In this document: one piece after another, positions 1 through 64,000 of the stretch
How the letters are laid out: every line of letters starts with the position of its first letter
How positions within the stretch are numbered: the first letter of the stretch is position 1
Assembly (NCBI RefSeq): GCF_014925385.1
Contig: NZ_JACSDK010000017.1
Coordinates: 62,001 to 126,000, forward strand
DNA length: 64,000 bases
Source: Pelagibius marinus
Lineage (GTDB): Bacteria > Pseudomonadota > Alphaproteobacteria > Kiloniellales > Kiloniellaceae
Direction: 5' to 3'
Translations under genes and position numbers: made by a program
Notes under the pieces: model-generated
The model's input: only the letters and a program-made list of their open reading frames with translations
Database searches by the model: none
Told to the model about the DNA's origin: nothing

Positions 1-614
1 AGGTAGACGAGGCAGGCGGCAAAGAAAAAGGTGAACGGCATCCGCGTTGCCCGTGCGGCCACGTCGGCATTGCGCATCAACTCGGGCAGTTGGATGATCG
101 AGATCAGTGCCGTCGCCTTGACCAGAACCATCCAGACATTGCCGAGACCGGGCAGGGCGTAGCGGAACACCTGCGGCAGAATAACGAGGCGCAGCGCAGC
201 CATGCGATTCAACCCCAGGACGGCGGCGGCCTCGTGCTGTCCGGCCGGCACGTTCAGGTAGGCGCCCCGGAACACTTCGCAAGCGAAGGCGCCGTAGATG
301 AAGGTTATCGTTGCGATGCCGGCGGCAAAGGGATTGATAGCGACGACGAAGTCATATCCCAGCGACGCCGCCACGTCCTGGACGAGCGTCGGCACGCCGT
401 AGTAGACGAGCAGCAGCAGAACCAGCTCCGGCACGCCGCGCACGACGGTGGTGTAGGCTTCCACGATGGCGGAACGGAGCCTGGACCGGCCGAGTTTCGC
501 GAGGGCGGCAAGGAGCCCGACGATGACGGCCCCCGCCATAGAGACGACGGAGACCATTACCGTCAGCTGGACCCCCTCCCAAAGCAGCCAGCCGTAGCCC
601 TTGAGGTCGAGCAT
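1..614 (-). CDS. Polar amino-acid ABC transporter permease (partial)
   Basis: Inner-membrane permease subunit of a HisM/HisQ/OccQ-type importer. Translating from the ATG at 614 gives MLDLKGYGWLLWEGVQLTV and then strongly hydrophobic segments; the family EAA loop that contacts the ATPase is visible as GQHEAAAVLGLNRMAALRL. About 204 residues are present and the 3' end lies outside the window, so the total length is unknown. It follows the binding-protein gene on the same strand by about 37 bases and is probably co-transcribed with it; an ATPase and a second permease would be expected beyond the window edge. Substrate cannot be named; family membership is clear. Confidence 0.85.
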   Translation of the reverse strand, partial: MLDLKGYGWLLWEGVQLTVMVSVVSMAGAVIVGLLAALAKLGRSRLRSAIVEAYTTVVRGVPELVLLLLVYYGVPTLVQDVAASLGYDFVVAINPFAAGIATITFIYGAFACEVFRGAYLNVPAGQHEAAAVLGLNRMAALRLVILPQVFRYALPGLGNVWMVLVKATALISIIQLPELMRNADVAARATRMPFTFFFAACLVY

Positions 615-651
615 CAGCGTCGGTGGGCGAAGCTATCGAAAGTCAGGCAAT

Positions 652-1425
652 CTACTCCCCGTAGACATCGAAGCCGAACCACTTCTCGGAGATCTTCTGA
701 TACGTGCCGTCGGCACGGACCTTGGCAATGGCGTCCGAGAAGGCGTCCGCGATGTGTGCGTCTTCCTTGCGCACACCGACACCGGCGCCGTAGCCGAACC
801 ACTTCGCGCCAGTATACTCCGGGCCGCGGAACTCGAAGCCCTCTCCCTCCGGCGTCTTCAGGAATCCTTCGGACGCTGCGACAACGTCGGCCATGATGGC
901 GTCGACGCGGCCCGATTGGAGGTCGAGATAGGCCTCTTCCATCGTGGCGTAGACCCTCAAGTCGATGCCGGCCATCTCATCGCGCATGAAGCGCTCGAAG
1001 CTGGTGGCGCGCTGGGTGCCGACGACCTTCCCCTGCATGGCCTCCCGGCTGATCTCGAGCGTGCTCGCCTTAGGGACCACGAAGCGAGCCGGCACCTGGT
1101 AATACTTGTCCGAGAAGGTAATGCGTTCGCGCCGCTCGTCGGTGATGTAGAGGGAGGCGATGATGGCATCGTATTTCTGCGCCAGGAGGCCGGGAATGAT
1201 GCCATCCCAGTCCTGCACCGCGAACTCGCAGTTCGCCCCGATCTCATCGCACATGGCACGCGCCAAGTCGATCTCGAAGCCTTGCACCTTGCCTTCGTCG
1301 TCGAGGTAGTTAAAGGGCGCGTAGGCGCCTTCGGTCGCGATCCGGAGTGGGTTGGGCAGCTCCTGCGCGGAAGCGGGGATGGCAAGCAGAAGCGTGCCCA
1401 AGATCAGGCTGACGGTGGTTCGCAT
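652..1425 (-). CDS. Periplasmic amino-acid-binding protein of an ABC importer
   Basis: Solute-binding protein family 3 (SBP_bac_3), 257 residues, the usual size. A Sec signal peptide ends at about residue 21 (LLLAIPASA, then Q). The mature N-terminus RIATEGAYAPFNY and the segment GFEIDLARAMCDEI are the classic family 3 pattern, and a C-terminal DGTYQKISEKWFG helix is present. I chose the ATG at 1425 because the signal peptide starts there and a GGGAG-like ribosome site precedes it; a longer in-frame extension lacks both. It probably delivers a basic or opine-like amino acid to the permease at 1-614. A GntR-type palindrome lies just upstream. Confidence 0.88.
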   Translation of the reverse strand: MRTTVSLILGTLLLAIPASAQELPNPLRIATEGAYAPFNYLDDEGKVQGFEIDLARAMCDEIGANCEFAVQDWDGIIPGLLAQKYDAIIASLYITDERRERITFSDKYYQVPARFVVPKASTLEISREAMQGKVVGTQRATSFERFMRDEMAGIDLRVYATMEEAYLDLQSGRVDAIMADVVAASEGFLKTPEGEGFEFRGPEYTGAKWFGYGAGVGVRKEDAHIADAFSDAIAKVRADGTYQKISEKWFGFDVYGE

Positions 1426-1446
1426 GACAGGCTCCCTGTTGTCGTT

Positions 1447-1458
1447 ATTGTATACAAT
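1447..1458. promoter_or_regulatory. GntR (FCD/FadR-like) operator candidate
   Basis: ATTGTATACAAT is a perfect 12-base palindrome, 22 bases upstream of the binding-protein start. The core TTGTATACAA matches the operators generally bound by FadR/FCD-type GntR repressors. Its position, overlapping where the promoter or leader should lie, fits repression of the transporter. No GntR gene is visible in the window, so the regulator is inferred. Confidence 0.5.
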
Positions 1459-1666
1459 ATTGCATGCGATCGAGGCTGCGTCAACTGTCTCTCTGGCCGA
1501 CGACATCGGCTGAAGCTCTTTGAGCCCAATCGCGTTCGACGCTCCGCGCCCTCCGGAATGCCTCCACGCATTCCGCGGACTTTGGAATAGCCAAAGCGAA
1601 GAACGCCGCGAACAGGCCGCTGAAGCAAAAATCAGGCTGAGGGATCTCAGGCGCCGGATTGAAATG

Positions 1667-2455
1667 TCATGGTCCATGGTCTTGCAGAAAGCTGGATACC
1701 GCTTGGTTAAACTCCGCAGGGTTTTCGATGTTGATCGAATGACCACCATCGAGATCGGTGATGGATATTTCCGGATGAGTTGCGGCTAACCAGTCGCGCG
1801 TTGGCTGAAATCGCCGCTCCTTCAACCCGTTTACCAGCAAGGTCGGGACCCGCAGTTCACCCAGCCGGTCACAAACGAAAAGTCGCGGGATCGCCTCTTG
1901 CTGCAGGAGTGCATAGCCTCCGGGATCGACCTTGTCGGCTTCTATGCTCAGGATTTTGCGGATTTCGGGAGAGAAGCGACGGGCATGGACCGGATGATAG
2001 GGTATCCGGCGGATCGCCGTGGGCCCACCGGACCACAGCGCCGCAACCAGATCGCGATGCGCGGCCTGCGCGTCTGGAGGCCAGTGCCGGCGTAGCGCTG
2101 CGTTCGCGTTGGTGAAGATCTGCGCGATGCATCGATCCGGGTAGTCGAGCGCATATCTCAGCGAGAGGCCTGCTCCGAAGCTCTGCCCGCAGATATGCCA
2201 CCGCGGAATACCCAGGGAGCAGCGCAGTATGTCCAGAGCGCGAACCATGGCCTCTGGTCGAGCCGCTTCGGGCTCCTCCAGCGTGGGCGATGCGCCGTGC
2301 GCGGGAAGGTCGACCCGGATAATGCGGAACACTTTCGACAGGGCCCGGTTCGGCAGCCAATGCTCCCGGCTGGACAAAAGGCCGTGGATCAGCAGCAGCG
2401 GCGGCAGGTCGCTTTCAGGACCGGTATCGTAGGCAAAGACCGGTAGGCCACTCAT
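1667..2455 (-). CDS. Alpha/beta-hydrolase fold protein
   Basis: Probable cytoplasmic esterase or lyase-type hydrolase, 262 residues. Visible family marks are the oxyanion HG (about residues 24-25), the nucleophile elbow GQSFGAG with Ser at about 92, and the catalytic His in DGGHSIN at about 239. The acid after strand 7 is not the usual Asp; the region reads VNGLKERRF, so a Glu may serve. The ATG at 2455 is chosen because the longer reading adds about 47 basic, non-conserved residues; the ribosome site is weak (AGAGG almost abutting the ATG). It is divergent from the FadJ-like gene and shares a palindromic intergenic region with it. Substrate unknown. Confidence 0.75.
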   Translation of the reverse strand: MSGLPVFAYDTGPESDLPPLLLIHGLLSSREHWLPNRALSKVFRIIRVDLPAHGASPTLEEPEAARPEAMVRALDILRCSLGIPRWHICGQSFGAGLSLRYALDYPDRCIAQIFTNANAALRRHWPPDAQAAHRDLVAALWSGGPTAIRRIPYHPVHARRFSPEIRKILSIEADKVDPGGYALLQQEAIPRLFVCDRLGELRVPTLLVNGLKERRFQPTRDWLAATHPEISITDLDGGHSINIENPAEFNQAVSSFLQDHGP

Positions 2456-2601
2456 CCTCTGAAGATGTCCCTGAGGGTAATTGAAGTTCTCACAGCACCT
2501 TTGACCTTGCCGGCCGGTTTGACCCGCACTGGAAGAACGAGCCCGCCGGTCGACTTCCGGAGAAGCATACCCAAATACCGTGTGGTCTAGACCCAACCAT
2601 T

Positions 2602-2620
2602 TGTTTGGTTACTCCAAACA
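2602..2620. promoter_or_regulatory. 19-base palindrome between divergent genes
   Basis: TGTTTGG-TTACT-CCAAACA is a perfect 7+5+7 inverted repeat about 147 bases from the hydrolase start and 69 bases from the FadJ-like start. Its size and place in a divergent intergenic region suggest an operator for a dimeric regulator such as TetR or MarR type. No cognate regulator is seen here. Confidence 0.4.
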
Positions 2621-2688
2621 TAGCAGCGCCTATACCAGCCCAAAGCAGGCGCACTCGCATGGGGCGCTTCATCGATGGAGGGAACCAT

Positions 2689-4641
2689 ATGTCCGTCGTC
2701 AGCCTTGAAGTCCACGACCAGGTCGCCAGCGTCATCATCGACAATCCGCCGGTGAACGCGCTGGGGCGCGAGGTAAGGGCCGGGCTCCTGGATGCCTGCC
2801 GATCGATTGACCAGGATCCCTCGGTCAAGGCCGTTGTCCTGTCCTGCAAGGGGCGCAGTTTCGTTGCGGGGGCGGACATCCGCGAATTGGGGAAGAGGCC
2901 CCTCGAACCCTATCTGCCTGACGTGCTGGCGGCGATCGAAGGCTCGCGGGTGCCCTGGGTCGCGGCGATCCATGGCACCGCACTCGGTGGCGGGCTTGAA
3001 CTGGCGATGGCCTGCCACGGGCGCGTCACTGCGCCATCGGCGAAGTTGGGGCTGCCTGAAGTGACTCTTGGCATCATTCCAGGCTCGGGCGGTACTGTAC
3101 GGTTGCCGCGACTTGTGCCGATGAGAACGGCCGTCGGAATGGTGACGGGCGGCAAGCCGGTGGAGGCTGAAGCGGCCTTCGATACGGGGTTGGTCGACGC
3201 GCTGAGCAACGGTAACCTGCTTGCCGATGCCAGGGCCATGGCACTTGAGCTTGCAGGGCAGGGTGATCCGGTGCCGACCTTATCGAGGAGGTTGGTGCCA
3301 GGCGACCCGGTGGACTGGACCGTCGAAGAGGGGCGCCTTCTAAAGCGCAGCCGAGGTGCGACGGCTCCGCTCGAGGCCTTGGCTACCCTGCGAGAAGGTG
3401 CCGATCTGCCGGCGGCCGAAGCACTGTCCCGAGAACGGGCGCGGTTCTTGCGGCTCGCCGCCTCCCACGAGGCCGCAGCTCTCCGCCACATCTTCTTCGC
3501 CGAACGCGCCGCGGGGCAGAGTCTGAAGTCCGTCGATGCCAAGCCCGTCGATCTGACGCATGTCGGTGTGATCGGCGGCGGGACGATGGGGGCGGGGATA
3601 GCTACCGCGCTGCTGCTGTCGGGCTCCGGGGTGCGGCTGATAGAACGAAACGCAACTGCTGTCGAGGCGGCGCGCCGGCGGGTCGCCGAAACACTGGCGG
3701 GCAGCGTCAAGCGGGGGGTCGTTACCCAGGCGAAGGCCGATGATGCTTTGGCCCGGCTTATTCCGGGTGATGACTATGCGGCGTTGGCGGATTGCCCGGT
3801 GGTGATTGAGGCCGTGTTCGAGGACATGAGCGTCAAGCGCGAGGTCTTTGCCGCCCTGGATGACGTGATGCCGGCGGACGCGATTCTGGCGACGAACACC
3901 TCCTATCTCGATGTGAACGATTTGGCCGCGATGACCCGAGACCCGTCGCGCCTTCTCGGTCTGCATTTCTTTTCGCCGGCCCATGTCATGAAGCTGCTTG
4001 AGGTGGTTCGCGGCGGGGCAACTGGCGCGCGGGCCCTGGCCACAGCGGCGGCACTGGCCAGGTTGCTGCGCAAGATCCCGGTTGTGGCTGGCGTTTGCGA
4101 TGGCTTCATCGGCAATCGGATCATGGCCGCTTACCGCAGGGATTGTGAGTTCATGCTTGAGGAGGGAGCGCTGCCGCATGAGATCGATGCCGCCATGCGC
4201 GACTTTGGTTTCGCTATGGGTCTCTACGAGGTGCAGGACATGAGCGGGCTGGATATCGCCTGGGCGCAACGCAGGGCTCGCGCGGCGCATCGCGATCCTT
4301 CCGAGCGCTATACGCATATTGCCGATCGTCTCTGCGAGGCCGGGCGCCTGGGGCGCAAGGCCGGAAAGGGATGGTACGACTACAGCACGGGAGTGGCCGA
4401 ACCGGACGCGGAAGTACTGCACATCCTCGAGGAGGAGAGCGAAAAGGCCGGCCGGATACGCCGCCGGTTCTCCGCTGAAGAGGTCATGCAGCGGATTCTC
4501 GGCGTCATGCAGGAGGAGGGAAGAGCAATTCTCCGGGAAGGCATTGCCGAAAGCGCTGGTGATATCGACGTCGTAATGGTGCTGGGCTATGGCTTCCCAC
4601 GGCATAAAGGTGGCCCCATGTTCATGGCCGGTGCCCGCTAA
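2689..4641 (+). CDS. FadJ/FadB-type enoyl-CoA hydratase / 3-hydroxyacyl-CoA dehydrogenase, C-terminus short
   Basis: Bifunctional beta-oxidation enzyme, 650 residues. Residues 1-190 are a crotonase domain with the oxyanion segment SFVAGADIREL and both catalytic Glu (GGGLE at about 104, GLPEVTLG at about 124). Around residue 300 a Rossmann NAD site GGGTMGAG begins, followed by the dehydrogenase His in GLHFFSPAH. Start ATG 2689 has GGAGGG in front. The protein stops at GGPMFMAGAR, about 40-60 residues before the usual FadB/FadJ end, so the last helical region is missing. The stop overlaps the end of a convergent acyl-CoA dehydrogenase remnant. Both catalytic centres look intact, but stability or subunit docking may be affected. 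Confidence 0.85.
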   Translation: MSVVSLEVHDQVASVIIDNPPVNALGREVRAGLLDACRSIDQDPSVKAVVLSCKGRSFVAGADIRELGKRPLEPYLPDVLAAIEGSRVPWVAAIHGTALGGGLELAMACHGRVTAPSAKLGLPEVTLGIIPGSGGTVRLPRLVPMRTAVGMVTGGKPVEAEAAFDTGLVDALSNGNLLADARAMALELAGQGDPVPTLSRRLVPGDPVDWTVEEGRLLKRSRGATAPLEALATLREGADLPAAEALSRERARFLRLAASHEAAALRHIFFAERAAGQSLKSVDAKPVDLTHVGVIGGGTMGAGIATALLLSGSGVRLIERNATAVEAARRRVAETLAGSVKRGVVTQAKADDALARLIPGDDYAALADCPVVIEAVFEDMSVKREVFAALDDVMPADAILATNTSYLDVNDLAAMTRDPSRLLGLHFFSPAHVMKLLEVVRGGATGARALATAAALARLLRKIPVVAGVCDGFIGNRIMAAYRRDCEFMLEEGALPHEIDAAMRDFGFAMGLYEVQDMSGLDIAWAQRRARAAHRDPSERYTHIADRLCEAGRLGRKAGKGWYDYSTGVAEPDAEVLHILEEESEKAGRIRRRFSAEEVMQRILGVMQEEGRAILREGIAESAGDIDVVMVLGYGFPRHKGGPMFMAGAR

Positions 4642-5014
4642 TCAGGTGAATCCGCTGGCCGTTGAGAAAAGCGGCGACGAAAAACGCCCTCGGCGATCTT
4701 GGTCTTGAGGATCTCAACCGATCCGCCCGCGATCATCCAACCCCTGGTGCGGCGTTGGCAGTATTGAACGGTGATTTCCTCGGAAAATCCCATGCCGCCC
4801 ATGATCTGCAACGCCTCGTTGGCGGCGAAGTAACCGGCTTCGTTACAGGCGAGCTTGGCCATGGCGGCTGCCTGTGCGGAGGGCAGGCCGCCTGGCGCTG
4901 TCGCCGCGGCCCGAAGGAGCAGCAGCTGCGCCGCCTCCAGTTTTGTCGCCGCGACTAGACCTGCCTATGGGGTGAAGGCGCGCTCTTCCAAGGAGTTGAT
5001 GTCGCCTCCTGGCA
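4638..5014 (-). pseudogene. Acyl-CoA dehydrogenase C-terminal remnant
   Basis: The reading frame ending at 4638 gives the C-terminal helical domain of an acyl-CoA dehydrogenase: AKLACNEAGYFAANEALQI, GGMGFSEE, YCQRRTRGWMIAGGS and IAEGVFRRRFSQRP. Going upstream the frame continues as AGLVAATKLEAAQLLLLRAA but is interrupted by an in-frame TAG at 4965-4967, where a CAG codon would fit. Beyond it the family-like residues DINSLEERAFTP run out and a TGA follows. No N-terminal or FAD-binding part is present. This is a decayed gene fragment, convergent with the FadJ-like gene, presumably a former beta-oxidation partner. Confidence 0.75.
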
Positions 5015-5233
5015 TTCAGCGGCCGTTTATCAGAAGCGGCAGACTGGTCCGCTCCCCGGCTGCATGCCGACATAGACGAGTTGGACGCCTCAAATGTCAG
5101 CCTGGCGGCGCTGACCAGGCCCGAGGAGGTGGCCTCCGGAAAGGCGGCTCGTGACCCTAAACGGACATTCATTTGCTTGTCCGGAACATCCGCCCGTTTT
5201 CCCCGCGATGCCGTCAAGATTGGCTTGGCACCT
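5015..5233. other. Non-coding decayed DNA between two gene remnants
   Basis: No supportable gene. On the minus strand short GTCCG/GACATT-like words and alternating GCCGCTTC/GAAGCGGC-like words recur, resembling the dispersed intergenic repeats that give spurious short peptides in many alphaproteobacteria. That resemblance is from memory of such repeats and is weak. The stretch looks like scar sequence between the acyl-CoA dehydrogenase remnant and the probable integrase remnant. Confidence 0.3.
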
Positions 5234-5509
5234 TCAGGCAAACTGCTGGCGCACGGCTGCAAAGATGCCGCGGGCCTGGTAGCTGCGGTATCGCTCCATC
5301 GTCAGAGGATCTGCGGTGCCTTTCGAGATCTTCTCGCGATGGCCGTTGGGAAGGTAGCTCAGGTCACCGCCCGGCAGGTCGCGGCGGCGGAAGCGGTAGA
5401 GGGCGCCGCGGCGGCGCCGGTGCTGGTTCTGGATCGACAAGCTGGCGGGCCTTTTCGTGGGTGCGCCGTAGCCAGGAGAGAGGCCCTTGAACGGCCGTCT
5501 TGTGGACAA
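5234..5509 (-). pseudogene. Probable N-terminal remnant of a tyrosine-recombinase integrase
   Basis: A 91-codon frame whose middle reads GALYRFRRRDLPGGDL, then a Gly/Arg turn and ISKGTADPLTMERYR. This is the layout of the N-terminal arm-binding segment of many proteobacterial tyrosine recombinases (YRFRRRVP-x-L, REI-x-SLGT-x-DP). It stops after FAAVRQQFA, so the core and catalytic domains (the Arg, His and Tyr residues) are absent. It begins about 80 bases from the 3' end of tRNA-Gln, where an island integrase is expected, and tandem TGTGGTACAG repeats lie just upstream. The identification rests on a short pattern and position only; no full-length match is possible. Confidence 0.45.
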
Positions 5510-5513
5510 GCCG

Positions 5514-5536
5514 TGTGGTACAGCTCTGTGGTACAG
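5514..5536. repeat. Tandem 10-base direct repeat TGTGGTACAG
   Basis: TGTGGTACAG occurs at 5514-5523 and again at 5527-5536, a 13-base period. The second copy is also part of a hairpin CTCTG-TGGTA-CAGAG. The pair sits between the integrase-like remnant and tRNA-Gln, where arm-type recombinase sites often lie. That function is inferred from position. Confidence 0.45.
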
Positions 5537-5586
5537 AGCGTCTCCGCGCCTGTAAGCAACTGATTTTTCTGGTACTTTTGGAAGAG

Positions 5587-5660
5587 TGGCTGGGGGACCT
5601 GGATTCGAACCAGGGCTGCTCGGGTCAGAGCCGAGAGTTCTACCGCTAAACTATCCCCCA
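5587..5660 (-). tRNA. tRNA-Gln (anticodon CTG)
   Basis: Complete cloverleaf on the minus strand. The seven-base acceptor stem TGGGGGA/TCCCCCA is followed by discriminator G and an encoded CCA. The anticodon stem CTCGG/CCGAG encloses the loop CTCTGAC, giving anticodon CTG, which reads the glutamine codon CAG. The T arm contains GGTTCGAATCC. The 3' end points left, towards the accessory block, which is the usual arrangement when a tRNA 3' end serves as an integration site. Confidence 0.95.
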
Positions 5661-5713
5661 GCAGGCGGGCCTGAGAGAGCCTCAGGCGGGCTCTTCATAG
5701 CGCGGCGGTGCTT

Positions 5714-5743
5714 TACATAGTCCTACCACCCCCCTGATGACAA
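5714..5743 (-). promoter_or_regulatory. Candidate sigma-70 promoter for tRNA-Gln
   Basis: On the minus strand TTGTCA (5738-5743) and TATGTA (5714-5719) are separated by 18 bases, about 54 bases upstream of the mature tRNA 5' end. The -35 is good and the -10 is only partial, so this is a candidate. Confidence 0.35.
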
Positions 5744-5923
5744 CCACTTTTGGGGCGTTTTTCGGCCCCTTTCAGGCTATTTTTTTGCCGATTTCGCGCT
5801 GCAGCGTGACCAGGGGTGCTGGCGAAAAGCCCTGTGATCACGCTAAGATAGCCGCCAAAGCCTTGAACAAGCGGCGCCGGAGGCCAATCCGGCGCCCTTA
5901 AGAAGAACAGGAACGAGCTTCAG

Positions 5924-7051
5924 GTGACCGCCTCCGTCAACGGGCAAGGCCGCGATTCTTGGGGGCGGCCGGACGCCAGCCGGCAGCGCCCGGGTACCAC
6001 AGAAGCCGTCTCCGAGGGGCTTTACGCGGCCCTGGATCTCGGCACCAACAATTGTCGCCTGCTGGTGGCAAAACCTTCCCAGGACGGTTTCCGGGTGGTC
6101 GATGCCTTTTCGCGCATCGTGCGCCTGGGCGAGGGGCTGGCCGCCAGCGGCCGCCTGTCTGGGCCGGCCATGTCGCGCACCCTGGAGGCCCTGAAGATCT
6201 GCGCCGCCAAGATCCGCCGGCGCGGCGTCACCCGGGTGCGCGCCGTGGCGACCGAGGCCTGCCGGCGGGCCGACAACTGCGAGGACTTCCTGGAGCGGGT
6301 GCGGCGCGAGACCGGGATCGAACTGGAGATCATCTCCCAGAACGAGGAGGCGGCGCTGGCGATCTGCGGCTGCGCGCCCCTCATCGACCCGGACATCCCC
6401 GACATCCTGCTGTTCGACATCGGCGGCGGCAGCACCGAGATCTGCTGGCTGAAGGCCGAGCCCGCGCCCGGCGGGCCGGCGGAGGGCGCCCCCCTGGCCG
6501 CGGCGGAGCTGTCGCTCTTCGCCTGGGCCTCGGTGCCCATTGGTGTCATCACCCTGGCCGAGCGCCACGGCGGCGGCGAAATCTCGCCCGATACCTACCA
6601 AGCCATGGCGACGGAGATGGCGGCGGCGGTGGCGGTCTTCGACGCCCGCCACAAGGTGACCGCCTCGGTGGCCGGCGGCAAGCTGCAGATGCTGGGCACC
6701 TCCGGCACGGTGACCACCCTGGCCGGGGTCCATAAGAACCTGCCGCGCTACGACCGCTCGCGGGTCGACGGCAGCTACCTGGACATGCCGACGGTGCACG
6801 ATATCTGCGCGCGCATCACCGCCATGACCTACGACCAGCGCGCGGCCCATCCCTGCATCGGCCCGGAGCGGGCCGATCTTGTAGTGGCCGGCTGCGCCAT
6901 CCTTTCCGCGCTCTGCCGCCTCTGGCCGGCCGAGCGCCTGAGGGTCGCCGACCGCGGCCTGCGCGAGGGCATGCTCTATGCCATGATCCACGGCATCAGC
7001 GCGCCCGAGGGCCGCTGGGCCGACCTGGGTGCAGCCCCCGGTCTGGACTGA
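5924..7051 (+). CDS. ppx: Exopolyphosphatase / guanosine-pentaphosphate phosphohydrolase (Ppx/GppA family)
   Basis: Cytoplasmic phosphatase of the ASKHA fold acting on inorganic polyphosphate and/or pppGpp; the sequence does not separate the two. 375 residues, close to the short alphaproteobacterial form without the C-terminal HD domain. Phosphate-1 loop ALDLGTNNCRLLVA starts at about residue 35 and the phosphate-2 motif FDIGGGSTEI lies at about 165; VATEACRRADNC is also typical. The start is a GTG at 5924, and the first 30 residues are low-complexity, so a later start is possible. It precedes rlmE by 13 bases and is probably co-transcribed with it, a common pair in this class. Confidence 0.88.
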   Translation: MTASVNGQGRDSWGRPDASRQRPGTTEAVSEGLYAALDLGTNNCRLLVAKPSQDGFRVVDAFSRIVRLGEGLAASGRLSGPAMSRTLEALKICAAKIRRRGVTRVRAVATEACRRADNCEDFLERVRRETGIELEIISQNEEAALAICGCAPLIDPDIPDILLFDIGGGSTEICWLKAEPAPGGPAEGAPLAAAELSLFAWASVPIGVITLAERHGGGEISPDTYQAMATEMAAAVAVFDARHKVTASVAGGKLQMLGTSGTVTTLAGVHKNLPRYDRSRVDGSYLDMPTVHDICARITAMTYDQRAAHPCIGPERADLVVAGCAILSALCRLWPAERLRVADRGLREGMLYAMIHGISAPEGRWADLGAAPGLD

Positions 7052-7064
7052 GGGGACCGGGAGC

Positions 7065-7835
7065 GTGGCGAAAGGCGGCGGCAGGGCGCGAGGCGGCGGG
7101 GCAAGGTCTTCCGGGCGTGGCGGGGCGGGACGCGACACCTCGGGCCGCAATCTCAAGGTCAGGGTGAAAACCGCCAAGCGGCGCTCGATCTCCTCGACCC
7201 GCTGGCTGGAGCGCCAGCTCAACGATCCTTACGTGGCCGAGGCGCGCAAGCGCGGCTACCGCTCGCGCGCCGCCTTCAAGCTGATCCAGCTTGACGATCG
7301 CTTCCACTTCCTGAAGAGCGGGGCGCGCATCGTCGACCTGGGCTGCGCGCCCGGCGGCTGGCTGCAGGTGGTGGCGGAACGCTGCGGGCGCAGCGGGCGC
7401 ATTGTCGGAATCGACCTGCAGGAGGTGGAGCCGGTGACCGGCGCCGACCTGCTGGTCGGGGACTTTCTGGACGACGACGCGCCCGACCGCCTGAAGACGG
7501 CGCTGGGCGGTCCGGCCGACGTGGTGCTGTCGGACATGGCGGCCTCCTCGACGGGGCACGCCAAGACCGACCACCTGCGGGTCATGGCCCTGGCCGAGGC
7601 CGCGCACCTCTTCGCCCGCGAGGTCCTGGCCCCCGGCGGGGCCTTCGTGGCCAAGGTGCTGCAGGGCGGCACGGAGCGCGGGCTGCTCACCGAACTGAAG
7701 CGGGACTTCGCCAAGGTCAACCACGTGAAGCCGGCCGCCAGTCGGGCCGATTCGGCGGAAATGTACCTGGTGGCCACCGGGTTCCGTGGCGCGCGCCCGG
7801 AAGAAGACGATGAAGACGGCGGCTCCGGCGCCTAG
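7065..7835 (+). CDS. rlmE: 23S rRNA (uridine-2'-O)-methyltransferase RlmE (FtsJ)
   Basis: Methylates the 2'-O of the A-loop uridine (U2552 in E. coli numbering) of 23S rRNA, using S-adenosylmethionine. 256 residues from the GTG at 7065, which follows a GGGGACCGGGAG ribosome site. The N-terminal 40 residues are Gly/Arg-rich and basic, suited to RNA binding. The SAM motif DLGCAPGGW is at about 91-99. The K-D-K-E catalytic set is visible as Lys72 (AAFKLIQ), Asp157 (SDMAA), Lys197 (VAKVLQG) and Glu232 (SAEMYLV). The acidic tail EEDDEDGG is unusual but not alarming. Confidence 0.93.
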   Translation: MAKGGGRARGGGARSSGRGGAGRDTSGRNLKVRVKTAKRRSISSTRWLERQLNDPYVAEARKRGYRSRAAFKLIQLDDRFHFLKSGARIVDLGCAPGGWLQVVAERCGRSGRIVGIDLQEVEPVTGADLLVGDFLDDDAPDRLKTALGGPADVVLSDMAASSTGHAKTDHLRVMALAEAAHLFAREVLAPGGAFVAKVLQGGTERGLLTELKRDFAKVNHVKPAASRADSAEMYLVATGFRGARPEEDDEDGGSGA

Positions 7836-8281
7836 ACGGCGATGACCTCGCCCAGGTGCTCGGCCAGCTCGTGGTCGGGAATCGGGGTCAGGTCTTTGGA
7901 CAGTTCGCCGTCGATCTTGGCAGCGGCCTCCTTGTTCAGGGCCTGGCGTAGATCGCCGAGGGTCTTGGCCGGGGCCACCAGGACCAGCCGGTCATAGCTT
8001 TTCAGCCGGGCCGCGGTGTTCAGCAACTCCGCCAGTTCATCGGCGAAGCGCCGTTTTTCCTCGCGATGGGCGTCGCTCGGCGGTTCCATGGCGTGGCTCT
8101 GCGGACCCATGCGGTCGTGGGTACGGCCCGGCCGGTCGGCATCGATGTCGCGGCTCGGCTTGTGGGGGTGACGCATTTCCTCTTCCGGCAGGGGCGTAAG
8201 TCCTTGGCCGGGGCCGGTATTCTCCAGGATCCGCGCCCGCGCGCCATCGGCAATGACGATCCAGCTGCGAGTTGGTTTCAT
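7832..8281 (-). CDS. Host attachment protein family (baeRF12-like) protein
   Basis: Small protein of the family annotated as host attachment protein, related to the bacterial eRF1-like baeRF group, 149 residues. Visible are the N-terminal strand SWIVIADGARARILEN, a central acidic and His-rich linker with HDRMGPQSHAMEP, EEKRRFADELAELLN, and the C-terminal LVLVAPAKTLGDLR followed by ELSKDLT. This arrangement matches the family; its cellular role is not established, and baeRF proteins are proposed ribosome-associated factors. Start ATG 8281 has GGAAAG in front. It is convergent with rlmE and overlaps its stop by four bases, and stands alone on its strand. Confidence 0.75.
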   Translation of the reverse strand: MKPTRSWIVIADGARARILENTGPGQGLTPLPEEEMRHPHKPSRDIDADRPGRTHDRMGPQSHAMEPPSDAHREEKRRFADELAELLNTAARLKSYDRLVLVAPAKTLGDLRQALNKEAAAKIDGELSKDLTPIPDHELAEHLGEVIAV

Positions 8282-8435
8282 GGCGACTTTCCTGACTTCG
8301 GTAAAGATTTCAGGGTGATATTCCCGCCGCTTCACGGGCGGCGCGATGATACAGGTCAATCGGCGCGAGCCCCGGGACCCGCGGGCCGGAGCCCGCGGCG
8401 CCAGCCATGAGTGGCACGCGCCCCCGCTATGCTAA

Positions 8436-9986
<1,551 letters not shown>

Positions 9987-10009
9987 TCGGGCGCGGGCTG
10001 TCATTCCCC

Positions 10010-10054
10010 ACGCCGCCCAGGCCGCCAGTGCGCCCGCAGCGAGCGGCGTTTTTT
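10010..10054 (+). terminator. Rho-independent terminator candidate after guaB
   Basis: ACGCCGC (10010-10016) pairs with GCGGCGT (10043-10049), and six T run through 10049-10054. The loop is long but has internal GC pairing; an inner GCCGC/GCGGC pairing is an alternative. It begins 23 bases after the guaB stop. Confidence 0.5.
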
Positions 10055-10092
10055 CGCCGGGGTAGGGCCAGTTCCCGAAGGAGGCTGGCGCC

Positions 10093-11433
10093 ATGATGCC
10101 GGCGGCGCGCCTGCAGGCGACCATCGAAATTCTGGACGGGATCACCGGCGAAGGCGCCGGCGAAGGGGCCGTTCGTCCGGCGGAGCGGGTGGTGAACGAC
10201 TACCTGCGCCAGCGCCGCTACATCGGCTCCAAGGACCGCCGCGCCGTGACCGCGCTCACCTATGACGTGCTGCGCCACCATGCGCGCCTGGCCTGGTGGC
10301 TGCAGCGCGGCCGGGGCAGCGCCGCGGCGTCGCGCCAGCAGCTGCTGGCCTACCTGCTGCTCTGCGAGCATGAAGATCCTCAGGCGCTGAACCGTCTCTT
10401 CGACGGCTCGCGCTACGCCCCGCCACCGCTGACGACGGAGGAGGCGGCGCTGGTCGAGCGACTGGAAGAAGCCGCCCGGGAACCGGAGCAACCACCCGCC
10501 TGGGTCGCCAACGAGGTGCCGGAGTGGATTATGCCGCGCCTCGAGGCCGCCTTCGGCGCCGCGGCGGAACAGGAAGCCGCCGCCCTGCTGCAGGAAGCGC
10601 CGGTGGACCTGCGGGTGAACACCCTGCTGGGCAGCCGCGCGGATGCTGTCGCGGCCCTGGCGGAGGAGGGCATCGAGGCTGCGCCGACGCCGCTGTCGCC
10701 GCGCGGACTGCGTCTTGGCGGGCGGCGGGCGCTGCGCGCCACCCAGGCCTTCGGCGCCGGCCTGGTTGAACTGCAGGACGAGGGCTCGCAGCTCGCCGCC
10801 TTGCTCTGTGACGCGCGACCGGGCATGGCGGTCGCCGACGTCTGCGCCGGGGGCGGCGGCAAGACCCTGGCCCTGGCGGCAGAGATGAAGGGGCAGGGCC
10901 GGCTGCTGGCCATGGATGCCGAGCAGGCGCGGCTCGACCGCAGCGCCATCCGCCTGAAGCGTGCGGGTTTAAGTGAAGGAGGGGGCGGCTTCGTCGAGCG
11001 CCGCGCGCAGAAGAACCTGGCGGCGGCGGAAGACCTGCAGGGCACTTTCGACCGGGTGCTGGTCGACGCTCCCTGCAGCGGCAGCGGCGCCTGGCGGCGC
11101 CATCCGGACGCCCGCTGGCGCCTCACCCCGGAAGCTCTGGAGGGCTACAAGGCGGCGCAGCACGATGTGTTGCGCCAGGCGGCGGTTCTGGTGAAGCCCG
11201 GCGGGCGCCTGATCTACGTCACCTGCTCTCTGCTACCGGAGGAGAACCAGGATCAGGTCGAGGCCTTCCTGGCCGACGCGCCGGACTTTGCCGCCCTGCC
11301 GCTTGGTGAGGTCTGGGCGCAGGTGCTGACTGTGCCCTATCCCGGCGAAGACCCCTATCTGACCCTGACGCCGGCGCGCCACGGCACCGACGGCTTCTTT
11401 GTCGCCATTTTCCGGCGGGAGGAAGAGGCATGA
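10093..11433 (+). CDS. rsmB: 16S rRNA (cytosine-5)-methyltransferase, RsmB/NOP family
   Basis: SAM-dependent m5C methyltransferase. 446 residues with an N-terminal NusB-like helical region (VNDYLRQRRYIGSKDRRAV) and a C-terminal Rossmann domain. SAM binding is seen as VADVCAGGGGKTLAL; motif IV is VDAPCSGSGAWRRHPD with Cys328, and motif VI YVTCSLLPEEN has the nucleophile Cys378, close to E. coli RsmB Cys325 and Cys375. AAGGAGG stands ten bases before the ATG. The stop overlaps the next gene by ATGA, so translation is coupled. Family membership is certain; the exact target base (C967 for RsmB) is inferred. Confidence 0.9.
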   Translation: MMPAARLQATIEILDGITGEGAGEGAVRPAERVVNDYLRQRRYIGSKDRRAVTALTYDVLRHHARLAWWLQRGRGSAAASRQQLLAYLLLCEHEDPQALNRLFDGSRYAPPPLTTEEAALVERLEEAAREPEQPPAWVANEVPEWIMPRLEAAFGAAAEQEAAALLQEAPVDLRVNTLLGSRADAVAALAEEGIEAAPTPLSPRGLRLGGRRALRATQAFGAGLVELQDEGSQLAALLCDARPGMAVADVCAGGGGKTLALAAEMKGQGRLLAMDAEQARLDRSAIRLKRAGLSEGGGGFVERRAQKNLAAAEDLQGTFDRVLVDAPCSGSGAWRRHPDARWRLTPEALEGYKAAQHDVLRQAAVLVKPGGRLIYVTCSLLPEENQDQVEAFLADAPDFAALPLGEVWAQVLTVPYPGEDPYLTLTPARHGTDGFFVAIFRREEEA

Positions 11434-11972
11434 ACGAGATCTTCGTTTTGCGCCCCGCCTTGCCGCGCGACGCCGACGCCATCGCCCGGATCCACGTTGA
11501 GACCTGGCAGAACACCTACGCCGGCCTGGTGCCTTCGGACTACCTGGCGCGCATGAGCGTCGCGCGCTCCTCGCCGCAGTGGCACCGCGCCGCCGCCAAG
11601 GCGGAAAAGGGCAACGACCTCATGGTGGCGGAGGTCGACGAAGAGGTTGTCGGCTTCATCTCCTTCGGGCCGACGCGCAACCCGGAGATGCCCTACGGCG
11701 GGGAAATCTATGCCCTCTATGTCGGTGTCGACTGGCAGGGGCAGGGTCTGGGCCGGCGCCTGCTCTCCACGGCGCTGGAGGCGCTCTCGAAGGAGAAGCA
11801 CAAGGGGGCCATGGTCTGGGTGCTGGCGGCCAACCCGGCGCGCTTCTTCTACGAGGCCATGGGCGGTGAGCGGGCCGGTGAGCGCATGGAGAGCTTCGCC
11901 GGAACGGAGTTGGAAGAATTGGCTTACGGCTGGCCGGACCTGGAATCCTGGCTGGCCCAGACGCAAAGTTGA
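11430..11972 (+). CDS. GNAT-family N-acetyltransferase
   Basis: 180-residue single-domain acetyltransferase. LRPALPRDADAIARIH begins the fold, and the acetyl-CoA loop is VDWQGQGLGRRLL (the Q/R-x-x-G-x-G/A pattern) at about residue 105. ARFFYEAMGGERAGER matches the usual strand-7 region. The ATG overlaps the rsmB stop (ATGA) and a GGAGG site lies inside rsmB. The acceptor could be a small molecule or a protein N-terminus; nothing in the sequence decides. Its place between rsmB and guaA reflects a conserved locus rather than an obvious link to purines. Confidence 0.85.
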   Translation: MNEIFVLRPALPRDADAIARIHVETWQNTYAGLVPSDYLARMSVARSSPQWHRAAAKAEKGNDLMVAEVDEEVVGFISFGPTRNPEMPYGGEIYALYVGVDWQGQGLGRRLLSTALEALSKEKHKGAMVWVLAANPARFFYEAMGGERAGERMESFAGTELEELAYGWPDLESWLAQTQS

Positions 11973-12054
11973 AGACAAGGACGTGATGCCGCGGCGCGGA
12001 GCGCCGGGGCGCAAGGCAGCCTCATAACGGGGCGCGATCAGGACGGATAGCTGC

Positions 12055-13602
12055 ATGACAGACCGCATTCTTATTCTCGATTTCGGTTCCCAGGTGACCC
12101 AGCTCATCGCCCGGCGGGTGCGTGAGAGCGGCGTCTACTGCGAAATCTTTCCCTTCAACACCGACCCGCAGCGCATCGCCGACTTCGCGCCCAAGGGCAT
12201 CATCCTCTCCGGCGGTCCGGCTTCGGTCACCGGCAGCGACACGCCGCGCGCGCCGCAGGAGGTGTTCGACAGCGGCCAGCCGATCCTCGGCATCTGCTAT
12301 GGCCAGCAGACCATCTGCGCGCAGCTGGGCGGCGAGGTCGAGGGGTCCGACCACCAGGAGTTCGGCAAGGCCTTCGTCGAACTGCAGGCCGACACCATCC
12401 TGACCAAGGGCGTGTGGTCCCCCGGCGAAAAGCACCAGGTGTGGATGAGCCACGGCGATCGCGTCGTGCGCCTGCCGGAGGGCTTCAAGGTCTACGGCAC
12501 CTCCGAGGGCGCGCCCTACGCGGTCATCGCCAACGAAGAGCGCAGGATCTACGCTGTGCAGTTCCACCCTGAGGTCGTGCACACGCCCGACGGGGCCAAG
12601 CTGCTCAGCAATTTCACCCACCAGGTCTGCGGCTGCTCCGGCGACTGGACCATGGCGCATTTCCGCCAGCAGGCCATCGACGCGATCCGCGACCAGGTCG
12701 GCGGCGCCAAGGTGATCTGCGGCCTCTCCGGCGGCGTCGACTCCTCGGTGGCGGCCGTGCTGATCCACGAGGCCATCGGCGACCAGCTCACCTGCATCTT
12801 TGTCGACCACGGCCTGCTGCGCCTCAACGAGGCCGAGCAGGTGGTGGACGTCTTCCGCGACCACTACAACATTCCGCTGGTTCACAGGGACGCCAGCGAC
12901 CTCTTCCTCGGCAAGCTGGAGGGCGTCGATGATCCGGAGAAAAAGCGCAAGATCATCGGCGGCACCTTCATTGACGTCTTCGAGGAGGAGGCGGCCAAGA
13001 TCGGCGGCGCCGACTTCCTGGCCCAGGGCACGCTCTATCCCGATGTGATCGAGTCCGTCTCCTTCACCGGCGGGCCGAGCGTCACCATCAAATCGCACCA
13101 CAACGTCGGCGGCCTGCCCGAGCGCATGAACATGCAGCTGGTCGAGCCCCTGCGTGAGCTCTTCAAGGACGAGGTGCGCGAGCTGGGCCGCGAGCTGGGC
13201 CTGCCCGAGGCCCTGGTCGGCCGCCATCCCTTCCCGGGGCCGGGCCTGGCCATCCGTATTCCGGGGCCGGTCAGCCGCGAGCAGGCCGACATCCTGAGGA
13301 AGGCCGATGCGGTCTATCTGGACGCCATCCGCAAGGCCGGGCTCTACGACGCCATCTGGCAGGCCTTCGCGGTGCTGCTGCCGGTGAAGACCGTCGGCGT
13401 CATGGGCGACGCGCGCTCCTACGACTATGTCTGCGCCCTGCGCGCGGTCACCTCCACCGACGGCATGACGGCGGAGAGCTATCCTTTCGACCACGATTTC
13501 CTGGCCGGGGTCGCCACCCGCATCATCAACGAAGTGCGCGGCATCAACCGCGTCGTCTACGACGTGACTTCGAAGCCCCCGGGGACCATTGAGTGGGAGT
13601 AG
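12055..13602 (+). CDS. guaA: GMP synthase (glutamine-hydrolysing)
   Basis: Aminates XMP to GMP using glutamine and ATP. 515 residues with three parts in order: a class I glutamine amidotransferase domain with Cys81 in GICYGQQ and the His/Glu of QFHPEV; the ATP-pyrophosphatase domain with P-loop LSGGVDSSV; and the dimerisation domain ending in the conserved [10 protein letters not shown]. With guaB upstream this gives the full IMP-to-GMP route. No strong promoter is visible in the 82 bases before it, so it may share transcription with rsmB and the GNAT gene. Confidence 0.97.
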
Positions 13603-13617
13603 GAGCCTAGCGGTCGC

Positions 13618-14124
13618 TTACTCCGCCGCGCTGCGCCTGGGCAGGACCCAGTTGGGACGGGGGAAGTGGCAGGTGTAGCCGTTGGGGATGCGCTGCAGGT
13701 AGTCCTGGTGCTCTGGTTCCGCCTCCCAGAAGGCGCCGACCGGCTCCACCTCGGTCACCACCTTGCCCGGCCAGAGGCCCGAGGCGTTCACGTCCGCGAT
13801 GGTGTCTTCGGCAATCTGCTTTTGCTCCTCATTGGCGTAGTAGATCGCCGAGCGGTAGGAGGGGCCTAGGTCGTTGCCCTGGCGGTTGGGCGTGGTCGGG
13901 TCGTGGATCTGGAAGAAGAACTCCAGCAGTCGCCGGTAGCTGATCTTCTCGGGATCGAAGTGAATCTCGATGGCCTCGGCATGGGTGCCGTGGTTGCGGT
14001 AGGTCGCGTTGGGCACGTCACCGCCGCTGTAGCCCACACGGGTATCGAGGACACCGGGGAGCTTGCGGATCAGGTCCTGCATGCCCCAGAAGCAGCCTCC
14101 GGCCAGAACTGCGCGCTCGGTCAT
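13618..14124 (-). CDS. msrA: Peptide methionine-(S)-sulfoxide reductase
   Basis: Repairs oxidised methionine (S-sulfoxide form). 168 residues starting [17 protein letters not shown], with catalytic Cys11 in the GCFWG signature; [22 protein letters not shown] is the usual substrate-pocket region. The tail lacks a resolving-Cys motif of the long form, so recycling partners cannot be read. The ATG at 14124 follows GGGAG; the 48-residue upstream extension is basic and non-family and was dropped. It is convergent with guaA and divergent from the RidA gene. Confidence 0.95.
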
Positions 14125-14308
14125 TGCGATATCTCCCTTCCTGAAACCTGAGCCAAATATGGGGGCGGGCAGCGGGTCTTGCCAATCCCGATTTCGTGAA
14201 GGCCGGAGGGCCTGCCGCGGCGGTCCGCCGATTTCTCTCGACGGGCTCTTTCCGCAAACGTATCCCAAGCGGGCTTATCGGACTCGAGTCTCTGAAGAAG
14301 GATCCATC

Positions 14309-14662
14309 ATGACCGACATCAAGCGCATCGACGTGGGCCCGCGCATGTCCCAGGCCGTCGTCCACGGCAACCTCGTTTTCCTGGCCGGCCAGGTGGCTCA
14401 TGACGCCGCGGGCGCCTCCGTTGCCGAGCAGACCAAGGACATCCTCGCCGGAATCGACGCGTTGCTGGCCAAGGCGGGCAGCGACAAGTCCCGCCTGCTG
14501 TCGGCGACGATCTGGATCACCGACATGTCGACCTTCGACGAGATGAACGCCGTCTGGGATGCCTGGGTCGTGCCGGGGGAAACGCCGGGACGCGCCTGCG
14601 TCGAGGCCAAGCTCGCGGCCCCGCAGTACAAAGTGGAGATCGCCGTCGTCGCGGCGGTGTGA
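14309..14662 (+). CDS. RidA/YjgF/YER057c family protein
   Basis: 117 residues. RidA proteins hydrolyse reactive enamine/imine intermediates released by PLP enzymes. Family signs are GNLVFLAGQVAHDA, the helix IDALLAKAGSDKSRLL, and the C-terminal GRACVEAKLAAPQYKVEI, which includes the conserved Arg of the active-site cleft. Start ATG 14309 with AGAAGGA in front; an upstream extension would run antisense through msrA. Substrate specificity differs among subfamilies and cannot be read here. Confidence 0.88.
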   Translation: MTDIKRIDVGPRMSQAVVHGNLVFLAGQVAHDAAGASVAEQTKDILAGIDALLAKAGSDKSRLLSATIWITDMSTFDEMNAVWDAWVVPGETPGRACVEAKLAAPQYKVEIAVVAAV

Positions 14663-14665
14663 GCC

Positions 14666-15052
14666 TCAGGCGATTTTGGCGCCGCGCTCGGCCAGCAGGG
14701 CGCGCAGGACCGAGCGGTGGCAGTGCGCCTCATCCTCGCAGTAGCAGCCGACCGAGAAGTCGGCTTCCTGCGACAGCGCGGCCAGCAGGTCCAGGCTGCG
14801 GGCGGCGGCGGGCTCCTTCATCTCCTTCTTGAAGGCGCGCACGAAGGCGTTCCACTCGGCCTCCGTCTCGGCCTTCAGGGCCTGGGTGACCAGCGCCTGA
14901 CTGGGTGAGAGTTCCGGGTACCAGACGTCGTACCAGTCGTCGGCGGCGTAGCGGTCCTTCTTCACCCCGCGCGGCGGGCGCCTGACGGTGCCGATGCGGG
15001 GGCCCTCCTCGGGATGGCGCGGCGTGCCGAGGCGAACGATACGAACGGTCAT
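14666..15052 (-). CDS. DUF488 family protein
   Basis: 128-residue cytoplasmic protein with the family landmarks: an N-terminal strand TVRIVRLGTPR, the RRPPRGVKKDRYA segment, a W-rich YDVWYPELSPS, and the C-terminal VGCYCEDEAHCHRSVLR, where Cys and His residues form the conserved cluster. Function is not established for this family. Convergent with the RidA gene (three bases apart) and followed downstream on the same strand by nothing. Start ATG 15052. Confidence 0.85.
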   Translation of the reverse strand: MTVRIVRLGTPRHPEEGPRIGTVRRPPRGVKKDRYAADDWYDVWYPELSPSQALVTQALKAETEAEWNAFVRAFKKEMKEPAAARSLDLLAALSQEADFSVGCYCEDEAHCHRSVLRALLAERGAKIA

Positions 15053-15075
15053 GGGGCGCCTCGGACGCGCGACGG

Positions 15076-15378
15076 CTATCTGACGACGAGGTTGTTGTGG
15101 ACCTTCTTCACACCCTCCACGGTTTTGGCGACCCGGGTGGCGCGGTCCTTGTCGGCCTGGGAATCGACAAATCCGCTGATCTGCACCTCGCCCTTCAGGG
15201 TGGTCACGTCGACCTGGAAAAGGTTCAGGTCCTTGTCGTCGAGGAGCTTGGCGCGGACCGTGTTGCTGATCACCGAGTCGTCGATGTACTCACCAGCCGT
15301 CTCTCCGCTGCAGGCTGCGAGGGGGGCGGCCAGGAGACTGACGACAAAGAGAATCTTCAAAAGACGCAGAGCTTTCAT
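15076..15378 (-). CDS. BON-domain lipoprotein
   Basis: 100 residues. A lipoprotein signal peptide ends in LAAPLAAC, so Cys is lipidated at about residue 23 and the protein is anchored at the periplasmic face of a membrane. The rest is a single BON domain: ISNTVRAKLLDDKDLN, VDVTTLKGEVQISGFV, and ATRVAKTVEGVKKVHNNLVV. BON domains bind phospholipid surfaces and are common in envelope-stress proteins (OsmY, DolP types). GGAAGG precedes the ATG. It lies upstream of the DUF488 gene on the same strand, 23 bases away, and may be co-transcribed. Confidence 0.88.
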   Translation of the reverse strand: MKALRLLKILFVVSLLAAPLAACSGETAGEYIDDSVISNTVRAKLLDDKDLNLFQVDVTTLKGEVQISGFVDSQADKDRATRVAKTVEGVKKVHNNLVVR

Positions 15379-15586
15379 TCTTGCCTTCCTTTACCTCGGT
15401 GGCGCTACTTCACATGACGCCCGGCGGGAGGGTTTCTTCCCTCGGCCGATGCCGGCGGCACGTCATCGTCTTGCCGTATCGGCTCTATTATTGGTATCTG
15501 CGCCCCGGACGTCCAGATGGACAAAGGGGCCGCGGACCTCTTACCGGGAAGGGAAGCCTGGGAGAACTGCGCCTGGTGCCTGGAAT

Positions 15587-16324
15587 CTAGCCGGTCAGGC
15601 GCATCTTCGCCTGGCCCTCGGCGTCCCAGTCATCCCAGCCAGGGAAAATCAGCGGCGCCGTCTCCTCGAGGTTGACCAGGCGCTGCGCCAAGTCCGCCTT
15701 GTAGGTTTCCAGCATGGAGAGGAATTCGGACTCTTCCCGGTAGGCGTAGCCGTGACCCTGGATGCCGTGGGCGCAAAAGGGCGGTAACAGGCTGAAGCCC
15801 ATGTAGTGCAGCGAGTAGTGCAGGGGCCAGAGCAGCGTATCGATGTCGCCGCCGCGCGCGCCCGGCCCGAAAGCGCCTGCCGGGGCGCCGCTGGTCATCG
15901 ACAGCAGGGCGCGCTTGCCACGGAAGTAGCCGCGGTCGTAGCGCATGCGGCTGCTGTAGAGCCCGCCACTGACGAAGACACGGTCGAACCAGCCTTTCAG
16001 CATCGCCGGCTGGGCGTGCCACCAGAGCGGAAATTGCAGAATTACCAGGTCGGCGCGCTGCAGGCGGTCGATCTCGCGTTGCACCTCGCCGGGTAGGCAG
16101 CCGGCCTCCGCGGCATGACGCTGTTCGGCCAGAGGCGCAAAGCGGTGGCCGTCATGGCGCGGAGTGTAGTGGGCCGGCGCTTCCACCGGATCGAAGCCCT
16201 CGGCATAGAGGTCGGAGACCTCGACCTCGTGGCCGAGGCAGCGCAGCGTGGCGGCCGCGACATCCTTCAAGGCGGCGTTGAAGGAGGTCGGCTCGGGGTG
16301 GGCGAGGACGATGAGGGCATTCAT
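15587..16324 (-). CDS. NAD(P)H-quinone oxidoreductase, NQO1/KefF-like flavodoxin fold
   Basis: 245 residues. Flavodoxin-fold reductase: FMN/FAD phosphate loop VLAHPEPTSFNAAL near the N-terminus, DLVILQFPLWWHAQPAMLKGW (the family WW motif), a GKRALLSMTSGAP loop, and a C-terminal region with YREESEFLSMLETY. It reduces quinones by two electrons, avoiding semiquinones. Start ATG 16324 was preferred over a site 21 bases upstream because NALIVLAHPE is the natural N-terminus. It is divergent from a LysR-type gene, the usual arrangement for a quinone or electrophile-responsive pair. Confidence 0.85.
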   Translation of the reverse strand: MNALIVLAHPEPTSFNAALKDVAAATLRCLGHEVEVSDLYAEGFDPVEAPAHYTPRHDGHRFAPLAEQRHAAEAGCLPGEVQREIDRLQRADLVILQFPLWWHAQPAMLKGWFDRVFVSGGLYSSRMRYDRGYFRGKRALLSMTSGAPAGAFGPGARGGDIDTLLWPLHYSLHYMGFSLLPPFCAHGIQGHGYAYREESEFLSMLETYKADLAQRLVNLEETAPLIFPGWDDWDAEGQAKMRLTG

Positions 16325-16400
16325 GACGGGGGCTCCCGGGTCCAATTTCAGCGTTGACGCGGGAAAGCTATGATGTTCGTATTTGCATGATAACTATAAA

Positions 16401-16413
16401 AAACTGACAGTTT
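16401..16413. promoter_or_regulatory. Inverted repeat in the LysR / quinone-reductase intergenic region
   Basis: AAACTG-A-CAGTTT is a perfect 6+1+6 palindrome 12 bases before the LysR start, in an AT-rich island of a GC-rich region. TTTGCAT words flank it on both sides (at about 16382 and 16416). It probably binds the divergently encoded LysR protein and controls both genes. Confidence 0.45.
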
Positions 16414-16424
16414 AGTTTGCATAA

Positions 16425-17318
16425 ATGAACAGACTTCACTGGGACGACCTGAGGCTGGTACTGGCGATCGCCGAAGCCGGCTCGCTCGCCGGGGCCGGCC
16501 GGCGGCTTGGCGTCAGCCATGCGACGGTGTTCCGGCGCCTGGGCGAGATCGAGGCGCGGCTGGGCGTCGGGCTGTTCACCCGCTCGCGCCGCGGCTACGC
16601 GGCCACGGTGGCCGGCGAGGAAGCCGCCGCGGCGGCGCGCCGGGTGGAGGCCGAGGTGCTGGACGTGGAGCGGCGGCTCGCCGGGCGCGACCTGCGCCCC
16701 TCCGGGCGCCTGCGGGTGACCACCACGGACACCCTGTTGGCGGGAATCTTCGCCAAGGTCTGTACAGAGTTCCGCCAGGCCTTTCCCGACATCAGCCTGG
16801 AGATCGCCGTCTCAAACCAGTTGTTCAGCCTCTCCAAGCGCGAGGCCGAGGTGGCGATCCGCCCCGCCGCCGCGCCGCCGGAGAGCCTGGTCGGGCGCAA
16901 GGTGGCGGTCATCGCCCAGGCGATCTATGGCGCGCCGGGCCTCGTCCGCGCGCTCGGCCGCAATCCCGACCTGGGCGCGGCCCCCTGGATCGGGCCCGAC
17001 GAGGCAATGCCCTATGGCCAGCTGGAACGCTGGATGGCGGCGCAAGGCTACGACGCCGCCTGCGGCCTGCGCGTTGACACCATGCTGGGCATGGCCGCGG
17101 CGGCGGCCGAGGGCGCGGGGCTGACGGTGCTGCCCTGTTATCTCGGCGACGCCGATCCCCGGCTGCGGCGGGTCGCGGCGCCGATCGACGAGCTGGCCAT
17201 CGACCTTTGGCTGCTGACCCATCCGGACCTGCGGCGGGTCGCGCGGATCCGGGCCTTCCTGGACTTCACCGCCGAGGCGGCGAAGGCGCGGCAGGCGCGC
17301 TTTGCGGGAGCGGGCTGA
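16425..17318 (+). CDS. LysR-family transcriptional regulator
   Basis: 297 residues. The N-terminal winged helix-turn-helix reads DLRLVLAIAEAGSLAGAGRRLGV, then SHATVFRRLGEIEARLGVGLF, as in LysR proteins; the periplasmic-binding-like effector domain starts at about residue 90 (GRLRVTTTDTLLAGIF). It most likely regulates the divergent quinone reductase through the AT-rich palindromic region between them, a configuration typical of LysR pairs. The inducer is unknown. Confidence 0.92.
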   Translation: MNRLHWDDLRLVLAIAEAGSLAGAGRRLGVSHATVFRRLGEIEARLGVGLFTRSRRGYAATVAGEEAAAAARRVEAEVLDVERRLAGRDLRPSGRLRVTTTDTLLAGIFAKVCTEFRQAFPDISLEIAVSNQLFSLSKREAEVAIRPAAAPPESLVGRKVAVIAQAIYGAPGLVRALGRNPDLGAAPWIGPDEAMPYGQLERWMAAQGYDAACGLRVDTMLGMAAAAAEGAGLTVLPCYLGDADPRLRRVAAPIDELAIDLWLLTHPDLRRVARIRAFLDFTAEAAKARQARFAGAG

Positions 17319-17333
17319 GGCCTTCCCGGGCGC

Positions 17334-18008
17334 TCACTTCGGCGGCGGCTGGCTGGTCTCGACCGCTGCCTTCTGCGCCGTCTCCCGGACCAGGACTTTC
17401 ACTGCGACGCGCACTTTGCGCGCCTGGTTCGTGTTTGAGGGGAAGGGGCTGTAGGTCATGGCGCTGCCGATGTTACAACTGCCTCCGGACCCGCCCGACC
17501 AAGTTCCGGTGTTGATCTGCTTGCCGATCTGGCTCCAGGTGTCGGTACCTTCCTTCTTTTCCCACATTCGTGTCGCGCGGTAGTAGCGCTGGCAGTCCTC
17601 CTGCGTGGTCGGCACCGTCTGGCCGTAGCCCGAGGAGCTTGGCGTGTCGAAGCCGCTGCCGGTAACGACCACCCGTTCCGGATTGCCGTCGGGATAGGGC
17701 TGGATGTTCGAGTTGAAGTACATCCAGACCTCGCCGACGAAGCAGTCGCAGGTGCCGGGCTTGTGGTAGTAGCCGCCGTCCAGGCTGCTCAGTCGGTAAA
17801 AGTTGATCTGGGCGAAGTTGGGCGGCACCGCGAAGACCTGGTCCGGTTCGCCGAAAACGCAGGCGCCGCAGGCGCTGAGTTCCACCACGGTGCCGGGTAG
17901 CGCCGGGCCGAGCGTGATCTGCCGAGCACTGTCGGTCAGGACGTAGCTGTTGCTGCAGGCCGCGGCCGGCAGGCAGAGGGATAGAAAGAAGGCTAGTCTG
18001 CGCCACAT
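17334..18008 (-). CDS. Cysteine-rich secreted or lipoprotein of unknown function
   Basis: 224 residues; I do not recognise a family. The N-terminus RRLAFFLSLCLPAAAC is a signal peptide with a lipobox-like end, so Cys at about residue 18 may be lipidated. The mature part has further cysteines in close pairs (SACGACVFGE, GTCDCFVGE) plus EDCQRYY and GGSCNIG, consistent with disulfides in the periplasm. It is rich in Gly, Ser and Tyr with a W-containing centre, and ends in a Pro-rich tail. AAGGAG lies before the ATG at 18008. It sits alone between the LysR gene (convergent) and an FAD oxidase gene on the same strand. Confidence 0.7.
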   Translation of the reverse strand: MWRRLAFFLSLCLPAAACSNSYVLTDSARQITLGPALPGTVVELSACGACVFGEPDQVFAVPPNFAQINFYRLSSLDGGYYHKPGTCDCFVGEVWMYFNSNIQPYPDGNPERVVVTGSGFDTPSSSGYGQTVPTTQEDCQRYYRATRMWEKKEGTDTWSQIGKQINTGTWSGGSGGSCNIGSAMTYSPFPSNTNQARKVRVAVKVLVRETAQKAAVETSQPPPK

Positions 18009-18209
18009 GGTTCCACTCCTTCGTGGTGTCGCCGGCGGTCGTAACCCCCCAAACGCCGCGAGGCCGTGCGGCCCGCAAGGGGCCTGGCCGAACCGATGCT
18101 TTCAGATACCTGCATCTTGAAGGAGCGAGCCTAGCACGGGGCGTCGGACCTGACGATTGCAACTAAGGGGTCTTGCCTGGCGGTCGTCACCGCCTTGGAC
18201 AAGCCGGCA

Positions 18210-19484
18210 CTACGGCGCGAGGTGGACGAGTTGGGCGCCGAGCTCTATTACGCCTTCGCGGAGCAGCCGGAAGCGCGCGTCCTGCGGCGTGGTGCAGGGC
18301 AGGGGACAGTCGTTCTCGGTCCTGCGGCCCAGCGCCAGGTCGGCCAGGCAGCGCCCGAAGACCGTGCCCGGCGCGATGCCCCGGCCGTTGTAACCGCAGA
18401 TCGTGAAGACGTTGTCGTCCAATCGGTGGAAGCGGGGCAGGTTGTCGTCGGTCATGCCGATGGCGCCGTACCACTCGGCCTCGAAGCGGACATGGCCGAG
18501 TTCCGGGAAGAGGCGGCGCAGGCTGCGCTTGGCCCAGGCCCGGTGGACGGCGATGCCGGTGCCCCGCAGCGCGCCGACACTGCCGACGACCAGCCGTCCG
18601 GCCTGGTCCAGACGCAAGGACGTGAGCACCGTCTTCGTGTCCCAGGCGCCCTGCCGCTCGGGTAGGATCCTGCTTTGCAGGTCGGCCGGGAGTGGTTCGG
18701 TGGCGAAGTTGAAGAAGGGCAGCTTGACCTGCTCGCTGCGGAGGTTGTTCCAGGGGGGGGCGGAATAGGCGTCGGTAGCGACGATGACGCGCCCGGCCGT
18801 CACTGATCCTTCCGCGGTGACGAGGTGCCAGGCCGATCCGCTCCGCTGAAGGCTGTCGACCTTGGAGCGGGTGTGGATGACCGCGCCGGCGGCGATGGCG
18901 GCCCGGGCGAGCCCCCGCGCATAGGCCAGCGGCTGGATGGTGCCGGCGCGGCGGTCCAGAAGTGAGGCCGCGAAAGCGGTGGTGCCGGTCTTCTCGGCGG
19001 TCTCTGCGGCGTCGAGCAGTTCAACGGCCGCGCCACGGCGGCGCCACTGCGCCGCGCGCTCCTGCAGTTCCTTCAAACCGCCCGGGCCGACGGCGCAATG
19101 GAGTGTGCCGCGGTTCACGGCCTCGCAGGCGATCCCGTGCTTCTCGATCAGGTCGAAGACCAGGCGGGGGGCGCCGCCGAGCAGATTCAGAAGCGCTTCA
19201 CCCCGGTCCTCTCCCATGGTCTTGACGAGGGCATCCGGCTGGACCCACATGCCGGCGTTGACCAGGCCGACGTTGCGTCCGGCGCCGCCGAAGCCGATCT
19301 CCGCGGCCTCCAGCAGGACAACGCCCGCGCCGGCTTCCGCCAGGTACAGGGCCGTCGACAGGCCGGTGTAGCCGCCGCCCACAACGACAACGTCGCTGAG
19401 GTGGTCGCCCGCCAGAGCCGTCGTCGGCGGTGCGGCCGGGGCCGTCTTCTCCCACAAACCGTGAGACCGTGAATCACCGAGCAT
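18210..19484 (-). CDS. FAD-dependent amino-acid/amine oxidase (DAO family, PuuB/OrdL-like)
   Basis: 424 residues. The dinucleotide-binding loop VVVVGGGYTGLSTALYLAE at about residue 32 and AGRNVGLVNAG place it in the glycine-oxidase/D-amino-acid-oxidase group; the C-terminal ICGYNGRGIAPGTVFGR is the FAD-contact signature of the gamma-glutamylputrescine oxidase type. The N-terminal SHGLWEKTAP resembles PuuB/OrdL, which begin with a substrate-specific W-containing segment. AAGGAG precedes ATG 19484. No puuA/puuC partners are nearby, so the substrate (amine, sarcosine or amino acid) stays open. Confidence 0.85.
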   Translation of the reverse strand: MLGDSRSHGLWEKTAPAAPPTTALAGDHLSDVVVVGGGYTGLSTALYLAEAGAGVVLLEAAEIGFGGAGRNVGLVNAGMWVQPDALVKTMGEDRGEALLNLLGGAPRLVFDLIEKHGIACEAVNRGTLHCAVGPGGLKELQERAAQWRRRGAAVELLDAAETAEKTGTTAFAASLLDRRAGTIQPLAYARGLARAAIAAGAVIHTRSKVDSLQRSGSAWHLVTAEGSVTAGRVIVATDAYSAPPWNNLRSEQVKLPFFNFATEPLPADLQSRILPERQGAWDTKTVLTSLRLDQAGRLVVGSVGALRGTGIAVHRAWAKRSLRRLFPELGHVRFEAEWYGAIGMTDDNLPRFHRLDDNVFTICGYNGRGIAPGTVFGRCLADLALGRRTENDCPLPCTTPQDARFRLLREGVIELGAQLVHLAP

Positions 19485-19838
19485 GGAACTCCTTCGTCCG
19501 CATCGAATATCTGTCCGGGCCGCGACGGGCCTTCCGGTCTACCCTGTGCCGAGGCCTGTTATAGCGACGGAGCCGCCGGCGTTCATCTATTGCGTCCGCC
19601 AAGCTGCGACCGGCGTTGCACCCCGCGCTGCCTATCTGATGTGGAGCGCGGCGGCGGGGTTCAATCTGCAAGCGTGGTGGCGCCGACGGGACAGCGAAGA
19701 AACGCCGACATTGCCCGAGTTTCCTACTCTTTTGTGCTGCTGAATCCGGCTGGTGTGGCAGCCTGAAACCGGCTAGAGAACGCCGCCGCAATCAACAGGC
19801 GCAGGCAAGCGCCGATTCTTTTGAGGAACAAGAACATC
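19485..19838. other. 354-base intergenic region, no gene seen
   Basis: Divergent region between the FAD oxidase and the cytochrome c gene. No reading frame here has a ribosome site plus plausible protein character. A TATAAC -10-like word on the minus strand (about 19557-19562) is the only weak promoter sign for the oxidase; its -35 partner is poor. Nothing else is recognised. Confidence 0.4.
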
Positions 19839-20723
19839 ATGCGATCGCATAGGGGTGCCACCGCGCCGCGCCGCTTCAGGGGCCAGGCCGGGACCGTTGT
19901 GTGTGCCTTTTTCAGTCTTGCCGCCGTGGCGCTCTCCAGTGGAGAGGGGCGGGCGGAAACCCTGCTGGAGCGGGGAACCTACCTGATGCAGAGCATTGTC
20001 GCCTGCGGCAACTGCCATACCCCGAAGGGCCCCGACGGCGAGCTGCCGGGCATGGAGCTGGCCGGCGGCTTCCTGATGGAGGACGAGCCCTTCACGGCCT
20101 ATGCGCCGAACATCACGCCGGATGTCGAGACCGGCATCGGCGGCTGGACCGACGCGCAGATCATCACGGCGATTCGCGAGGGGCGCCGCCCCGACGGCAC
20201 CATCATCGGGCCGCCGATGCCGATCTCCCTCTACCGCGACATCTCCGACCGCGACGTTCAGGCCATCGTCGCCTATATCCGCAGCCTGAAGCCGGTGAGG
20301 AACGAGGTGCCGAAGTCGGACTACCGCATGTCGCTGCCGCCCAGCTACGGGCCGCCGGTCATCTCGGTCGCCGAGGTAACGCCGGCCGACGGACCCGCCT
20401 ATGGCCTCTACCTGGCCGGGCCGCTGGGGCACTGCATCGAATGCCATTCCCCGATGGGGCCGAAGGGGCCGGACTGGGAGAACCAGACGGGCGCCGGCGG
20501 CCTGGCGTTCCCCGGACCCTGGGGCGTCAGTCACGGCGCCAACATCACGCCGACGAACCTGGGCGACTGGAGCGACGCCGACATCAAGAAGGTGATCACC
20601 AGCGGCGTGCGTCCCGACGGCAGCCGGCTGCTGCCGCCCATGCCGGTGGGCTACTACGCCAAGCTCGCCGTGGCCGACCTCGACGCGATCGTCGCCTACC
20701 TGCGCAGCCTGCCAGAAAGATAA
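19839..20723 (+). CDS. Di-haem c-type cytochrome
   Basis: 294-residue periplasmic electron carrier. A signal peptide ends at about residue 39 (SGEGRA, then E). Two cytochrome c domains each bind one haem: CGNCH at 56-60 and CIECH at 199-203, with likely axial Met in GPPMP at about 127 and LLPPMP near the C-terminus. Such two-domain cytochromes are the electron-accepting subunits of membrane dehydrogenases (alcohol, aldehyde, gluconate), but no dehydrogenase gene adjoins it. The ATG at 19839 is used because AGGA lies just before it; an upstream TTG is less likely. Confidence 0.88.
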   Translation: MRSHRGATAPRRFRGQAGTVVCAFFSLAAVALSSGEGRAETLLERGTYLMQSIVACGNCHTPKGPDGELPGMELAGGFLMEDEPFTAYAPNITPDVETGIGGWTDAQIITAIREGRRPDGTIIGPPMPISLYRDISDRDVQAIVAYIRSLKPVRNEVPKSDYRMSLPPSYGPPVISVAEVTPADGPAYGLYLAGPLGHCIECHSPMGPKGPDWENQTGAGGLAFPGPWGVSHGANITPTNLGDWSDADIKKVITSGVRPDGSRLLPPMPVGYYAKLAVADLDAIVAYLRSLPER

Positions 20724-20822
20724 CTGAGGGGTGCCAAGACAGGGGCCAGGGGCCTGGGCGGCGCTGCCGCCCGGGTCCTGGCGTCTAAAGCCGGGACGGA
20801 AGGGAAGAGCGGCAGTTCAGGG

Positions 20823-21179
20823 TCAGGCGTGGCCGACCTGCAGGCAGCGCTGCGGCAGCAGCGCGGCCATGATGGCGGCCACCTTTTCCGGATCGTCCAG
20901 GAAGCAGAGGCCAAGGGTCTCGCCGCGGCGCCAGACCACCTCACCGCCGAAGTGCACGGCGCCGGCCAGCAGCAGGGTCACCTTGGTGCCGACCGGCACG
21001 TCGCCCGCTGCCCAGACCTTCACGCCGTTGAGGGAGGCGTCGAGGACCGTGCCTTCGATGGTGCCCTCCGGCGTTACCAGACGGGCCTTGAGGACCGTGG
21101 CGGCGCGGATGAAGTGGCGCCGCTCGGAAGGATCCGAATCCTGAAGTTGGGAAGCGCCGACGTCCTGGTCCCAGGGCAT
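20823..21179 (-). CDS. PilZ-domain protein
   Basis: 118-residue single PilZ domain, the common cyclic-di-GMP receptor fold. Both ligand motifs are seen: the RxxxR type in SERRHFIRAAT and the D/N-x-S-x-x-G type in DASLNGVKV. The remaining strands (VGTKVTLLLAGAVHFGGEVVWRR) and C-terminal helix are complete. Start ATG 21179; an in-frame GTG nine bases upstream is an alternative. A strong hairpin with a T-rich end lies about 70 bases upstream. It is an isolated gene, so the controlled process (motility, polysaccharide) is unknown. Confidence 0.88.
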   Translation of the reverse strand: MPWDQDVGASQLQDSDPSERRHFIRAATVLKARLVTPEGTIEGTVLDASLNGVKVWAAGDVPVGTKVTLLLAGAVHFGGEVVWRRGETLGLCFLDDPEKVAAIMAALLPQRCLQVGHA

Positions 21180-21551
21180 GATCACCACCGTTTGCTCGGG
21201 GGCCTTCGGGACCGCCCTTGGGTTGCACTTTTGTCTCGCAAAGAAAATGAGCCAGCGGCAGTTGGGGGAATCTACCGCTGGCTCGATCGAGACAGATACT
21301 CTTCCTCAAGCCGATTGGGGAAAGCTTAGGAATTGCCCGATGGTCCCACCATTTGATTGCCCCGCGCTTAAGTTATTCGGTTAAGAAAGGCCTTCGCCGC
21401 AAAGTTGATCCATCGCCTGCTTCATCAGCGCTTTCTTGTTTTCACCCATTAAAACAACATCTTAGGCGAGATATCTATAGTGATTTCTCGCGAAGGGCTG
21501 TTTGTCGGGAGGGACGGGAAACTTCAGGGAGGTCCGGCTGCCGGAAAAGCC
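21180..21551. other. 372-base intergenic region, AT-richer
   Basis: No coding frame is credible. The region contains the strong hairpin listed at 21249-21284, a small inverted repeat CTTAA/TTAAG near 21369-21388, and is visibly less GC-rich than flanking genes. It should hold the PilZ promoter and the end of the DUF2794 transcript on the minus strand; a small RNA is possible but not shown. Confidence 0.4.
21249..21284 (-). terminator. Perfect 10-base-pair hairpin with T-rich tail (minus strand)
   Basis: GAGCCAGCGG (21249-21258) pairs exactly with CCGCTGGCTC (21275-21284) around a 16-base loop. On the minus strand the stem is followed by ATTTTCTTTG. It lies between the DUF2794 gene and the PilZ gene, so it may end the first transcript or act in the PilZ leader. 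Confidence 0.5.
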
Positions 21552-21881
21552 TCAGGACACCACGCGCAGTCGTTTGCGGAAAATCTTAAGTGCATCGCCC
21601 AACGTCTTGGCTCGCTTCAGTTTTTCGCGCCCCGAGAAAACCACATACTCGATGGAGCGGTTGTTGCGCTGCTTGGCGATGGCGTACAGCGGTGCGTCGT
21701 GGGTGTGGCGGAACACCGAGAAGATCGCCGCGCCGCCCACCTGGTCGATGGCGTAGTCGCGCCACTCGCCACTGGCGACATTGCGGCTGTAGAGCGAGAG
21801 CAGCTGGTTCAGTTCGGCCCGGTCGAAAAACACTCTCCGCGGGGTCCTGCGGAATTCGTTAAAGCTGTACAGTTGGCTCAT
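21552..21881 (-). CDS. DUF2794 family protein
   Basis: 109 residues, a protein family largely confined to alphaproteobacteria, with no established function. The conserved block is complete: RVFFDRAELNQLLSLYSRNV, GEWRDYAIDQVGGAA, FSVFRHTHDAPLYAIAK, and the basic C-terminal KLKRAKTLGDALKIFRKRL. No signal peptide or membrane segment, so cytoplasmic. The ATG at 21881 is chosen because MSQLYSFNEFRRTPR is the usual start; a 23-residue extension is basic and unsupported. Monocistronic by position. Confidence 0.88.
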   Translation of the reverse strand: MSQLYSFNEFRRTPRRVFFDRAELNQLLSLYSRNVASGEWRDYAIDQVGGAAIFSVFRHTHDAPLYAIAKQRNNRSIEYVVFSGREKLKRAKTLGDALKIFRKRLRVVS

Positions 21882-22055
21882 GAAGGCGGCTGGCCTCCTG
21901 CGAAGCTCAAGGGGAGTCTCCAATCGGTGACGGAGAGCAGTTTTCCGCAATTTTCGACCGCCGTCCAGCCATGAGGCCCAAAGACGGGAGAAGAGCGGGG
22001 TTTTTCAGGCTGTTGGGGCGCCCGGAGCCGATTCGGGCGGGGGGGCGAAGGGCGT

Positions 22056-22412
22056 CTAGCGGACCCTTGCGGCGCTGCTGGCCATGGTGTCGGGCTGGCG
22101 GTAGCAGTTGATGGCCCCGAGGGTGCGGTAGCAGTAGGTGCCGGCCAGCGCCGCGGCGGCCTCGGCCTCGGCGGCCTTGCGCTGTTCCTCGGTCACGATC
22201 TCATGGCAGTACCCCTCGCCGTTGGCGAGGCTCAGGGTCGAGCAGTCCTTGTCGAAGGCCCAGGTGGCCACGTGGTCGCTGATGGTCTTGTCGGTATGCA
22301 CGAAGGTCACCAGGGAGGCGCCGGCCAGCAGGGCCTGGGAGCCCGGGTCGCAGGCGGCGAGGGCCCCCACGAGAAGGGGCGTGGCGAAGACGGATTTCAG
22401 CTTCATCCTCAT
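22056..22412 (-). CDS. Small lipoprotein of unknown function
   Basis: 118 residues. The signal peptide ends in VGALAAC, so Cys at about residue 21 is lipidated. Mature part: a hydrophobic stretch LLAGASLVTFVHTDKTISDHVATWAF, which resembles small alphaproteobacterial lipoproteins that share VHTGKTxxDH, then Cys-containing segments KDCSTL, GYCHEI, TYCYRTLGAINCYRQP, giving probable disulfides. The TYCYRTLG-x-x-x-CY pattern recurs in such proteins from this class. Function unknown. AGGAG lies before the ATG. Confidence 0.75.
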   Translation of the reverse strand: MRMKLKSVFATPLLVGALAACDPGSQALLAGASLVTFVHTDKTISDHVATWAFDKDCSTLSLANGEGYCHEIVTEEQRKAAEAEAAAALAGTYCYRTLGAINCYRQPDTMASSAARVR

Positions 22413-22686
22413 ACCTTGAGCTCCTGATCGCCGCTGTGTCTGCGGCCGACTGTCGTTCCTGACCTTGGCGTCCTGACAAGGGGACCGCTGGCGCTTAGGA
22501 TAGCTCCCGAACAGGGATGCTGCGGGCGGCCGCCGGGCAAGGCGCGGTGTATTGGATTTTCGCCAAACACCAGCCTCCAGTCTGGCGCCCCGCGCTGAAG
22601 AATCTGTTAACGTCCGGGGTGTTTGACGGTACCTTAGAAAAACATTTCAAGTGTCTGTTATAGAAAGAAAATGGAGGTCGGGAAGT

Positions 22687-23238
22687 ATGGCGGAATCGCC
22701 CCCTATCTGCGACTTCGGCTGGAAGGCCGTGGACTTCTCCCTGCAGGGCATCGACGGCAGGACCTACAGTCTGGCCGACCTGGCCGGCCCGAAGGGCACG
22801 CTGATCGTTTTCATGTGCAACCACTGCCCCTATGTGCGCTCCATCGCCGGCCGTCTGGCCGAGGAGGCCCGGGCCCTGGCGGAGCTGGGGATCGGCGTTG
22901 CGGGCATCAACGCCAACGACCCGACGGCCTATCCCGAGGATTCCTTCGAGAACATGAAGGCCTTCGCCCGGGACCATGGCCTGGGGTTTCCCTATCTGGT
23001 TGATCCCACCCAGGAAACGGCCCGCGCCTATGGGGCGGTTTGCACCCCGGATTTCTTCGGCTTCAACAAGGACCTGGAACTCCAGTACCGCGGCCGCCTG
23101 GACGAATCCCGTACCACCCTGGTCCCGGGCGCCCGGCGCGAGCTCTACGAGGCCATGAAGCAGGTAGCCGGGACCGGCAAGGGGCCGGACGACCAGATCG
23201 CTTCCATGGGCTGCAGCATCAAGTGGAAGGCCGCCTGA
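22687..23238 (+). CDS. Thioredoxin-fold AhpC/TSA-type redoxin
   Basis: 183 residues, no signal peptide, hence cytoplasmic. FMCNHCPYV carries a CxxC pair at about Cys44 and Cys47 in the thioredoxin position, and the surrounding GTLIVFM and LGIGVAGINANDPTAYPEDSFENM match the family annotated as thioredoxin family protein / AhpC-TSA. GAVCTPDFFGFN holds the cis-Pro loop. It probably reduces peroxides or disulfides. The start at 22687 has GGAGGTCGGGAAG in front. A TTGACG -35-like word (22623-22628) stands in the AT-richer upstream region, without a convincing -10. Confidence 0.85.
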   Translation: MAESPPICDFGWKAVDFSLQGIDGRTYSLADLAGPKGTLIVFMCNHCPYVRSIAGRLAEEARALAELGIGVAGINANDPTAYPEDSFENMKAFARDHGLGFPYLVDPTQETARAYGAVCTPDFFGFNKDLELQYRGRLDESRTTLVPGARRELYEAMKQVAGTGKGPDDQIASMGCSIKWKAA

Positions 23239-23451
23239 GGCCGAAGGCGAGCGGGGCGTGCTGCCGCGGGCGCCGCGCCAAAGGGTGTAGCGCCGAAAAG
23301 CGGTGAATCCGTGGTTGAAGCTGGCGGGCAAGGGCTTTATCAACGAAGCGCCGTCGGGTTTACGGGTCCAACCGCAGAAGACCGGCAGCGGCCTCGAAGA
23401 TGAATCGCCGGGGCCGGCACAACCGGCAGGGTGCGTTATAGGGAGTGGCCA

Positions 23452-24096
23452 GTGGCCGATATCTTTCAGGAAGTCGATGAGGAACTTCGCCGCGACAAGG
23501 CGACCGAGTGGTGGAAGCGCTACAGCCTCTTCATCTATGCCGCCGCGGCGGTGGTGGTTCTCGGGGTGGCCGGCTACAAGGGCTGGCAGGCCTATGACCT
23601 GAAGCTGCGCGGCGAGCGTTCCGACGGCTATGCCGAAGCCCTGGCCCTGATCGACAGCGGCGAGGAGGCCAAGGCCCGTGAGGTCCTGGCGGCGCTCAGC
23701 GACCCGACCGGCGACGGCTACGCGCTGCTCGCGGCCCTGACCGAGGCGCAGCTCGCCGCCGAGGGCGATGACGCGGCCGCCGCCGAACAGATCTGGCAGC
23801 GTCTGGCCAGCGACGGAGGTTCCGGCGCGGCGATGAGCCAGTTGGGCAGCCTGCTGGCGGTGCTGAAGCGGATGGACAAGGATGATCCGGCGGCGCTGCG
23901 TGGTGAACTGCAGTCTCTGGCGGGGCCCGAAGCGCCCTACCGCTTCACGGCTTTGGAACTGCTTGCCGTTCTGGCCCTGCGCGAAGGCGACCAGGAAGCG
24001 GCGCGCGAGCACCTGATCAAGATCACCGACGATCCCTCAGCGCCTTCCGGCACCCGGTCCCGCGCTGCGGAACTGCTCGCCTCATTGCCTGGATGA
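23452..24096 (+). CDS. Membrane-anchored TPR protein, YfgM-like
   Basis: 214 residues. One N-terminal transmembrane segment (YSLFIYAAAAVVVLGVAG, about 23-40) preceded by the acidic/basic DIFQEVDEELRRDKATEWWKRY typical of this family, then a periplasmic tetratricopeptide-like helical domain rich in Ala/Leu/Glu. YfgM-type proteins assist the Sec translocon and periplasmic chaperones. The order with bamB and der is the conserved yfgM-bamB-der cluster, which supports the call. Start GTG 23452 follows GGGAG; bamB begins seven bases after the stop. A weak TTGAAG-N16-TTATCA promoter lies at 23315-23342. Confidence 0.85.
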   Translation: MADIFQEVDEELRRDKATEWWKRYSLFIYAAAAVVVLGVAGYKGWQAYDLKLRGERSDGYAEALALIDSGEEAKAREVLAALSDPTGDGYALLAALTEAQLAAEGDDAAAAEQIWQRLASDGGSGAAMSQLGSLLAVLKRMDKDDPAALRGELQSLAGPEAPYRFTALELLAVLALREGDQEAAREHLIKITDDPSAPSGTRSRAAELLASLPG

Positions 24097-24103
24097 TTTT
24101 CCG

Positions 24104-25435
24104 ATGCACCTGATGTTCAAGCGCCTCTTGCTGCCGCTTTCCCTGCCGCTCGTGCTTTCCGCCTGCGGTATCAGCGACTGGTTCGGCGAGACCGAGGCCC
24201 CGCCGCTGCCCGGCCAGCGGATCGCCATCCTGGCCTATGAGCGCGGCCTCCGGGCCGACCCCTCGATCGCCGATGTTCCCGTGCGCCTGCCGGAGCCCTA
24301 CATCAACACCGACTGGGCGCAGCCCGGCGGCAGCGCGGCCCACGCCATGTATCATCTCTCGCTCAGCGCCAATCCGCGCCGGGTCTGGAGCGCCGACGTC
24401 GGCGAGGGCTCGGGCGATGTGGCTCAGTTGCTGTCCCAGCCCATCGTCGTCGCGGATGTCGTCTACGCCATGGACGCGCGCTCGACGGTCTCCGCCTTCT
24501 CGGCCACCAACGGCAGCCGCCTGTGGCGGGTCGATCTGGAGGACGACGACGAGGACGGCCTCTATTTCGGCGGCGGGATCGCGGCGGACGAGGGCAGGGT
24601 CTTTGTCTCCACCGGCTTCGCCCGCGTCTTCGCCCTGGATTCCAAGACCGGCGAGCTGTTGTGGATCCACAAGGCGCCGGGCCCCATGCGCGGCGCCCCG
24701 GTGGCCAGCGACGGGCGGGTCTTCGTCGTCACCCTGGACAACCAGCTGCTGGTGTTGAACGCCGAGACCGGCGAACGCCTGTGGAACCACGTCGGCGTGC
24801 AGGAGACCGCGGGCCTGCTGGGCACGGCGAGCCCGGCAGTGTCGCGTAACACGGTTGTGGTGCCCTATTCGTCGGGTGAGGTCCTGGCGCTGCTCACCGA
24901 CGACGGCCGCCAGGTGTGGAGCGAGAACCTCAGTGCCGTACGCCGCCTCGATCCCCTGGCCGACATCGCCCAGATCCGCGGCCTGCCGGTCATCGACCGC
25001 GATATCGTCTTCGCGGTCAGTCACGCCGGCCAGATGCTGGCGGTCAACCTGCGCCAGGGCGTGCGCGCCTGGCAGGCGGACATCGGCGGTGTGCAGATGC
25101 CCTGGGCCGCCGGCGACTTCCTCTATGTGCTGACCAACGACGGCCAAGTCGTCTGCCTGCAGCGGCGCGACGGCCGCATCCGCTGGGTGACGCCGCTGCC
25201 GCGCTTCGCCGACCCGGAGGAACAGGAGGTGCCGATCCGCTGGCGCGGGCCGGTGCTGGCCGGCGACCGCCTGGTCATTGCCGGGTCCCACGGCGAGGTG
25301 ATCTCCGTATCGCCCTATGACGGCAAGCTGCTCGGCTTCTTCGACCTGGGCGACGGGGCCGCGGTGGCGCCGGTGGTGGCCAATAACAGCCTCTACCTGG
25401 TCACCAGCGGCGGCGAACTGGTCGCCCTGCGCTAG
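24104..25435 (+). CDS. bamB: Outer-membrane assembly lipoprotein BamB
   Basis: Beta-propeller component of the BAM complex that inserts outer-membrane proteins. 443 residues. The signal peptide ends in LPLVLSAC (lipidated Cys at about residue 22). Repeated PQQ-like blades are plain: VYAMDARSTVSAFSATNGSRLWR, VFALDSKTGELLWI, LLVLNAETGERLWN, VVCLQRRDGRIRWV, and the final LYLVTSGGELVAL. Slightly longer than E. coli BamB (392) because of an N-terminal insert. It is preceded by the YfgM-like gene and followed by der. Confidence 0.93.
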   Translation: MHLMFKRLLLPLSLPLVLSACGISDWFGETEAPPLPGQRIAILAYERGLRADPSIADVPVRLPEPYINTDWAQPGGSAAHAMYHLSLSANPRRVWSADVGEGSGDVAQLLSQPIVVADVVYAMDARSTVSAFSATNGSRLWRVDLEDDDEDGLYFGGGIAADEGRVFVSTGFARVFALDSKTGELLWIHKAPGPMRGAPVASDGRVFVVTLDNQLLVLNAETGERLWNHVGVQETAGLLGTASPAVSRNTVVVPYSSGEVLALLTDDGRQVWSENLSAVRRLDPLADIAQIRGLPVIDRDIVFAVSHAGQMLAVNLRQGVRAWQADIGGVQMPWAAGDFLYVLTNDGQVVCLQRRDGRIRWVTPLPRFADPEEQEVPIRWRGPVLAGDRLVIAGSHGEVISVSPYDGKLLGFFDLGDGAAVAPVVANNSLYLVTSGGELVALR

Positions 25436-25537
25436 GCGGTCCGGCCCAAGCCGGGAAAGCGCCCGCGAAGGCGCCCGGTTTCGCGCCACCCGGCGATGGG
25501 GCTTGCGGCGGCGCGGCCGGCACCCTATTCCAGTGCC

Positions 25538-26926
25538 ATGACCATCACCGTCGCCATCATCGGACGCCCCAACGTGGGCAAGTCCACCCTCTTCAACCGC
25601 CTGGTCGGGCAGCGCCTCGCGCTGGTCGACGACACGCCGGGCGTCACCCGCGACCGCCGCGAGGGGGAGGCCAACCTCTTCGGGCTGGAGTTCCGGGCCA
25701 TCGACACCGCCGGCCTGGAGGAGGTCTTCGACGCCAGCCTGGAGGGACGCATGCGCGCCCAGACCGAGCGCGCCGTGGCGGATGCCGACCTGGCGCTGCT
25801 GGTGATTGATGCGCGTGCCGGCATCACCGCCCTGGACGAGCATTTCGCCCGCTGGCTGCGGCGCAGCGGCAAGGCTGTGGCCCTGGTGGCCAACAAGTGC
25901 GAGGGACGGGAGTCCGAGGCCGGCCTCAACGACGCCTACAGCCTGGGCCTCGGCCAGGCCATCCCGATCTCCGCCGAGCACGGCCTCGGCATGAGCGACC
26001 TCTACGACGCCGTCGCCGCCGTCGCCTCCAAGGCGGAAGAAGAGGGGCCGGAAGAGCCGGAAGAAGAAGACGAGACCGGCGGCGTGCTGCAGCTCGCCGT
26101 GGTCGGCCGGCCCAACGTCGGCAAGTCGACCCTCATCAACAAGCTGCTGGGCGAGGAGCGCCTGCTGACCGGCCCGGAGGCCGGCATCACCCGCGATTCC
26201 ATCGCCGTGGAGTGGACCTACAAGGGACGTCCCCTGCGCCTGGTCGACACCGCCGGGCTGCGCCGCAAGGCGCGGGTGGTAGAGAAGATCGAGAAGCTCT
26301 CCACCCAGGACACCCTGCGCGCCATCCGCTTCGCCCAGGTCGTGGTGCTGCTGCTGGACGTGGAGGAGGGGCTGGAGAAGCAGGACCTGACCATCGCCCG
26401 CATGGTGGTGGAAGAAGGCCGGGCGCTGGTCATCGGTGTCAACAAGTGGGACTCCTGCCGCGAGCGCGACGCCGCCCTGGCGGGCATCCACGACCGCCTG
26501 CTGCGCTCCCTGCCGCAGACCCGCGGCATTCCCGTGGTGACCCTTTCGGCCCTGCAGGGCCACAACATCGACGCTCTGCTGGAGGCGGTGTTCCAGGCCT
26601 ACGACGTTTGGAACCGCCGCGTGGCGACCGCGGACCTGAACCGCTGGCTGGAGGCGGTGACGTCATCGCACCCGCCGCCGGCGGTCAACGGCCGGCGCGT
26701 GCGCCTCAAGTACATGACCCAGGCCAAGGCGCGCCCGCCGACCTTCGCCATCTTCTGCTCCAAGCCGCAGGAACTGCCGCCATCCTACCTGCGCTATCTG
26801 GAGAACGGGCTGCGCGAGGCCTTCGACCTGCCGGGCACGCCGATCCGGATCAACTTCCGCAAGGGCGAGAACCCCTATGCCGGCCGGAAGAAGCCGAAGA
26901 AGGACAGGAAGAAGCGCGCGAAGTAG
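25538..26926 (+). CDS. der: Ribosome-assembly GTPase Der (EngA)
   Basis: Tandem GTPase needed for 50S ribosome maturation. 462 residues: first G domain with GRPNVGKST and DTAGLEE, an acidic Glu-rich linker ([13 protein letters not shown]), second G domain with [16 protein letters not shown] and VNKWD, then the C-terminal KH-like domain and a very basic tail ending [15 protein letters not shown], typical of Der. ATG 25538 is taken as start since [11 protein letters not shown] is the usual N-terminus. Confidence 0.96.
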
Positions 26927-26939
26927 GACGGCGGGAAGC

Positions 26940-27710
26940 ATGGCGACGGTCGAGAACGAAGGCGCGAGCCTCTACTACGAAACCCACGGTGAGGGACCGG
27001 CGGTGGTCTTCGCCCACGGGCGCGGCGGCAACTGTGCTTCCTGGTGGCAGCAGGTGCCGGCCTTCGCGAAGCACTTCAAGGTCGTCGTCTTCGACCATCG
27101 CGGCTTCGGGCGTTCGCGCTGCGACAACGACCACTTCGAGGCCGAGTACTTCCCCCGCGACATCGCCGCCATCCTGGATGCCGAGGGCATCGAGAAGGCG
27201 GGCATGGTCTGCCAGTCGATGGGCGGCTGGGGCGGGCTGAAGCTGGCGGTGACGCAGCCCGAGCGCGTCGCCGCCTTGGTGCTGGCCAACACGCCGGGCG
27301 GCCTGGACACGCCCAAGGCCAACGCGGCCATCGCGCACATCGCCTCCGGCGCCATCCCGCCGGGCACGGGACAGATCGGCAAGAGCTTCGTCGCCGCCAA
27401 TCCGGAAGGGACCTACCTGGCCCGGCAGATCTCCGGCCTCAACTGCAACTTCCCGCGCAGCTTCAACCGCCTGACCTCGGCCAAGGCGGTGTCGCAACAG
27501 GACCTCGAGGGGTACGCCGTGCCGACGCTGGCGATCACCAGCCCCGAGGACGTGCTGTTCCCGCCGGAAGTAATGGAGGAGGTGGCGGCGTCGATCCCGG
27601 ACGCGCGTCTGGAGGTCATCCCCGGCGTCGGCCACTCGACCTATTTCGAGGCGCCGGAAATCTTCAACGCACTGGTCCTCGGCTTTCTGAAAGGCGCCCT
27701 GTTCAACTAA
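26940..27710 (+). CDS. Alpha/beta-hydrolase (3-oxoadipate-lactonase/haloperoxidase-like)
   Basis: 256 residues. Oxyanion motif FAHGRGGN, a FDHRGFGRS strand-turn, the nucleophile elbow CQSMGGWGG with Ser at about 95, the acid Asp in ITSPEDVLFP and His in GVGHSTYF give a complete catalytic triad. No signal peptide. The arrangement resembles lactonase or C-C-bond hydrolases but the substrate cannot be told. It starts 13 bases after der with CGGGAAG before the ATG, so it is probably in the same transcript, though the link to Der is likely only positional. Confidence 0.85.
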   Translation: MATVENEGASLYYETHGEGPAVVFAHGRGGNCASWWQQVPAFAKHFKVVVFDHRGFGRSRCDNDHFEAEYFPRDIAAILDAEGIEKAGMVCQSMGGWGGLKLAVTQPERVAALVLANTPGGLDTPKANAAIAHIASGAIPPGTGQIGKSFVAANPEGTYLARQISGLNCNFPRSFNRLTSAKAVSQQDLEGYAVPTLAITSPEDVLFPPEVMEEVAASIPDARLEVIPGVGHSTYFEAPEIFNALVLGFLKGALFN

Positions 27711-28045
27711 CAGGCAACCGGGCAATTTGTCCATTTACTCCTGGTGTAGTGGTCATCGGTGAAAGTACAACCGCGGTCAGAGCGCCGAGTTGTGGCCGTC
27801 GATTGGCAGGGCGCCCGGGTGTTTCAGCAGATCAGAGAGTGGTCTGGTCCAAACACCATGTTCTCCATGGTTGAAATTACTTTTCCTATCTAGGGCATTT
27901 TTTCCAATCAATTTGTAATAATGGCCGAATTTAAATATTTGTGCATTCCTGTTCTGCAAATTGCACCCTGGTTCCGCGGGCACCGGGCTCTATCTGGCCT
28001 GAACCACGGAACGCATCGACCTCCAGGGAGCGAAGATTTCGCTGT
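27711..28045. other. 335-base AT-rich intergenic region
   Basis: Clearly less GC-rich than the genes on both sides and without a credible gene. It contains ACCATG-TTCTC-CATGGT (27855-27871) followed by T-rich sequence, a possible weak terminator of the hydrolase transcript, and the AT-rich stretch 27900-27945, a probable promoter region for the pentapeptide gene. TGCAA-A-TTGCA near 27956 is a further small palindrome. Confidence 0.4.
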
Positions 28046-29101
28046 ATGCATTACGAATCCAAGAACATCGTCATCCGCAAGCGCCGCATTTCGCAGGAGG
28101 CCCTAGAAAAGCTCGCCATCGTGAGTGCCCGCTTTGCCGCCCGACGGCGTGACGGCCGTCGAATCATCATGCAGAGCTGCCTGCTCGCCGGGCTGAACTT
28201 CAAGGGCATGTGCTTTGCGGAGTCCCAGTTTCTGGGATGCAACTTCACAGGTGCGGATCTCACCGCCGCCAACTTCAGCCGCGCCAAGCTCTTCGCCTCG
28301 AAGTTCGATGGCGCCAACCTGACCCGCGCCAATTTCCAGCGGGCGGACCTGCGGGCCGTGACCTTCGACAAGGCGCTGCTGGACGGGACGTCTTTCGATC
28401 GCGCCGATCTGCGCAAATGCGCCATCATTTCCGGCGAGGACGAAGACCTGGCGGTGTCGGACGGTCTCTTATCGTCCTTTCGCGAAGCAGACCTCAGCCG
28501 CACCAATCTCAGCTACGCTCATTTGAAGGACGTGGACTTCAGCGGCGCCAACCTGGATACGACGAACCTGGAAGGCGCCGACCTGCGCGGCAGCCGCTTC
28601 GTCGCCGCCGAGTTCAAGGACGTGCGCCTCGCCAACGCCAGCCTGCACGAAGCCGATCTGCGCGGCGCCAGCTTCGAGGAGATGAACGTCCGCGAGCTGG
28701 GCATCAAGGCCGCCCCGGCCAAGCCGATCGACGACGAGGAGCTCAACGACATCCTCAATGAGCACGCGCGCTGGGTCGACACCGGCGGCCGCTTCGGCCT
28801 TCGCGCCGACTTCACGGCCTACAATCTTGCCGGCCGCAGCCTGGCGGAGCGGAACCTGGCGGCCATCTCCTTCGTCAATTCCAACCTGACGAAGGTGGAC
28901 TTCCGGGGCGCGGTGCTGGCGGCCTGCGATTTCACCAACGCCAACCTCCGCGCCGCCAACCTCTCGCACAGCGACCTGCGCGGCAGCAACCTGTCGAGCG
29001 CCCTGCTGGAGGAGGCCCACTTCGATCGGGCCGACATCGGCACGCTGCCGGAGACCGGGATGAAGACCCGCTTCCCCGAGGGCTTCAAGCTCAGCGCCTG
29101 A
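28046..29101 (+). CDS. Pentapeptide-repeat protein
   Basis: 351 residues. After a basic N-terminal helix region (IVIRKRRISQEALEKLAIVSARFAA) there are two pentapeptide-repeat blocks of the A(D/N)LxX type: roughly residues 55-215 (FTGADLTAANFSRAKLFASKF and following) and 265-335 (NLAAISFVNSNLTKVDFRGAVL), folding as right-handed quadrilateral beta-helices. They are separated by a linker with LNEHARWVDTGGRFGLRADF, a segment seen in other alphaproteobacterial pentapeptide proteins. No signal peptide, so cytoplasmic. Role unknown; related folds mimic DNA or act as scaffolds. ATG 28046 is preferred over a start 105 bases upstream, whose extension is not repeat-like. Confidence 0.88.
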   Translation: MHYESKNIVIRKRRISQEALEKLAIVSARFAARRRDGRRIIMQSCLLAGLNFKGMCFAESQFLGCNFTGADLTAANFSRAKLFASKFDGANLTRANFQRADLRAVTFDKALLDGTSFDRADLRKCAIISGEDEDLAVSDGLLSSFREADLSRTNLSYAHLKDVDFSGANLDTTNLEGADLRGSRFVAAEFKDVRLANASLHEADLRGASFEEMNVRELGIKAAPAKPIDDEELNDILNEHARWVDTGGRFGLRADFTAYNLAGRSLAERNLAAISFVNSNLTKVDFRGAVLAACDFTNANLRAANLSHSDLRGSNLSSALLEEAHFDRADIGTLPETGMKTRFPEGFKLSA

Positions 29102-29108
29102 AACCTCT

Positions 29109-29699
29109 CTAGAGCTGCGCCATCACGGCGATACCGACCACCGCCAGCATAGAGGCGGCCATGGCCACGTTGATGGCCCGCTGTATCCCCGGCGCCAGAT
29201 CCAGGCGGCGCAGCGTCACCCCGGCCCAGAGCCAGGCGATGTGGATTGGAATCCAGATGATGTTGAAAATCGCCAGCTTGATCGCCGTCTCCGCGGCCAG
29301 ACTGGCCGGCAGGAAGGCGAAGCCTGAAAAGAGCGCCGTGTTGACCGCGTAGGCCTTGGGATTGATCGGCTGCAGCGCCAGGCCGTTCCAGAAACCCGGC
29401 GACCTTTCCGAGTGGATAAAGGCGATGCGGGCGCCGGCGAAGGCGATCTTTGCCGCCAGCCACAGCAGGTAGAGGGCGGAGCCCCAGAGCAGCACCGCGC
29501 GCAGCCAGGGCAGCGCCAGGGCGGCCGCGGCGACGCCGGAGATCACCAGGGCGGCGACCAGGTTGTTGCCGACCCAGAGCCCGCCCAGATAGGCGATGCC
29601 GGGCCGGTAGCCGTAGCCCGAGCCGACACCGGCGATGGAGAGCACACCGGGCCCGGGGGTGATGATGAGGAAGAAGACCGCCGCGGCGAACTCAAGCAC
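29109..29699 (-). CDS. LysE/RhtB-family amino-acid exporter
   Basis: 196-residue inner-membrane protein with about six hydrophobic segments. The family signature begins near the N-terminus: ITPGPGVLSIAGVGSGYG, followed by LYLLWLAAKIAF and LQPINPKAYAVNTALFSGF. These exporters remove amino acids or homoserine lactones. It starts with GTG at 29699, which gives the usual family N-terminus. Convergent with the pentapeptide gene, seven bases apart. Confidence 0.9.
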   Translation of the reverse strand: MLEFAAAVFFLIITPGPGVLSIAGVGSGYGYRPGIAYLGGLWVGNNLVAALVISGVAAAALALPWLRAVLLWGSALYLLWLAAKIAFAGARIAFIHSERSPGFWNGLALQPINPKAYAVNTALFSGFAFLPASLAAETAIKLAIFNIIWIPIHIAWLWAGVTLRRLDLAPGIQRAINVAMAASMLAVVGIAVMAQL

Positions 29700-29744
29700 G
29701 GAGGCCGTCCCCGGTCTGGAAAGGTTCGATCAGCCTCAAGCCTT

Positions 29745-30476
29745 CTACCGCGCCTCCACGAGCTCACCGTTCTTCGTGCAGGCGGGCTCGGCCAGGGCGA
29801 CGAAGAGATCGGCGATCGCCTCGGGTGGCCGCAGGGACTGCGGGTCTTCGCCGGGAAAAGCGGCGGCGCGCATCATGGTGCGGATCGGGCCGGGGGAAAG
29901 CAGGTTCGCCTTCACCTTGGTCTTGGTGATCTCGGCGGCGTAGGTGCGCACCAGGGCTTCCAGGGCGGCCTTGGAAACCGCGTAGGGGCCCCAGTAGGCG
30001 TTCAGGCCGCTGGAGGCACCGGAGGTCACGAAGACCGCGCGCCCGGAGTCGGAGAGGCGCAGCAGCGGATCGAGGCTGCGGATCAGGCGGAAGTTGGCGG
30101 TCACGTTCACGTCCATGACCTCCTGCCAGATGTCCGGGGAGATGTGCCCCACCGGGGTCAGCGGTCCCAGGATGCCGGCGTTGCCGACCAGGATGTCCAG
30201 CTTGCCATAGCGCTCGTGCAGGGAGGCGCCGAGGCGGTCCAGGCCGTCGAAGTCGCGCAGGTCATGGGGCACCAGGACCGGCTGCTTGCCGCCTTCGGCG
30301 CGGATCGCGTCGTCCAGCTCCTCCAGGGCGCCGACCGTGCGGGCGATGAGGACCAGCTGCGCGCCCTCGGCGGCGAAGCGCCTGGCCACGGCGGCGCCGA
30401 TGCCGCGCGAGGCCCCGGTAATGACGGCGAGGCGGCCCTCGAGGCGGCCAGTGGCGGGACCAGTACCATTCGACAT
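29745..30476 (-). CDS. Short-chain dehydrogenase/reductase
   Basis: 243 residues. NAD(P)-binding TGASRGIG at about residue 20, NAG in VGNAGILG, the catalytic Ser in FVTSGASSG and YAVSK with Tyr and Lys give a complete classical SDR. Its position at the end of the purF-linked operon is widely conserved in alphaproteobacteria, but its substrate is unknown. The ATG at 30476 overlaps the stop of the upstream DUF2937 gene (TGATG), so translation is coupled. Confidence 0.9.
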   Translation of the reverse strand: MSNGTGPATGRLEGRLAVITGASRGIGAAVARRFAAEGAQLVLIARTVGALEELDDAIRAEGGKQPVLVPHDLRDFDGLDRLGASLHERYGKLDILVGNAGILGPLTPVGHISPDIWQEVMDVNVTANFRLIRSLDPLLRLSDSGRAVFVTSGASSGLNAYWGPYAVSKAALEALVRTYAAEITKTKVKANLLSPGPIRTMMRAAAFPGEDPQSLRPPEAIADLFVALAEPACTKNGELVEAR

Positions 30477-30973
30477 CAAACTTCCAACTCCTTGGGACGG
30501 CGCCGCCGGCGCAGGACGCGCCGCGAGCCGAATACGAAGACCAGGCCGGCCAGCACGCCGCAGGCCGCATAGGCAAGGCCTTCGGGCGTGAGCGGCACGG
30601 CGGGATTGAAGTCGCCCAGCGTGGCCTCGAGAAGGCCGCTGTTCATGTGCTCGGCGAAGGCGAAGGGGCGCTGCAGGGGCGGCGCGTCGCGCAGGGCCCG
30701 ATAGGCGGCCTCCATGCGGTCGAGCTGGAAGATGCTCTCGGACATGCGCGCGCCCTCCAGGCTGTGCGGCGCGCTCTCCAGGAACTGCTCGATGTAGTCC
30801 TCGACCGAGAGGCCCTTTTCCGCGGCGTCGATGCGGATTTCTTCCGCCCGCTGGCGGGCCTGGTCGATGCGCCCGCCCAGGCGCTGCACGTAGTGGGCGT
30901 AGTACTCGGGAAACTGCGAGAAGGCCGCACCGCCACCGGCGGCGCCGAGGCTGTAGAACAGGCGGGCGAACAT
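30476..30973 (-). CDS. DUF2937 family membrane protein
   Basis: 165 residues. The N-terminus LGAAGGGAAFSQFPEYYAHYVQRLGGRIDQA matches this uncharacterised family; a helical middle and one C-terminal transmembrane segment (GLAYAACGVLAGLVFVFG) precede a basic tail RRVLRRRRRPKEL, suggesting a cytoplasmic C-terminus. Lies between purF and the SDR gene and is translationally coupled to the latter. No function can be assigned. Confidence 0.8.
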   Translation of the reverse strand: MFARLFYSLGAAGGGAAFSQFPEYYAHYVQRLGGRIDQARQRAEEIRIDAAEKGLSVEDYIEQFLESAPHSLEGARMSESIFQLDRMEAAYRALRDAPPLQRPFAFAEHMNSGLLEATLGDFNPAVPLTPEGLAYAACGVLAGLVFVFGSRRVLRRRRRPKELEV

Positions 30974-30997
30974 TCCGAAGCGGACTGCCCCGGGCCC

Positions 30998-32461
30998 TCA
31001 GGCCCGCTCGGCCAGCAGCGACAGCTGGGCCGGCTCGTTGTGGCCCTCGAAGTCGGTCAGCCGGATCGGGTAGTCGCCGGTGAAGCAGGCGTCGCAGAAC
31101 TTCGGCAGCGCCGCGTCGCGGCCCGGCTCGCCCATGGCGCGGTAGAGCCCGTCGATGGAGATGAAGGCCAGGCTGTCGACGCCGATGTGGCGGGCCATGG
31201 CCTCCACGTCCATTGAGGAGGCGAGCAGCTCGCTGCGTTCGGGCGTGTCGATGCCGTAGAAGCAGGAATGGGTGGTCGGCGGCGCGGCGATGCGCATGTG
31301 TACCTCGGTCGCGCCGGCGGCGCGCACCATCTCAACAATCTTGACGGAGGTGGTGCCGCGCACGATGGAATCGTCCACCAGGATGACGCGCTTGCCCTCG
31401 ATGTAGCGGCGGTTGGCGTTGTGCTTCAGCTTGACGCCGAGGTTGCGGATCTGCTGGCCCGGTTCGATGAAGGTGCGCCCGACGTAGTGGTTGCGGATGA
31501 TGCCCAGCTCGAAGGGAATGCCCGAGCGCTCCGAGTAGCCGATGGCTCCGGGCACGCCGGAGTCAGGCACCGGGATCACCACGTCGGCGTCGATGCCGCT
31601 TTCCTCCGACAGCACGGCGCCGATGCGCTTGCGGGTCTCGTAGATGCTGATCCCCTCCATCATGGAATCGGGACGCGCGAAATAGATGTACTCGAAGATG
31701 CAGGGCCGGCGCGGCGCGGGCGGGAAGGGGCGGAGCGAATGCACGCCGGACTCATCCAGCACCACCAGTTCGCCGGCTTCGATGTCGCGCACGAACTCGG
31801 CGCCGATGATGTCGAGGGCGCAGGTCTCGGAGGTCACCACGTAGGCATTGCCCAGGCGCCCCAGCACCAGCGGGCGCACGCCCATGGGATCGCGCACGGC
31901 GAAGATGCAGTTGCTCGACATGGCGACCAGGGAATAGGCACCTTCGACCTGGCGCAGGGCCGCGATGATGCGGTCGATCAGGCTGCCTGCTTCGGAGGTG
32001 GCGATGAGATGAAGGATGGCTTCGGTGTCGGAGGTCGACTGGAAGATGGCGCCCTGATTCACCAATTGGCGGCGCAGGTGGCGCGCATTGGTGAGATTGC
32101 CGTTGTGGGCCAGCGCGAAGCCGCCGAGCGAGAGGTCGGCGAAGAGCGGCTGCACGTTGCGCAGCGCCGTCTCGCCGGTGGTGGAATAGCGGTTGTGGCC
32201 GATCGCGGCGCGCCCGGCGAGGCGGGCCATGACCTCCTCGGAGGAGAAGATGTCGCCGACGTGGCCGAGGTCACGGTGGGCGTTGAAGTGCTTGCCGTCG
32301 TAGGCGACGATCCCGGCCGATTCCTGGCCGCGGTGCTGCAGCGCGTGCAGGCCCAGGGCGGCCATGGCGGCGGCATCTTCGCTGCCGAAGATCCCGAACA
32401 CGCCGCATTCCTCGTGGAACTTGTCGTCGTCTAGAGGGGCCAGAGGATTGGTGCTAATCAC
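30998..32461 (-). CDS. purF: Amidophosphoribosyltransferase
   Basis: First step of purine synthesis: PRPP plus glutamine to 5-phosphoribosylamine. 487 residues. The N-terminal nucleophile is Cys19 in EECGVFGIF, exposed after removal of an 18-residue propeptide, as in the Bacillus-type enzyme. The Ntn domain (HRGQESAGI, GHNRYSTTG) is followed by the PRTase domain with VILVDDSIVRGTT. The start is GTG 32461 overlapping the cvpA stop (GTGA), a classic cvpA-purF coupling. Confidence 0.96.
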   Translation of the reverse strand: MISTNPLAPLDDDKFHEECGVFGIFGSEDAAAMAALGLHALQHRGQESAGIVAYDGKHFNAHRDLGHVGDIFSSEEVMARLAGRAAIGHNRYSTTGETALRNVQPLFADLSLGGFALAHNGNLTNARHLRRQLVNQGAIFQSTSDTEAILHLIATSEAGSLIDRIIAALRQVEGAYSLVAMSSNCIFAVRDPMGVRPLVLGRLGNAYVVTSETCALDIIGAEFVRDIEAGELVVLDESGVHSLRPFPPAPRRPCIFEYIYFARPDSMMEGISIYETRKRIGAVLSEESGIDADVVIPVPDSGVPGAIGYSERSGIPFELGIIRNHYVGRTFIEPGQQIRNLGVKLKHNANRRYIEGKRVILVDDSIVRGTTSVKIVEMVRAAGATEVHMRIAAPPTTHSCFYGIDTPERSELLASSMDVEAMARHIGVDSLAFISIDGLYRAMGEPGRDAALPKFCDACFTGDYPIRLTDFEGHNEPAQLSLLAERA

Positions 32462-33162
32462 TGCGTGGTCTCTCCCGGCGCGGTTTCGTTCGACATCAGG
32501 CCTTCGATGGCCTTCTCGATCTCGTCGCGCATGCCTTCGTTATACGCGGGTTGGTCTTCCGGTGCATCGGCTTTTCTGAGCGGTGACACCAGCTGCTGGT
32601 AGGTTTCCTCGGCGCGGCGCATCTCCTCGGCGCGGCGCCGGGCATCCTCGGCGGCTTCGTCGCCGCGCTCCAGCAGTTCGGCCGGCACCAGGGTCAGCAG
32701 CATGTCGGCCCCGCGCTCGACCAGGGGGCGTGATTTGGCCTCCTGGATCCAGCCTGGGCGCTCGTCCTCGATAACCACGTAGTCCAGAGCCAGCCAGGCC
32801 AGCACCACGATGACGGCGCCGCGGGCGAAGCCGAAGAGCAGGCCGAGAGAGCGGTCGAGCGCGCCCAGGCTGCTCTGCTGGATGCGGTTGGAAAGGATGC
32901 GCGTCAGCACCGAAAACAGCACCAGGGTCACCAGGAAAAGCCCGACGCCGGTCAGGAGGCTGGCGATGAACTCCACGGCGATGACGCCCAGCACCCAGGG
33001 CTGCACATGCGGATAGGCATATAGCGTCACGAAGGCGGCGCCGACCCAGGAGCCCACGGCCAGGACCTCGTGCACGAAGCCGCGCACGAAGGCAAAGATC
33101 CCCGACACCACCAGGACGATGATGACGATGAGGTCCGCCAGATTGATCGGCAAGCTGTCCAT
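32458..33162 (-). CDS. cvpA: CvpA family membrane protein
   Basis: 234 residues with four predicted transmembrane segments in the first 140 residues (LADLIVIIVLVVSGIFAFVRG, AVGSWVGAAFVTLYAY, FIASLLTGVGLFLVTLVLF, FARGAVIVVLAWLALDYVV) and a charged cytoplasmic tail rich in Glu/Arg. FVRGFVHEVL matches the family. CvpA is linked to colicin V export and envelope maintenance; its activity is undefined. Overlaps purF by four bases and follows radA by 27. Confidence 0.92.
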   Translation of the reverse strand: MDSLPINLADLIVIIVLVVSGIFAFVRGFVHEVLAVGSWVGAAFVTLYAYPHVQPWVLGVIAVEFIASLLTGVGLFLVTLVLFSVLTRILSNRIQQSSLGALDRSLGLLFGFARGAVIVVLAWLALDYVVIEDERPGWIQEAKSRPLVERGADMLLTLVPAELLERGDEAAEDARRRAEEMRRAEETYQQLVSPLRKADAPEDQPAYNEGMRDEIEKAIEGLMSNETAPGETTQ

Positions 33163-33189
33163 TGCGCTCCGCTGCGCCCGTTAACTCTG

Positions 33190-34650
33190 TCAGTGGGCCG
33201 ACTGCTGGGCCCGGCCGAGCCGGGGTTCCGGCCGCGGCGACTCCGGTGCCGCCAGGCGCGCCACCAGGTCCTGTAGGTGGGCGATCTCCTCCACAGCCAG
33301 ACTCTGGCCGCCGCCTGATCTTCCACCCGATTTACTTTTTGCCTGCTTGCGGCGCGGGGCGATCCAGGCGCGCGTGAAGCCCAGTTTCGCGGCTTCCTTG
33401 AGGCGCAGTTCCACCTGACTCACCGGGCGAATCTCGCCGGAAAGGCCGATTTCGCCGAATATCACCGTCTGTTCCGGCACTTCCTGTCCCGTTGCCGCCG
33501 ATACCAGGGCCGCCGCAACGGCCAAGTCCGCCGCCGGCTCCCCGATCCTGAGGCCGCCGGCAACGTTCAAATATACCTCTTGGCCGGCCAATGCCAGCCC
33601 GCATCGTGCCTCCAGGACCGCCAGCACCATGGCCAGGCGGCCGGAATCCCAGCCGACCACGGCCCGTCGCGGGGTCGCCAGGGGCGAGGTGGAGACCAGG
33701 GCCTGGATCTCGACCAGCAGGGGGCGCGTGCCCTCCAGCCCGGCGAAGACCGCCGCGCCGGCGATATTGCCCCGCCGCTCGGCCAGGAAGAGGGCCGAGG
33801 GGTTGGCGACCTCGCTGAGGCCCTCGTCGGTCATCTCGAAGACGCCGATCTCGTCGGTCGGGCCGAAGCGGTTCTTCACCGCCCTGAGAATGCGAAAGTG
33901 GTGGCCGCGGTCGCCTTCGAAGGTCAGGACCGTGTCGACCATGTGCTCCAGCACCTTGGGGCCGGCGATGGTGCCTTCCTTGGTGACGTGGCCGACGAGC
34001 AGCAGGGCGAAGCCGCGCTTCTTGGCCAGGCGGATCAGTTCCTGGGCCGCCGCGCGCACCTGGGAGACCGTGCCCGGCGCCGATTCCAGGCTGTCGATGT
34101 AGAGGGTCTGGACCGAATCGACGACCACTACCGCCGGGCCGTCAGGTTGGTCGAGGCTGGCCACCATGTCGCGCACGGAGGTCGCCGAGGCGAGCTGCAC
34201 CGGGGCCTCAGCCAGTCCCATGCGGCGCGCGCGCAGGCGGACCTGGTCGATGGACTCCTCGCCGGAGATGTAGGCGCATTCGGCGCCCCTGCCTTGAGGT
34301 TCGGGCACGGCCATGCGCGCGGCCACCTGCAGCAGCAGGGTCGACTTGCCGATGCCCGGGTCGCCGGCCACCAGCACCGCCGAGCCGGGCACCAGGCCGC
34401 CGCCGGTGACACGGTCGAATTCGGCGATCTGACAGGTCAAGCGCGGGCGCGGCTGGCTCTCGCTCTGCAGGTCGACGAAGCGGATCTTGCCACGGGCCTT
34501 GCCCCCGCCGCCCGACAGGCCGCCGGGCGCACGCTGCACGCTTTCCTCGACCAGGGTGTTCCAGGCGCCGCAGCCCTCGCAGCGCCCGGTCCACTTGGCC
34601 GCGACGGCGCCGCAGTCCTGGCAGACGTATTGTGAGCGCGGCTTTGCCAT
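33190..34650 (-). CDS. radA: DNA repair protein RadA (Sms)
   Basis: DnaB-like ATPase that drives branch migration in recombination. 486 residues: an N-terminal C4 zinc finger YVCQDCGAVAAKW then CEGCGAWNT; Walker A GDPGIGKSTLL; the RadA signature KNRFGPTDEIGVFEM; and a C-terminal Lon-protease-like domain with DLAVAAALVSAATG. The tail (about residues 460-486) is Pro/Arg-rich. It lies between mlaF and cvpA on the same strand. Confidence 0.95.
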   Translation of the reverse strand: MAKPRSQYVCQDCGAVAAKWTGRCEGCGAWNTLVEESVQRAPGGLSGGGGKARGKIRFVDLQSESQPRPRLTCQIAEFDRVTGGGLVPGSAVLVAGDPGIGKSTLLLQVAARMAVPEPQGRGAECAYISGEESIDQVRLRARRMGLAEAPVQLASATSVRDMVASLDQPDGPAVVVVDSVQTLYIDSLESAPGTVSQVRAAAQELIRLAKKRGFALLLVGHVTKEGTIAGPKVLEHMVDTVLTFEGDRGHHFRILRAVKNRFGPTDEIGVFEMTDEGLSEVANPSALFLAERRGNIAGAAVFAGLEGTRPLLVEIQALVSTSPLATPRRAVVGWDSGRLAMVLAVLEARCGLALAGQEVYLNVAGGLRIGEPAADLAVAAALVSAATGQEVPEQTVIFGEIGLSGEIRPVSQVELRLKEAAKLGFTRAWIAPRRKQAKSKSGGRSGGGQSLAVEEIAHLQDLVARLAAPESPRPEPRLGRAQQSAH

Positions 34651-34694
34651 CTAGAGCCTTCCTCCCCATGAGGAGGTTTGGGTCCGGTCGAGCC

Positions 34695-35528
34695 TCAAAG
34701 GGCGCGGACTTCCATCTGGATCGGGCCCTCGGCGCGCCCGTTGATAAACTGCTCGACGTAGGGATTGCCGGACACGTCGATCTGCGCGGTCGGGCCAACC
34801 CAGATGATTTTGCCCTTGTACAGCATGGCGATGCGGTCGGAGATACGCCGCGCGCTGGCCATGTCGTGGGTGATCGACAGGCCGGTGGCGCCCAACTGCT
34901 TCACGCAGTCCACGATCAGGCGGTCGATGACGTCGCCCATGATCGGGTCGAGGCCGGTGGTGGGCTCGTCGAAGAAGATAATCTCCGGCTCCGTGGCGAT
35001 GGCGCGGGCCAGGCCCACGCGCTTGCGCATGCCGCCGGAAAGCTCGGCCGGGGTCAATTGGCCGACGTCCTCGCCCAGGCCGACGGCGGCCAGCTTCTCG
35101 TAGGCGATGCCGCGGGCCCTGTCGCGCGCCATGCGCTGGCCCTGGACGAGGCCGAAGGCCACGTTCTCCCAGACCGTCAGGGAGTCGAAGAGGGCGGCGT
35201 TCTGGAACAGCATGCCGAACTTGCGGCGGATACGCTCCAGGTCGTCACCGTAGAGGCCGACGACTTCCTCGCCGTCGACCTTGATGGAGCCGGCTTCCGG
35301 GTGCAGCAGGCCCAGGATGCACTTCAGCAATACTGACTTGCCGCTGCCCGAGCCGCCGATGACCAGCATCGACTCGCCCTTTTGGATGTCCAGGTCGATG
35401 CCGTCGAGCACGACCTTGTCACCGAAGACCTTGGTCAGGCCGCGGATCTGGATCTTCGGCACCGCGCTATCGGCAGCCGGTGCGGTGGGCTGGCTCGCAG
35501 CGGCCGGGGCTTCGGGTGTGTGATTCAT
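34695..35528 (-). CDS. mlaF: Phospholipid-transport ABC ATPase MlaF
   Basis: 277 residues. ATPase of the Mla (Ttg2A) lipid-transport ABC system. Walker A GGSGSGKSVLLK, the Q loop FQNAALFDSLTVWENV (Mla type), signature LSGGMRKRVGLARA, Walker B IIFFDEPTTGLDP and the switch His in SITHDMASA are complete. The N-terminal 35 residues are Ala/Pro-rich. The ATG at 35528 overlaps the stop of mlaE (ATGA). No mlaD, mlaC or mlaB gene is adjacent, radA follows 45 bases downstream. Confidence 0.92.
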   Translation of the reverse strand: MNHTPEAPAAASQPTAPAADSAVPKIQIRGLTKVFGDKVVLDGIDLDIQKGESMLVIGGSGSGKSVLLKCILGLLHPEAGSIKVDGEEVVGLYGDDLERIRRKFGMLFQNAALFDSLTVWENVAFGLVQGQRMARDRARGIAYEKLAAVGLGEDVGQLTPAELSGGMRKRVGLARAIATEPEIIFFDEPTTGLDPIMGDVIDRLIVDCVKQLGATGLSITHDMASARRISDRIAMLYKGKIIWVGPTAQIDVSGNPYVEQFINGRAEGPIQMEVRAL

Positions 35529-36298
35529 CGGGCGAAGAACAGCTCGGTGATGAAGTAGTTGAAGCTGAGGATCAGGATCGAGGCGGAGACCACGGCATTG
35601 GTGGTGGCGGCGCCGACGCCCTGGGCGCCGCCGCGCGAGTTGTAGCCGTGGTAGCAACCCATGAGCGTCACCAGGAAGCCAAAGACCGCGGCCTTCACCA
35701 GGCCGGAGATGACGTCCTGGGCTTCGATGAAATCCCAGGTGTTCTGCAGGTAGGCCGCCGGGTTGAAGCCCAGCTTCTGGGTCGAGACGATGTAGCCGCC
35801 GAAGACGCCGATGATGTCGGCGATCAGCACCAGGATCGGCAGCATGGTCAGGCCGGCGATGAGGCGCGGGGCGATCAGGTACTTGAAGGGATTGGTTGCC
35901 AGGGTGTCGAGGGCGTCGATCTGCTCGGTCACCCGCATGGTGCCGATCTCGGCGGCCATGGAGGCGCCGACACGCCCGGCGACCATGAGGCCGGCCAACA
36001 CCGGCCCCAGCTCGCGGGTGATGGAAACCACCACCACGTTGGGGATCGCGCTCTCCGCCGAGAAGCGCGCGAAGCCGGTGTAGCTCTGCAGCGCCAGCAC
36101 CATGCCGGTGAAAATGGCGGTGAGGCCGACGACCGGCAGGGAGTAGTAGCCGATCTCGATCATCTGGCGCAGGACCAGGCGCGGATAGAAGGGCGGCCGC
36201 AGACAGTGTGACAGCGACATGATGGTGAAGAGCGAAAGCCGGCCGGTGGCTTCCAGGAAAACCAGAAAGGTGCGACCGATCGGCTGGAGAATCGGCAT
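35525..36298 (-). CDS. mlaE: MlaE family lipid ABC permease
   Basis: 257 residues with five to six transmembrane segments; the family hallmarks are IEIGYYSLPVVGLTAIFTGMVLALQ, the central RELGPVLAGLMVAGRVGASMAAEIGTM and the C-terminal VGAATTNAVVSASILIL. Forms the inner-membrane core that works with the MlaF ATPase and a periplasmic MCE protein (MlaD). It lies between alr and mlaF in an otherwise ribosomal/replication operon and is separated from alr by six bases. Confidence 0.93.
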   Translation of the reverse strand: MPILQPIGRTFLVFLEATGRLSLFTIMSLSHCLRPPFYPRLVLRQMIEIGYYSLPVVGLTAIFTGMVLALQSYTGFARFSAESAIPNVVVVSITRELGPVLAGLMVAGRVGASMAAEIGTMRVTEQIDALDTLATNPFKYLIAPRLIAGLTMLPILVLIADIIGVFGGYIVSTQKLGFNPAAYLQNTWDFIEAQDVISGLVKAAVFGFLVTLMGCYHGYNSRGGAQGVGAATTNAVVSASILILSFNYFITELFFAR

Positions 36299-36304
36299 TA
36301 ATGA

Positions 36305-37462
36305 CTAATCCAAGTAGACCCGGTGGTAGCGCGCTCCCAGGGAGGTCAGGATTTCGTAGCCGATCGTCCCGGCTTCGCGCGCCAGAGCATCGACGTCTTG
36401 TTCGCCGTTCAGCAACTCCGCCCAGAGACCGGGGCGGACCGCGTCCGGCGCTACTCCGGTCACATCCAGCGCAAGCAAATCCATGGAGACTCGTCCAACC
36501 ACAGGAACCTGATGACCGGCAACCCAGGCATGCCCGCGATTGGAAATCGACCGGAGATAGCCATCGGCGTAGCCGGCGGCAACGGTCGCGATTCGGGCCG
36601 GCCCCGTGGCGCGGTGCGTGGCACCATAGCCAACGCTCTGAGGAGCGTCAATCTGCCGGACTTGCAGGATTTTGGCCCGCAATTGCACCACGGGTTGCAC
36701 GGGGCTGGGGGCCTCCGGTGTGGGGTTCACGCCGTAGAGCGCCACCCCCGGGCGGCCCAGGTCGAAGTGGTAGTCGCGTCCCAGGAAGATCCCCGAGGAG
36801 TTGCAGAAGGAGACCGGCGCCCGGGGCAGGGCGGTGAGGGCCGCCTTCAGGGCGGCGAGCTGCTCGGCGTTCATCGGGTGGCCCGGCTCGTCGGCGCAGG
36901 CCAGGTGGCTGAGGATGCAGGTCGGCACCAGGCCGGCCAGGCGCTCCGGATCGCCGCGCAGCACCTCCACCTCGTCGGGCGGCAGGCCCAGGCGGCACAT
37001 GCCGCTGTCCAGGTGGACGGCGGCCGGCAGGGCGGTGCCGCGCGCCCGGCAGAAGGCGGTCCAGGCGTCGATCTCCCCCAGGGAGTTCAGCACCGGCAGG
37101 ATGTTGTGCTCGGCGTAGTCCGCCTCGGCCCCCGGCATAAGGCCGTTCAGCACGTAGAGCGCCACCGCCGGGTGGCAGCGGTCGAGCAGGGGGCGCAGCT
37201 CCAGGGCCTCGTCGAGCTGGGCGACGAAGATGCTGCGCGCCCCGGCCTTGACCAGCACCGGCGCCACGCGCTCGGCGCCCAGGCCGTAGCCGTCGGCCTT
37301 CACCACCGCCGCCAGCGCCTTCTCCAGGAAGGCGGATTTCAGGCGGCGGTAGTTCTCCGCGATGGCGGCCAGATCCACGGTCAGCACCCCGGCGGCGCGG
37401 GGCGAGACCTCGGACAGGGCGGTCTCCACCGTCACATCAGTAGTGGTCGGGAAGGTGGTCAT
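36305..37462 (-). CDS. alr: Alanine racemase
   Basis: PLP enzyme making D-alanine for peptidoglycan. 385 residues from ATG 37462: the PLP lysine is in AAVVKADGYGLG (about Lys55), the second catalytic Tyr in SVGYGATHRA (about 283), with the C-terminal beta domain ending GYEILTSLGARYHRVYL. ATG 37462 would overlap dnaB by 26 bases; a GTG at 37435, one base after the dnaB stop, is an equally good start that removes nine residues. No strong ribosome site decides. Confidence 0.94.
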   Translation of the reverse strand: MTTFPTTTDVTVETALSEVSPRAAGVLTVDLAAIAENYRRLKSAFLEKALAAVVKADGYGLGAERVAPVLVKAGARSIFVAQLDEALELRPLLDRCHPAVALYVLNGLMPGAEADYAEHNILPVLNSLGEIDAWTAFCRARGTALPAAVHLDSGMCRLGLPPDEVEVLRGDPERLAGLVPTCILSHLACADEPGHPMNAEQLAALKAALTALPRAPVSFCNSSGIFLGRDYHFDLGRPGVALYGVNPTPEAPSPVQPVVQLRAKILQVRQIDAPQSVGYGATHRATGPARIATVAAGYADGYLRSISNRGHAWVAGHQVPVVGRVSMDLLALDVTGVAPDAVRPGLWAELLNGEQDVDALAREAGTIGYEILTSLGARYHRVYLD

Positions 37463-38957
37463 CGGCGACCAGGTCGCTGAAGCGCGTGGTGTCGCCGTCG
37501 AAGGCGAACTCGCGCGAGCCGATCGGGCCGTGACGCTGCTTGGCGATGATGATCTCGGCCTTGCCGTAGGCGCGCTCGCAGCGTTCTTTCCAGCGCTCCA
37601 GGCGTTCGTGGAACTTGTTGTCGTCCTCGCCGTCGCGCTGGGTCGGTTCGGCGCGTTCGGCGTAGTACTGCTCGCGGTAGATGAACATGACCACGTCGGC
37701 GTCCTGCTCGATGGAGCCGGATTCGCGCAGGTCGGCGAGCTGGGGGCGTTTGTCCTCGCGCTGCTCGACGGCGCGCGATAGCTGCGACAGGGCGATAACC
37801 GGCACGTCCAGGTCCTTGGCCATGGCCTTCAGGCCGCGGGTGATCTCCGAGACCTCCTGCACGCGATTGTCGCTGCGCTTGCCCGCCGGCGGCTGCATGA
37901 GCTGCAGGTAGTCGACGACGATCATGCTGAGGCCGTGCTGGCGCTTCAGGCGCCGGGCGCGGGTGCGCACCTGGCTGACCGAGAGGGCCGGGGTGTCGTC
38001 GACGAAGAGCGGCAGTTCGAAGAGCTGGCGGCTGGCCTCGAAGATGGAATCGAACTCTTCGTCGCGGATGTCGCCGCGCCGCATGGAGTCCGAGCGCACG
38101 CCGGTACGCTCGGCGATGATGCGCGAGGCGAGCTGCTCGGCCGACATTTCCAGGGAGAAGAAGGCGACCGGCTGGCGCTGCTCGGTGGGGTTGCCTTCGG
38201 CGTCCCTTTCCGTGCGTGCTTCGGCGGCCACATTGAAGGCAATGTTGGTGGCCAGCGCCGTCTTGCCCATGGAGGGGCGCGCGGCGAGGATGATCAGGTC
38301 GGAGGGATGGAAGCCGCCGAGCAGCTTGTCGAGGTCGTTCAGCCCCGAGGCCACGCCCGCCAACCCGTCGCGCTTCATGGCCGCTTCGGCCATGTGCAGC
38401 GATTCCAGCACCGCCGACTTGAAGGGGGCGAGGCCGCCCTCGGTCTCGCCGATTTCCGCCAGCTTGTAGAGCTTGTCCTCGGCGACGGCGATCTGCTGGC
38501 TGGCGTCGATGTCCAGGTCGTAGTCGAAGGCGTCGTTGACCATGTCCTCGCCGAGGTCGATCAACTGCCGGCGCAGGTAGAGGTCGTGGATCGTCTTGCC
38601 GTAGTCCACGGCGTTGATGATGGTGACATAGCTCGACTGCAGCTGCGCCAGGTACTGGGCGCCGCCGACCTCGGTAAGGGCGCTTTCCTGTTCGAAGAGG
38701 TTCTTCAGCTGGATGGCGTTGGCGACCTGGCCGCGTTCGATCAGCTTGCCGCAGGCCTCGAAGATGCGGGCATGCACGCCGTCGGAGAAATGCTCGGGCC
38801 TGAGGAAGTCGGCGACCTTTTCATAGGCGGCGTTGTTGGCGAGGATGGCGCCCAGCAGAGCCTGCTCGGCTTCGTCATTGGCCGGCGGCAGGCGCAGGTG
38901 ATCCTCGCCCGTGAGCGGGTCGTGCAGGTGTGTCAGAGAGGGCTGTGTCGATTCCAT
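37437..38957 (-). CDS. dnaB: Replicative DNA helicase DnaB
   Basis: Hexameric 5'-3' helicase of the replisome. 506 residues: N-terminal DnaG-binding domain (ANDEAEQALLGAILANNAAYEKVADFLRPEHF), linker, then RecA-like domain with Walker A ARPSMGKTALA, Walker B MIVVDYLQLM, and an Arg finger region REQYYAERAEP (DnaB signature). ATG 38957 precedes ESTQPSLTHLHDPL; a 44-residue upstream extension was rejected because it lies in the rplI-dnaB gap and has no family sequence. No intein is present. Confidence 0.96.
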   Translation of the reverse strand: MESTQPSLTHLHDPLTGEDHLRLPPANDEAEQALLGAILANNAAYEKVADFLRPEHFSDGVHARIFEACGKLIERGQVANAIQLKNLFEQESALTEVGGAQYLAQLQSSYVTIINAVDYGKTIHDLYLRRQLIDLGEDMVNDAFDYDLDIDASQQIAVAEDKLYKLAEIGETEGGLAPFKSAVLESLHMAEAAMKRDGLAGVASGLNDLDKLLGGFHPSDLIILAARPSMGKTALATNIAFNVAAEARTERDAEGNPTEQRQPVAFFSLEMSAEQLASRIIAERTGVRSDSMRRGDIRDEEFDSIFEASRQLFELPLFVDDTPALSVSQVRTRARRLKRQHGLSMIVVDYLQLMQPPAGKRSDNRVQEVSEITRGLKAMAKDLDVPVIALSQLSRAVEQREDKRPQLADLRESGSIEQDADVVMFIYREQYYAERAEPTQRDGEDDNKFHERLERWKERCERAYGKAEIIIAKQRHGPIGSREFAFDGDTTRFSDLVADDHLPDHY

Positions 38958-39028
38958 GGCCGTAGCGAATTGCAGATGGCCGACCACAATAACAGAACGC
39001 CGCGACAGGCAAACAGTCGACGCTGAGT

Positions 39029-39829
39029 TCAAAGGTGTGGGTAGGTTGCAAAGCGGGGATAAGGACGTCGAGTGCGCGCTTGACAGCAAAGGGAAAAAGC
39101 AAAACGGCGGGTCCCCCCCCGGGGGGGCGCCGCTCTGGTCTCCGGCGGGGGGGTAGCGGGAGGGGGGCAGGCGTGCTTGGTCTCCTCGCTCTCCGAGTCG
39201 CTCGCCTCGTCGCCGGACGACTCGGGCGCCGCTTCCTCGCTGCTCTCGGCCTCGGCCTCCGGGGCCTCTTCCTGCGCGACGGCCTCGACCACCGCTTCGA
39301 TCTCCGCCTCGGCGGCCTCTTCGGCCTGGCGCAGGTCTTCGGCGGTCACGACGCGGCCGCTTTCCAGCTGCGTCTTGGCCTCTTCGTCCGAGCGCGCCAC
39401 GTTGGCAGTGATGGTCACGACGACCTCCGGGTGCAGCTGCACGCGAACCTTGTGCAGGCCCAGGGTCTTGATGACCGCGCCCAGATCGATCTGGCGGCGA
39501 GCCACGGTGACGCCGGCGGCGCTCACCGCCTCCGACACGTCGCGGCTGTTCACCGAACCGTAGAGCTGGCCGCTCTCGCCGGCCTGGCGGATCACGGTGA
39601 CGGTCAGGCCTTCCAGGTCCTTGGCCACGCGCTCCGCTTCCTCACGGCGCTTCAGGTTCTCGGCCTCGAGCTGAGTGCGCTCACGCTCGAACCGGGCGAG
39701 GTTGTCCTTGGTCGCCCGCAGGGCTTTCTTCTGCGGCAAGAGATAGTTGCGCGCAAAGCCCGGCTTGACCGACACGACGTCGCCCATCTGTCCGAGCTTT
39801 TCGATGCGCTCCATCAGGATCACTTCCAT
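39029..39829 (-). CDS. rplI: Large-subunit ribosomal protein bL9 with abnormal C-terminal tail
   Basis: 266 residues. Residues 1-150 are a normal bL9: [34 protein letters not shown], and the C-domain [13 protein letters not shown] with [13 protein letters not shown]. An acidic Ala/Glu tail follows, common in this class. From Cys221 the sequence changes to Pro/Arg/Cys-rich residues ([19 protein letters not shown]) that extend through a terminator-like hairpin and G/C homopolymer tracts to a stop at 39029. No stop occurs in any minus-strand frame in the last 150 bases, so a simple frameshift would not restore a normal end. This may be a sequencing artefact or a real read-through tail. Confidence 0.9.
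39091..39133 (-). terminator. GC-rich hairpin with T tract inside the rplI tail
   Basis: On the minus strand GCGGCG-CCCCCCC (39133-39121) faces GGGGGGGG-ACC-CGCCG (39120-39105), followed by TTTTGCTTTTTCCC. This is a good intrinsic-terminator layout for the end of the rpsF-rpsR-rplI transcript, yet it lies within the open rplI frame. Confidence 0.5.
39113..39167. repeat. Cluster of four G/C homopolymer runs
   Basis: C8 (39113-39120), G7 (39121-39127), G7 (39147-39153) and G6 (39162-39167) lie within 55 bases, in the rplI 3' end. Runs of this length are prone to slippage in replication and to errors in sequencing. Confidence 0.85.
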
Positions 39830-39851
39830 GTCTGTTCTCCTGCTTCGCCGC

Positions 39852-40106
39852 TTATTTCACGACATAGGGCAGCAGGGCGAGGAAGCGCGCCCGCTTGATG
39901 GCGCGCGCCAGCTCACGCTGCTTCTTCGCGGACACCGCGGTGATGCGGCTGGGCACGATCTTGCCCCGCTCCGAGACGAAGCGCTGCAGCAGACGGGTGT
40001 CCTTGTAGTCGATCTTCGGCGCCTTGGGCCCGGAGAAGGGGCAGCTCTTGCGGCGGCGGAAGAACGGGCGACGGCCACCGCCGCCGCTGACGACTTGAAC
40101 GGTCAT
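39852..40106 (-). CDS. rpsR: Small-subunit ribosomal protein bS18
   Basis: 84 residues, normal length. [57 protein letters not shown] is the complete bS18 core. Forms a heterodimer with bS6 on the platform of the 30S subunit. Its ATG overlaps the rpsF stop (ATGA), and rplI follows 22 bases downstream. Confidence 0.97.
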
Positions 40107-40591
40107 TCTGCAGCTCCTTCACTGGCAGGGGCACTGGCGGGCGGCGCGGGGGCGCCGTCGTTGGCACGCGGCCGGCGCCGGGCGCGGGGACCATCGCCCC
40201 GGGGGCCGTCACCGCCCGAGCGGCGCCCGCCACGGCGGTCACCGCGGGGGCCGCGGTCATCACGGGTGTTGCGCTGCTGCATGACGATGGAGGGACCTTC
40301 CTCTAGCTCTTCGACGCGCACGGTCATGTAGCGGATCACGTCGTCGCTGAGACGCATGTTGCGCTCCACCTCGTGCACCGCCTCCGCCGGGGCGTCGATG
40401 CGCAGCATCTGGTAGTGGCCCTTGCGGTTCTTCTTGATGCGGTAGGCGAGGGTGCGCAGTCCCCAGTACTCGGAACTCGCGACACGGCCGCCATTGTCTT
40501 CGAGGATCTTGGTGTAGTCCGCGACCAGGCTCTCGACCTGGGACGCAGAGACGTCCTGGCGTGCGATCAGCACGCACTCATAGAATGCCAT
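40103..40591 (-). CDS. rpsF: Small-subunit ribosomal protein bS6
   Basis: 162 residues. The N-terminal 100 residues are the bS6 fold ([56 protein letters not shown]). A long C-terminal extension rich in Arg/Gly then Ala/Pro ([18 protein letters not shown]) is typical in length for alphaproteobacterial bS6. First gene of the operon; a promoter is visible 130-157 bases upstream, leaving a GC-rich leader. Confidence 0.97.
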
Positions 40592-40720
40592 GGTTTACTC
40601 CCTCTGGCTGTTCATGGACCGGCGCTGGTCGAAGCTCAGCCGCCCGGCCCTAGCCGGCCCCGAAAGCGGGGTCCCGGCAAGGAGTGCTCCGCCGCCCGGA
40701 AAGGGCTGCGAAGCCGCGGG

Positions 40721-40748
40721 ACTATACACTTTATCCTCCTGCGCGCAA
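40721..40748 (-). promoter_or_regulatory. Sigma-70 promoter of the rpsF operon
   Basis: Minus strand: TTGCGC (40743-40748), 16 bases, TATAGT (40721-40726). The -10 matches the consensus at five of six positions. Predicted start near 40714 gives a leader of about 120 bases before rpsF. Confidence 0.6.
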
Positions 40749-40873
40749 GCGCCGAGGCGCCGGGCGCGCGGCGGCCGGAATCGGCGCCTTTCAGGCGGGC
40801 CCGGCAGGCCGCGGCGGCGGCGGCGTTTACCTTCGCAATCCGCTATTTTCCGCCATTTGCCCGCCGATCCGGC

Positions 40874-40901
40874 TTGACAGGCAGGACTGTGTGGCTATGT
40901 C
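40874..40901 (+). promoter_or_regulatory. Sigma-70 promoter of fabD
   Basis: Perfect TTGACA (40874-40879), 16 bases, TATGTC (40896-40901). Start predicted about 40 bases before the fabD ATG at 40950. Confidence 0.6.
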
Positions 40902-40949
40902 TGGGCGGCATTTCGTTCGCCATCCCCATTTCTCGCGGAGTTGCCATTC

Positions 40950-41891
40950 ATGAGCCTGGCGTTTGTGTTTCCGGGACAGGGGTCCCAGGCCGTCGGCATG
41001 GGCCAGGCCCTGGCCGCCGCCTTTCCGGTGGCCCGGCAGACCTTTGAAGAAGTCGACGACGCCCTGGGCCAGAGCCTCTCGCGGATCATGGCCGAGGGAC
41101 CGGAAGACGAGCTGCGGCTCACCGAGAACGCCCAGCCGGCCCTGATGGCGGCCAGCCTCGCCGTGGTGCGGGTGCTGGAGAGCGAGGGCAATCTGCGCCT
41201 CGCCGACAAGGCGGCCTATGTGGCCGGCCACTCCTTGGGAGAATATTCCGCTTTGGCGGCCGCCGGCAGCCTGCAACTGGCCGACGCCGCGCGCCTGCTG
41301 CGCCGCCGCGGCCAGGCCATGCAGCAGGCCGTGCCGGTGGGCGAGGGCGCCATGGCGGCTGTTCTGGGCCTCGACCTGGAGGCCGCGCAGGCGGTGGCCG
41401 AGGAAGCGGCCCAGGGTGAGGTCTGCCAGTCGGCCAACGACAACGCCCCCGGCCAGGTGGTGCTCAGCGGCCACACGGCCGCGGTGGAGCGGGCCATCGA
41501 GATCGCCAAGGAAAAGGGCGCCAAGCGGGCTATCCTGCTGCCGGTGAGCGCGCCCTTCCACTGCAGCCTCATGGCTCCCGCGGCCGAGGTGATGGCCGAG
41601 GCCCTGGCCGGCGTCACCCTGCAGATGCCCGCGGTGCCGCTGGTGGCCAACGTGACCGCCAGCCACCTGAGCGACCCGGAGGAGATCCGCCGCAAGCTGG
41701 TCGAGCAGGTCACCGGGATGGTGCGCTGGCGCGAGAGCGTGGCCTACATGGCCGGCCAGGGGGTTGAAAAGGTGGTGGAGCTGGGCGCCGGCAAGGTATT
41801 GAGCGGGCTCTCCAAGCGGATCGACCGCAGCCTGACGGCGCTGTCGGTCGAGACGCCGGAGGAAGTGGAGGCCGCCCTGGCGCAGCTCTAG
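40950..41891 (+). CDS. fabD: Malonyl-CoA:ACP transacylase
   Basis: Loads malonyl groups from CoA onto acyl carrier protein for type II fatty-acid synthesis. 313 residues: SLAFVFPGQGSQ at the start, the nucleophile Ser95 in GHSLGEYSA, and the catalytic His in APFHCSLM. The ATG at 40950 has GGAG nine bases before it. First gene of fabD-fabG-acpP-fabF. Confidence 0.96.
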   Translation: MSLAFVFPGQGSQAVGMGQALAAAFPVARQTFEEVDDALGQSLSRIMAEGPEDELRLTENAQPALMAASLAVVRVLESEGNLRLADKAAYVAGHSLGEYSALAAAGSLQLADAARLLRRRGQAMQQAVPVGEGAMAAVLGLDLEAAQAVAEEAAQGEVCQSANDNAPGQVVLSGHTAAVERAIEIAKEKGAKRAILLPVSAPFHCSLMAPAAEVMAEALAGVTLQMPAVPLVANVTASHLSDPEEIRRKLVEQVTGMVRWRESVAYMAGQGVEKVVELGAGKVLSGLSKRIDRSLTALSVETPEEVEAALAQL

Positions 41892-41963
41892 CCGCAGGGC
41901 CCCTGCGAAGTCCCTAAAAGGTCTAGGGGCAGGTTCAAGTTTTATCGTCGTGGAGACGTCTTG

Positions 41964-42701
41964 ATGTTTGATTTGACTGGAAAGATCGCCCTGGTGACCG
42001 GCGCCTCGGGCGGCATCGGCGGGGCCATCGCGCGGCGCCTGCACGGGCAGGGCGCGACGGTGGTGCTGAGCGGCACCCGGGCCGAGGCCCTGGAGGCGCT
42101 GGCCGGCGAACTGGGCGAACGCACGCAGGTCATGACCTGCAACCTGGGCGATCCCGCCGCGACCGAGGCGCTGGTTGGACAGGTCGAGGCCGAGGCCGGC
42201 CAACTCGACATTCTGATCAACAACGCCGGCCTGACCCGCGACGGCTTGGCCATGCGCATGAAGGACGAGGACTGGCAGCAGGTTCTGGACGTGAACCTGA
42301 CCGCCGCCTTCCGCCTCACGCGTGCCAGCCTGAAGGGCATGATGAAGCGGCGCTGGGGCCGCATCATCGGCATCAGCTCCATCGTCGGGGTGACCGGGAA
42401 TCCGGGCCAGGCGAACTACGCGGCCTCCAAGGCGGGCCTGATCGGCATGACCAAGTCGCTGGCCCAGGAAGTGGCGAGTCGCGGCATCACGGTGAACTGC
42501 GTGGCGCCGGGCATGATCGAAACCGCCATGACCGACGCCCTGAACGATCAGCAGCGCGAGCGCATCCTCACGGCAATCCCCATGCAACGTCTTGGGAAAT
42601 CTGAGGAAATCGCATCGGGCGTGGTTTATCTGGCGAGCGAGGAAGCCGCCTACGTGACCGGCCAAACCTTGCATGTAAATGGCGGAATGGCCATGATATG
42701 A
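41964..42701 (+). CDS. fabG: 3-oxoacyl-ACP reductase
   Basis: NADPH-dependent reduction of 3-oxoacyl-ACP in each elongation round. 245 residues: cofactor loop TGASGGIGG, NNAG in LINNAGLTRD, Ser in IISSIVGVTGNPGQ (ISSIVG), and YAASKAG with the Tyr/Lys pair; C-terminal VTGQTLHVNGGMAMI is the FabG ending. The ATG at 41964 follows GGAG-like GTGGAGACG. Context with fabD, acpP and fabF makes it FabG rather than a general SDR. Confidence 0.96.
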   Translation: MFDLTGKIALVTGASGGIGGAIARRLHGQGATVVLSGTRAEALEALAGELGERTQVMTCNLGDPAATEALVGQVEAEAGQLDILINNAGLTRDGLAMRMKDEDWQQVLDVNLTAAFRLTRASLKGMMKRRWGRIIGISSIVGVTGNPGQANYAASKAGLIGMTKSLAQEVASRGITVNCVAPGMIETAMTDALNDQQRERILTAIPMQRLGKSEEIASGVVYLASEEAAYVTGQTLHVNGGMAMI

Positions 42702-42743
42702 GCCCTCCTGGGGGACACACTCGAAACAGGCGTCTGTAGGGCG

Positions 42744-42771
42744 TTGGCAAACCTTCAAGAACTGTGATAAG
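42744..42771 (+). promoter_or_regulatory. Candidate sigma-70 promoter of acpP
   Basis: TTGGCA (42744-42749), 16 bases, GATAAG (42766-42771), followed by a leader of about 90 bases. ACP is made in large excess, so its own promoter is expected. The -10 match is moderate. Confidence 0.45.
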
Positions 42772-42865
42772 AGGCGGCGCCTTGCGCAGATGCGAGGACG
42801 CCATTCATTTTGACGGTACCCGCTTCCCGCCAAGAAGCGTCTTAAGAACCTGAGGGCTAATTCTT

Positions 42866-43102
42866 ATGAGCAACGACATCGCCGAGCGCGTGAAGAAGAT
42901 CGTCGTCGAGCATCTGGGCGTCGATGATGCAAAGGTAACCGAGACAGCTAGTTTCATCGACGATCTGGGCGCCGACAGCCTGGATACGGTGGAACTGGTG
43001 ATGGCTTTCGAAGAAGAGTTCGGTTGCGAGATTCCCGACGACGCGGCGGAGAAGATCGTCACCGTCAAGGACGCGATCGACTTTATTCAGGAACACTCCT
43101 GA
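42866..43102 (+). CDS. acpP: Acyl carrier protein
   Basis: 78-residue acidic carrier of growing acyl chains. The phosphopantetheine site is Ser38 in [18 protein letters not shown]; the rest ([33 protein letters not shown]) is standard. GAGGG precedes the ATG. Located between fabG and fabF as usual. Confidence 0.98.
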
Positions 43103-43180
43103 CCGTCGGCGAAGGCGACAGCGGCGCTCAGGCGCGGGCTGTCGCTCAACCGTTTCGCCGCACATAAGGTCGCTTGCAGT

Positions 43181-44446
<1,266 letters not shown>

Positions 44447-44458
44447 CGGCCTCCCGTG

Positions 44459-45454
44459 ATGCGACGACTGGGCGGTATCGCCATTGCTGTCGTCGTTGTG
44501 TTGCTGCTCGCCGCCGGCGGCTCATGGTTCTTTCTGAAGCTGACGTTTGAAGAACCGGGACCGGTGACCGAGGAGGTCGTGGTCGTGGTGCCGCGCGGCG
44601 CCGGCCTCGCCGCCATTGCCGATGACCTGGCGGAGGCGGGCGTCGTCTCGGATCCTACGGTCTTCCGGCTCGGGGTGCGCCTCTTCGCCGACGCCCGCGC
44701 CCTGCAGGCTGGCGAGTATGCCTTTACTTACGGCATGTCCATGAAGGACGTGGCCGAGTTGCTGGCCAGCGGGCGCACCGTGGTGCACCGCCTGACCGTG
44801 CCGGAGGGGCTCACCAGCGTCGAGATCGTGGCTTTGCTGGACGAGGCCGAGGCGCTGGACGGCGAGATCGGCGAAGTGCCGCCGGACGGCACCCTGCTGC
44901 CCGAGACCTATCACTTCCACCGTGGCGATTCCCGCGCCGACATACTGGCGCGCATGCGCCAGTCGATGACCGAGGCGCTGGCCGAGGTCTGGGAGCAGCG
45001 GGCTGAGAACCTGCCTTTGAAGAGCCCCGAGGAGGCGCTGGTGCTGGCCTCCATCGTCGAGAAGGAAACCGGTGTCGACGGCGAGCGGGCGCTGGTGGCC
45101 GGGGTCTTCGTGAACCGCCTCGACAAGGGCATGCCGCTGCAGTCCGATCCGACCGTGGTCTACGGGATCACCCTGGGCAAGGCGCCGCTGGGCCGTTCCC
45201 TGACGCGCCAGGATCTGGCCAATCCTACTCCCTACAATACCTATCAGATCAGCGGCCTGCCGCCGGGGCCCATCGCCAACCCGGGGCGCGCCGCCCTGGA
45301 GGCGGCGGTCAATCCGGCGGAGACCGAGTTTCTCTACTTCGTCGCCGCCGGCGACGGCGGCCACGCCTTCGCCAAGACCCTGGCGGAGCACAACCGCAAC
45401 GTTGCCAAGTGGCGCAAGCATCTGCGCAGCCTGAAGAAAAAGCAGACGGACTAG
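44459..45454 (+). CDS. mltG: Endolytic murein transglycosylase MltG
   Basis: Inner-membrane lytic transglycosylase that ends glycan strand growth. 331 residues: one N-terminal membrane segment (GIAIAVVVVLLLAAGGSWFF), a LysM-like VVVPRGAGLAAIADDLAEAG, then the YceG domain with PEGTLLPETYHF-like PPDGTLLPETYHF, the catalytic Glu in LASIVEKET, and PYNTYQISGLPPGPIANPG. ATG 44459 is used; a GTG three bases earlier is possible. Ten bases after fabF, so co-transcribed. Confidence 0.95.
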   Translation: MRRLGGIAIAVVVVLLLAAGGSWFFLKLTFEEPGPVTEEVVVVVPRGAGLAAIADDLAEAGVVSDPTVFRLGVRLFADARALQAGEYAFTYGMSMKDVAELLASGRTVVHRLTVPEGLTSVEIVALLDEAEALDGEIGEVPPDGTLLPETYHFHRGDSRADILARMRQSMTEALAEVWEQRAENLPLKSPEEALVLASIVEKETGVDGERALVAGVFVNRLDKGMPLQSDPTVVYGITLGKAPLGRSLTRQDLANPTPYNTYQISGLPPGPIANPGRAALEAAVNPAETEFLYFVAAGDGGHAFAKTLAEHNRNVAKWRKHLRSLKKKQTD

Positions 45455-45466
45455 CCGCTGCGGGTC

Positions 45467-46240
45467 CTAGTCCCCGACGGCGGGCTTCTCCGGCAGGCGG
45501 CGCAGCAGCGGGTCGGTCCAGGCCGGCGGCAGCAGAGACAGCAGCCATACTGCCGCGAAGAGGCGGCGCGGGAAGACGATCCGCGCCTTGTCGGCGGCCA
45601 GGCCGCGCCGGATGATACCGGCGGCCCGCTCGGCCTCCATGAGCAAGGGCATGGGAAAGTCGTTCACCGCGGTCATGCGGCTTTTGACGAAGCCGGGGCA
45701 GATGACGTTGACCGAGATCCCCTCACCATGCAGCGCGCCGCGCAGTGCCTCGCCCCAGACCCGGACATAGGCCTTGGAGGCGCAGTAGGCCGGGGCGCCC
45801 GGAAAGCCGCGAAAGGCGGCCAAGGAGGATACGATGGCGACCTGCCCGTGGCGGCGCGGGCGCATCAGTTCCACCGCGGCCAGGCAGGTGTTGACGACGC
45901 CGTCGATGTTGACCGCCAGGATGGCGCGGGCCTGCTCTCTGGTCTCGCCGAAGCTGCCGGTGCCCGCCGAGATGCCGGCGTTGGCGATCACCAGGTCCAG
46001 CGGACGGTCGCGGTCCAGCTCCGCCAGCCAGGCGGCCAGGGCGTCGCGCTCGCGCACGTCCAGGACGGCGGTGGCGACCTCCGCGCCGGCGGCGCGGCAG
46101 GCCTCGGCGACCTGGTCCAGGCGTTCCCGGTTACGGCCGCTGAGCGCCAGGAAGACGCCGGGCCCCGCGTAGTCGCGCGCCAGCGCCTCGCCGATGCCGC
46201 TGGAGCCGCCGGTGATGACGATGGATTTCGGGTCCTTCAT
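45467..46240 (-). CDS. Short-chain dehydrogenase/reductase
   Basis: 257 residues. SDR with cofactor motif TGGSSGIGEALARDYA, NAGIS, the Ser in IVSSLAAFRGFPG and YCASKAY, then VICPGFVKSRMT. A C-terminal extension with hydrophobic FAAVWLLSLLPPAWTDPLLRRLP is like the membrane-associated SDRs often found with lipid-modifying genes. GGGAGAG precedes ATG 46240. Convergent with mltG and divergent from yicC; substrate unknown. The reading frame stays open far upstream antisense to yicC, but that part is not real. Confidence 0.88.
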   Translation of the reverse strand: MKDPKSIVITGGSSGIGEALARDYAGPGVFLALSGRNRERLDQVAEACRAAGAEVATAVLDVRERDALAAWLAELDRDRPLDLVIANAGISAGTGSFGETREQARAILAVNIDGVVNTCLAAVELMRPRRHGQVAIVSSLAAFRGFPGAPAYCASKAYVRVWGEALRGALHGEGISVNVICPGFVKSRMTAVNDFPMPLLMEAERAAGIIRRGLAADKARIVFPRRLFAAVWLLSLLPPAWTDPLLRRLPEKPAVGD

Positions 46241-46378
46241 AACTCTCCCAGACCTGGGGGCTTGGCGCTCCCGGCTTGTTGAGACTCGGGGAGCCCAGTA
46301 TATAGGGGCACCGCCCGCGCGGGGGCAGGGAGATTTCCAAGCGGGCGGGCGGCTCAACTGTAAGCGATCGGGGGCAAG

Positions 46379-47281
46379 GTGACGGGCGCCAGCAAAGCGG
46401 TTCACAGCATGACCGGCTTCGCCCGCCGCGAGGGCGGCGACGAGGCGGCGAGCTGGACCTGGGAGGTCAAGAGCGTCAACGGCCGCAGCCTTGATATGCG
46501 CGCGCGGCTGCCCCAGGGCTACGAAAGCCTGGACCCGGTGGTGCGCAGCGCGGTCAGCGCCGCCTGCGCGCGCGGCAATGTCCAGGTGAACCTCTCCATG
46601 AAACGCGGCAACGCGCCGTTGCAACTGCAGGTCAACGAGGAATTGCTGCAGCAGGTCCTCGACCTCATGGGCGATCTGGAAAAGCGCACGAAGGCGACCC
46701 CGGCCAGCCTGGACGGCATTCTCGGCCTGCGCGGCATTCTCGAGGCCGTGGAGGAGGAGGAAGCGCCCGAGCGCCAGGAGGCGCGCCTCAAGGCCCTGCA
46801 GAAGGATCTGAAGGCGGTGCTGGAGGCCCTGGTGACCATGCGCGCGGCCGAAGGCGCCCGCCTGCAGGACATGGCGCGCGGCCACATCGACGAAATCGAG
46901 CGCCTCGCCAAGGCGGCGCGGAGCTGCGCGGCGACCCAGCCGGAAACGCTGAAGCAGCGGTTCAAGGATCAGGTGGCCCTGCTGCTGGAGGAGAACACCG
47001 GCGTCTCCGAGGAACGTCTGACCCAGGAACTGGCCATCCTGGCGGGCAAGGCGGATGTGCGCGAGGAGCTGGATCGCCTGGCCGCCCACGTGGAGGCGTC
47101 GCGCGAGCTGCTCGCCCAGGGCGGCGCCATCGGGCGCAAGCTCGACTTCCTCTGCCAGGAGTTCAACCGCGAGGCCAACACCCTCTGCTCCAAGTCCGCC
47201 GACGTCGAGCTGACGCGCATCGGCCTCGATCTCAAGTCGGCGATCGAGCAGCTGCGCGAGCAGGTCCAGAACATCGAGTAG
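46379..47281 (+). CDS. yicC: YicC family endoribonuclease-type protein
   Basis: 300 residues. Family N-terminus SMTGFARREGG, VKSVNGRSLDMRARLP, and the C-terminal catalytic-type DUF1732 block with GGAIGRKLDFLCQEFNREANTLCSKSADVELTRIGLDLKSAIEQLREQVQNIE (split here by my reading of motifs GRKLDFLCQE and REANTLCSK). YicC proteins are reported endoribonucleases affecting small-RNA stability. GTG 46379 has GGGGG before it; the ATG at 46409 is an alternative. Four bases before gmk. Confidence 0.92.
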   Translation: MTGASKAVHSMTGFARREGGDEAASWTWEVKSVNGRSLDMRARLPQGYESLDPVVRSAVSAACARGNVQVNLSMKRGNAPLQLQVNEELLQQVLDLMGDLEKRTKATPASLDGILGLRGILEAVEEEEAPERQEARLKALQKDLKAVLEALVTMRAAEGARLQDMARGHIDEIERLAKAARSCAATQPETLKQRFKDQVALLLEENTGVSEERLTQELAILAGKADVREELDRLAAHVEASRELLAQGGAIGRKLDFLCQEFNREANTLCSKSADVELTRIGLDLKSAIEQLREQVQNIE

Positions 47282-47285
47282 GCGA

Positions 47286-47924
47286 ATGGTCGATACGGAA
47301 ATCAAGCGCCGTGGACTGATGCTCGTGCTGTCGTCGCCTTCGGGCGCCGGCAAGACCACCATCTCGCGGCGGCTGCTCGACACCGACGGCAACCTGTCGC
47401 TCTCGATCTCGGCGACCACGCGGCCGGCGCGCCCGGGCGAGGTGGAAGGCAAGGACTACTTCTTCGTCGACCAGTCCCGCTTCGATGCCATGGTCGCGGG
47501 CGGAGAGCTGCTGGAATACGCCCTGGTCTTCGGCAACAACTACGGCACGCCGCGCGCGCCGGTGGAGCGTGCGCTGGAGACCGGCCGCGACGTGCTGTTC
47601 GACATCGACTGGCAGGGCACGCAGCAGGTGCGCGAGGCCGCGCGCGAGGACCTGGTGAGCGTCTTCATCCTGCCGCCTTCGACGGAGGAGCTGGAGCGCC
47701 GCCTCTATGCCCGCGCCCAGGACAGCGAAGAGGTGGTGCGCGGCCGCATGGCCAAGGCCGCGGACGAGATGAGCCACTGGGCCGAGTACGACTACATCAT
47801 CATCAACGACGACGTCGACAAGAGCGTCGAGCAGGTCGAGGCCATCCTTACCGCCGAGCGCCTGAAGCGCGAGCGCCGCATCGGCCTCGGCGCCTTCGTC
47901 AAAGGTCTGCAGTCCGGCAGCTAG
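47286..47924 (+). CDS. gmk: Guanylate kinase
   Basis: Phosphorylates GMP to GDP. 212 residues: P-loop VLSSPSGAGKTTISRRLL, the GMP-binding SISATTRPARPGEVEGKDYFFV and EYALVFGNNYGTP, and VLFDIDWQGTQQV. C-terminal YDYIIINDDVDKSVEQVEAIL is complete. Shares the transcript with yicC and complements guaB/guaA elsewhere in the window. Confidence 0.97.
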   Translation: MVDTEIKRRGLMLVLSSPSGAGKTTISRRLLDTDGNLSLSISATTRPARPGEVEGKDYFFVDQSRFDAMVAGGELLEYALVFGNNYGTPRAPVERALETGRDVLFDIDWQGTQQVREAAREDLVSVFILPPSTEELERRLYARAQDSEEVVRGRMAKAADEMSHWAEYDYIIINDDVDKSVEQVEAILTAERLKRERRIGLGAFVKGLQSGS

Positions 47925-47933
47925 CCCCGCCGT

Positions 47934-48791
47934 TCAGCCACGGTCGACGCAGGCGGCCAGGGCGCAGAAGTCCTCCACCGACAGTTCCTCGGCCCGCGCC
48001 GTCGGCGCGATGCCCGTCGCCTCCAACCAGGCCGCCGGCCCGCCTTCCGACTTCCCGCCCAGCGACTTCAGACTTTGCCTCAGCATCTTGCGGCGCTGGC
48101 CGAAAGCCGCGGCGGTGACCTTCTCCAGGGTCGTCAGGGAGGCCGGGGCCAGGGGCTGCTCGCGCGGGATGATTGACACCACGGTGGAGGTGACCTTGGG
48201 CGGCGGGGTGAAGGCCCGCGGCGGGATGTCGAACAGCGGGCGCGCCTGGCAGAGCCACTGGGTGAGCACCGAGAGGCGCCCGTAGTCGCGGCTGCGCGGC
48301 GCGGCGATGAGGCGCTCGGCGACTTCCTTCTGGAACATCAGCGTCATGGCCGAGAAGGCCCGGGGGTCGCCCGCCAGGGTGGTCAGCCACCTCACCAAGA
48401 GGGCGGTCGAGATGTTGTAGGGCAGGTTGGAGACGATCTGGCGCGGCGCCGCGCCGAGCGCCCCCAGGTCGAGCTCCAGGGCGTCGCCTTCCACCACCTC
48501 CAGCCGGCCGGGATAGGCGGCGGCCAGCTCGGCCAGCGCCTCCAGGCAGCGGCTGTCTTTCTCCACGGCGATGACGCGGGCCGCGCCCTCGGCCAGCAGG
48601 GCGCGGGTCAGGCCGCCGGGGCCGGGGCCGACCTCGATCACGCTGCCTTCACCGATCCCCGGCGCGGCCCGGGCGATGCGGCCGGTGAGGTTGAGGTCGA
48701 GGAGGAAATGCTGGCCCAGCGCCTTGCGCGCGCCCAGGCCGTGGCGCGCGATGACCTCGCGCAGAGGCGGCAGGTCGGCGGGGACAGTCAT
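47934..48791 (-). CDS. rsmA: 16S rRNA dimethyladenosine transferase RsmA (KsgA)
   Basis: Dimethylates two adjacent adenosines in helix 45 (A1518/A1519 in E. coli). 285 residues: [22 protein letters not shown] loop [16 protein letters not shown], catalytic NLPYNIS and the C-terminal helical domain with [15 protein letters not shown]. Start overlaps the pdxA stop by four bases (ATGA), so the two are coupled. Convergent with gmk. Confidence 0.97.
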
Positions 48792-49831
48792 CGCTCTGCC
48801 GTGAGTTGCGAGGCCGCGGCCATCTGCGCCGCCATCTTCAGGGCGGCCAGGAGGCTGGCCGGCGAAGCCACGCCACGCCCGGCGATGTCCAGGGCGGTGC
48901 CGTGGTCGGGCGAGGTGCGGATGATCGGCAGGCCCAGGGTCACGTTCACGCCGCCCTCGAAGTCGATGGTCTTGATCGGGATCAGCGCCTGGTCGTGGTA
49001 CATGCAGAGCGCGGCGTCGTAGCCCCGGCGCGCGCCGGCATGGAACAGGGTGTCGGCGGGGACGGGGCCGAAGGCGTCAATGCCGTCCGCCTGCAGGCGG
49101 CGTACGGCGGGGGCGATGACGGCGTCATCCTCGCCGCCCAGCTGGCCGCCTTCACCGGCGTGGGGGTTGAGGCCGGCGACGGCGAGGCGCGGGGCCGCGA
49201 CGCCGAAACGCTGCTGCAGGGCCCGGGCGGTGATGCGGCCGGTCTCGACGATCTTGTCGCTGGTCAGCACCTCCGGCACTCGGCGCAGGGGCAGGTGCAC
49301 CGTAACCAGCACGACCCGCAGCTCCGCGCAGGCCAGCATCATCACCGGCGGGCCTTCGCCGGCACAGAGCTCGGCCAGGTATTCGGTGTGCCCGGGATGC
49401 TTGAAGCCGGCCTCCATCAGGACCTGTTTGTGGATCGGATTGGTGACGATGCCGGCGGCCGCGCCTTCCAGGGTGAGGGCGACGCCCTGGCGGATCGCCT
49501 CCAGCACCGCCTCGGCGTTGCCCGGGTCCAGGCGGCCCGGTTCGGCGGCCACGGGACGGGACAGCGGCAGCACCGGCAAGGCTTCGTCGAAAACCCGGGT
49601 GGCGGTGGCCGGACCGTCGATGGGCCGGAGCGGTGCCTGCCAGTTCAGGCGCGCGGCCAGGCGGCTCAGGCGCTCGGGGTCGTCGATGACGAAGAAGGGC
49701 GGCAACCCGCACTCGCGGCGCCGCAGCCAGGCCTGCAGCGTGATCTCGCCGCCGATCCCGGCGGGTTCTCCCATGGTCACCGCCAGAGGCGGCGCCGTCT
49801 GTGAATGGTGGGGCGACGAAAGCGGGGTCAA
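48788..49831 (-). CDS. pdxA: 4-hydroxythreonine-4-phosphate dehydrogenase
   Basis: Pyridoxal-phosphate synthesis by the DXP-dependent route. 347 residues: [44 protein letters not shown], the metal ligand regions [11 protein letters not shown] and NPHAGEGG, and [26 protein letters not shown]. The start is a TTG at 49831; the in-frame GTG near 49780 just before ACC-ATG-GGA is possible but would remove part of the usual N-terminus. Follows surA in the conserved lptD-surA-pdxA-rsmA order. Confidence 0.95.
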
Positions 49832-49876
49832 GGGGCCGGACGGAGCCCGGCGGGCCGGCCGCCGGAAAGGCAGGCC

Positions 49877-50860
49877 TCAGATGCGCACATCGACGTTCGC
49901 CAGGCGCCGCAGCTCCTGCAGGGACCGCTGGGCGAGCTGGTCCGTGCGCTGGTTGGTGAGGCTTTCCTCGATGCGGGTGCGGTCGATCTGCTGGCCCTCG
50001 TTCTTGCGCATGTCGCGCAGCAGGAGGATGTGGAAGCCCGAAATCGTGCGGACCGGGCCGGCGACCTCGCCCGGGCCCATCTGGGCGAGCGCCTTGTTCA
50101 GCGGCTCGTCGAGCTCGCCGTCGCGGACCCAGCCCAGGTCGCCGCCCAGCGATGCCGTGCCCGACTGGGAGAACTGGCGGGCCAAGCCGGCGAAATTGGC
50201 GCCGCGGCGCAACTCCTCCAGCAGGCGGTTCGCGTTGTTCAGGGCCTCGCCTTCCTTGGCGGCCGTCTCGATGGGCACGAAGATCTCCGCAACGCGCCGT
50301 TCGATGGACCCGTGCCGGACGGCAAGGCGGGTCGCGACCTCTTCGACCTCTTCGCTAGAGATCACCACGTTCGGCCGGATTCGCCGGAAAATCACGTTCC
50401 GCCAAGCGATCTGAGCACGGATCTGTTCAATCAGCGTTGTGGGTATGATGCCGCGATTACGCAGCATCGTTAGAAATTCCCCCTCGGTCATCTTGTTCTG
50501 CTGGGCGATCTGCTCCAGCGCGACCGCAACCTGCGCGTCCGGCACCGAAATATCGAGGCGCTTGGCCTCCTGAAGCTGTAGCCGCTCGTCGATCAGGCCT
50601 CGGAGGACCTGCGGCGTCAGCCTGCGGCGCACCTCCTGGGTGTCTTCGACGCCGGCGGCGACGATGGCCAGTTGAAGGCGCATGGCGAGGTCGAGAACCG
50701 AGATGATGTCATCGTTTACGACAGCGGCAGGGCGGAACAGGTCCGATTGCGCGCGGGCCTGGTCGAGGGGCCAGCTTGTCGTCAGGAGCAGCAGGCAGGC
50801 AGCAAATAGCGCGCCGCGCCGTGCAACCTGGAATGGTCTTCGCATCATCTTGAGTGGCAT
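49877..50860 (-). CDS. surA: Periplasmic chaperone / peptidyl-prolyl isomerase SurA
   Basis: 327 residues. Signal peptide RGALFAACLLLLTTSWPLDQARA, then the SurA N-domain (VVNDDIISVLDLAMRLQLA) and a single parvulin domain (VAEIFVPIETAAKE ... SQSGTASLGGDLGWVRDGELDEPLNKAL ... GFHILLLRDMR). E. coli SurA has two parvulin domains; a single one is common in alphaproteobacteria. Escorts unfolded outer-membrane proteins to BAM. The ATG at 50860 gives a good signal peptide; a longer reading contains about 84 extra residues without it. Confidence 0.9.
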   Translation of the reverse strand: MPLKMMRRPFQVARRGALFAACLLLLTTSWPLDQARAQSDLFRPAAVVNDDIISVLDLAMRLQLAIVAAGVEDTQEVRRRLTPQVLRGLIDERLQLQEAKRLDISVPDAQVAVALEQIAQQNKMTEGEFLTMLRNRGIIPTTLIEQIRAQIAWRNVIFRRIRPNVVISSEEVEEVATRLAVRHGSIERRVAEIFVPIETAAKEGEALNNANRLLEELRRGANFAGLARQFSQSGTASLGGDLGWVRDGELDEPLNKALAQMGPGEVAGPVRTISGFHILLLRDMRKNEGQQIDRTRIEESLTNQRTDQLAQRSLQELRRLANVDVRI

Positions 50861-50991
50861 TGCCCGGTTTTCCAAAGAAAGCGGGCCGCAGTATATCCTG
50901 CCGGGTCCGGTCGGTTCAAACGGAAGCTGAGGCCCGCGGACCTCCGTCAAGCGGGGGGCGGGCGGGAATTCAGGGGCGGCGGCACGTGGGA

Positions 50992-53199
50992 TCAGCCGCC
51001 CGAGGCCTCTCCAAGGTGCCTGAAGACGACGCGCACGAAGATGCTGTCGTCGTCCTCGATGTCGCGGTCGCGGTAATTGCTGCGTTCCGCGACGCCCTCG
51101 ATGAGGAAGCACTCGTCCTCATAGGTGAGGCTGATTGCCGAGCGCAGGGACTGGTCGTTGTTCAGGTCGCGGCGGTGCCTGAAGCCGATGCTCCAGTTCT
51201 CGGTGAGGCGTGAGTTGATGCCGAAGCTGACCTCTTCGCGGTCGCCGAACTCTTCGGTGGAGGCGTCACCGTTGATGAAGAAGTAGGAGAGGTCGAGGTT
51301 GAGAGCCGGTGGGCCGATGTTCGCCTCCAGCTCACTGCGCTGCGCCGTCAGATCGTCCTTGTCCAGGCGGAAGCGGTACAGCAGATCGAGGTCCTCCAGG
51401 GGGTGTACCTGCACGCGTCCGACGATATCGGAGAACTTGTCCTCCAGGCCGGAACCCTCCGCGAAGACGTCGCGATTCTCGCTCAGGCGATAGCTCTGGC
51501 CGACGAAGGCGCCTGCCGAGCCGCCGTTGTTGAAGGCGCCGGTCCATTTTAAGCCGTAGTCGAAGCGGGTTCCGGAGTCGACGCGATCATGACCGGCGAA
51601 GCGGTTGAGCTTGAAGAGGTTGGTGTCGTCGAACTCGAAATCCTGGCTGTCCTCGTTGGGGATCTCGCCGGGATTGGAGCCGTTCGGCGCCAGCACCGCC
51701 TGCACGATGGGCTCGATCACCTGCTGGAACGACCCGTCCTGCCGAACCCAGGGGTAGCGCCACTTCACCGCAAACTGCGGGAAGATCCGGCCGGTGGTGT
51801 CGCTGCCCGGCGCGTTGGACGGGTTGACGTTGGCGGAGCCGGGCACCACGCCGTCGGTCCAATAGCCGTCGGCCTGGACCCGCGCGGTGACCTCGTAGAT
51901 GTCGCCCAGGGGGCTGGTGTAGGGCAGATGATACCCGCCGACGAAGGAGGCGCGCCGGCTGTCCCGTCCGTCGATGCGGGTCAGTGCCATGAGGCTGGTG
52001 TCGGCGGTGATGTAGCCGCCCGGTAAGCCGAAGAGGTTCGGCTCGCTGACAAAGTCGTACTCGGCCAGCGGGGCGACGATGGGAAACTCGTTGTTGCTGT
52101 CGCCGCGGCGCTGGCCCTGGTAGGAGAAGCCGTGCACGGCGGCGTAGTTGCGCCCCTTCAGGCCCTCAAGATAGGCGGTGCTGGTCAGGGTGCGCGAGGA
52201 ATCGAAGTTGTAGGCGCGCAGGTAGGTGTCGTCGCTGCTGCGGTTGGCATCGAAACCCCAGCGCCAGGTCTCATCGAGCTCGAACTGGCCTTCGGCATCG
52301 ATGTGGCCGCGGAAGCGGTCCTTGGCGATGCTGCCGTCGTTCTCCTCGCGGTCGGCGATGGTCGCGCTGCCGGCGGCGCGCAGCTCGCCGTTGGTGAAGA
52401 GCTGGCGGTATTCGCCGGTAAGGTCGATGCCCTGCTCCGTCGACAGAATGGGCGCGACGGTCAAGTCGATGTCGTCGTCCAGGACCCAGAAGTAGGGGAC
52501 CTCCAGGGCGTAGCCGAGGAAATCGCTGGTCCCGACGGTGGGGGCCAGGAAGCCGCTGCGGCGGTCGACCGTGGGGTCCGGGTGCTCGAAGTAGGGGGTA
52601 TAGATCACCGGGATGCCGAAGAACTCGAGCCAGGCGTCGTGGTAGATGATGTCCTTGGATTCCTGGTCGTGGATGACCTCGTTGGCCTTGATCTGCCACA
52701 GGGGCGCGCGGGTGGGGTCGTCACGGCACAGCTCGCAGGGGCTGAAGACGCCCTTGCTGAATTCCGTACGGTTGCCGCCGGTGCGCGTGCCGCTGGCCGC
52801 CGCGATTCGCGTCTTGTCGGCCATCAGGATGCGGATATCGCGGATGAACCCTTCCTTCAGGTCGCCCGTCAGTTCCACATAATCGGCGAAGACCGTATCG
52901 CCGCTTGGCTCCACGAGGGTGATGTTGCCCTCCGCCGTGACGAGGTCTTCGTTGATGTTGTAGGTCACCTCGTCGGCGAGGAGCACGCGGTCGGACTGGG
53001 CGATCTCGACATTGCCGCTGGCGATGACGAGGCCGTTTTCCTCGTCATAGGTCAGCTCGTCCGCCGTGATCAGCGCCGGCGTGTTCTCCAGCGCTTCGAT
53101 GTCGATGTCCTGCGCAATGGCCGCATCCCCGAAGGCGGCAAGCAATGCATATAGCGCGGCAGCCATGGCCGCCGCTCGCCCCGTTCCCCCCCGTATCAT
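50992..53199 (-). CDS. lptD: LPS-assembly outer-membrane protein LptD
   Basis: 735 residues. Signal peptide to about residue 30 (AAALYALLAAFGDAAIAQ), an OstA/LptA-like beta-jellyroll (ITADELTYDEENGLVIASGNV ... VLLADEVTYNINEDLVTAEGN), then a large beta barrel with aromatic-ending strands finishing FVRVVFRHLG. It receives LPS from the Lpt bridge at the outer membrane. The three cysteines I see are an SPCELC pair and DECFLIE near the C-terminus. Downstream of lptG by seven bases. Confidence 0.94.
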   Translation of the reverse strand: MIRGGTGRAAAMAAALYALLAAFGDAAIAQDIDIEALENTPALITADELTYDEENGLVIASGNVEIAQSDRVLLADEVTYNINEDLVTAEGNITLVEPSGDTVFADYVELTGDLKEGFIRDIRILMADKTRIAAASGTRTGGNRTEFSKGVFSPCELCRDDPTRAPLWQIKANEVIHDQESKDIIYHDAWLEFFGIPVIYTPYFEHPDPTVDRRSGFLAPTVGTSDFLGYALEVPYFWVLDDDIDLTVAPILSTEQGIDLTGEYRQLFTNGELRAAGSATIADREENDGSIAKDRFRGHIDAEGQFELDETWRWGFDANRSSDDTYLRAYNFDSSRTLTSTAYLEGLKGRNYAAVHGFSYQGQRRGDSNNEFPIVAPLAEYDFVSEPNLFGLPGGYITADTSLMALTRIDGRDSRRASFVGGYHLPYTSPLGDIYEVTARVQADGYWTDGVVPGSANVNPSNAPGSDTTGRIFPQFAVKWRYPWVRQDGSFQQVIEPIVQAVLAPNGSNPGEIPNEDSQDFEFDDTNLFKLNRFAGHDRVDSGTRFDYGLKWTGAFNNGGSAGAFVGQSYRLSENRDVFAEGSGLEDKFSDIVGRVQVHPLEDLDLLYRFRLDKDDLTAQRSELEANIGPPALNLDLSYFFINGDASTEEFGDREEVSFGINSRLTENWSIGFRHRRDLNNDQSLRSAISLTYEDECFLIEGVAERSNYRDRDIEDDDSIFVRVVFRHLGEASGG

Positions 53200-53206
53200 T
53201 ATTTGG

Positions 53207-54346
53207 CTATCCGTCCTCCAGATGAAGCAACATGGCCACCCCAAGCATCAACGACACGCCGGCCGGAGTCCAGGCTGCGAGCACGACCGGGATAGTACCT
53301 GAAAGACCGATCGCAAACACGAAATTGGAGATGAAGTATAGAAGAAAGCCGGTCAACATACCCGTCAGAATCACCAGACCGACCCGGCCGCGGCGTTGCG
53401 GGCGCAGTGAAAAGGTCGCGGCGAGAAGAACCATGGCGGCGAAGAGCATCGGCAGGGCCAGCAGCCGATGAAACTGCAGGCGGTGCGGTATGGCGGAGAA
53501 TCCGGCGGCCTGCATGAGTTCGATGAATTCCGGCAGTTCCCAGAAGGCGATGGTCTCCGGCGGCGCGAAGCTCTCCTGGATCTTGTCGACGGTCAGGTCC
53601 GTGGGCAGTTCCATCTGCTCGTGAAACTCCGAGGCTTCGCCTGGCCGTGAAAGCCAGGCATCGGACAGCAGCCATCGATTCGCCTGCAGCTGGGCCTCGC
53701 GGGCGTCGATACGGTCGACGAATCGATCCTCGTCGGCGTAGCGGAACACCATCACCTGCTGCAGGGAGACCGATCCGGGCTTCACCCGCGCGGCGTGGAT
53801 GACCGATTGGCCGTTATCGTCGGCCTGGCGCAGCCACAGCCCGGTCTTGGAGACCGCCAGCATGCTCGTCTGGTTACGGATGTAGCTTGCTTCCAGCTGC
53901 TCGTAGCGGCTGAGCAGGATTGAGGCGAGGGGGTTGAATGCCGTGATCGTCAAGGCGCCGATGACGACTGAGCTGCCGAGCACGGGCAGGAGGAACTGCC
54001 AGACGGAAACGCCGGCGGCGCGCGCTACCACCAATTCGTTCGAGCGGGTCAGCCGCCAGAAGGTGGTCATGGCGGCAAAGAGGAGGGTGAAGGGCATGAC
54101 CTCCTGGCTGAGGTAGGGCAGCTTCAGAAAGGCCATTTTGAGGGTGACGCTCAAGGAGACGTCCTTGGTCGCCAGGCGGTCGAGCAGGTCGACAACGGTG
54201 GCCAGGAAGATGATGGCGACGATCGCCAGGAAGAAGCTGCCGAACCAGAAGAGATACTGGCGGGCAATGTACTTCGTCAGGGTCGGCGAAAGCCGCAGCC
54301 GGCGCATGGCCGGCTGCACGCCGCTGTTGATCGAAGCGCCCATCAT
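53207..54346 (-). CDS. lptG: LPS-export ABC permease LptG
   Basis: 379 residues. YjgP/YjgQ family: N-terminal segments (LTKYIARQYLFWFGSFFLAIVAIIFLATVVDLLD), a cytosolic coupling turn with FLKLPYLSQEVMPFTLLFAAMTTFWRL, a periplasmic jellyroll, then RLLALPMLFAAMVLLAATFS and further membrane segments. Works with LptF and LptB to drive LPS export. Start ATG overlaps the lptF stop (ATGA). Confidence 0.94.
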   Translation of the reverse strand: MMGASINSGVQPAMRRLRLSPTLTKYIARQYLFWFGSFFLAIVAIIFLATVVDLLDRLATKDVSLSVTLKMAFLKLPYLSQEVMPFTLLFAAMTTFWRLTRSNELVVARAAGVSVWQFLLPVLGSSVVIGALTITAFNPLASILLSRYEQLEASYIRNQTSMLAVSKTGLWLRQADDNGQSVIHAARVKPGSVSLQQVMVFRYADEDRFVDRIDAREAQLQANRWLLSDAWLSRPGEASEFHEQMELPTDLTVDKIQESFAPPETIAFWELPEFIELMQAAGFSAIPHRLQFHRLLALPMLFAAMVLLAATFSLRPQRRGRVGLVILTGMLTGFLLYFISNFVFAIGLSGTIPVVLAAWTPAGVSLMLGVAMLLHLEDG

Positions 54347-55464
54347 GTCGCCGCCTCGCTGAGGTCCTGGGCCGCGCCGCGCCGGTAGGGCTTACGCAGC
54401 AGCACGTAGAGGCTGATGCCCGCGGAGACCAGCACGGCTAAATACATCGCCGGAACGGCCGCTGCGCTGCGCGTGGCCAGGTCATGCAGGGCCAGGGACA
54501 CGCCCTCCAGAGCGGCGACGCAGGCGATGGCTGCCAGCACGCGTTTGGTCTGACCGCGCCGATTGAACTCGCCGGCCAGCAGAGCCGCCATGCCGATCAG
54601 CACGAAGACCAGGGTATAGAGCGGACCAACCAGCCGATGGTGCCCCTCGGCGATCAGTTCCTGATAGTAGCGCTGGTCGCGCTGGTCGGCGCTGGGAAAG
54701 AGTAATTCGTTCAGGAATCGTTCCTTCGGTTCGCGCCAGCGCGACTGCGCCGCCTCGCTGAACTCGCTCAGCTCGACCGTGTAGCGGTCGAAGTACAGCA
54801 GCGAAAAGCGCCCGGTCCCCGGGGTCACTTCCTGGCGGTTGCCGTTTTCCATCACCACCCGCGGGCCGGTCTCGCTGGCGACAAGGGCGCCGCGCTCGGC
54901 CATCATGGTCACCGGCTTTTTCGGGTCCCGGTTGTCGTGCACCAGGATGCCGCGCAGCTCACCGTCGGCGGAGCGCTGGCGGACGTAGACAGTGATCTCG
55001 TCGGTGAGCGCGGTGAAGACGCCTTCCTGCAACAGGACAGTTGAGAAATCACTGCGGAATGAGTTCTGTAAGTCTTTGAAATTACGGAAAGACACGGGCA
55101 GGAAATAGAGCGAAATGGAATAGACGGCGATGGTCACCAGAACCCCCAGCATGATCGCCGGGCGGGCCAGCTGGAGCTGCGACAGGCCGGCGGCCCGCAT
55201 GACCACCATTTCGCTGTCCATGGCCAGCTTATGATAGATGAAGAGCGCGGCCACGAAGGCGGCCACCGGCAGCACGACCCCCAGGAAGGACGGCAGCAGC
55301 AGGCCGACGAAGGTGAGGAAGGTGGAGGCCGGGAGCCCGCGGTTGACGATATAGTCGATCAGGCGCAGCGACTGCGTCAGCCAGATGGCGAAGGTCAGGG
55401 CCAGGGTGACGAAGATGGTCGCCGTCACCAACTGCCCGAAAATGTAGCGTGTTATCCAGGGCAT
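54343..55464 (-). CDS. lptF: LPS-export ABC permease LptF
   Basis: 373 residues. YjgP/YjgQ family partner of LptG: ITRYIFGQLVTATIFVTLALTFAIWL, GLLLPSFLGVVLPVAAFVAALFIYHKL ending the first helices, a periplasmic domain, and a C-terminal helical block (LVGPLYTLVFVLIGMAALLAGEFNRRGQTKRV). ATG 55464 is chosen from the family N-terminus PWITRYI; a longer reading adds 22 unsupported residues. First gene of the lptFG-lptD-surA-pdxA-rsmA series, divergent from pepA. Confidence 0.93.
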   Translation of the reverse strand: MPWITRYIFGQLVTATIFVTLALTFAIWLTQSLRLIDYIVNRGLPASTFLTFVGLLLPSFLGVVLPVAAFVAALFIYHKLAMDSEMVVMRAAGLSQLQLARPAIMLGVLVTIAVYSISLYFLPVSFRNFKDLQNSFRSDFSTVLLQEGVFTALTDEITVYVRQRSADGELRGILVHDNRDPKKPVTMMAERGALVASETGPRVVMENGNRQEVTPGTGRFSLLYFDRYTVELSEFSEAAQSRWREPKERFLNELLFPSADQRDQRYYQELIAEGHHRLVGPLYTLVFVLIGMAALLAGEFNRRGQTKRVLAAIACVAALEGVSLALHDLATRSAAAVPAMYLAVLVSAGISLYVLLRKPYRRGAAQDLSEAAT

Positions 55465-55705
55465 CGGGCCCAATCGCTGCGGTGCGGGAGTAGAAGAGAT
55501 AGCGCGCGGCCACGACCTCAGTCCAGTCAAAATCCCGGCAAACTTCGGGCGGATTTCGCCCCGCCGAAGGTACGAAAGGCCCCTTGAACTTGGCCGCTGG
55601 CGCTGACAGGCTGTTCGGCCTTATCGTTGTCCGCCTTTTGACATTCCATGGCTGGCCCGCCGATTTCGGAGCGGTGCCGGCCGCTTTCTTTCCGTGAGGG
55701 GATTG

Positions 55706-57208
55706 ATGAATATTTCCTTTGCTTCGCCGAGCGTTCCGTCGTCCGGTGCCCTGGTTGTCGCTGTCCTGGAGGGCGGCAAGCTCTCGCCCACGGCGACAAA
55801 CCTGAACAAAGAGACCGGTGGCGCGCTGGAGCGGGCCATTGCCGCCAGCAGCTTCTCGGGCAAGAAGGGCGAACTGCTGGAGATCGTGGCGCCGGCCAAT
55901 CTGGCGAACAGCCGGATTCTGCTGGTCGGTGTGGGCGCCTCGGCCAAGCTGGCTGAGAAGGACCTGCAGGACCTCGGCGGCTCGGTGGCTGCGCAACTGC
56001 TGCGCTCCGGCGAAGAGAAGGCGGCCGTCTTCATCGATAAGCTGCGTGGCGGCAAGAGCGCGCCGGAGCGGGCCGCCAACTCCGCCTATGGCGCGCTGCT
56101 GCGCAGCTACCGCTTCGACAAGTACAAGACCAAGGAGAAGCCGGAGAAGAAGCCCAAGCTGAAAGAGATCAAGTATATGGTCGAGGACGCAGCCGCCGCG
56201 AAGCGCCTCTACCAGAAGCTGGAGAAGGTGGCCTCGGGCGTCTTCACCACCCGAGATCTGGTCAGCGAGCCGGCCAACATCCTTTTTCCCAAGTCCCTGG
56301 TGGCCGAAGCCAAGAAGCTCAGCAAGCTGGGTGTCAAGGTGCAGGCCCTGGGCCAGAAAGAAATGGAAAAGCTCGGCATGGGCGCGCTGCTCGGCGTGGC
56401 CCAGGGCTCGGCCCGGGAGCCGCAGTTGCTGGTGATGGTCTGGCAGGGCGCGCCGGCCGGCGCCAAGGACAAGGCGCCTCTGGCCTTCGTCGGCAAGGGT
56501 GTAACCTTCGATACCGGCGGCATTTCGCTGAAGCCGGCCGCCGGCATGGAGGACATGAAGTGGGACATGGGCGGCGCCGGCACCGTTGTCGGACTGATGC
56601 ACGCCCTGGCCGCGCGAAAGGCCAAGGTCAACGTCGTCGGCATCTGCGGCCTGGTCGAGAACATGCCCTCGGGCACGGCCCAGCGGCCGGGCGACATCGT
56701 CACCTCCATGTCCGGTCAGACCATCGAGGTGCTGAACACCGACGCCGAGGGGCGCCTGGTCCTGGCCGACGCGCTCTGGTACACGCAGCAGAAGTTCAAG
56801 CCGAAGCTGGTGGTCGACCTGGCGACCCTGACCGGGGCCATTATCATCGCCCTGGGCAACGAGTACGCGGGCCTGTTCAGCAATGACGACAAGCTGTCGA
56901 ACCAGCTCACCGCCGCGGGCCAGAGCGTCGGCGAGCCGCTGTGGCGCATGCCCATCGGTCCGGAGTACGACAAGCAGATCGACTGCGACGCGGCCGACAT
57001 GAAGAACATCGGCGGCGGGCGGGCCGGCGGCTCGATCACCGCCGCGCAGTTCCTTCAGCGCTTCATCAAGAAGGGCACGCCCTGGGCGCACCTGGACATC
57101 GCCGGCGTTGCCTGGTCGGCCAAGGAGAAGGCGACGGTGCCGAAGGGCGGGACCGGTTTCGGCGTGCGTCTGCTGGACGCTTTCGTGGCCGATAACTTCG
57201 AGAAGTAG
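55706..57208 (+). CDS. pepA: Leucyl aminopeptidase PepA
   Basis: Cytoplasmic di-metal M17 aminopeptidase, 500 residues. Metal-ligand and catalytic motifs: VGKGVTFDTGGISLKP with MKWDMGGAG, and NTDAEGRLVLADAL, the signature. Residues 1-180 form the N-domain; hexamers also bind DNA in some bacteria (XerC/D cofactor). ATG 55706 has GAGGGG before it. A TTGACA word lies at 55638-55643 upstream but lacks a convincing -10. Confidence 0.95.
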   Translation: MNISFASPSVPSSGALVVAVLEGGKLSPTATNLNKETGGALERAIAASSFSGKKGELLEIVAPANLANSRILLVGVGASAKLAEKDLQDLGGSVAAQLLRSGEEKAAVFIDKLRGGKSAPERAANSAYGALLRSYRFDKYKTKEKPEKKPKLKEIKYMVEDAAAAKRLYQKLEKVASGVFTTRDLVSEPANILFPKSLVAEAKKLSKLGVKVQALGQKEMEKLGMGALLGVAQGSAREPQLLVMVWQGAPAGAKDKAPLAFVGKGVTFDTGGISLKPAAGMEDMKWDMGGAGTVVGLMHALAARKAKVNVVGICGLVENMPSGTAQRPGDIVTSMSGQTIEVLNTDAEGRLVLADALWYTQQKFKPKLVVDLATLTGAIIIALGNEYAGLFSNDDKLSNQLTAAGQSVGEPLWRMPIGPEYDKQIDCDAADMKNIGGGRAGGSITAAQFLQRFIKKGTPWAHLDIAGVAWSAKEKATVPKGGTGFGVRLLDAFVADNFEK

Positions 57209-57289
57209 CCCAAGCGAAGTAGCCGGGGGGCGGGCCGGGAAACCGGCCCGCCGGCCTCGGCGCAATCCCCAGATGGTGATGGCCGACTC

Positions 57290-57739
57290 ATGACAGGCGT
57301 GCGCTTCTATCACATGACTCGCACCACGCTGGAGCAGGCCCTGCCGCAGATGCTGGAAAAGACCCTGGAGCGGGGCCAGCGGGCGGTGGTCAGGTCCGGC
57401 TCGGAAGCGCGGGTCGAAGCGCTCTCGGCGCGGCTCTGGACCTACCACGACCGGGCCTTCCTGCCGCATGGCAGCGTCAAGGACGGTCGCGCCGCGCGTC
57501 AGCCGGTCTGGCTTACGGTGGAAGACGAGGCGCCGAATGGTGCCGAGGTCCTGTTCCTGACCGACGGCGCGACCTCCGACAAGATCGGCGACTACGCCCT
57601 CTGCGTTCTGCTGTTCGACGGTGGGGACGAGGAAGCCCTGGCCCAGGCTCGCGACCAGTGGAAGGCGCTCAAGGAAGCCGGCCACGACGTCACCTACTGG
57701 CAGCAGGACGACGCCGGCCGCTGGAGCCAGAAGGCCTGA
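57290..57739 (+). CDS. holC: DNA polymerase III chi subunit (HolC)
   Basis: 149 residues. GVRFYHMTRTTLEQALPQML, the LWTYHDRAFLPHG segment, then QPVWLTVEDEAPNGAEVLFLTDG are hallmarks of chi, which links the clamp loader to SSB. The pepA-holC order is conserved. 81 bases after pepA. Confidence 0.92.
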   Translation: MTGVRFYHMTRTTLEQALPQMLEKTLERGQRAVVRSGSEARVEALSARLWTYHDRAFLPHGSVKDGRAARQPVWLTVEDEAPNGAEVLFLTDGATSDKIGDYALCVLLFDGGDEEALAQARDQWKALKEAGHDVTYWQQDDAGRWSQKA

Positions 57740-57798
57740 GGGCAACGCCGCGGCCACCCGACACGCTTTACGCAAGCAGCGGCAAATATTGTCGCCGG

Positions 57799-57864
57799 AA
57801 GTTGTAGTCCAACTTCATGATTATTTGATCGCTGCAAATAGGCTACAATTTGCCGCGTGAAGTT
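57799..57864. promoter_or_regulatory. Palindrome-rich AT island before the first PAS gene
   Basis: GAAGTT (57799-57804) pairs with AACTTC (57811-57816); AACTTCA (57811-57817) also matches TGAAGTT (57858-57864); TTGTAG (57802-57807) matches CTACAA (57843-57848); and GCAAATA occurs at about 57782 and 57834. Such overlapping inverted repeats in an AT-rich segment suggest operator sites or a structured leader. Confidence 0.4.
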
Positions 57865-57890
57865 ATCAGGTTGGGCAAAAGCACGTCGAC

Positions 57891-58409
57891 ATGGCGAATT
57901 TCGTTTATTCTGACTATTACCTTGCAGATCTTGGCGATCGCCAGCCGTTGCCGGTCCACCAGAGGTTCTCCGACATGCAAGCCTACCTCGACAAGGTGGC
58001 CCCGGAAGGCAAGCTGCCCGGGCGTCAGCACATCGACCCCCTGGAATTCCGCGAGTTCATGAGCTTCATCAATCTGGTCGATGTGGAGCGCGTGGACGGC
58101 GATGTCCGCTTCCGCTACCGCCTTGTCGGCGAAGAGCAGACCCGCCGCTCGGGCCGCGAGATCACCGGCAAGCTGCTGAAGGACGCCTTGGTCCCCGCTT
58201 TGGTGCCGCGTGTCCGGTCCAACATGATGAAGGTCCTGATGACCCGCAAGGCGGTCTTCGATAGCTTTCCCATGCCGCACCCGGACCGCGAGTTCATCGT
58301 CTCGCAACGGATGTACTATCCCCTGGCGGGCGACGGGGAGACCATCGACATGCTGCTGACGCTGCACGGCTACGAACCCGACCCGGTGGTGAAGCTGCCG
58401 GAGCCTTAA
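57891..58409 (+). CDS. PAS_5-type sensor-domain protein (paralogue 1)
   Basis: 172 residues, a stand-alone PAS domain of the PF07310 (PAS_5) type common in Rhodospirillales. DLGDRQPLPVHQRFSDMQAYLDKVAP, GKLPGRQHIDPLEFREFM, VRFRYRLVGEEQTRRSGREITGKLL, MRTRK-like VLMTRKAVFDSFPMPHPDREFI and YPLAGDGETIDMLL are the family blocks. No output domain, signal peptide or membrane segment. Presumed ligand or redox sensing is inference. Next to a paralogue at 58526. Confidence 0.85.
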   Translation: MANFVYSDYYLADLGDRQPLPVHQRFSDMQAYLDKVAPEGKLPGRQHIDPLEFREFMSFINLVDVERVDGDVRFRYRLVGEEQTRRSGREITGKLLKDALVPALVPRVRSNMMKVLMTRKAVFDSFPMPHPDREFIVSQRMYYPLAGDGETIDMLLTLHGYEPDPVVKLPEP

Positions 58410-58456
58410 GCACCCGCTTCGGAAGAAACCCGACAGATTGCTGTGAAAATGCTTTG

Positions 58457-58480
58457 TTATACATTTACACTATGTAATAA
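58457..58480. promoter_or_regulatory. Imperfect palindrome before the second PAS gene
   Basis: TTATACAT (58457-58464) and ATGTAATAA (58472-58480) form an inverted repeat with one bulged base around a 7-base centre, in an AT-rich gap, 46 bases before the ATG. A regulator site or promoter element is likely. Confidence 0.4.
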
Positions 58481-58525
58481 GTGGGGCGCCTTGGAGTAAG
58501 GTTGTTTCGGTCGGCGGGAATCGAA

Positions 58526-59043
58526 ATGGCGGATTTCAATTTTTCAGAGTTCTACCTCGAGGATCTGAACGGCGCGGAGCCGCCGGCCACCCATCAGAGG
58601 TTCGCCGATATGGCCCGCCACCTGAAGGAGGTGGCGCCGCCGGGACGCTTGCCCGGGCGCCAGCATCTAGATCCCTGCGGTTTTCCCACTCTCCTGAGCC
58701 TGTTGAACCTCGTCGACGTGGAACGGCAGGACGGGGAGATGCGGTTCCGCTTCCGGCTGGTCGGGGACCAGCAGGACCGGGCCGCCGGACGCAAGATCAA
58801 AGGCCTTTTGGTCGACGAGGCGGTGGTGCCGGAACTGGTAGCGCGCATCAACGCTAACATGCGCAGGGTGGTGGAGACCCGGGTGCCCCTCTACGACCGG
58901 TTCCCGATGCCGCACCCGAACCGTCAGTTCATCGATTCCGAGCGCATGTACTATCCCCTGGCCAGCGACGGAGAAACCGTCGACATGATCCTCATTCTCA
59001 ACGGCTATGAAAACCTGCCGCAGGTAGCCAGCATCTGGACCGC

Positions 59044-59047
<4 letters not shown>
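58526..59047 (+). CDS. PAS_5-type sensor-domain protein (paralogue 2)
   Basis: 173 residues, paralogous to the preceding gene along its whole length: ADFNFSEFYLEDLNGAEPPATHQRF, GRLPGRQHLDPCGFPTLL, VERQDGEMRFRFRLVGDQQDR, YDRFPMPHPNRQFIDSERMYYPLASDGETVDMILI. Stand-alone PAS domain without output. ATG 58526 is the family N-terminus. Its 3' end overlaps the convergent ABC-F gene by four bases. The pair presumably arose by tandem duplication. Confidence 0.85.
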
Positions 59048-60927
<1,880 letters not shown>

Positions 60928-61025
60928 GGGGCCCGTTCTGCTCCGGCCTCTGGTGGCGGCGGGCGGGTGATAGCACGGCCGGGCGGTGGGTGAAAGTCAC
61001 GGCCGGGCCCGGGTCTGCGCGGGCG

Positions 61026-61054
61026 TTGCCCTGGCCCGGCAAAGGGTCTATAAG
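61026..61054 (+). promoter_or_regulatory. Sigma-70 promoter of ndk
   Basis: TTGCCC (61026-61031), 17 bases, TATAAG (61049-61054). The optimal spacing and five-of-six -10 make this a strong vegetative promoter; the leader is about 110 bases. Confidence 0.6.
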
Positions 61055-61173
61055 CCCGGCGCGGAACGCTAAAAAGGGCGGTAGAGCCGGATTTTCCAGG
61101 TGAGAGCCGGCGGGGGCCGCCGCAAACCAGCAATCTACCCGGTAACGAGCAATCTAGAGGAGAGCCGGAGTCA

Positions 61174-61596
61174 ATGGCCACCCAACGTACCTTTTCGATC
61201 ATCAAGCCGGACGCGACCAAGCGCAACATCACGGGCAAGATCGTCGACCGCCTTGAGGAAGCCGGCCTGCGCGTCATCGCCAGCAAGCGCATTCACATGA
61301 CCCGCGAGCAGGCCGAGGGCTTCTACGCTGTGCACAAGGAGCGGCCCTTCTTCAACGACCTCTGCACCTTCATGACCTCCGGTCCGGTCGTGGTGCAGGT
61401 TCTGGAAGGCGAGGACGCCATCGCCAAGAACCGCGAAGTCATGGGCGCCACCAACCCGGCCGACGCCGCGCCGGGCACCATCCGCGCCGACTTCGCCGAG
61501 TCCATCGAGGCGAACTCCGTGCACGGCTCCGACGGCCCGGACACGGCGGCCCAGGAGATCAAGTTCTTCTTCAGTGACGACGAGATCGTGGGCTGA
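61174..61596 (+). CDS. ndk: Nucleoside diphosphate kinase
   Basis: 140 residues. Balances NTP/dNTP pools by phosphate transfer. [50 protein letters not shown] and the phospho-His117 in NSVHGSD are complete. GAGGAGAGCC precedes the ATG. A sharp terminator follows, so it is monocistronic. Confidence 0.98.
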
Positions 61597-61643
61597 AGAC
61601 GGCAGGAAATGTGCCCCGCAGCGAGGCACGGCTTGCGAGAGAG

Positions 61644-61669
61644 CGGGGCCTTTTGGCCCCGTTTTTTTT
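61644..61669 (+). terminator. Rho-independent terminator of ndk
   Basis: CGGGGCC-TTTT-GGCCCCG (61644-61661) followed by eight T (61662-61669). A textbook intrinsic terminator 48 bases after the ndk stop. Confidence 0.9.
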
Positions 61670-61686
61670 GTGCTTTCGACTCCTGG

Positions 61687-61712
61687 GGAACAAATGGCTG
61701 CTACCTGGCGTC
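61687..61712 (+). promoter_or_regulatory. EcfG-type (general stress) promoter candidate
   Basis: GGAAC (61687-61691), 17 bases, CGTC (61709-61712), against the consensus GGAAC-N16/17-CGTT for the alphaproteobacterial stress sigma factor EcfG. It lies 64-89 bases before the PRC-barrel ATG and directly after the ndk terminator. One mismatch at the last -10 base. Confidence 0.5.
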
Positions 61713-61775
61713 TATAGGGATAAAGGCAGTGCAACCTGCTTTCGAGTGATCGAAAACAACGAAGGAGCACGAGCT

Positions 61776-62252
61776 ATGCGAACCCTGAAGATCCTCACCG
61801 TCGCAGCCGTCGCGGCTCTGGCGGTTTCGCCGGCGGCTGTCGCCCAGCAGGCGAAGCCGTACTTCTTTACCGAACAGCAGCCCGGCGAGAAGCTCTCCGA
61901 CAGCTATATCGGCGCCTCCGTCGTCGCTCGATCGTCCGAGGGGCTGGAGAACGTCGGCAAGGTGACCGATCTGCTCCTCAGCGACAGCAATAAGGTCGTC
62001 GGCGTGGTGGTCGACATCGGCGGTTTCCTGGGCGTGGGCGCAAAGCCCGTCGGCCTTTCCTGGACCGCCCTGAGCGAGGAGCAGTCCGATGGTGAACTGC
62101 TGCTGCTCACCAACATGACGCGGGAGGAACTGGAAGCAGCCCCGGCGTTCAAGACCATCGCCGAAAAACAGGTCGAGCAGGACCGGAAGATGATGGAAGA
62201 GAAGGTGATCAGGGAAGAACCCACGCCGCCGACGCCGCAGCAGGTCCAGTAG
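61776..62252 (+). CDS. Secreted PRC-barrel domain protein
   Basis: 158 residues. Signal peptide LTVAAVAALAVSPAAVAQ, then a PRC-barrel domain: ASVVARSSEGLENVGKVTDLLLSDSNKVVGVVVDIGGFLGVGAKPVGLSW. The tail EKQVEQDRKMMEEKV and Pro-rich PTPPTPQQVQ is low-complexity. PRC-barrel proteins are frequent members of envelope and general-stress regulons in alphaproteobacteria, fitting the EcfG-like promoter upstream. AAGGAG precedes the ATG. Confidence 0.88.
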   Translation: MRTLKILTVAAVAALAVSPAAVAQQAKPYFFTEQQPGEKLSDSYIGASVVARSSEGLENVGKVTDLLLSDSNKVVGVVVDIGGFLGVGAKPVGLSWTALSEEQSDGELLLLTNMTREELEAAPAFKTIAEKQVEQDRKMMEEKVIREEPTPPTPQQVQ

Positions 62253-62399
62253 CGGCCCGCGGTTGTGCTCGGGGCGCGGCAGAGACTAAGGGTGCTCCGT
62301 CATGGAGCATCCATTCTTCTCCGGGACCAACTTCCGGAGCGGAAGCCCGGACGAGGCACGCGGTTGCGGGGCCCGGCGATCAGCGATCAAGGGGGTGCG

Positions 62400-62882
62400 A
62401 TGAGCAATGCAGTATTCGTCTTATCTGCCCTGCTCTGCGTCGCCGGGGCCGGCGGAGTCCTCGCCCAGGAAAAGCCGGCGGACGACACGACGAAGCTGGC
62501 CGAGGAGATCATCGACTGCGCGAGCCTGGACAGCAATGCAAGGCGGCTCGCCTGCTACGACGAAGTGGCCGCGCCCCTGCTCGGGGTTGAGGGGGCCTCC
62601 GAGGAGAGCGATGTCCCAGCGGCGATTCACAAATTCACGGGTAAGGACAACTGGAACTCAGATGTCCTGGAACTCACCTCGCCCTGGCGCCTGGTCTGGC
62701 AGAACAAGGGCAGTCTGCTCACCGTGGAACTGCATACGTCCCAAGGCGAACTGGTCGAAGTCGTCGGCAACCAGATTGGCGAAGGCGGGGGCCGCTCGAC
62801 AGTTATCGGGCCCGGTAGCTACCGGCTGGCCGTGCGTGGGCTCGGCGGCTGGCAAGTCCAGCTCGTCACCGAAGAGGATTAG
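62400..62882 (+). CDS. Secreted small protein with VasI-like Cys motif
   Basis: 160 residues. Signal peptide AVFVLSALLCVAGAGGVLAQ, then EEIIDCASLDSNARRLACYDEVA, a Cys-x(6-10)-RLxCYD pattern shared with VasI/TagP-type proteins and several alphaproteobacterial periplasmic proteins; the two Cys probably form a disulfide. The remainder (TGKDNWNSDVLELTSPWRLVWQNKGSLL ... GSYRLAVRGLGGWQVQL) is a beta-rich domain. There are no type VI secretion genes nearby, so that role is not implied. GGGGG before the ATG. Confidence 0.7.
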   Translation: MSNAVFVLSALLCVAGAGGVLAQEKPADDTTKLAEEIIDCASLDSNARRLACYDEVAAPLLGVEGASEESDVPAAIHKFTGKDNWNSDVLELTSPWRLVWQNKGSLLTVELHTSQGELVEVVGNQIGEGGGRSTVIGPGSYRLAVRGLGGWQVQLVTEED

Positions 62883-62919
62883 GGGAAGACCGGGCCGCCG
62901 TCGGCAGCCGGTATAGCAG

Positions 62920-63042
62920 CTACAGCAAGAAGAGCGCCATCAGGGCCAGGGTGATGACCACCAGGCCCGTGGAGATCGTGATGAAGCGCACGAAGCCCTT
63001 CCAGATCTGCTGATGTTCGCGAAGCAATTGATCGTCCGACAT
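62920..63042 (-). CDS. aa3-type cytochrome c oxidase subunit IV (40 residues)
   Basis: Tiny integral membrane subunit found in alphaproteobacterial aa3 oxidases. It reads MSDDQLLREHQQIWKGFVRF, then one transmembrane segment ITISTGLVVITLALMALFLL, ending at the stop. The acidic N-terminus, the W/F-K-G-F pattern before the helix and the length match the CoxIV (PF07835) family. An AGGG site lies before ATG 63042. Too short for most gene callers. It is far from any oxidase operon in the window, as is usual for this subunit. Confidence 0.8.
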   Translation of the reverse strand: MSDDQLLREHQQIWKGFVRFITISTGLVVITLALMALFLL

Positions 63043-63182
63043 ATGTGAAAGCCCTGCTCGTTACTTGCTGACTGCGACCACCCTTGGAACCCCAGCGGAA
63101 CGCGGGTTGGACGCGCGATTGGTTTGCTTGCGGTTTCTTCTAGCCTGAGACGCTGTAGCGGGCAAGTCCCGGAGTCTGCCGC

Positions 63183-63830
63183 TCAAGCCTCCGCCGGCGG
63201 GTTGAAGATCCGGGCGGAAGGGTCGAATTTCCCGGATATCTCGGCCTTGCCGCCCTGAAAGCGCACCTTGCCCTCGGCCACCAGCCGCAGGCAGGCGGGG
63301 TAGAGCCGGTGTTCGGCCGTCAGCACCCGGGCGGCCAGGCTGTCCGGGTCGTCGCCGGGCAGCACCGGCACCGCGGCCTGGCCGATGATGGGGCCGCCGT
63401 CCACCTCCTCGTTCACGTAGTGCACGCTGCAGCCGTGCAGCCGTACCCCGGCCGCCAGGGCCCTGGCATGGGTGTCGAGGCCGGGAAAGAGCGGCAGCAG
63501 GGAAGGGTGGATGTTGATCATGCGGCCCTGCCAGTGGCGCACGAAGCCGGCGCTGACCACCCGCATGAAGCCGGCCAGGCAGAGCAGTTCCACCCCCGCC
63601 GCCTCCAGCGCCGCCGTCACCGCGGTCTCGAAGGCTTCCCGGCCGTCGAAGCCCTTGTGGTCGATGGTCTCGGCCGCGACGCCCGCCGCCCGCGCGTGGT
63701 CGAGGCCGCCGGCCCCCGGACGGTTGGAGATCACCGTGACGATCTGCGCCGGGAATCCCGGTGTCGCGCAGGCGTCCAGCAGCGATTTCAGGTTGCTGCC
63801 GCGCCCGGAGATGAGGACGCCGACTTTCAA
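63183..63830 (-). CDS. purN: Phosphoribosylglycinamide formyltransferase
   Basis: Third step of purine synthesis, using 10-formyl-tetrahydrofolate. 215 residues: VLISGRGSNLKSLLD, FMRVVSAGFV, the catalytic His in NIHPSLLPLFPG and Asp in VNEEVDGGPIIGQ. The start is TTG 63830, supported by GAGGA just before; no in-frame ATG lies upstream. Ten bases after purM's stop, so co-transcribed with it. Confidence 0.95.
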   Translation of the reverse strand: MKVGVLISGRGSNLKSLLDACATPGFPAQIVTVISNRPGAGGLDHARAAGVAAETIDHKGFDGREAFETAVTAALEAAGVELLCLAGFMRVVSAGFVRHWQGRMINIHPSLLPLFPGLDTHARALAAGVRLHGCSVHYVNEEVDGGPIIGQAAVPVLPGDDPDSLAARVLTAEHRLYPACLRLVAEGKVRFQGGKAEISGKFDPSARIFNPPAEA

Positions 63831-63840
63831 GCTCTTGTCC

Positions 63841-64000
63841 TCATTGAGGCCAGGTCGCCTCCAGGTTCCGGATGGTGACCTGGCCGCCCTCGCCGTGGTG
63901 GGCGGTGATGTGGCCGATGCCGAAGACCGTTTCGCCGGCCTCCTCGAAGGCGGCGCGCACGGCCTCGGCCTGTCCGGGATCGACCACCACGGCCATGCCA
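63841..64000 (-). CDS. purM: Phosphoribosylformylglycinamidine cyclo-ligase (partial, C-terminus)
   Basis: The last 53 residues are present: GMAVVVDPGQAEAVRAAFEE, AGETVFGIGHIT, AHHGEGGQVTIRN, ending TWPQ. This is the C-terminal domain of AIR synthetase, ending with the family GxI segment. Directly upstream of purN in the usual purM-purN order; the rest is beyond the window. Confidence 0.9.
   Translation of the reverse strand, partial: GMAVVVDPGQAEAVRAAFEEAGETVFGIGHITAHHGEGGQVTIRNLEATWPQ

Follow-up and report, generated by a model that had tools for sequence, protein, structure and literature searches.

The region between positions 5234 and 5660 of the window, that is, of the whole 64,000-nucleotide stretch of Pelagibius marinus DNA analysed here (contig 17:62001-126000, in a genome of 5.44 Mb), is best read as attL, the end on the tRNA side, of an old element inserted at tRNA-Gln, a reading to which we give a probability of almost nine in ten: the DUF6538 integrase of the element was destroyed, and three repeats beside the tRNA would be its arm-type sites. 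As far as the window is concerned, such a scar is ordinary genome archaeology, recording the entry route of a catabolic block into the Pelagibius chromosome. Beyond the window, DUF6538, a domain present on many alphaproteobacterial integrases, gains a specific and testable role, for which binding sites are predicted and one residue is a candidate determinant of specificity.

The integrase remnant beside tRNA-Gln

The features discussed below are listed with their positions in the window, their strand where one applies, and the evidence on which they were placed.

5587..5660, minus strand: tRNA-Gln(CTG), the attB target, with its encoded CCA at 5589-5587 (ARAGORN; Rfam RF00005, 64.2 bits; homology with congeners)
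5587..5606, minus strand: 20-nt core segment of the tRNA 3' end (exact repeat at contig 17:46339-46358, window -15661, in the same orientation)
5527..5536: putative arm-type repeat unit 1, TGTGGTACAG (sequence; tandem score 18/18 with unit 2)
5514..5523: putative arm-type repeat unit 2, TGTGGTACAG (sequence; 13 bp from unit 1)
5501..5510: putative arm-type repeat unit 3, TGTGGACAAG, a diverged copy (15/18 with unit 2, from which it is 13 bp away)
5234..5509, minus strand: 91-codon open frame holding the integrase remnant (open-reading-frame list)
5260..5440, minus strand: remnant of a DUF6538-type tyrosine integrase (DNA HSPs to Pelagibius litoralis contig 8; BLASTP; alignment)
4998..5156: sequence of about 159 bp in place of the missing integrase body (79-80% identity to two other copies)
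4638..4862, minus strand: C-terminal fragment of an acyl-CoA dehydrogenase, the scar's second case of gene decay (match to positions 90-149 of the 150 of PF00441, E 6.9e-11)
2605..4641, plus strand: cargo, an intact fadJ-type enoyl-CoA hydratase / 3-hydroxyacyl-CoA dehydrogenase (PF02737, PF00378)
652..2596, minus strand: cargo, a family-3 solute-binding protein and an alpha/beta hydrolase (PF00497, PF00561)

With tRNA-Gln(CTG) on the minus strand and its CCA at 5589-5587, the 3' side of the tRNA faces left in the window, and the accessory block lies on that side, as the initial annotation had it. The same annotation, made from the sequence alone, placed a probable N-terminal integrase remnant about 80 bases from the tRNA 3' end, with tandem repeats in between, and both statements hold: 77 bp separate the 91-codon frame from the CCA end, and three units, TGTGGTACAG, TGTGGTACAG and TGTGGACAAG, follow each other at a period of 13 bp between tRNA-Gln and the remnant, the third being an addition of the present analysis. 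In the whole 21.2-kb interval described in the next section, the best tandem match to the repeat unit is the pair formed by units 1 and 2 (18/18), and the next best is the pair formed by units 2 and 3 (15/18).

Searched directly against the Pfam and PHROG profiles, the 91-amino-acid frame gives no match at E ≤ 5, and its DUF6538 part is cut after about 14 residues. The comparison with recombinase profiles proposed in the annotation was thus negative for the frame itself, and it succeeded by way of a relative: the frame is read as an integrase because of this homologous relative and not because of a profile match of its own. The relative is an ORF on contig 8 of P. litoralis (G002), which carries DUF6538 at residues 30-87 (E 1.6e-15) and also lacks a catalytic domain. 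BLASTP aligns 44 amino acids of the frame to this ORF at 59% identity (E 3e-15), and a further alignment lies at the N-terminus. At the DNA level there are two HSPs, both at 73%: one covers positions 5381-5617 in 245 columns, the other 5260-5390 in 131 columns, and the homology spans the tRNA core, then the repeats, then the gene.

On the P. marinus side these HSPs share 10 bp, and their offsets are 231 bp apart, from which it follows that 231 bp, or 77 codons, are missing in frame from the window remnant. What is left is approximately the first 20 residues, 14 of them in the domain, fused in frame to residues 118-161 or so of the relative; everything past residue 161 or thereabouts is missing. 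Since the frame contains no PF00589 catalytic domain, it is a remnant and not a working tyrosine recombinase. Judged by this homology, what the 91-codon frame preserves is the beginning of a tyrosine integrase with DUF6538, now broken. Residue 24 of the P. litoralis ORF is encoded by ATG, and the frame has TTG at the corresponding place; the position of unit 3, TGTGGACAAG, corresponds to a 12-nt gap in the alignment, the relative having two units there.

Four further frames of the scar contain no recombinase in Pfam or PHROGs; the PHROG match of one opposite-strand frame (E 0.11) was taken as chance. The DUF6538 profile has no match in the P. marinus genome. The sequence that occupies the place of the integrase body is found, with a length of about 159-172 bp and 79-80% identity, at three places: window 4998-5156, contig 3:217924-218082 and G007 C53:167079-167250. 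The copy on contig 3 occupies the space separating a glyoxalase-family gene from its neighbour, near an rve (integrase-core) ORF.

The two ends of the interval and its cargo

The initial annotation suggested looking to the left of the window for a partial copy of the tRNA-Gln 3' end. Such a copy exists, with 20 of 20 nucleotides conserved and in the orientation of the tRNA, at contig 17:46339-46358. It lies 42 bp past the stop of a histidine-kinase gene; the distance from its start to the end of the tRNA is 21,248 bp (21.2 kb), and these are the only two core copies in contig positions 1-126000 when up to 3 mismatches are allowed. The histidine kinase has an 82% orthologue in genome G004, on the same side of tRNA-Gln, and a 65% orthologue in G005, on a separate contig. 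The left flank of P. marinus aligns with G004 in pieces, from contig 17:28981 to 46277 (the histidine kinase), and homology restarts at the tRNA.

The comparison of the tRNA locus among relatives, also suggested in the annotation, points the same way. Homology starts exactly at 5587, the CCA end, in all seven other Pelagibius genomes, and 8-9 nt further out, at 5578 and 5579, in two loci outside the genus. At the DNA level, a search with 18.5 of the 21.2 kb (contig 17:60001-62000 excluded), in which 37 first-look candidates were scored per genome, did not find the left block as a block in any of the seven congeners; the cargo has only scattered matches there, of 64-75% identity, in all seven. 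As no relative was found in which the histidine kinase directly abuts tRNA-Gln, we infer the empty site from synteny. The GC content is 0.641 in the interval, 0.651 to its left (0.637 in the nearest 17 kb) and 0.673 to its right, a contrast too small to be used as evidence for an island.

At the distal core of P. marinus, arm repeats are absent: the score there is 9/18, which 343 of the 344 other windows equal or exceed. Of all the results, this one speaks most against a history with just one element. Because the distal end lacks matching repeats, a single 21-kb element is not proven, and the interval may be composite. The claim of the annotation that this is the edge of an old island whose integrase was lost is therefore borne out by the remnant, by the 20-nt copy and by the absence of the block in congeners, and it stops short of a single element. 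Compared with a tRNA-targeted island, the region has an end at a tRNA 3' end, a distal direct repeat and a block absent from congeners (18.5 kb searched), with arm sites on the 5501-5536 side only and not, matching, at both ends.

The cargo includes an FGGY kinase, a DeoC/LacD aldolase, an FAD-dependent glycerophosphate oxidase-like protein, an aldo/keto reductase, a sugar-binding regulator, an ABC transporter and a gamma-glutamyltranspeptidase and, in the window, the solute-binding protein, the hydrolase and the fadJ-type gene. The first six of these, from the FGGY kinase to the ABC transporter, which is of the sugar type, form an operon-like set at contig 17:48303-58108 (L036:8303-18108) that may represent a sugar or polyol pathway. 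A GMC oxidoreductase gene is split over two overlapping frames at contig 17:46665-48310 (L036:6665-8310), so that decay seems to reach the distal end of the island too.

The scenario that we propose is the following. A tyrosine integrase with a DUF6538 domain would have recombined a core in the last 20 nucleotides or so of tRNA-Gln; integration would have restored the tRNA on one side and placed the 20-nt copy 21.2 kb away, beside the histidine-kinase gene of the host, and we infer that both cores come from one integration event. The DUF6538 domain would have bound the three 13-bp repeats as arm-type sites, assembling the recombination complex, while the lost rest of the protein would have bound and cut the tRNA core. 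A later in-frame deletion of 231 bp, together with the loss of the 3' part, destroyed the integrase, so that the cargo, with its sugar or polyol and fatty-acid genes, can no longer be moved by its own integrase.

In tRNA-targeted islands, whether P4-like or KplE1-like, the tRNA 3' end is the core, a direct repeat stands on the far side, and the integrase gene follows the tRNA immediately, in the same orientation. The window shares with them the core at the tRNA 3' end, the adjacent integrase gene on the same strand and the far-side direct repeat; it differs from them in that its integrase is destroyed, that the N-terminal domain is DUF6538, and that the cargo is catabolic. In KplE1, as part of PMC2951348 describes it, attL and the int promoter overlap, and this promoter is under autoregulation. 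An attL overlapping the int promoter region appears to be common to both, and the repeats of the window probably overlapped the promoter, which could have let the integrase repress itself.

The tRNA-Gln site is a recurrent integration target. In P. litoralis DSM 21314 (G002), contig 4 has at tRNA-Gln a 641-aa ORF that starts 120 bp from the CCA end and matches both DUF6538 (6.3e-12) and Phage_integrase PF00589 (5e-12), an intact integrase frame. The two integrase loci of this species, on contigs 8 and 4, have in common with the window the tRNA-Gln core, the arm layout and the DUF6538 domain. The contig 8 ORF is truncated elsewhere than the window remnant, and its locus has two clear repeat units; the contig 4 integrase is of a different subtype from that of the window, and its repeats are TGTGACACA. 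On contig 8, the tRNA core has an A-type integrase remnant on its left, and the tRNA itself, on contig 4, carries a B-type integrase. In genome G004, a copy of the core, 28 nt long, lies at 21.7 kb from tRNA-Gln. When the sequences are compared by eye, the tRNA-side arm of G004 resembles the arm on P. litoralis contig 4, and the B-type arm at its distal end resembles the right side of the core of contig 8. This comparison of arms suggests that, in P. litoralis, an element was inserted between the tRNA and an older, window-type element, contigs 4 and 8 being unjoined.

A search for A-type integrases in 61 genomes of the order (E ≤ 1e-15) returned P. litoralis only, a search of genome contigs returned the same locus alone, and viral contigs had no match to either type. 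The search for B-type integrases in 289 genomes of the class returned none at E ≤ 1e-60, a cut-off too strict for the result to mean much.

Just to the right of the partial tRNA-Gln core on P. litoralis contig 8 lie homologues of GajB and GajA (L047:8573-12423; PADLOC E 1.4e-214 and 3.1e-237), and with such a Gabija-type pair beside the core, the tRNA-Gln elements of the genus may carry defence cargo. In G004, the histidine kinase and the core copy are separated by a segment of 8.6 kb (C1:2533812-2542424) that is absent from that place in P. marinus; its ORFs resemble what we take to be thymidine phosphorylase and PRPP synthetase, and it is either a further insertion or the trace of a deletion in the P. 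marinus lineage.

Tandem repeats of DUF6538 integrases and competing readings

The DUF6538 profile has matches in 20 of 59 genomes of the order (E ≤ 0.001) and in 37 of 289 genomes of the class sample (E ≤ 1e-8). The loci studied here are the best-scoring 24 of the order and 30 of the class, and are not a random draw. A tRNA on the same strand stands upstream of the domain in 32 of these 54 loci, and in eight of them it is tRNA-Gln. As a yardstick we used integrases with Arm-DNA-bind_3 (PF13356), an arm-binding family by its Pfam name, among which a tRNA on either strand lies upstream in 2 of 30 loci, one of the two being on the opposite strand.

Two loci, L093 and L095, were dropped from the period and residue tests because the start of the domain could not be placed. 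In the 150 bp that precede the domain, tandem repeats with at least 8 matches of 9 occur with period 13 in 21 of the 52 loci and with period 12 in 11; the corresponding figures for periods 13 and 12 are means of 0.75 and 0.60 in dinucleotide shuffles, 0 and 3 in far-upstream windows, and 0 and 0 in coding windows. One or the other period is present in 31 of the 52 loci, where about one is expected, and in 28 of 48 genomes. With similar upstream regions removed, the count is 30 of 51, for a mean of 1.05 and a maximum of 4 in mononucleotide shuffles.

The Arm-DNA-bind_3 loci of the same order (L130-L159) have period 11 in 14 of 30 cases, period 12 in 2 and period 13 in 1: the same scan thus yields different periods for the two classes of integrases, and the repeats of the window are 13 bp apart, against the 11 bp of this class. 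The PF13356 match starts inside the domain at several loci (for example L136, L137, L139, L150, L153, L154), so that part of the 150 bp is coding there; when the scan is moved to 50-250 bp upstream, period 11 is found in 8 of 30 loci and period 10 in 5 of 30.

For 20 tRNA-linked elements, the downstream DNA that was fetched was scanned for the tRNA 3' end. Fourteen of them have an exact copy of 17-20 nt, ending at the last base of the tRNA, at about 2.7 to 37.4 kb; for the other six (G038 and G044, both Gln, G036, G002 C4, G226 and G259) no distal copy was found in the fetched DNA. The unit of the integrase side, itself weak (6-7 of 9) in five of the fourteen (G256, G269, G264, G266, G296), recurs in tandem inside the distal copy in ten elements, with p ≤ 0.0051 relative to other windows of the same DNA. 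The remaining four are not clear (G096, p 0.036; G264, p 0.059; G340, p 0.085; G269, p 0.91). The distal arm of G004 scores 17/18 for the unit of the integrase side, and none of 351 windows does as well.

This recurrence bears directly on the nature of the repeats, which might be operator or promoter repeats of the integrase gene and not arm-type sites. Their position just upstream of the integrase start would suit such a role, and so would the autoregulated KplE1 int promoter overlapping attL, as given in part of PMC2951348. However, the unit recurs inside the distal core, far from the integrase gene, in 10 of 14 elements (p ≤ 0.0051) and in G004 (17/18), and the same part of PMC2951348 indicates that the two roles can coexist; we regard a purely regulatory role as improbable. 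It is harder still to believe that the frame arose by chance in ordinary intergenic DNA beside a tRNA, with no island at all. A short frame with a TTG start and no direct profile match is what such an accident would look like, but this one is homologous, in protein as well as in DNA, to an integrase locus that shares its tRNA core and its repeats, and the exact 20-nt copy of the tRNA sits next to a synteny breakpoint: unless the matches are artefacts, this homology and this copy refute the idea.

The interval could also be a composite island, in which the integrase remnant and the tRNA-side repeats come from one element and the far 20-nt core from another, the two having been stacked at the tRNA and their inner ends lost. 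This deserves serious consideration, at somewhat less than an even chance. The distal end of P. marinus has no matching repeats, stacking is suggested in P. litoralis by the A-type remnant, the B-type arm and the B-type integrase of contigs 8 and 4, and G004 has its core copy 21.7 kb from the tRNA, with 8.6 kb more before the histidine kinase. On the other hand, contig positions 1-126000 contain just two core copies with at most 3 mismatches, and a single element with one decayed distal arm would give an identical picture.

If the reading as arm-type sites is true, the TGTGGTACAG triplet outlived its integrase, and such repeats can therefore locate the edges of islands that have none. Paired repeats of 12-13 bp, together with the 17-20 nt of a tRNA end, would then give the exact ends of an island, even one with a decayed integrase.

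DUF6538 as a candidate arm-binding domain

The repeats, their recurrence at both ends and the predicted fold are best read together, and DUF6538 is probably an arm-binding domain. In its complete form, the proposal is that DUF6538 (PF20172) serves tRNA-targeting tyrosine integrases as a distinct arm-binding domain, which reads tandem sites of 12-13 bp in both att arms and in which one residue, the first of strand 3, helps to choose the unit, His for TGTGACACA and Glu for TGNTACA; the triplet of the window would be one such site that survived the enzyme. We consider this proposal likely.

The AlphaFold2 model of the DUF6538 region, based on 36 sequences (pLDDT 88.4), has strands at 7-10, 13-19 and 32-36, and a helix at 42-69. 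Part of PMC8138268 describes the fold of arm-binding (AB) domains as three strands followed by one helix, and names DUF3596 and DUF4102 among them; unlike these two, DUF6538 is not among the AB domains in the available text of that article. With the AB-domain tyrosine recombinases described there, DUF6538 has in common the predicted beta-beta-beta-alpha fold, the N-terminal position, and tandem sites in both att arms.

Foldseek gave no match to the model at E ≤ 0.001, and the best Z score in VIA-align was 4.3, with no arm-binding domain among the matches listed, an outcome compatible with such a fold. Comparing the DUF6538 profile with PDB sequences gave nothing significant, and one of the 36 members matches Arm-DNA-bind_3, weakly (E 0.13). 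In the literature, the word DUF6538 appears in no text found, the combination of TGGTACA, integrase and tRNA returned nothing relevant by title, and the available part of PMC11476347, on S. meliloti hot spots, was found to contain no mention of a glutamine tRNA or of arm terms.

The candidate residue comes from 346 tests of residue columns, with unit classes that were set after looking at the sequences. For both the TGTGACACA and the TGNTACA classes, the top rank goes to column 35, the position that opens strand 3 and that His32 occupies in the contig 4 protein; for the GACCA class it is not first. At least two TGTGACACA units are present in 5 of 6 loci with His at this position versus 0 of 46 others (one-sided p 2.3e-6). 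With Glu, at least one TGNTACA is present in 15 of 23 loci versus 3 of 29 (one-sided p 4.4e-5), and at least two in 8 of 23 versus 1 of 29 (p 0.0068).

These associations were placed on a tree of the remaining integrase part, built from 41 of the 52 rows, the 11 rows under 300 aa being dropped. His and TGTGACACA change together on this tree, with two changes each, and one independent pair is supported; among the pairs for Glu there is disagreement, with averages of 0.4 going the same way and 1.1 the other way. The covariation of residue and unit is thus suggestive, not proven. In the window, the remnant has lost the strand-3 residue that is the candidate for specificity.
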